DNA of 20,231 nucleotides, taken from a virus. The position numbers and the translations under genes were made by a program. The stretch covers positions 1 to 20,231 of the IMG/VR virus record IMGVR_UViG_3300030060_003236; one strand, 5' to 3'. How positions within the stretch are numbered: the first letter of the stretch is position 1; each line of letters begins with the position of its first letter. Below the pieces are notes generated by a model. That model saw only the letters and a list, made by a program, of their open reading frames with translations, did not search any database and was not told where the DNA came from. Shown here in pieces: positions 1 to 20,231 of this stretch.

Positions 1-36
1 GTAAGTAGTAAAGGAGTGCCAGTAACGGCAAGATAG
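1..36 (+). CDS. C-terminal end of an upstream gene (partial)
   Basis: Frame 1 is open from the window edge to a TAG at 34-36 and gives the last eleven residues VSSKGVPVTAR; the other two forward frames hit stops within the first 25 bases. The stop lies 12 bases before the next start, the same tight packing as the rest of the block, so this is probably the tail of a late (virion) gene. The product cannot be identified from eleven residues. Confidence 0.4.
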   Translation, partial: VSSKGVPVTAR

Positions 37-48
37 GAGGACAGACAC

Positions 49-90
49 ATGTGTGAATATTGCAATGGTGAATGTGGACAAGGTTGCTAA
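49..90 (+). CDS. 13-residue Cys-rich micropeptide
   Basis: An ATG at 49 opens a 13-codon frame, MCEYCNGECGQGC, ending in TAA at 88-90. It has one of the best ribosome binding sites in the window: TAGGAGG at 34-40, eight bases before the ATG. Four of thirteen residues are Cys, in a CxxCxxxCxxxC pattern that could bind a metal or form disulfides. The stop overlaps the next ATG (TAATG, 88-92), the junction type used throughout this operon, so it may also act as a leader peptide that feeds ribosomes to the downstream basic protein. No function is known to me. The alternative is that the ribosome binding site serves the next gene alone, but it lies 50 bases from that start. Confidence 0.55.
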   Translation: MCEYCNGECGQGC

Positions 91-434
91 TGAAAAGCGA
101 AAAACCTAAGACACAAAGACTACCAAAAAAGAAACCTCAGGAAGAGGCTTTAAAACAAGCTAAACTTAAACAGCTAACTAAGCCTCAACCTGAACCTCAA
201 AAACCAAGGACAGTTATTAAAACTACTGCCCCTATGAAAAAAAGAATGAAACCTATTAGAGGACAAATGGTAGAAGCTAATCAAACATCTAAACCTATGT
301 CTCCTAAAATGAGAACAGATGTAGCAGCTAAACCTACTGCAGGTAGAATGACTGCTGCAAGTATGTTTGAAAGAAGGAAGAAAGAAAAGAGAAAAGAATT
401 AACAAGACAGATGAAACCATTAAGGATAGGTTAA
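90..434 (+). CDS. Strongly basic, low-complexity protein (114 aa)
   Basis: The protein is rich in Lys, Arg, Pro, Gln and Met, with clusters such as PKKKP near the N-terminus and ERRKKEKRKE near the C-terminus, and almost no hydrophobic core, so it is probably disordered and could bind nucleic acid or acidic protein surfaces. The start at 90 is chosen over an in-frame ATG at 72 because 90 forms a TAATG fusion with the stop of the Cys-rich micropeptide, while 72 lies inside that peptide with no ribosome binding site. It is followed at once by the exported protein gene, whose TTG start directly abuts its stop codon. I do not recognise a family; a role in DNA packaging or condensation would be speculation. 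Confidence 0.75.
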   Translation: MKSEKPKTQRLPKKKPQEEALKQAKLKQLTKPQPEPQKPRTVIKTTAPMKKRMKPIRGQMVEANQTSKPMSPKMRTDVAAKPTAGRMTAASMFERRKKEKRKELTRQMKPLRIG

Positions 435-971
435 TTGAAATACTTATACATAATAATATTATTATTTCTATCGCCGATAGTTTTTGCAGAGACAAACACT
501 GTGTCATCGACTGTAGTTACAAACTCAACCCCACCTACAGCAAATGCACCAGTTATTGCCAATTCAAATAGTGATATATGTAAAGTTGGTATTGGCGGAA
601 GTGTACAAAATAATGTACTAGGTGTAGCTACAGGAATTTTAGTAGATGATGAACTGTGTCAAAAATTAAAGCTAAGTCGTTCCATGTATGGCTACGGCAT
701 GAAAGTTGCGGCTGTGTCTATTCTTTGTCAGGACCCTCGTGTTTGGACAGCAATGACCGATGCAGGGACTCCATGTCCTGTCAAGGGCCTTATCGGGGCA
801 GAGGCACAAGAATACTGGACTGACAATCCTAATGAGATTCCAGATGGAAGTAAATATAAAACTGAATATGTACAGGCAAGTAAACCTGTAGAAGGAGAGT
901 TAAGTGATGTCGGTCATATTGCACTTTATAAGACTTTGTTCCTTATTACTACTGGCCTCCTCTTATTCTAA
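435..971 (+). CDS. Exported Cys-containing protein with hydrophobic C-terminus (178 aa)
   Basis: The start is TTG at 435, directly after the previous TAA, with AAGGA at 422-426 eight bases upstream. The first 18 residues form a Sec signal peptide (one Lys, then a hydrophobic run ending SPIVFA) with likely cleavage before ETN. There is no lipobox Cys, so it is not a lipoprotein. A Thr/Ser/Asn/Pro-rich linker (to about residue 46) leads to a compact domain with four Cys (SDICKV, ELCQKL, ILCQDP, TPCPVK), which could form two disulfides in the periplasm. The last 15 residues are hydrophobic and could anchor the C-terminus, but that part overlaps the next gene's signal peptide coding by 65-68 bases, so it may be a by-product of overlap. 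Sec export of a late phage gene product suggests a role in the host envelope (receptor masking, superinfection exclusion, lysis) or as a particle part assembled outside. Family unknown. Confidence 0.8.
   Translation: MKYLYIIILLFLSPIVFAETNTVSSTVVTNSTPPTANAPVIANSNSDICKVGIGGSVQNNVLGVATGILVDDELCQKLKLSRSMYGYGMKVAAVSILCQDPRVWTAMTDAGTPCPVKGLIGAEAQEYWTDNPNEIPDGSKYKTEYVQASKPVEGELSDVGHIALYKTLFLITTGLLLF
468..485. repeat. 18-bp repeat CTATCGCCGATAGTTTTT, copy 1
   Basis: The sequence CTATCGCCGATAGTTTTT occurs exactly here and at 19886-19903. Its core CTATCG-C-CGATAG is a perfect inverted repeat around one base, and as RNA could form a 5-bp stem with a GCC loop followed by five U. Here it lies in the signal peptide coding of the 178-aa protein and is read as SPIVF; the other copy is in a gene on the other strand and is read in a different frame, so protein conservation does not explain the identity. 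Confidence 0.6.
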
Positions 972-2502
972 GGCAGAATGTTTAATTGACGAAGCAGGAC
1001 TTTGTACTCCTGGTGTCACAATTACAGAAGAAACACAGGTAGATATTACAGAAGAAGATTTAGGAACAGAAATTATTACAACGACAACTACTACTGTCAC
1101 AACAACAACTGAAACTATTACAAACGAAAACTCAGGTAATATATTAGATGGGTCTAACGGATATGTAAATTCTTCAAAAGAGGGTGACATGGATATAGAT
1201 TGGGGTGGCCAAGGTTCAGCTTCTATGCCAACAGGTAATGCTTGTTATGGATTAGGTTCAGATAAATGTGCACAGATTACAGGCAGTGGCAACTCAACAT
1301 CTACTATGGGTGTATCAGGTATGGGTACAACATTTATAAATACAGTTGATATATCTGATTTAAATATACAAAAAGGCGGAGAAGTAAAATACTCAATAGA
1401 AGTAGATAAGCAAGATGCTCAAGATAGAATATACATGCACATTACAGGACTTAATGGAACTAGCCAAGTCTTTTCAGGCACTGACATCTTGTCTGAATCT
1501 GGAGTATCAACAGGCTACCAGTCTTATAATGGGTCTTTCGATTTCAGTGGTGTATTAAATAAAGTAGTTATTGAAGTAGGCGGAAGAGATATTAACCTTG
1601 CTGTTGGTCCTTTGTTTGACGATGTAAGTGTAGATGTATTTTATAATGTTATAAATACAATAGTAACTCAACAGATTACAACAATAGAAGAAATTTATTA
1701 TTTAGATTTATTCTCTACAACAGAAATAGAATTTGCAGAAGAAGTATTTGAATTTAATGATATTAGTTTTGACGAAGGTAATATTGATTTTACTCCTATA
1801 GAACCTGAACCTGAAGAAGTTACTTTTGAAAGTGTAGAACTAGAGATAGATTTTGAAATGGATTTCGATATGGAATTTGCACCACCTCCTCCTATGGAAA
1901 TATTACCACCACCAGATATGGAGATGGATATACCTGTTAATGTAGAAACAGTAGAAGCAGAGATACAAATGGAACTTGAAGAGTTACCAGAACCTGAGAT
2001 GATAGCCTCGGTAGAAGACATGCCTGAACCTGAGGTAGAAAAACCACAACTAGAGGAAGTAAAAGAAACACCAACAGAATTAGAAGAGACTGTAGATGAA
2101 CAACCTGAAGAAGAAACAAAAGAACCTGAGGGAAAAACAACTGAAGAGCCTGCTGCAGAAGATAACGATACCTCTGAACAGGAAGAAGTTGAAGAACAAA
2201 AAGAAAAACCTGTAGATAAACCTACTAAAAAAGAACCATCTGCAAAAGAAAAAGCAGCTACTAAAATAGTTAAAAAGATAGATGATAAAGCTAGATACGA
2301 TGATGCTGCTCAAACTAAAACTTTAATTGTGATGCAAATACTAGGTAATACAAAAACTTTTTTTGATGCACAATCAATGATAGTAGATACAAATGTTAAT
2401 CAGTATTTGAATAAAACAATAGAAGATAATTACGGGGTATTATTTGATATGGCACAACAACAAACAATAGATGATATGATAAATTCACAATGGCAGAAGT
2501 AA
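907..2502 (+). CDS. Exported protein with beta-rich domain and Pro/Glu-rich rod (531 aa)
   Basis: The ATG at 907 is preceded by AAGGAG (892-897) at nine bases; a GTG at 904 is an alternative. A Sec signal peptide (about residues 1-23) ends SKA before ECL. The mature protein has a Thr-rich tract (about 55-75), then two Cys pairs and a Gly/Ser-rich stretch, then a probable beta-sandwich (about 140-250). From about 262 to 448 comes a long acidic, Pro-rich segment (EPEPEE, APPPPME, PEPEVEKP) that turns Lys/Pro-rich (PVDKPTKKEP), a composition like the periplasm-spanning rod of TonB. The last 80 residues are mixed-charge, probably helical. Exported, rod-like architecture fits a periplasmic or surface adhesin-like role, or a fibre. 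It overlaps the previous gene by 65 bases and the next by 13. The family is not recognised, and any function is inference. Confidence 0.85.
   Translation: MSVILHFIRLCSLLLLASSYSKAECLIDEAGLCTPGVTITEETQVDITEEDLGTEIITTTTTTVTTTTETITNENSGNILDGSNGYVNSSKEGDMDIDWGGQGSASMPTGNACYGLGSDKCAQITGSGNSTSTMGVSGMGTTFINTVDISDLNIQKGGEVKYSIEVDKQDAQDRIYMHITGLNGTSQVFSGTDILSESGVSTGYQSYNGSFDFSGVLNKVVIEVGGRDINLAVGPLFDDVSVDVFYNVINTIVTQQITTIEEIYYLDLFSTTEIEFAEEVFEFNDISFDEGNIDFTPIEPEPEEVTFESVELEIDFEMDFDMEFAPPPPMEILPPPDMEMDIPVNVETVEAEIQMELEELPEPEMIASVEDMPEPEVEKPQLEEVKETPTELEETVDEQPEEETKEPEGKTTEEPAAEDNDTSEQEEVEEQKEKPVDKPTKKEPSAKEKAATKIVKKIDDKARYDDAAQTKTLIVMQILGNTKTFFDAQSMIVDTNVNQYLNKTIEDNYGVLFDMAQQQTIDDMINSQWQK
1078..1122 (+). 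repeat. Low-complexity ACN (Thr codon) tract
   Basis: A run of ACA/ACG/ACT codons encodes a Thr-rich linker behind the signal peptide region of the exported 531-aa protein (ITTTTTTVTTTTETIT). It is a simple-sequence region likely to vary in length between relatives. Confidence 0.6.
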
Positions 2503-3005
2503 ACATAGGCGGTATATCCTTCAAAGGAGGGAAAATGCTAGGTGTTTTAGTAGCACTTTCTACTGCATGTGGTGTACTTTATGGTTGCTTTGAGGCCTAT
2601 AAAAGGTATATTGATATGGAAGAAAAGATAAATTCATTCGTATCGCCTGACCTTTCAGGGTTCGATAAGAAGATTGCTCTATTAGAAACTCAAACTAAAT
2701 CAGAAATAGAACTTGTATCACAACAATTAGATGCTTTAAAAAGTGAATTAGAAATAATACTAGGTGAGATAGACTTAATAAGTCAGGTGAGTAGAGAACT
2801 TAAAGATGACCTTAAAACAGATTTGAGAGCTGTCGAGCAAGATGTAAGACACATTACTGAAATAGTAAATGATGTTGAGGATAGACAGAAAGAAGATTCC
2901 AGAGAGTTGATTAATGAAATGAAATTACTAGAAGAAAAACTAGAATTACAAATTAACAAAGCATTGAGTAACCCATTAAGTGGTATGTCAGCAAAGGGGC
3001 AATAA
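2490..3005 (+). CDS. Membrane-anchored coiled-coil protein (171 aa)
   Basis: One membrane helix at residues 16-34 (LGVLVALSTACGVLYG) is followed by YKRYIDMEEKI, a PDLSGFDKK segment and a long, heptad-like charged helix to about residue 160. This is the architecture of a bitopic protein with a coiled coil on one side of the inner membrane. ATG 2490 overlaps the end of the previous gene and has no clear ribosome binding site; an in-frame ATG at 2535 (residue 16) has a perfect AAAGGAGG four bases upstream, so a shorter form is possible. The topology is compatible with an inner-membrane spanin, but it could also be a virion membrane-interacting protein; it sits far from the holin and lysozyme genes. 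From memory, similar PDLSGFDKR-type proteins occur in uncultured marine phages. Confidence 0.8.
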   Translation: MAEVNIGGISFKGGKMLGVLVALSTACGVLYGCFEAYKRYIDMEEKINSFVSPDLSGFDKKIALLETQTKSEIELVSQQLDALKSELEIILGEIDLISQVSRELKDDLKTDLRAVEQDVRHITEIVNDVEDRQKEDSRELINEMKLLEEKLELQINKALSNPLSGMSAKGQ

Positions 3006-3199
3006 TGAAAATAGATTTAAAAATAATTTTACCATACATAGTTATACTAGCAAGTCTTGCAATGACATGGGGTATGTGGTCTGAAAGACTGGAAGCAGTC
3101 GAAACTAAAGTAGATGCAGTCACACAAATCCAACAAGACGTAGCTGTTATAAAAGAAAAAATTATGTGGATGGAATCTTATTTAATGGGAGATAATTAA
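3005..3199 (+). CDS. Small bitopic membrane protein (64 aa)
   Basis: Residues 8-24 form one membrane helix (ILPYIVILASLAMTWG), followed by a short amphipathic, charged helix (SERLEAVETKVDAVTQIQQDV). It is a miniature of the preceding membrane/coiled-coil protein and joins it through TAATG, so the two may interact. A partner in envelope disruption or a regulator of the larger protein is possible, but no family is recognised. There is no lipobox, so it is not a typical outer-membrane spanin. Confidence 0.75.
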   Translation: MKIDLKIILPYIVILASLAMTWGMWSERLEAVETKVDAVTQIQQDVAVIKEKIMWMESYLMGDN

Positions 3200-4680
3200 T
3201 GGCGTATAAAGCATATAATGATTTAACAGAGCAACAAAAACAACAGTTTGGAGATGAGGCATCTTATAAAAGTTTTATGGATGCTAATATAACTACACCT
3301 GCAACAACAACAAATACACAGACAACTCAAACACTAACAGACCCTTCTGATTTTGCACAAGCACAAGTTGGTGCATCTTTAAGACAACCTACATTACCAA
3401 CTGGTGCAGCAGTAATGCCAGGACTTGCTTTACAATCTCCAACAGATGCAACATTGCAGACTTCAACTGGATTAACAGGTACACAAGCAGCAGCAGTGCC
3501 AACTGCAACACCTGCACCTACAATAACACCACAAACTGTACCTACATCAACAGCTATTGCACAACAAACTGCAACGGCTGCACCTTTATATTCTGCTGTA
3601 ACAGGTGCTACTACTCCTCAAATGACAGCAGCACAAGGTACAGTATCTGCACCTATGGTTGCACAACAACAAGATTTAACAGCACTACCCCCTGAAGCTA
3701 CAGTCCAAGGCCAGTTAGCTAATATATCAAGTGCTATTAACACTGCAGTAGATGAAGGTAAACCTATACCTGCATTTGCATCAGGAGCAAAAAGATTAGT
3801 AGATGCAGCAATGCAACAAAGAGGACTAGGCTCTTCTAGTATAGCTGCAGAAGCACTAGCACAAGGTATAATAGAAGCATCTGTGCCTATTGCACAACAA
3901 GATGCACAGTTTTATCAACAAGCTATATTTCAAAACTTAAACAATAGACAACAAGCAGCAGTATTAAATGCACAACAATCCTTTCAAATGGATACTGCTA
4001 ATCTATCTAATAGACAACAAGCCAGTCTAACAAACATCCAACTCAGACAGCAATCAATGTTATCAGACCAAGCAGCTTCTAATGCTGCATTGCAGTTTAA
4101 TGCTCAGAGTCAACAACAAACTGACCAGTTCTTTGCAAGTTTAGCTACACAAATAAATACTAATAATGCACAAAGAGTAGATGCTATGAATCAATATTCA
4201 GTAGCAGAGAAAAATAAAATATCAGCACAAAATGCACAGAATGAAATAGGTGTAGCAGAAGCTAATGCACAAAGAGAGGCAGCAATCAATCAGTTTAATA
4301 CACAATTAGAAGACCAAAGACAAAGGTTTAATGTAGAGAATCAAAGACTCATAGACCAGTCTAATGTAACATGGAGAAGAAGTATCAATACTGCAAATAC
4401 CGCCGCTATAAATGCAGCCAATCAAACAGATGCACAGAACTTATTAAATATATCTAACTTTGCACTGTCTGCACTATGGCAACAGTGGAGAGATGAAGCA
4501 TCATGGATTAATACATCATCAGAAAATTTAAAAGAGAGGGCGCATAACATAGCTATCGCTGCTCTTGAAAGAGAAACAGAATTAGCTTTACTAGATGAGG
4601 CAGGTAAGAATGAACTTAATGGATTACTTGGTCAATTAGGAGTAAAGATATTTTCTAACATACCAATAGGAGGCAAATAA
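3199..4680 (+). CDS. Gln/Ala/Asn-rich coiled-coil virion protein (493 aa)
   Basis: The N-terminus (AYNDLTEQQKQQFGDEASYKSF) is helical, followed by a Thr/Pro/Gln-rich disordered linker (about 30-160). From about 165 on it is a long helix with very high Gln, Ala and Asn, including two NRQQA repeats 23 residues apart (about 249 and 272). The C-terminus (SALWQQWRDEASWINTS onward) is more conventional. Composition and position, just before the large ejection-type protein, fit an internal virion protein released with the DNA, comparable in style to the small internal core proteins of T7-like phages. That role is inference. It joins both neighbours through TAATG junctions. Confidence 0.8.
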   Translation: MAYKAYNDLTEQQKQQFGDEASYKSFMDANITTPATTTNTQTTQTLTDPSDFAQAQVGASLRQPTLPTGAAVMPGLALQSPTDATLQTSTGLTGTQAAAVPTATPAPTITPQTVPTSTAIAQQTATAAPLYSAVTGATTPQMTAAQGTVSAPMVAQQQDLTALPPEATVQGQLANISSAINTAVDEGKPIPAFASGAKRLVDAAMQQRGLGSSSIAAEALAQGIIEASVPIAQQDAQFYQQAIFQNLNNRQQAAVLNAQQSFQMDTANLSNRQQASLTNIQLRQQSMLSDQAASNAALQFNAQSQQQTDQFFASLATQINTNNAQRVDAMNQYSVAEKNKISAQNAQNEIGVAEANAQREAAINQFNTQLEDQRQRFNVENQRLIDQSNVTWRRSINTANTAAINAANQTDAQNLLNISNFALSALWQQWRDEASWINTSSENLKERAHNIAIAALERETELALLDEAGKNELNGLLGQLGVKIFSNIPIGGK

Positions 4681-4985
4681 TGTCATTAGGATTAGCAGCA
4701 AAATTATTTACAGGAGCACAGTATCTGTCAGATGTGATGAGCAAGAATCAAGAAGGTACAGGAAGTATCTACGGAGAGAGTGCAGGACAAGTAAGAAACA
4801 GAGTTAATTTTGATAGATTTAAAAGAGACAGTTATGCACCTGAAGAAGCAGGTGAAGTAAAAGCAAACGAAGCAATTAGTTATTCAGAACTGTCTAGAAT
4901 ATGGGACAGTATATTACCTAATGCTTATGCAGATTTAATAGAAAGAGTAGAGCAACCTGCTTTTTCATCTAGGAAGGATATATAA
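4680..4985 (+). CDS. Small late protein (101 aa), unknown
   Basis: Starts at the TAATG after the Gln-rich virion protein and ends in another TAATG. The N-terminus (SLGLAAKLFTGAQYLSDVMSK) is amphipathic, followed by a Gly/Ser-rich stretch and a mixed-charge half (SRIWDSILPNAYADLIERVEQP). No recognisable domain. Its place between probable internal virion proteins suggests a small structural or assembly protein, but the sequence itself does not show this. Confidence 0.7.
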   Translation: MSLGLAAKLFTGAQYLSDVMSKNQEGTGSIYGESAGQVRNRVNFDRFKRDSYAPEEAGEVKANEAISYSELSRIWDSILPNAYADLIERVEQPAFSSRKDI

Positions 4986-5473
4986 TGGAAAGACAATCAA
5001 ACCCTTTTGATACACCTGTACCGGGACAATCTCTAACAGACAATCCTAAAAATTATCCTTGGGAAAACCCTTCTAGATTTCCTAGTTTAGAAAAAGCTTC
5101 TTTACATATTTGGAGAGAGATAAACAAGAAAGATTCATTGAAAAGAATTATAATTTTGTTAGAGGCAGGAGTTTCAGTAGAATCAGTAACTAGAGTAATT
5201 GTATTTTCAGGATTTGTAGAAGGTGCTTTTAGTGTAGATTCTGCATTACTTCTAACGCCGATAGTTCAAAAGATGATATTACAAGTAGGTAAAGCAGCAG
5301 GTATATCTAAATTAAAAGTAACTAGACCTAAGAAAAATGAAACAGAAGAAATGATTAAAAATTTATATAATACTAGAGGTTATAAACCAACAGATAAGAA
5401 AATAAAAAAAGCAAAAAAAGCCATTAAAGATAAACCTAAAGGATTAATGTCTAGAAATAAAGGAGATGAGTAA
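4985..5473 (+). CDS. Late protein with PGQSLTDNPxNYPWENP N-terminus (162 aa)
   Basis: The N-terminus reads NPFDTPVPGQSLTDNPKNYP, then WENPSRFP. From memory (unverified), this PG-SLT-P-N-PWE-P motif recurs in conserved proteins of unknown function in marine phages. A central helical, mildly hydrophobic part (about 45-110) is followed by a Lys-rich tail (about 110-162, KKIKKAKKAIKDKPKG) likely to touch DNA or membrane. The gene is stop-start fused on both sides. A virion role is inferred from the neighbourhood. Confidence 0.75.
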   Translation: MERQSNPFDTPVPGQSLTDNPKNYPWENPSRFPSLEKASLHIWREINKKDSLKRIIILLEAGVSVESVTRVIVFSGFVEGAFSVDSALLLTPIVQKMILQVGKAAGISKLKVTRPKKNETEEMIKNLYNTRGYKPTDKKIKKAKKAIKDKPKGLMSRNKGDE

Positions 5474-6471
5474 TGGGATTTTTTAAACCAACAGCTTTCT
5501 TTACAGGAGCAGCAAGAGAAGGCGTAACTATGTTTGAAGAGGCAGAAGAGATTGGAAAAGAGGGTGTCTCAATACTAAAAGAAGCTAAAGAAGAAGTACA
5601 AAAAGAAATTAAAACTGTATCTGATAACTATGACAAAGCTATTAAACTTGCAGATAGTGTAGGCGGTGGTGCATTCGGTAAATATTTATTTAGTTATTAT
5701 CCTGATGTTGACCAGTTAGCGGGCCTATCAGATTTAGCACCTGAGGACAGAACAAAAGCACTTTCTACTATAAAAAGTAATTATAATAATTTATCAGAAG
5801 AAGACAAAGCAAAATTAACAGATGGTGATTTTTCTGAAATGGTTGAGAAAAAATATTCTATGGATGTTGATGGTATAAAAAGTGGCTTAATAGAAAAGGC
5901 AAACATGGGTACAGCAACTGCAAATACTTTAGTAGGTAAGGTACAGGGCATGGTTGATAAATCTCAATTTGCACCACAGAGAGAAGCTATCGTATCGGGT
6001 GTTGGTGGTAGAGACTTAGTAGAATCAGACCCTATTGAAGGTGGCTTTGATGCAGTACCCTCAGGAATGGGAGGACCAGTGCCTTATGAAAGTGCAGGTG
6101 CATATGGAGAAGATTATCAAAAAATAAAAATGGATGCTGATAAGGCTTTTGAGGATTATTTAAAATCAAATAGATTTAAAATAGATGCTACAAATTTATA
6201 TCAAGATGATGAAGCTATTAAAATAGTAGGTAATATACTGTTTAAACAAGGTGTAATGGGAGGCGTTGCCGAAGAAGGAGTTTCTTTAATGGAGATTAAA
6301 TCTGAAATAAATAGAATATCCCAACAAAGTGAAAGCCTATCTCCAGATATGGTAATGGAAGATATACTTCGAGATAACTTCTTAGATACTAGGTATGGAG
6401 GTTTCTTTACTTATACAGGGGTTATAGAAATGCTCGAACTAGACAAAGCAGCAAGAGAAAGCATGGGTTAA
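5473..6471 (+). CDS. Acidic late protein (332 aa), probable virion component
   Basis: The N-terminus (FFKPTAFFTGAAREGVTMFEEAEEIGKEGVS) leads into a long charged helix (about 15-55). A middle region rich in Asp, Glu and Lys contains a low-complexity Gly/Pro segment (about 195-210, PSGMGGPVP). The C-terminal part (about 225-332) looks globular. Starts at the TAATG at 5471-5475; the next gene begins three bases after its stop. No domain recognised. Position directly before the 1232-aa ejection-type protein suggests a companion internal or tail protein. Confidence 0.75.
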   Translation: MGFFKPTAFFTGAAREGVTMFEEAEEIGKEGVSILKEAKEEVQKEIKTVSDNYDKAIKLADSVGGGAFGKYLFSYYPDVDQLAGLSDLAPEDRTKALSTIKSNYNNLSEEDKAKLTDGDFSEMVEKKYSMDVDGIKSGLIEKANMGTATANTLVGKVQGMVDKSQFAPQREAIVSGVGGRDLVESDPIEGGFDAVPSGMGGPVPYESAGAYGEDYQKIKMDADKAFEDYLKSNRFKIDATNLYQDDEAIKIVGNILFKQGVMGGVAEEGVSLMEIKSEINRISQQSESLSPDMVMEDILRDNFLDTRYGGFFTYTGVIEMLELDKAARESMG

Positions 6472-6473
6472 TA

Positions 6474-9400
6474 GTGGCAGGAGAATATAAAAAACTTTTA
6501 GAGACTAACCCTGAACTTGCTGCAGAAATTAAAAAAAAAGTTAAGTCTCGAATAACAGATAAAAAAGGTCGTGAAAATTATTTTTTTATAACTAATGATA
6601 AAACAAATAGTATAAATAATACTACTAGAAATGAGAAAGAGACTTCTGATTACAACTATGAAGACGACACAGACTATAATAAAAAGGTAAGTTTAGGTAG
6701 GGCATTTTCACTGGGTTTACTAGATACAACTAGAGGTGTTAGTCAAATAACAGGACTAGGATTTGATAAAAAAACCATGCGTAAGGAACAAAGACAGTTA
6801 GTTAATTCTATGCAAGGTGAAGGTGGCGGACTAATTAAAGCTGCCTATTTTGCAGGTGCTATTCTAGACCCTGCTTCTTGGTTATTACCATTCGGTAAAG
6901 CAAAAACACTATACACTATGGGTAAATATGGCATGGTCTCTGGAGCCGTAGCAGGTGCTGCAGGATATGTTGATGAAGATATGGAAAGTATTGTAGGAGA
7001 AGGTAAGATAACTAGAGGTGAACAGGCTTTACTTGGAGGCATTGGTGGTGGAATATTAAGTCCTACACTAGGTGCATTAAGAAATCTAGGAGTAAAAGTT
7101 ACAGGTAAAGGAACAGCCACTCCTATAGGACAGCCTGACCCTGAAGGTTTTATAGGTACAATATTTAATCTTAAACATGTTAATACTCAAAAGGCACTAA
7201 AAGATAAGAGCATTAAAAAAGTAAAGCTTTCATCAGCACCCAAAATTAAAGAGGGTGAAGATTATGTTGGAGGTATTAGAAAAGGAGATAAAGCTATATT
7301 TGCAACTGAAGGTAAAGGAAGAGTAGCTACATATAGACCTGATAGTAAAATAGGAGACCCCTCTGCTGATATTTTAAAAACTGTTGAAGAACAAGACCTA
7401 CTAAGAAAAACAGGAAAAACTGAAAAGCAAATAGAGGCACAAAATAAAAAAGAATTTATAGAAAAACAAAAAAACTTTCCTAAAAAGGGTATGTACATGA
7501 AGCCTGTTAAATCTTTCTTCGATAAGTATATTGCCAAACCTTACGAAGAAAAAATAGGAAGGCCTACTTTTCAAAAGATAGCATCAGGACAAGGAGCCTC
7601 TGTAACTGGTGGTGCTTTACTAGGTTTTAATACCAACGAGGAGTTGCCCCTAATTAGTATAAATAATCCTTTTAGTTCTAGATTAGGAAGGGCTATGACA
7701 GGAGCTGTATTGGGGCTAGCAGGTTTTAAAGGCCTTTCTAAATTAAAAATAACTAGAAAAACAGGTACTAAAGAGGATGATGGTGCTACTTTTACTATGC
7801 CTGTCACAGAATGGATGGGTAGAGGAATTAAAGATAAATACAATTTACCAAGAGAATTTGTAGCTTTAAGACAACAGGCCCAAGGAATGGGCGGTCATAT
7901 AGCTTCTCAATTTCATGACCTTGTACAAAAAGCAAAGCTTTTAAATATGGATGAAAGAAGAATACTTTACAATATTTTGGAAGGCGATGAAATATCCAAG
8001 GTAGATTCTAAAAAAATAATGATGTTATCCAAAGAAGCAAGAGAAACAATAAATAAATTTGGACAGATGTATGTCGACTACGGATTAATGGATGTAAAAA
8101 CTTTTCAAAGAAATGCAAACTCTTATTTAAGAAGAATATATTCTAAAGATAAAGAAGCACCTAAGATTGGTGATGATTTAAAACCTAGGGGTCAGGTGTT
8201 AGAAGTAACAGAAGCAGACTTTAATAAAAATTATAAAAATGTTAAAGCTGTTAATGAAAAAGGACAACCTATTATGATAAGGGGAGGTATAGGAGAGCCT
8301 AGACTAGTTGAGCATAGAGGTTGGGAAGTATTTGATGATGTAACAAAAGACGGAGTTAAATATAAAGTTATTAGATGGGAGTATACTAAAGCAGAAAGAT
8401 TAGCTAAAGGTGAAATTGAAGATGCTGCAGCAGGTATAGAACTTACAGGACAATACATGGCAAGTACAATATCTCAATTTAAATTTTATGATGATATATA
8501 TAAAACCCCATCACTAGGAGCATATGTAAAAGCACCTAATGGTAAGTATACACTGGATAAAAAATTTAAAGGTCTATCTGAAGAAGCCATGAACAAGCAG
8601 GGATATTATAAAATGCCTGACACAAGTATCAAGGATACCAAAATTAAAAAGTATGGAAATCTATCTGGTAAATATGTTCTAGAAGAAGTATACAGAAATC
8701 TATTAACCGCTAATAAGTATAGGGAACTAGGTAGCAAATCTTTATTTCAAAAGTATAGAAAATTAAATGGTTTATGGAAAGTATCTAAAACGGCATGGAA
8801 TCCAACTGTTCATGTAAATAATATATTTGGTAATATTTTCTTTTCAGACTTTGCTGATGTACCACTATTTGTAGGCACTAAGGGAGAAGGTGGACTTATA
8901 GATTCTTTTAAAATGTTAGCCAAACATAATAGTAAAGACCCTTATAAATCAGAGACTGTTTATTTAGCACAAAAGTTTGGTGTTTTTGACGCTGACTTTA
9001 TAGCTAGAGAACTTAAAACATTTGATTTTAAAGCTATTAAAAATGCTTATAGCTATGATGCTAAAAAAACAGAGTGGAGCAATGCTGTAGATATTGGTGG
9101 TAGAGTTTATGAAGCGGTAAGAAAAAATAAAATAACTGGAACACTACAAAATTGGTACAGGGTTGAAGACCATATATTTAGATTAAACGCCTTTCAACAC
9201 AGACTTAAAATGGGTGACAGTGCTAGTGATGCTGCTCTGTTTGCTAGAAAACAATTTATTGATTATGACATAGATGCACCCGTAATAAATGGATTGAGAC
9301 ATTCTGTAACTCCATTCTTAGCATTTAGTTACAGAATAGTTCCTATACTTGCTGAAACTGCAGTAGTTAGACCTTGGAAGTTTGCTAAGTATGCTGCACT

Positions 9401-10172
9401 AGGATATGGATTAAGTACACTAGGTGCTGAAATGGGAGGTGGTGATGCAGAAAAAGAAAGACAAATGCTTCCCAAATATTCTGCAGGAACACTATTAGGT
9501 ATACCTTTAATGCCTAATAATGAAATAAAATTACCTATACAATCTAGGGAAGGGCAGTCTAAGTATATAAATATTCAAAGATTTTTTCCAGGTGGGGATG
9601 TTTTAGACATGGGTGATAGGATAGTTCCTTACTTACCCGCACCATTACAACCAAGCTTGGGAATAGCAGGTGATATATTTTTTAGTTTAATAGGAGTTGA
9701 CTTATTTAGAAAGACATTTGAACCTACGTCAGATGTCATAGAAATTTCAAAGAGAATGGGTACTAAATTAATACCTAACTTTCCTTTTATACCAGGGTCT
9801 TACTCTACAAAAAGAATAGATAGAGCAACTAGAGGTACTAATATTTCACCATACAGAGAAGATGAAGCTGAGTGGATGGCTATACTAAGTGCTTTTGGAT
9901 TTAAAGTTTCTAATAGAACAGTGGGTACTTTAACTGCTGCAAAATCTTTGGAATTTACTAAAGAAATGAAAAAACTAGAAAAAGAAATAGGAGATTTGGC
10001 AGACCAATTAAGAAGAGGTGTAATATCTATGGGTACATATGATAGAAAATCTTCTGAAATAATAATTAAAATGCAAACTAAAGCAAAAATATTTGGTGGA
10101 AGGATAGAGGGAATATCTCCTGCAGATATTCTAGAATCACCAGAAGTTTTAAACTTAAGAAATAATAGATAG
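6474..10172 (+). CDS. Very large internal/ejection-type virion protein (1232 aa)
   Basis: Start is GTG at 6474 (VAGEYKKLLETNP, initiator read as Met), three bases after the previous stop; no in-frame ATG fits as well. Residues about 120-205 contain several Gly/Ala-rich hydrophobic stretches (AAYFAGAILDPASWLLPFG, SGAVAGAAGY, ALLGGIGGGILSP), and 370-425 contains two more (TGGALLGF, AMTGAVLGLAGF). These could insert into membrane. A long helical Lys-rich body follows, with a TAWNPTVHVNNIFGNIFF motif near 775, HIFRLNAFQHRLKMGDSASDAA near 900 and a TPFLAFSYRIVPILAE segment near 945. The last 75 residues form a coiled coil. This size and layout match the large polyvalent or gp16-like proteins that many podoviruses eject with DNA to cross the envelope. 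I see no lytic transglycosylase motif. Function is inference from architecture and place. Confidence 0.8.
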   Translation: MAGEYKKLLETNPELAAEIKKKVKSRITDKKGRENYFFITNDKTNSINNTTRNEKETSDYNYEDDTDYNKKVSLGRAFSLGLLDTTRGVSQITGLGFDKKTMRKEQRQLVNSMQGEGGGLIKAAYFAGAILDPASWLLPFGKAKTLYTMGKYGMVSGAVAGAAGYVDEDMESIVGEGKITRGEQALLGGIGGGILSPTLGALRNLGVKVTGKGTATPIGQPDPEGFIGTIFNLKHVNTQKALKDKSIKKVKLSSAPKIKEGEDYVGGIRKGDKAIFATEGKGRVATYRPDSKIGDPSADILKTVEEQDLLRKTGKTEKQIEAQNKKEFIEKQKNFPKKGMYMKPVKSFFDKYIAKPYEEKIGRPTFQKIASGQGASVTGGALLGFNTNEELPLISINNPFSSRLGRAMTGAVLGLAGFKGLSKLKITRKTGTKEDDGATFTMPVTEWMGRGIKDKYNLPREFVALRQQAQGMGGHIASQFHDLVQKAKLLNMDERRILYNILEGDEISKVDSKKIMMLSKEARETINKFGQMYVDYGLMDVKTFQRNANSYLRRIYSKDKEAPKIGDDLKPRGQVLEVTEADFNKNYKNVKAVNEKGQPIMIRGGIGEPRLVEHRGWEVFDDVTKDGVKYKVIRWEYTKAERLAKGEIEDAAAGIELTGQYMASTISQFKFYDDIYKTPSLGAYVKAPNGKYTLDKKFKGLSEEAMNKQGYYKMPDTSIKDTKIKKYGNLSGKYVLEEVYRNLLTANKYRELGSKSLFQKYRKLNGLWKVSKTAWNPTVHVNNIFGNIFFSDFADVPLFVGTKGEGGLIDSFKMLAKHNSKDPYKSETVYLAQKFGVFDADFIARELKTFDFKAIKNAYSYDAKKTEWSNAVDIGGRVYEAVRKNKITGTLQNWYRVEDHIFRLNAFQHRLKMGDSASDAALFARKQFIDYDIDAPVINGLRHSVTPFLAFSYRIVPILAETAVVRPWKFAKYAALGYGLSTLGAEMGGGDAEKERQMLPKYSAGTLLGIPLMPNNEIKLPIQSREGQSKYINIQRFFPGGDVLDMGDRIVPYLPAPLQPSLGIAGDIFFSLIGVDLFRKTFEPTSDVIEISKRMGTKLIPNFPFIPGSYSTKRIDRATRGTNISPYREDEAEWMAILSAFGFKVSNRTVGTLTAAKSLEFTKEMKKLEKEIGDLADQLRRGVISMGTYDRKSSEIIIKMQTKAKIFGGRIEGISPADILESPEVLNLRNNR

Positions 10173-10180
10173 GAGTATAT
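10169..10180 (+). promoter_or_regulatory. RBS cassette ATAGGAGTATAT before the holin
   Basis: ATAGGAGTATAT directly precedes the holin ATG, with the stop codon of the large virion protein inside it (TAG 10170-10172). The same 12 bases stand before the lysozyme and, on the other strand, before the putative SSB gene. Confidence 0.7.
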
Positions 10181-10576
10181 ATGTTAAATATGTTATTAGG
10201 CCCCATTGCTAATATAGTAGGGGATACAGTTAAAGGATTTGTAGCAACTAAGAAAGCTAAAGCAGAGTTAGCTGTTACTGAAATTAAAGCAGCCAAAGCT
10301 TTAAAGGAACAACAAATCGCAGGGAAAATTTCGTGGGAGGCCAGTGCGGTCGACCAAATGAAAGGTTCTTGGAAAGATGAACTAATTTTAATATGTCTTC
10401 TAGTTCCTGCGGTGGCAGTTTTCATACCGGGATGGACTCCTCACATTAAAGCAGGGTTTGAGGCACTTCACTCCTTGCCTGATTATTATAAGCATCTACT
10501 ATACATAGCATGTTCTGCTAGTTTTGGTATCAAAGGTGCAAAAGGTGCTATGGGATTAATAACTAAAAAGAAATAG
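10181..10576 (+). CDS. Holin of the three-helix, GTA-holin type (131 aa)
   Basis: A mildly hydrophobic N-terminal helix (about 4-20) and a Lys/Ala-rich amphipathic helix (20-50) lead to WKDELILICLLVPAVAVFIPG (64-84, membrane helix), a short loop GFEALHSLPDYYKH and a last membrane helix (about 105-118). The pattern, WxDE just before the membrane helix and xxLPDWYKxxL before the last one, matches the family named Holin of 3TMs, for gene-transfer release (GTA_holin_3TM). Such holins open the inner membrane at the end of infection and let the endolysin reach the peptidoglycan. It is followed nine bases later by the GH24 lysozyme, a classical lysis pair. Family assignment is from motif memory; role confidence is high because of the neighbour. 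Confidence 0.85.
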   Translation: MLNMLLGPIANIVGDTVKGFVATKKAKAELAVTEIKAAKALKEQQIAGKISWEASAVDQMKGSWKDELILICLLVPAVAVFIPGWTPHIKAGFEALHSLPDYYKHLLYIACSASFGIKGAKGAMGLITKKK

Positions 10577-10584
10577 GAGTATAT
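10573..10584 (+). promoter_or_regulatory. RBS cassette ATAGGAGTATAT before the lysozyme
   Basis: Second exact copy of ATAGGAGTATAT, again including the TAG stop of the upstream gene (holin), and ending one base before the lysozyme ATG at 10586. GGAG sits seven bases from the ATG. Confidence 0.7.
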
Positions 10585-10585
10585 T

Positions 10586-11023
10586 ATGGTAGATGTAATT
10601 AAAAAAGAACTAATGGATAGAGTTAAGGAACATGAAGGCTATAGACTAGACCCCTACTTTTGTACAGAGGGACACCTAACAGGTGGGTATGGTCATAAAA
10701 TTTTAGAGGGAGAAGTAGTGCCTACAACCAAAGAAGGTTGGGACTTACTATTTGAAAAGGATTTCAATAAAGCATGGGATAGTATGAAAGAACTATGTAG
10801 TGAAAATGAATTAGACATACACATAAAAGCACAAGGAATATTATGTGAAATGATTTTTCAAATGGGTGCTAATGGTGTATCTAAATTTAAGAACATGCTA
10901 CTTGCATTAAGGAATAAGTCGTACACTGTCGCAGCAAAAGAGATGCTCGATAGTCGTTGGGCAAAGCAAACCCCCAATCGTGCCAAAGAGTTATCTTCTC
11001 GAATGGAAGAACTAACTAGTTAA
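10586..11023 (+). CDS. Endolysin, T4/P22-type lysozyme (GH24, 145 aa)
   Basis: Muramidase that cleaves the MurNAc-GlcNAc bond of peptidoglycan. The GH24 catalytic signature Glu-8-(Asp/Cys)-5-Thr is complete: E17 in KEHEGYRLDPYF, C26 and T32, followed by GGYGHKI, a motif found in most members. The variant with Cys in the second position is the one seen in P22-type enzymes. Length is normal for a single-domain lysozyme. There is no signal peptide or SAR helix, so release should depend on the holin encoded just upstream. Its last codons (ELTS-stop) overlap the last codons of the convergent gene by 12 bases. Confidence 0.93.
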   Translation: MVDVIKKELMDRVKEHEGYRLDPYFCTEGHLTGGYGHKILEGEVVPTTKEGWDLLFEKDFNKAWDSMKELCSENELDIHIKAQGILCEMIFQMGANGVSKFKNMLLALRNKSYTVAAKEMLDSRWAKQTPNRAKELSSRMEELTS

Positions 11024-11308
11024 CTTATCTAATAATTGTTGGGTTGTTTTGTAAGAGTGGGAATACTCATTCTTTAAATGTACTACTACTGCTTTTAGTA
11101 TATGAGGTAGAGGTATTAAGAGTTTTTTATCATGAGAGTAGGGTTCGTTTGTACCATACTTCTTTTTAAATACTTCTATTAAATCTTTAGTATTTAAAGT
11201 CTCTTCATCCCAATAAAAATTCCCATCAACTCTGGAATAGGAAACTTTACAACTATATAACTGAAAACCATCGTTACTTTTTAATGAAGTTTGGTGAGAT
11301 GTTGTCAT
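11012..11308 (-). CDS. Small unknown protein (98 aa), last gene of the replication operon
   Basis: ATG at 11308 lies inside the end of the 59-aa gene upstream (35-base overlap). The ribosome binding site is poor (AGGA is about 16 bases away), so translation probably depends on coupling. The protein has a small mixed alpha/beta look (FQLYSCKVSYSRVDGNFYWDEETLNTKDLIEVFKKK...), including a TLNTKDLIEVF segment that resembles the TLKTKDLIYII segment of the PD-(D/E)XK protein encoded two genes upstream; this may be coincidence. No known domain. Confidence 0.7.
   Translation of the reverse strand: MTTSHQTSLKSNDGFQLYSCKVSYSRVDGNFYWDEETLNTKDLIEVFKKKYGTNEPYSHDKKLLIPLPHILKAVVVHLKNEYSHSYKTTQQLLDKLTS
11013..11022. 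repeat. Perfect palindrome TAACTAGTTA at the convergent junction
   Basis: A ten-base palindrome at the point where late and replication operons meet. Because of its symmetry both genes end in Leu-Thr-Ser-stop, one on each strand. No GC-rich hairpin with a T-run is visible near it, so it does not look like an ordinary terminator. Confidence 0.55.
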
Positions 11309-11453
11309 TGATTTCTGTCAATCCTGCTAATAAATTAATATATTTTTGCACTTCAATAAAAGGCTTGTTAGCTAAGTATTGTAGTAGAGTATTCCTCTGC
11401 TCTTCACTTAGTACATAGTTTTTTTGTTGAGGTGCTTCGTTATTTTTGGTCAT
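11274..11453 (-). CDS. 59-aa small helical protein
   Basis: A complete frame from ATG at 11453 to TAA at 11274 that a 60-residue cut-off would miss. AGGAG stands seven bases before the ATG. The protein begins MTKNNEAPQQKNYVLSEEQR and continues with two helices, the second LANKPFIEVQKYINLLAGL. Overlaps of 14 bases with the DUF6378 gene and 35 bases with the 98-aa gene make it part of the coupled chain and fill what would otherwise be a 130-base hole. The helix-type segment is reminiscent of small conserved proteins in uncultured marine phages (memory only). Function unknown. Confidence 0.75.
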   Translation of the reverse strand: MTKNNEAPQQKNYVLSEEQRNTLLQYLANKPFIEVQKYINLLAGLTEINDNISPNFIKK

Positions 11454-11703
11454 GTATTTCTCCTGCTATTGCAATGTATGCAGCACCATCAGTATAACTA
11501 TCGGCACTACTTCCTGTTGTTGTCCTAGCTATCTTTAGTATAGCCATCATCATAGCCACTTGCTCTGCATTGATTTCACAATCAGTATAAGCAGACCACA
11601 TAGTAGCTATCTTATCATGGAGTATCTTCTTATCTCCATAAGCTTTTGCTCTGTCACCAGAAACTAATTTAGATGCACTCTTCAGTATGTCTTCAGTTTT
11701 CAT
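11440..11703 (-). CDS. DUF6378-type protein (87 aa)
   Basis: The core matches the phage-borne DUF6378 pattern: SGDRAKAYGDKKILHDKIATMW, SAYTDCEINAEQVAMMMAILKIART, then SADSYTDGAAYIAIAGE, that is an R-YG-H-IA-W helix, a xVAxMMxxLKIART helix and a D-W/Y-DxAxYxAxAGE helix. The domain is widespread in phage and prophage proteins, and its biochemical role is unknown to me. The fold pattern with conserved D/E/K positions recalls all-alpha NTP pyrophosphohydrolases, which is an inference. The start at 11703 is preferred over an ATG at 11733 because GGAGAATAG stands directly before it and the shorter form begins MKTEDILKSA, typical of the family; overlap with the nuclease gene is 11 bases. Confidence 0.85.
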   Translation of the reverse strand: MKTEDILKSASKLVSGDRAKAYGDKKILHDKIATMWSAYTDCEINAEQVAMMMAILKIARTTTGSSADSYTDGAAYIAIAGEIHDQK

Positions 11704-12085
11704 TTCTATTCTCCATATAATTATTATAATCAATTAACTTAATAATAGGAACTAAGTATCCCCAAGAGGTATTGTTATCTCCCCCAGGAACACTGTTAAA
11801 CTTATTGTTATCAATTATATATATTAAATCTTTTGTTTTTAAGGTTATGTTAAAACAAAATCTATCCCCGCTATAAAAGTTTATAGTCCACCACTCTGCT
11901 TGAGTCTTTCGTATACCACTTTCTTTACCTCTACTTTGATATTCGCAATAGTGGTTGCCTGTCTTAATCCACTTATCTCTTTCAGACTTTACCTCAGTCT
12001 TCTCACCTTCTTGTATTTCCCCTACTACTACTTCACCTTGCTTACCCCACTCTAGGTCATGTTTAAAATTAGAATTATGTTTCAT
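11693..12085 (-). CDS. PD-(D/E)XK-family nuclease, small (130 aa)
   Basis: The N-terminal half reads DLEWGKQGE (10-18), then KTEVKSERDKW (29-39), TGNHYCEYQSRGKESGI (about 42-58) and TQAEWW. This order, conserved Glu in the first helix, E-x-K (E31, K33) strand, GNxxxEYxSRGKxSGI and T-A-xW, is what I know of small phage PD-(D/E)XK endonucleases related to Holliday-junction-resolvase-like folds. The usual acidic residue shortly before the E-x-K is represented only by nearby E26/E28, in a short connection. It could act on branched DNA before packaging, or on host DNA. AGGAG lies before the ATG (12085). Family call is by motif, without a search. Confidence 0.75.
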   Translation of the reverse strand: MKHNSNFKHDLEWGKQGEVVVGEIQEGEKTEVKSERDKWIKTGNHYCEYQSRGKESGIRKTQAEWWTINFYSGDRFCFNITLKTKDLIYIIDNNKFNSVPGGDNNTSWGYLVPIIKLIDYNNYMENRNEN

Positions 12086-12092
12086 AGTTCTC

Positions 12093-12407
12093 CTAGTTCA
12101 GATTTTTTAAATCTAAATATTTTGTTAAGTCTACTATATTACTTTCATCATCTTCTTTTATGAACTCTGTTGCGTCAGACATATCAATAGCATCTAACTT
12201 AGCAGATATCTCTATACCCCTTTCATAAAAAGGGTCAGGGTCTTCTAGCAAAAGCTGTGCTGCTCCCAGTGCCACTAGCTTACACATTTCTTTTTCAGGA
12301 GTATCTGCATTATAATCAGTAGTTAAACCAACAGCAAACTTACCTTTCTTATAAGGTTTTAATAATATTACTATTCCGTCATTTATATTTTGTGTTTTTT
12401 TTGTCAT
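12093..12407 (-). CDS. Unknown protein (104 aa)
   Basis: ATG at 12407 overlaps the exonuclease stop in an ATGA fusion (12404-12407) with GAGGA upstream; a longer frame to 12443 starts inside the exonuclease without such support. The protein begins with basic residues, then GIVILLKPYKKGKFAVGLTTDYN, a helical middle (CKLVALGAAQLLLEDPDPFYERGIE) and an acidic C-terminal half. No domain recognised. Its coupling to the exonuclease suggests a shared role in DNA processing, which is not shown by sequence. Confidence 0.75.
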   Translation of the reverse strand: MTKKTQNINDGIVILLKPYKKGKFAVGLTTDYNADTPEKEMCKLVALGAAQLLLEDPDPFYERGIEISAKLDAIDMSDATEFIKEDDESNIVDLTKYLDLKNLN

Positions 12408-13306
12408 TGTTTTTTTCCTCTGTCGGCTACATGAGTATACCAATAATATCTAGGACTTTTAGAACGAGGCCTACCTTCATCATCAAAAACTTGTTGAGGT
12501 AAGTGTTGTATCTTATCTCCCCAACAATCTTGCTTGAAAGAACAGAACCCGCAGACACTACTCAACACTCTATTACCTGTTAGTTTACTTCTATACTTTT
12601 CTTCTACATCATCGAAACACCTTTCAAAAGGTTTGTTTTCCATCAAAGCTTTAATATTATCATCGGCTAACTTCAAAGCTTCTTTTCTATGTTTAGTATC
12701 ACTTCTTGGTGCTGATACTATACACATTTCCCCTGTTGATTTATTAACTACAATCCAACCTCCAAACTTTTTATTCTCTGCATCTGCATAGAGATATCCT
12801 TGAGACTTATATCCAAAGACATCCTTATCTACAACTGCTTCAAATCCCATAGCAAACTTATTCTTGTATGCCCAATCACTAGCTGATTTAATATCATAAA
12901 TTTTACCACCAATCTCTACATCATAAGTACCTGTAAGACCTGTCTCAAAGTATTTACTTTTTCTAGTGACTTGTTTTTGTTCACTATCTACTACAGTTCC
13001 AGAAGCTTTTAATAACAACATTGTTAATGCTTCTATCATATCACCAAATAAAAATCTTAGTTTATTATTGTAAGGCATGGGTTCTTTTTTGGCCCCTGCT
13101 TTTTCCATTTGTAATTGACAGAGAGGTTTACCGATACCTGACATCCTAATTCTAAAGGAGGTATCTCTTTTTTCTTTGAATTGTTTTCGGATTGCTTTCT
13201 TACAGTCTTCTCCAAACTGTTCGATAAGTTCTTCGCTTACAGGCACAGGCGATTTCTCAGCCTGTACCAATAAATGTTTTATTTTATCTAGTATTTCTTC
13301 TGTCAA
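12404..13306 (-). CDS. Cas4/AddB-like PD-(D/E)XK exonuclease with Fe-S cysteines (300 aa)
   Basis: The nuclease core reads FLFGDMIEALTMLLLKASG (about 86-103), TGLTGTYDVEIGGKIYDIKSAS (122-143), with D129 (GTYD) and D138-I-K140 as the metal-binding D...D-x-K. Cys residues flank the core: C63 before it, then C252-x2-C255-x5-C261 behind it. This one-plus-three arrangement is the iron-staple Fe-S cluster of Cas4 and AddB nucleases, and CxxCxxxxxC is the spacing I know from Cas4. The enzyme probably resects DNA ends for recombination or degrades host DNA. Start is TTG at 13306, fused to the SSB stop (TTGA); no ATG lies nearby. No Cas1/Cas2 or array is present, so no CRISPR role is implied. Confidence 0.85.
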   Translation of the reverse strand: MTEEILDKIKHLLVQAEKSPVPVSEELIEQFGEDCKKAIRKQFKEKRDTSFRIRMSGIGKPLCQLQMEKAGAKKEPMPYNNKLRFLFGDMIEALTMLLLKASGTVVDSEQKQVTRKSKYFETGLTGTYDVEIGGKIYDIKSASDWAYKNKFAMGFEAVVDKDVFGYKSQGYLYADAENKKFGGWIVVNKSTGEMCIVSAPRSDTKHRKEALKLADDNIKALMENKPFERCFDDVEEKYRSKLTGNRVLSSVCGFCSFKQDCWGDKIQHLPQQVFDDEGRPRSKSPRYYWYTHVADRGKKQ

Positions 13307-14127
13307 GCTTTAGTGACTTTAGATACTAAGGCACTTTCATCAGCATACTTTTTTAAATGAGCATGGTATTTTTCCATAACTTGCTCATTCTTAGCTTCAA
13401 TATCATTCTTGAATAATTGATAGGCTCTACCATCGTCACTATCTTCTAAAAGATTAGCAGGTATATCAAGAGATGTTATCTTACCTATCTTTAAATTATA
13501 AAATGTATTACCGCCAACAGTCTTCTCCTCTGTATTTAATGCTACAGAATTAGACCACAGTATTCCTTTATTTGATAATAAAGAATCTAAGTTGCTCATA
13601 ACAATAGCATTACCTCCTGCATATTTTAATTGAACAGGATATTCTTTCAGAGTAATCTTATCACCCTTTGAGTTTTCACCTTTAATATCCATCAAGCCAT
13701 ACATAATTCTATAAAACTTTGTACTCTCTGCCCTTACCTTTTGGTCGGGTGTTAAGTCTGCTCTATTTTTTGTAGTGACATATCCACATTTTGTAGTGCC
13801 TAAGGTATCAAAAGCTTCTTCTCCAAATGCAACTAAGATAGACTCAGCAGAAAAAGTTTTCTCTTTATTATCCCATGTCATGTACTGTTGTCTTTTCATG
13901 AATGGTCTAAAAGATATTGAGGGTGCATAGACAAATTGTTCTGTATCCTTATCCCAAACATTGTAGCTACCAAGATGTTGGGTAATTTTATCATCATTAT
14001 TTTTGTCTTTGTGGTTGTTTGTTATTCGCAGATTAACAATGTATGAGGGCGTACTTTTCGTACCCATACCTGCCTCTGCTCTTATTTGTTCTTCGGACAT
14101 GTCTCCAAAGATTGTTTTTTCAGTCAT
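13303..14127 (-). CDS. Putative ssDNA-binding protein (274 aa)
   Basis: The protein lies between DNA polymerase and exonuclease, the usual place of the ssDNA-binding protein in podoviral replication operons, and has the strongest ribosome binding site of this operon (ATAGGAGTATAT). It is rich in beta-prone segments (SYIVNLRITNNHK, SISFRPFMKRQQYMTWDN, FYRIMYGLMDI, YPVQLKYAGGNAIVMS, FYNLKIGKITSLDIP) with many aromatic and basic residues, compatible with an OB-fold. The C-terminal end (SALVSKVTKA) lacks the acidic tail typical of T7 gp2.5 and E. coli SSB. I call the role mainly from context and expression signal. An alternative is an annealing protein paired with the exonuclease. Confidence 0.6.
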   Translation of the reverse strand: MTEKTIFGDMSEEQIRAEAGMGTKSTPSYIVNLRITNNHKDKNNDDKITQHLGSYNVWDKDTEQFVYAPSISFRPFMKRQQYMTWDNKEKTFSAESILVAFGEEAFDTLGTTKCGYVTTKNRADLTPDQKVRAESTKFYRIMYGLMDIKGENSKGDKITLKEYPVQLKYAGGNAIVMSNLDSLLSNKGILWSNSVALNTEEKTVGGNTFYNLKIGKITSLDIPANLLEDSDDGRAYQLFKNDIEAKNEQVMEKYHAHLKKYADESALVSKVTKA

Positions 14128-14131
14128 GTAT

Positions 14132-14143
14132 ATATACTCCTAT
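14132..14143 (-). promoter_or_regulatory. RBS cassette ATAGGAGTATAT before the putative SSB gene
   Basis: Third exact copy of ATAGGAGTATAT, on the - strand, carrying the stop codon of the polymerase gene (TAG at 14142-14140) and ending four bases before the SSB ATG. Same arrangement as at the holin and lysozyme genes. Confidence 0.7.
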
Positions 14144-16158
14144 ATTTGTTTTAGGTCTAACCAATTATGCCCCTTTTTTATTTCATAGTCAAGGGGAATA
14201 TTAAAATCTATGTCGTATCTTTTATTAATAGATTGTGTGATACCATCACAAGCCTTCTTTAGTTTAGTTATGACATGGTCTACCTCCGATGAATGTGCAT
14301 CTATAATAATAGAATCATGCACAGTGTTTATTAATCTACTTCTCATTCCTTTTACTGCATTGTAAATATCAATACAAGCTGCGGGAACTATATCACCTGT
14401 TGCAAATCCTTGAACAGGATAATTTCTAACTTGAGTATAATAATTAGAACCACCCCAAGTACCTCTTTCTATACCTTCAAAGTAGTATTGCCTACCACTA
14501 GGAAGTGTCACAAAGGATGTAGCTATGGCTGTATCCTCTGTTCTATCTTGCCATTGTGTTATACCTTTGTATCTTTTCTTAAACCATGAGTAATATTTTT
14601 TCTCTTCATCAGTTCCTGAAAATCCACCATAGAGAGGTTTAAATGTATGTGCCTTTGCATCTTGTCTTACACAACCAATAACATTAGCAGTATTTTGGTG
14701 AACATCTACACCCTCTAAAATATCAGAGATAGCTTGAGAATCTTGAGATAGAAAAGCAGCAACTCTAAATTCTAATTGTGCAAAATCCATTTCAATAATC
14801 TCACCATTATCAAATCTAGATTGTATTATTCTTTTGATAGGTAGCTTATCACCCCTTGGTATATTTTGGAAGTTAGGCTCTGAACAAGATAGTCTACCTG
14901 TCACCACATTAGTTTGACTAAAGTGAGGGTGTAGCATGTCATCTTGTTTAACATATGTTTTTATACCCTCAACAAAAGTAGATAAATATTTTGATACCTG
15001 TCTAAATCTAATTAAGTATTCCAAAAACTCTTTTATTCTTCCAGTATTTCTATCGGCGATATATTGTAAGTTAGCCTCTGATACTACACCACCATTAGAA
15101 TTTATATTCTTCTGAGTTCTTATGGGTACTTTAAAACCTGCTACTTTTTGTGTAGCTGTAAGTAAAACACCTTCACCTTTACACTCAGAACACTTATGAA
15201 TTTGTTGAAAGTAAGTTCCATCTTTTTTTATTTTTCTACGGATACCTGCACCATCACAAACATTACATTTTACACCTGCCTCATACTGTACAGGTCTAGT
15301 TTTTTTCTCTATTATTTGTCTAAAGGTATGGTCGGGATATTTAACAGGAGTTCTCTTCTTTCCTGATTCATCTGTACCCAAGCCAAAAGTTATTGCCCAA
15401 TCATTCTTATCTATAATTTCTCTAGAATGGATGATTTTAGATAACTGCTCTGGACTTCCAATATTATATGGTCTATCGCCCATCATCTCTTGAACAGTTA
15501 TCTCTATCTTTTTTTTGATAGAACTATACTCCTCGTCTAATGCTTTTTTAAGTTCGTCTAGTGTGCTAGGATTTACATAAATTCCATTTCGTTCTATCTC
15601 TACTAATGTAATTAAAAATTCACACATCAATTCTAATGTAGGTAGTAGTCCTTTATTTTCTTCTCGTTTATAATCAAGGTCTTGTTGCAAGTATAAATCT
15701 TTTGTTATAGCAACATCATTTCTACCATAGGTTTCTAAATCAGAAATAGGTATCTTATCCATGCCAATACCAGAGTCTATGGCATTTTCTAATGTTGCAT
15801 ATTTAATTCCTATCTTTCTTCTCTTACAACATTCTTTTAAACTTAAAGGTTTTCTTTGGCCTCTGTATAAAACAGATTCTGCAACCATAGTATCCCATAC
15901 CTTACCTTCATATTTAAATCCACATTCTAATAACCAAGACAAATCAAACTTAAGATTGTGTCCCACCATTAATGTTGTCTTATCTAAAATTGACTGGAGT
16001 TCGTTATGGCTAGTACGAATATCGCCAGTGAACTCATCATGATTAAAAAATATATATTCATCATTTACTCCTACGCTTACTAGTTTATTACTTAAATTAT
16101 ACGGAGTATTATCTCCGTCTTTTGTGAAAGTTGTTTCTATATCCAATACACTAATCAT
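14140..16158 (-). CDS. polA: DNA polymerase, family A, T7-like, with exonuclease domain (672 aa)
   Basis: Replicative polymerase. The 3'-5' exonuclease is complete: LDIET (D6, E8), GHNLKFD (D72) and YGRNDVA (Y144, D148). The palm has motif A EMDFAQLE (D458), motif B RQDAKAHTFKPLYGG (R498, K502, F506, Y510) and motif C TVHDS (H614, D615). Phe at the site equivalent to E. coli Pol I 762 is the form linked in marine viral surveys to virulent phages. Unusually, residues 298-330 hold two CxxCxGxG motifs (CNVCDGAG, CSECKGEG), a DnaJ-like zinc module about 130-160 residues before motif A, the region where T7 carries its thioredoxin-binding loop. Length is typical for podoviral PolA. The ATG at 16158 is stop-start fused to the helicase gene (TAATG). 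The initial Met-Ile-Ser-Val-Leu-Asp fits the exonuclease strand exactly. Confidence 0.96.
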   Translation of the reverse strand: MISVLDIETTFTKDGDNTPYNLSNKLVSVGVNDEYIFFNHDEFTGDIRTSHNELQSILDKTTLMVGHNLKFDLSWLLECGFKYEGKVWDTMVAESVLYRGQRKPLSLKECCKRRKIGIKYATLENAIDSGIGMDKIPISDLETYGRNDVAITKDLYLQQDLDYKREENKGLLPTLELMCEFLITLVEIERNGIYVNPSTLDELKKALDEEYSSIKKKIEITVQEMMGDRPYNIGSPEQLSKIIHSREIIDKNDWAITFGLGTDESGKKRTPVKYPDHTFRQIIEKKTRPVQYEAGVKCNVCDGAGIRRKIKKDGTYFQQIHKCSECKGEGVLLTATQKVAGFKVPIRTQKNINSNGGVVSEANLQYIADRNTGRIKEFLEYLIRFRQVSKYLSTFVEGIKTYVKQDDMLHPHFSQTNVVTGRLSCSEPNFQNIPRGDKLPIKRIIQSRFDNGEIIEMDFAQLEFRVAAFLSQDSQAISDILEGVDVHQNTANVIGCVRQDAKAHTFKPLYGGFSGTDEEKKYYSWFKKRYKGITQWQDRTEDTAIATSFVTLPSGRQYYFEGIERGTWGGSNYYTQVRNYPVQGFATGDIVPAACIDIYNAVKGMRSRLINTVHDSIIIDAHSSEVDHVITKLKKACDGITQSINKRYDIDFNIPLDYEIKKGHNWLDLKQI

Positions 16159-17384
16159 TAATCTATGTACCTCGCTTTACTAGGCACAATCTTACAAGGA
16201 ATAATACCATGCCAACCCGTTAATTTATTTTTACTAATACATAATGTTCTAGTAAAATCTTCTTCTCCTTCCCAGTCATCCTTCTTTCCTATACCAATAA
16301 TTAAATCAGCTTCTGCTGCTTTGCCTGTCTTACTACCCTCCATGTTATTAAAACTTATGTGATTTTTATCATGAGCATCACTACTCGCTTGGCATATACC
16401 AAACATACACACATCCCTTCTACTAGCTATGTCTCTAGTTAATTTATATATCTCTCTCAATTTTTCATGACCACTGTCAAAATTTTCTGATAGTTCTATC
16501 TTATCTAATTGGTCAACTATAACTACATCAGGTTTATACTCTTCACAATAACTGTCTATTGATTCTACAGTAAAATCTTTACAATCGTATACATGAATTT
16601 TATCTTTTATTTTTTCCCATTCTGCATTAGCTACCTCAGGCTCTTCATCTATGTGGCTCTTAGTCATATCAGAACATGCCTGTATTAATCTTAAAACAAT
16701 TCTAGAAGGCTTCTCTTCATTGCAAAAAATGGCTATATTGTTGACTTTTTCTTGATATGCAAAACCATTTTCACCACCTACCATGTTAATCCAAAAGGCA
16801 GTCTTACCAGATTCCGGTCTTGCAAAGATGACAGTGAAGTGTCCCTTGCCAACACCCTTTACTTGTTGATTTAATAATGAGGGTGCAGAAAATTGAAACA
16901 GATTACTGTAATCCATTTCTTTGAGAAGTTCATACAAATCTTTTGTGACTTCTTGAATACTATCCTCGATAGATTCTTCTTGTTGTAAAAGTTTAACAAC
17001 ACTTTTTACATCACCACCACCATTTTTATAAATGTTTAAAAGTTTTTGTGATGCTTCATGTACAATTTGTGATTGATGCATCTGCTGTATAGTCAGTACA
17101 ACATTGTCTTCATTGATGTCAACTGTATCTAAGTCAGTCACAACCTGCATTGCTTTGTCTTTATTAGATTGTGTATTGGTAGGATTATAATTTAAATAAT
17201 TAATATATAAATCATCGTGAAGTATTTCTTTACAGTCAGGTAAATCTTTATAAGTTTTTTCTATGACTGCATAGACATCTAGTAAATTAGCTAGACTACT
17301 TTTTTGTATTTTGTTTTTGTATTTTTGATAAAACTCTTTTCTTAAGCAAAGCTTTATAATTTTTAATGCCATCAAATTTTTCAT
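16158..17384 (-). CDS. Replicative helicase, DnaB/RecA-like (408 aa)
   Basis: ATP-driven hexameric helicase that unwinds ahead of the polymerase. An all-helical N-terminal part (about 1-150) precedes the RecA core: Walker A ARPESGKT (188-195), the NEEK glutamate (about 223), Walker B PDVVIVDQLD (D291) and the sensor segment FGICQASSDAHD (Q332). The later GSKTGKAAEADLIIGI segment also fits DnaB-type helicases. Unlike T7 gp4, primase and helicase are separate proteins here. The ATG at 17384 follows GAGAGGG by about seven bases; ATG 17372 and an upstream TTG (17399) are alternatives. It overlaps the 60-aa gene upstream by 89 bases. Confidence 0.9.
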   Translation of the reverse strand: MKNLMALKIIKLCLRKEFYQKYKNKIQKSSLANLLDVYAVIEKTYKDLPDCKEILHDDLYINYLNYNPTNTQSNKDKAMQVVTDLDTVDINEDNVVLTIQQMHQSQIVHEASQKLLNIYKNGGGDVKSVVKLLQQEESIEDSIQEVTKDLYELLKEMDYSNLFQFSAPSLLNQQVKGVGKGHFTVIFARPESGKTAFWINMVGGENGFAYQEKVNNIAIFCNEEKPSRIVLRLIQACSDMTKSHIDEEPEVANAEWEKIKDKIHVYDCKDFTVESIDSYCEEYKPDVVIVDQLDKIELSENFDSGHEKLREIYKLTRDIASRRDVCMFGICQASSDAHDKNHISFNNMEGSKTGKAAEADLIIGIGKKDDWEGEEDFTRTLCISKNKLTGWHGIIPCKIVPSKARYID

Positions 17385-17478
17385 CCGCTGCCCTCTCAAA
17401 CCTCTTTGATACTTGTTCTAACCTTGGTGCTAATTTTAATATAGATAAAGCCTCTTTTAATTCTTCTGAATTATTCAT
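17296..17478 (-). CDS. Small Lys-rich protein (60 aa) overlapping the helicase start
   Basis: From ATG 17478 the frame encodes MNNSEELKEALSILKLAPRL and a basic helical rest (LLKKRVLSKIQKQNTKK). The start sits in the same ACAGATGAATAA junction used by the preceding gene, so translation is probably coupled; GGAGG is twelve bases upstream. The C-terminal 89 bases also encode the helicase N-terminus in another frame. No family is recognised. A helicase loader-like role would be a guess from position only. A real gene is likely but not certain because of the long overlap. Confidence 0.55.
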   Translation of the reverse strand: MNNSEELKEALSILKLAPRLEQVSKRFERAADEKFDGIKNYKALLKKRVLSKIQKQNTKK

Positions 17479-17484
17479 CTGTAT
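17471..17484 (-). repeat. Gene-junction repeat, copy 1 (ATACAGATGAATAA)
   Basis: Fourteen bases that hold both the end of one gene (TDE-stop) and the start of the next (MNN). An identical copy lies at 17685-17698 at the preceding junction. Here GGAGG stands 12 bases before the ATG because of six extra bases. Confidence 0.6.
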
Positions 17485-17692
17485 AATCATCCTCCACTCT
17501 AATATTACAATTACTTATAAATTCTTGAACATCTAAATTAAACTCTTGCATATCCACTAACTCTTTTGCAATAAGTTCTCTAGCTTTTTTATCAGAATAT
17601 TCATGTAAGTCTTTGACATTCCCTGGCACTTCAAATGTAAAAGTTCTCTCGACTGTTGCCATGATTTTATATTTTGGAAATGGATTATTCAT
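17471..17692 (-). CDS. Small unknown protein (73 aa)
   Basis: ATG at 17692 has GGGAGG six bases upstream and overlaps the previous stop by eight bases; a later in-frame ATG (17662) has no ribosome binding site. After MNNPFPKYKIMATVERTF comes a beta-strand-like segment and a helical acidic half (ELIAKELVDMQEFNLDVQEFI) ending EDDYTDE. The TFTFEVPGNVKDLHEYSDKKARELI part resembles small alpha/beta proteins in which two strands flank a helix, common among phage early proteins. No function assigned. Confidence 0.75.
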   Translation of the reverse strand: MNNPFPKYKIMATVERTFTFEVPGNVKDLHEYSDKKARELIAKELVDMQEFNLDVQEFISNCNIRVEDDYTDE

Positions 17693-17698
17693 CTGTAT
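17685..17698 (-). repeat. Gene-junction repeat, copy 2 (ATACAGATGAATAA)
   Basis: Second copy of the 14-base stop/start module, with GGAGG at ideal distance (six bases) before the ATG. See the copy at 17471-17484. Confidence 0.6.
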
Positions 17699-18128
17699 CC
17701 TCCCATGATTCCTCAGGTATTTTACTTACTACCTCTACTGGTTTAGTTTTCATAAATTCTAAGTTCTTACCTAGTAATACTTTAACTCTACCCTCTATTA
17801 CATGTTTAACATCATCCATTTTTAAATCAGAAGGTTTCTTTTCGTACATAAAAAAGTCTGACCTAAACCCTGTTTCAGATATGTAGGGAACATGATACTC
17901 AGGTCTTCCCTTATATTTATTACTGACAGTATAGCCTGTATCAATACCTTTATTTATATCTACTTCAAGCCTGTGGTTGGACATAGTTAGGTGATAATGC
18001 CAATTCTCCCATGGTCTATTATCTTCATTGTCCCAACCTCTATAGACTTGGGATGTAAGCTTCGCATCTATATCTATCTCCGATATTTTTATTATTCCTT
18101 CAAAGTGTACTCTGTCAAAAAACGCCAT
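17685..18128 (-). CDS. Unknown protein (147 aa)
   Basis: ATG 18128 is preceded by AAAGGAA and lies three bases after the stop of the coiled-coil gene. The first half is rich in beta-prone and aromatic segments (KISEIDIDAKLTSQVYRGWDN, RPWENWHYHLTMSNHRLEVDINKG), the second has basic patches and ends in an acidic EESWEDTDE. The DxDAxLxSxVYRGWD and W-WHYHLTMSNHR signatures are distinctive but do not match a family I know. It is placed between primase and helicase and is presumably an early or replication-linked protein. Confidence 0.75.
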   Translation of the reverse strand: MAFFDRVHFEGIIKISEIDIDAKLTSQVYRGWDNEDNRPWENWHYHLTMSNHRLEVDINKGIDTGYTVSNKYKGRPEYHVPYISETGFRSDFFMYEKKPSDLKMDDVKHVIEGRVKVLLGKNLEFMKTKPVEVVSKIPEESWEDTDE

Positions 18129-18131
18129 CTA

Positions 18132-18470
18132 CTATTCCTTTCCTTTTTTAAATAATCCAGAGGTGTTTAACTTAGAGGCATCCTCTTTTGCCTTATCTAC
18201 AACTTCAGCTAACTCCTGTGTTTTTTGAAGCTGTCGAAACTCTTCTTTAGTTTTAGATTGCTCAAGGACTTCGTCTACTGTCATATTAATTTTCTCTTGC
18301 CTTAAAAGAAAATTTCTCTCAGCCCACTGTTCTACTCTACCTGTCAAAAATTTATTATGAAGCCTAACTTCTCTTAGGTCTTCTTCTAACTCTTTAATTC
18401 TTTTTAATCTATCCCTGCTTTTTTCTTTAGCCTTCTTTAATTGTTCTTCTAACTCTCTAACTATTGCCAT
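18132..18470 (-). CDS. Coiled-coil protein (112 aa)
   Basis: AAGGAG lies before ATG 18470, and the start overlaps the primase end by 14 bases. Residues 4-65 form a charged heptad coil (ELEEQLKKAKEKSRDRLKRI onward), followed by EKINMTVDEVLEQSKTKEEF, another helix and a short basic tail (FKKGKE). An all-helical protein of this size next to primase might be an assembly or scaffold factor for the replisome, but the sequence gives no specific family. Confidence 0.75.
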   Translation of the reverse strand: MAIVRELEEQLKKAKEKSRDRLKRIKELEEDLREVRLHNKFLTGRVEQWAERNFLLRQEKINMTVDEVLEQSKTKEEFRQLQKTQELAEVVDKAKEDASKLNTSGLFKKGKE

Positions 18471-19221
18471 GTAATAACTCCTTAATTGTTTCTTGTTTTA
18501 AATATTTTAAATCCTTGGGTATGAGAACTATCTTACTATCTACACTATAACCTAGCTTCTTTTGTATGTCAAAAGTCTTAGCGTTAGCATCGGGGTCAAG
18601 GCATATATAAACTTTTTTAAATTTACTTCTAATATATTCTGCATGTTTATCAGATAGTGATGTACCCATAATAGCTATACCTGTATGGATAGGAGCTACT
18701 GCACAAGCTGACACACAGTCTTCAACAATTACTGCATTAGATACATCATTACCTACTACAAAAGGATAGGCACAAGAATTATATTTATACCATCTCGGAA
18801 CTTTATTAGATAATGTTCTGCCTACTGCACCTCTAACTATGCCGTCTATATCAATAATAAATACTACCCTATCTTGCTTAACATCATACATAATTCTAGC
18901 ATTACAATCATAAGGATTAATATTATAATCTTTTAAATACTTCATAGCTTTAGGATTGGGATAGATAGAAACAAATGATTTAGGCATAATAAATTTATCT
19001 TCTTGTTTTTTCTTAGGTGTAAAAATATTTTCAATATCGGAGATAGAATAACCCCTAGAGTTAGAGCCACTGTTATTGCACGATGCATGAAAACAATTCC
19101 ATATAATTTTACCACTAACTTTTCTAATAGATAAAGTATTCCTGTTTAAACAAGAAGGGCAGTCCATTCTAAGACTGCCCCCTTCGTCTATGTTTATGTA
19201 ATCTAAATCAATTCCTTGCAC
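18457..19221 (-). CDS. DNA primase, zinc-binding plus TOPRIM (254 aa)
   Basis: Makes RNA primers for lagging-strand synthesis. A zinc ribbon lies at the N-terminus: MDCPSC (C21, C24) and WNCFHASC (C43, C48). After a linker, the RNA-polymerase-like half includes KQDRVVFIIDIDGIVRGAVGR (115-135), and the TOPRIM core has AVIVEDCVSACA (E167) and VYICLDPDANA (D209, D211), the usual metal-binding Glu and DxD. Compared with T7 gp4 it is a stand-alone primase with no helicase domain; the helicase is encoded four genes downstream. The start is GTG at 19221 with a weak AGGT, and the product begins M-QGIDLDYINID, consistent with T7-type primases. Overlaps the gene on each side by 14 bases. Confidence 0.9.
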   Translation of the reverse strand: MQGIDLDYINIDEGGSLRMDCPSCLNRNTLSIRKVSGKIIWNCFHASCNNSGSNSRGYSISDIENIFTPKKKQEDKFIMPKSFVSIYPNPKAMKYLKDYNINPYDCNARIMYDVKQDRVVFIIDIDGIVRGAVGRTLSNKVPRWYKYNSCAYPFVVGNDVSNAVIVEDCVSACAVAPIHTGIAIMGTSLSDKHAEYIRSKFKKVYICLDPDANAKTFDIQKKLGYSVDSKIVLIPKDLKYLKQETIKELLHGNS

Positions 19222-19417
19222 TACTACCTACCAAATTAGAAAAGATTTGATTAAGCTGATTGCTACCATCATTGTATCCTTTCTCGTACTGTTCTCTAGC
19301 TACCATATCAATCATCTCTTTAAATCTTACTATTGATTCGCTAGAAAAAACATTTGTAAATGCTTTGTCATCAAGCATTTCTTTAAATATTTCTAGTTTA
19401 GATTGTTTACTCATCAT
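19208..19417 (-). CDS. Small acidic/basic helical protein (69 aa)
   Basis: GAGGAG at 19421-19426 points to the tandem ATGs at 19417 and 19414 rather than an ATG at 19429 inside that motif. The protein starts MMSKQSKLEIFKEMLDDKAF and is helical, with REQYEKGYNDGSNQL near the end. The KGYNDG element is common in small phage proteins of unknown role. It overlaps the previous gene end and the primase start (14 bases). Confidence 0.7.
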   Translation of the reverse strand: MMSKQSKLEIFKEMLDDKAFTNVFSSESIVRFKEMIDMVAREQYEKGYNDGSNQLNQIFSNLVGSSARN

Positions 19418-19592
19418 CGTTCTCCTCATCTAAATTAACTGTTTCAATATAGTCATCAAACTCATATGAAGAATAACTTTCATCAAGTCCTTCTCCATCT
19501 CTTGCTTTATCTTCTGCTTCTTCACTATTTTTTGCTTCGACAAAATAACTTTTTTGCACATTCCAAGCTAAGACTACTCTATAATTAGGCAT
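19407..19592 (-). CDS. Small acidic protein (61 aa)
   Basis: AAGGAAGTACA precedes ATG 19592. MPNYRVVLAWNVQKSYFVEA is a beta-strand-like start, followed by an acidic helix with KNSEEAEDKARDGEG and a tail of D/E (LDEENDDE). The strand-helix order with a conserved-looking A-x3-AE-KA is common among small phage proteins that carry EA-x-A repeats, with no known function. The acidic tail encodes the ribosome binding site of the next gene. Confidence 0.7.
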   Translation of the reverse strand: MPNYRVVLAWNVQKSYFVEAKNSEEAEDKARDGEGLDESYSSYEFDDYIETVNLDEENDDE

Positions 19593-20061
19593 TGTACTTC
19601 CTTTCTTTTGGTAAGTTTCCTATAGTAAAATCAAAGTCATCTACACGATAGATAAGTTTGATACTCTCTTCCAATTTACTTGGAACTTTTTCTAGTGTCA
19701 TCAGTCGATACCCTACATCATCTATAAATTTGACTGTATACATTTTCTTCTTGAACTTAAGAAGTCTTATACTGTCGTACCTTACAGATGTAAAGTCATG
19801 AGGGTGTCTTTGATGTGCTAAATATCTTTTGTTTTTAAACTCTTTTAAACACATCCCTTGGTCATTTACTGTTATTGGTGAAGGTCTATCGCCGATAGTT
19901 TTTATCTCGCCGTCTACAATAGACTTGTATTGCTTCACATCAAATCTAAAAATGCCTTCTCTAAATGTGCCTGTCGATTTTTTGACAAACCCACAATAGA
20001 AGAATCCTTGACCTACCGCTTCTTTGATAGCATTTTTAATTGGTTGGTTTATGATTTGCAT
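19585..20061 (-). CDS. Small early protein with probable SH3-like barrel (158 aa)
   Basis: ATG 20061 with AAGGAAAATA upstream is preferred over an ATG at 20109 that lies within the previous gene's end without a ribosome binding site. The pattern FVKKSTGTFREGIFRFDVKQ, then PSPITVNDQGMC, FTSVRYDSIRLLKFKKKMYTV resembles the DUF2693-type SH3-like barrel of phage and bacterial proteins (KKxGTxR..., TVxDxxxxxR, then the strand xVRYDSIxxL). The call is from motif memory. The C-terminal 35 residues are acidic-basic mixed. Contains the second copy of the 18-bp repeat (19886-19903), here read as TIGDR. Confidence 0.6.
   Translation of the reverse strand: MQIINQPIKNAIKEAVGQGFFYCGFVKKSTGTFREGIFRFDVKQYKSIVDGEIKTIGDRPSPITVNDQGMCLKEFKNKRYLAHQRHPHDFTSVRYDSIRLLKFKKKMYTVKFIDDVGYRLMTLEKVPSKLEESIKLIYRVDDFDFTIGNLPKERKYNA
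19886..19903. repeat. 18-bp repeat CTATCGCCGATAGTTTTT, copy 2
   Basis: Exact second copy of the repeat at 468-485, in the same orientation on the + strand, while the gene here is on the - strand. Shorter relatives carrying GCCGATAG lie at 5256-5266 (+), 11496-11505 (-) and 15050-15061. Confidence 0.6.
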
Positions 20062-20231
20062 TATTTTCCTTTCTAGATAATTCATAATCAATATAAACAT
20101 CCATGACATCCCAACTCACACCGATAGTTGCGTCATGTTTATGTAAAAGTCTATATAAAACATCCCTACATTCATCGTTTGTCAAAGAGTTTTCTTGACC
20201 TCTATTTTTTAGTTGTAGTTTAACATCATCA
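20036..20231 (-). CDS. C-terminal part of an unknown gene (at least 64 aa, cut by the window edge)
   Basis: From the window edge a frame on the - strand stays open to TAA at 20036-20038. It encodes DDVKLQLKNRGQENSLTNDE, then CRDVLYRLLHKHDATIGVSWD, VMDVYIDYELSRKENNAN and the end HKPTN. It overlaps the 158-aa gene start by 26 bases in the same chain style. The rest lies outside. No domain recognised. Confidence 0.65.
   Translation of the reverse strand, partial: DDVKLQLKNRGQENSLTNDECRDVLYRLLHKHDATIGVSWDVMDVYIDYELSRKENNANHKPTN

Follow-up and report, generated by a model that had tools for sequence, protein, structure and literature searches.

A DnaJ-like, predicted zinc module in the thumb of an HMO-2011-type phage DNA polymerase

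The window, that is, the whole stretch of 20,231 nucleotides analysed here (IMG/VR record IMGVR_UViG_3300030060_003236), encodes a family A DNA polymerase that carries two CxxCxGxG motifs of the type known from DnaJ. This locus raises the question of where exactly these motifs sit in the polymerase and what they may do there. In Pfam, the 672-aa polymerase was matched by DNA_pol_A (E 1e-52) and exo1 (E 5e-8), and its nearest isolate match was the HTVC033P polymerase, with 46% identity over the full length. The features of the gene are listed below; the thumb helices are named H1 and H2 after the known structures of Klenow and T7 polymerase.

14140..16158 (-), family A DNA polymerase with 3'-5' exonuclease, HMO-2011 type, 672 aa (Pfam, HTVC033P identity)
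15427..15465 (-), thumb helix H1 region NIGSPEQLSKIIH, residues 232-244 (alignments; helix 236-244 in the model)
15085..15426 (-), complete H1-H2 insert of the thumb, residues 245-358, 114 aa (alignment, loop lengths)
15136..15288 (-), predicted zinc module proper, residues 291-341 (AlphaFold2, whole protein and module alone)
15244..15267 (-), first knuckle CNVCDGAG, residues 298-305 (C298, C301 and G303 invariant)
15193..15243 (-), lysine-rich inter-knuckle hairpin, residues 306-322 (charge, 85 sequences)
15169..15192 (-), second knuckle CSECKGEG, residues 323-330 (C323, C326 and G330 invariant)
14764..14793 (-), polymerase motif A EMDFAQLEFR, residues 456-465
14626..14667 (-), polymerase motif B RQDAKAHTFKPLYG, residues 498-511
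14311..14322 (-), polymerase motif C VHDS, residues 613-616

Both knuckles were read from the ORF translation as an earlier note on this DNA had described them, and the span that it had proposed for the module, 15165-15280, contains both. The separation of 21 residues given there was reproduced between C301 and C323 and corresponds to 17 residues between the two 8-residue motifs. The module was found 126-158 residues before motif A, which starts at residue 456, close to the claimed 130-160. All exonuclease motifs, together with polymerase motifs A to C, were found, so the exonuclease and palm are intact, as had been supposed. Decay or a frameshift of the gene was therefore ruled out.

The window polymerase belongs to the HMO-2011 type by full-length homology to gp12, by its two CXXCXGXG motifs and by its clade placement. 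HMO-2011 gp12, HTVC033P gp22 and the polymerases of CRP-1, CRP-2 and CRP-3 have the same double CxxCxGxG at the same place, and full-length identity to the isolates was 35-46%. Further close relatives were found in Roseobacter phages CRP-345, CRP-1 and others and in Puniceispirillum phage HMO-2011 (39% over 100% of the query). The module itself is already known and has been published as a hallmark of the HMO-2011 type. A partial DnaJ domain, marked by two CXXCXGXG motifs, was reported in 2019 for HMO-2011 and the RCA phages (PMC6918029), and PF00684 is listed on gp12 in the RefSeq HMO-2011 record NC_021864. The two motifs later served as a criterion for HMO-2011-type polymerases (PMC8528129, 2021; PMC9038755, 2022), of which more than 2000 sequences were identified (PMC9038755). 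The location given in print goes no further than "between exonuclease and polymerase domains". A text match to "DnaJ" for Roseophage R5C was discarded, as it came from heat-shock proteins in a reference list and not from the R5C polymerase. No mention of the thumb was found in the literature searched that names HMO-2011 and polymerase, and no functional test of the module was found in the literature searched. The founding paper cited by these module papers reportedly appeared in PNAS in 2013. As far as this literature shows, the following points, all described below, appear to be new: which thumb loop carries the module, how this differs from T7, the module-less sister clade and the charge of the module.

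Conservation of the module was studied in 217 distinct module-spanning polymerases of the group, taken from viral contigs, genomes and isolates. The search patterns used for viral contigs excluded the module itself; the best matches per query were kept, so very distant branches were possibly missed. C298, C301, G303, C323, C326 and G330 were invariant in 217/217 distinct polymerases among the matches listed, which bears out the expectation that the cysteines are conserved in relatives. G328 was variable and was present in 154 of the 217 polymerases among the matches listed. The spacing between the two CxxC was 21 residues in 165 of these polymerases and 33-34 residues in the other 52; therefore, the knuckles can be kept even where the hairpin is longer. 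Because the codons of the four cysteines alternate between TGT and TGC across relatives while the residues do not change, it may be concluded that the cysteines are under purifying selection. In 200,000 composition-preserving shuffles of the polymerase, two CxxCxGxG within 5-60 residues were never obtained. Together with the cysteine invariance, this ruled out a chance origin of the motif pair.

Similarity to DnaJ was found both by sequence and by predicted fold. PF00684 (DnaJ_CXXCXGXG) matched residues 296-333 with 24.3 bits (E 3.7e-5) in the whole polymerase and with 30.0 bits when the module was searched alone, both below the gathering cut-off of this family, 32.7 bits. The same family matched 75/75 relatives at E <= 0.01, and the NCBIfam DnaJ match in the polymerase was confined to residues 296-335. 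A sequence profile of the module matched residues 26-63 of E. coli DnaJ (1EXK), corresponding to repeats II-III, with E 5e-4. The polymerase was modelled with AlphaFold2, as protein only, from 85 aligned sequences, those of the window and of viral contigs. The whole-protein model (pLDDT 90.9, pTM 0.83) has module strands at 291-297, 306-310, 316-322 and 331-339, both CxxC pairs lie in turns, and the same four strands were obtained when the isolated module was modelled alone (pLDDT 84.5). The best Foldseek match of the module was the zinc domain of DNAJA2 (7zhs; probability 1.00, TM 0.51, with a weak E of 0.14), followed by BSD2, the UvrA finger and anti-TRAP. Two knuckles with a beta hairpin, matching the solved DnaJ structures 7zhs (E 0.14) and 1EXK, thus define a DnaJ-like predicted fold. 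Because the sequence of the module resembles DnaJ repeats II-III and its predicted fold resembles the zinc domain of DNAJA2, the four cysteines probably hold one structural zinc. With the cysteines present in 217/217 polymerases among the matches listed and a model pLDDT of 90.9, the proposal of a self-contained, DnaJ-like predicted zinc module in the thumb was sustained.

The zinc site of repeats II-III in the cysteine-rich domain of DnaJ/Hsp40 (PF00684) likewise has two CxxCxGxG knuckles joined by a beta hairpin and is the best match of the module by sequence and by fold; the gap between the motifs is 14 residues in E. coli DnaJ (1EXK) and 17 in the window module. However, the module has one knuckle pair where the DnaJ domain has two, has no J domain and sits inside a polymerase thumb. 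These differences bear on the possibility that it is a DnaJ-derived chaperone element recruiting host DnaK or a thiol oxidoreductase during replication. The similarity to repeats II-III is in line with such a role, and the authors of PMC9038755 recall that DnaJ takes part in lambda replication. Nevertheless, stimulation of DnaK requires an HPD motif, which belongs to the J domain, and a DnaJ of type I carries four repeats with two zincs (PMC8262869), whereas only two repeats are present in the polymerase and no J domain was found in it with Pfam or NCBIfam. With the J domain and half of the repeats missing, a chaperone role is considered very unlikely. DnaJ-like knuckles are also present in anti-TRAP, UvrA and lambda Q-like modules (for example, Loki gp45; PMC5313236), which, like the polymerase, act on nucleic acids or their regulators; unlike the module studied here, they are free-standing or lie in unrelated proteins.

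The position of the module in the thumb was determined by alignment. In bacterial PolA, the H1 helix, FNLxSxxQLxxxLF, is followed by a short loop of 16-18 residues and then by H2. In the HMO-2011-type group, the H1-H2 insert is 102-126 residues long. The segment NIGSPEQLSKIIH of the window polymerase was homologous to FNPSSRDHIQKKL of T7 polymerase (334-346). The thioredoxin insert of T7 (approximately 264-333) precedes the FNPSSRDHIQKKL helix, whereas the module follows the homologous NIGSPEQLSKIIH. The earlier note had put the module roughly where T7 polymerase carries its thioredoxin loop; the T7 alignment confirmed the thumb but showed a neighbouring loop, not the same one. Because the T7 insert precedes the H1 homologue and the module follows H1, this earlier placement was one loop off. 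An early MAFFT alignment that stacked the module on the T7 insert was misleading, because FNPSSRDHIQKKL of T7 was displaced in it. Identity of the module with the thioredoxin-binding site of T7 was ruled out by its position relative to the FNPSSRDHIQKKL helix. The T7 thioredoxin-binding domain resembles the module in being a lineage-specific thumb insertion of a phage family A polymerase that is rich in basic residues, but T7 polymerase has no CxxC motif and its insert lies before the H1 homologue.

It might still be supposed that the module binds thioredoxin or glutaredoxin and works as in T7, since it is a thumb insertion in a phage family A polymerase and some genomes of the group have glutaredoxin genes (GRX in a figure legend of PMC9038755). 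However, the insertion is in another loop than that of T7, and none of the window proteins tested was recognised as a thioredoxin or a glutaredoxin. This explanation is therefore regarded as highly improbable.

The history of the module was studied with a tree that was built after the insert columns had been removed. Module-bearing polymerases formed one clade (support 99/93), in which the window polymerase stood next to that of HTVC033P; compared with the isolates, the window contig represents a separate lineage beside HTVC033P. The sister clade (97/94), with the closest polymerases beyond the group, joined those of Vibrio phage VpV262 and Stenotrophomonas phage StenR_269 with contigs related to them (19 rows, 100/100). 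Unlike the group, this clade has an H1-H2 loop of 16-25 residues without cysteines. In StenR_269, a thioredoxin-domain protein (388-654) is encoded just upstream of the polymerase with the short H1-H2 loop. The simplest reading is one gain of the module at the base of its clade.

As in the group, insertions of 54-119 residues were found in the same loop in ICP2, MEP402, QDWS535, PollyC, SI01 and Vibrio 526E57-1. Unlike the module, these inserts have no CxxC knuckles and only 0-3 scattered cysteines; a F/Y-K-x-G-(x)n-G-x-x-K pattern recurs in most of them. The insertions of SI01, Vibrio 526E57-1 and PollyC, 108-119 residues long and also without knuckles, share a GxxxGxxKTK-like pattern. A profile alignment of the module with the knuckle-less phage inserts matched the flanking residues 258-272 and not the module. 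Because these more distant phages carry knuckle-less inserts there, it may be concluded that the H1-H2 loop was repeatedly used for insertions. The module may be a new insertion there or an older one that was remodelled. The polymerases of MEP402, ICP2, ctOsX528 and QDWS535 are split near the start of the palm into two genes, one for the exonuclease and thumb and one for the rest, sometimes with a small ORF between the two halves.

The charge of the module was analysed in the 85 sequences. The most basic 45-residue stretch of the polymerase was 268-312, with a mean net charge of +9.0, and all 45-residue windows of the polymerase averaged +0.8 (SD 3.4). The inter-knuckle hairpin had a mean net charge of +5.1 and was never below +2. 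Positions 309, 311, 318 and 322 were basic in at least 87% of the sequences; position 318 is Q in the window polymerase. By these averages over 85 sequences, the module is basic enough to contact DNA, in agreement with the suggested DNA contact.

Because no part of the polymerase is more basic than the insert, which is located in the thumb, a zinc-stiffened hairpin that contacts DNA is the best-supported mechanism. The four cysteines would hold a single structural zinc, which would stiffen the lysine-rich beta hairpin next to the duplex of primer and template; this hairpin would touch the phosphate backbone and extend the grip of the thumb, and the extended grip could give intrinsic processivity with no recruited thioredoxin required. 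We give roughly even chances to the proposal that a zinc-stabilised, lysine-rich hairpin grips the primer-template and raises intrinsic processivity, where both the DNA contact and the processivity are inferred. In simulations of T7 polymerase, K281, K285 and R288 of the thumb insert touch the backbone of the DNA (PMC5984650), so that a clamp-like thumb insert has a precedent. In the family A polymerases of plant organelles, too, insertions in the thumb are believed to sit ready on duplex DNA (PMC7699545). Against a DNA grip, the basic charge would also fit partners that are RNA or acidic proteins, contacts with protein could be made by Y/F317, which is conserved, and by position 329, which is often acidic, and the sister clade replicates DNA without the module.

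The main rival is that the module serves to dock a replisome partner, whether from the phage (an SSB or the DnaB-like helicase) or from the host, because the thumb insert of T7 also binds thioredoxin and the SSB tail (PMC7699545). In the group, the primase, helicase and polymerase genes and two conserved downstream genes are co-inherited, as would suit such docking. Two-repeat CxxCxGxG modules such as anti-TRAP work through protein binding, which also speaks for it. However, several of the most conserved module positions outside the knuckles are lysines, and no partner can be named, the 274-aa protein encoded downstream having no recognisable SSB match. Docking in place of a DNA grip is thus rather unlikely, if a serious alternative. 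The insertion could also specialise the polymerase for strand displacement, lesion bypass or end handling, by analogy with plant organellar polymerases, in which translesion synthesis and end joining require the lysine-rich thumb insertion 1 (PMC7699545). The presence of the module in every member of a replicative polymerase lineage better fits a general role, and such specialisation appears improbable.

The DNA-grip reading has an evolutionary extension, held more tentatively: this marine lineage may have evolved a zinc-stabilised DNA clamp between H1 and H2, a counterpart of the T7 thioredoxin clamp with another fold, gained once and never lost in the sample.

The polymerase gene lies in a replication set whose order, primase, helicase, polymerase, is that of HMO-2011-type isolates. 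Its other two members are as follows.

16158..17399 (-), DnaB-like replicative helicase, HMO-2011 type (Pfam DnaB_C, E 2e-15; nearest match HTVC033P, 36.5%)
18457..19221 (-), DNA primase with a Toprim domain (PHROG 47 DNA primase, E 2e-22)

The primase starts with a zinc-like CPSC...CFHASC motif and thus has a second probable zinc module of the replication set. Directly downstream of the polymerase, a 274-aa protein (13303-14127, -) is conserved in the group, with 22-32% identity to proteins of HTVC033P, HMO-2011 and CRP-738. No family or SSB match to it was found in Pfam, PHROGs, NCBIfam or PDB; by position, it is a candidate single-strand binding protein. A Cas4-like nuclease (PHROG 1990; 12404-13306, -), present in most HMO-2011-type isolates and with HTVC033P as the nearest isolate, has an iron-sulphur-like C-terminal cluster, CGFCSFKQDCW. 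For the 97-aa DUF6378 protein (11440-11733, -), the PHROGs label "phosphofructokinase" looks wrong for a protein of such size.

No capsid or terminase gene was recognised within this 20-kb fragment; the capsid and large terminase are the further published hallmark genes of the HMO-2011 type. A 1232-aa virion protein (6474-10172, +) had no match in any HMO-2011-type isolate and only weak matches in Helicobacter pullorum prophages and one environmental phage. The window looks mosaic, with an HMO-2011-type replication arm (11440-19221, -) set against this virion protein. Replication modules of the HMO-2011 type recombine with other structural modules (PMC8528129), and this may apply to the window.

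The dominant marine viruses include the HMO-2011-type phages, whose diagnostic marker is this module. The placement of the module in the thumb turns this taxonomic marker into a testable question, that of how processivity is obtained without a clamp or thioredoxin. If the module is a clamp, it could be a small processivity element that can be grafted.
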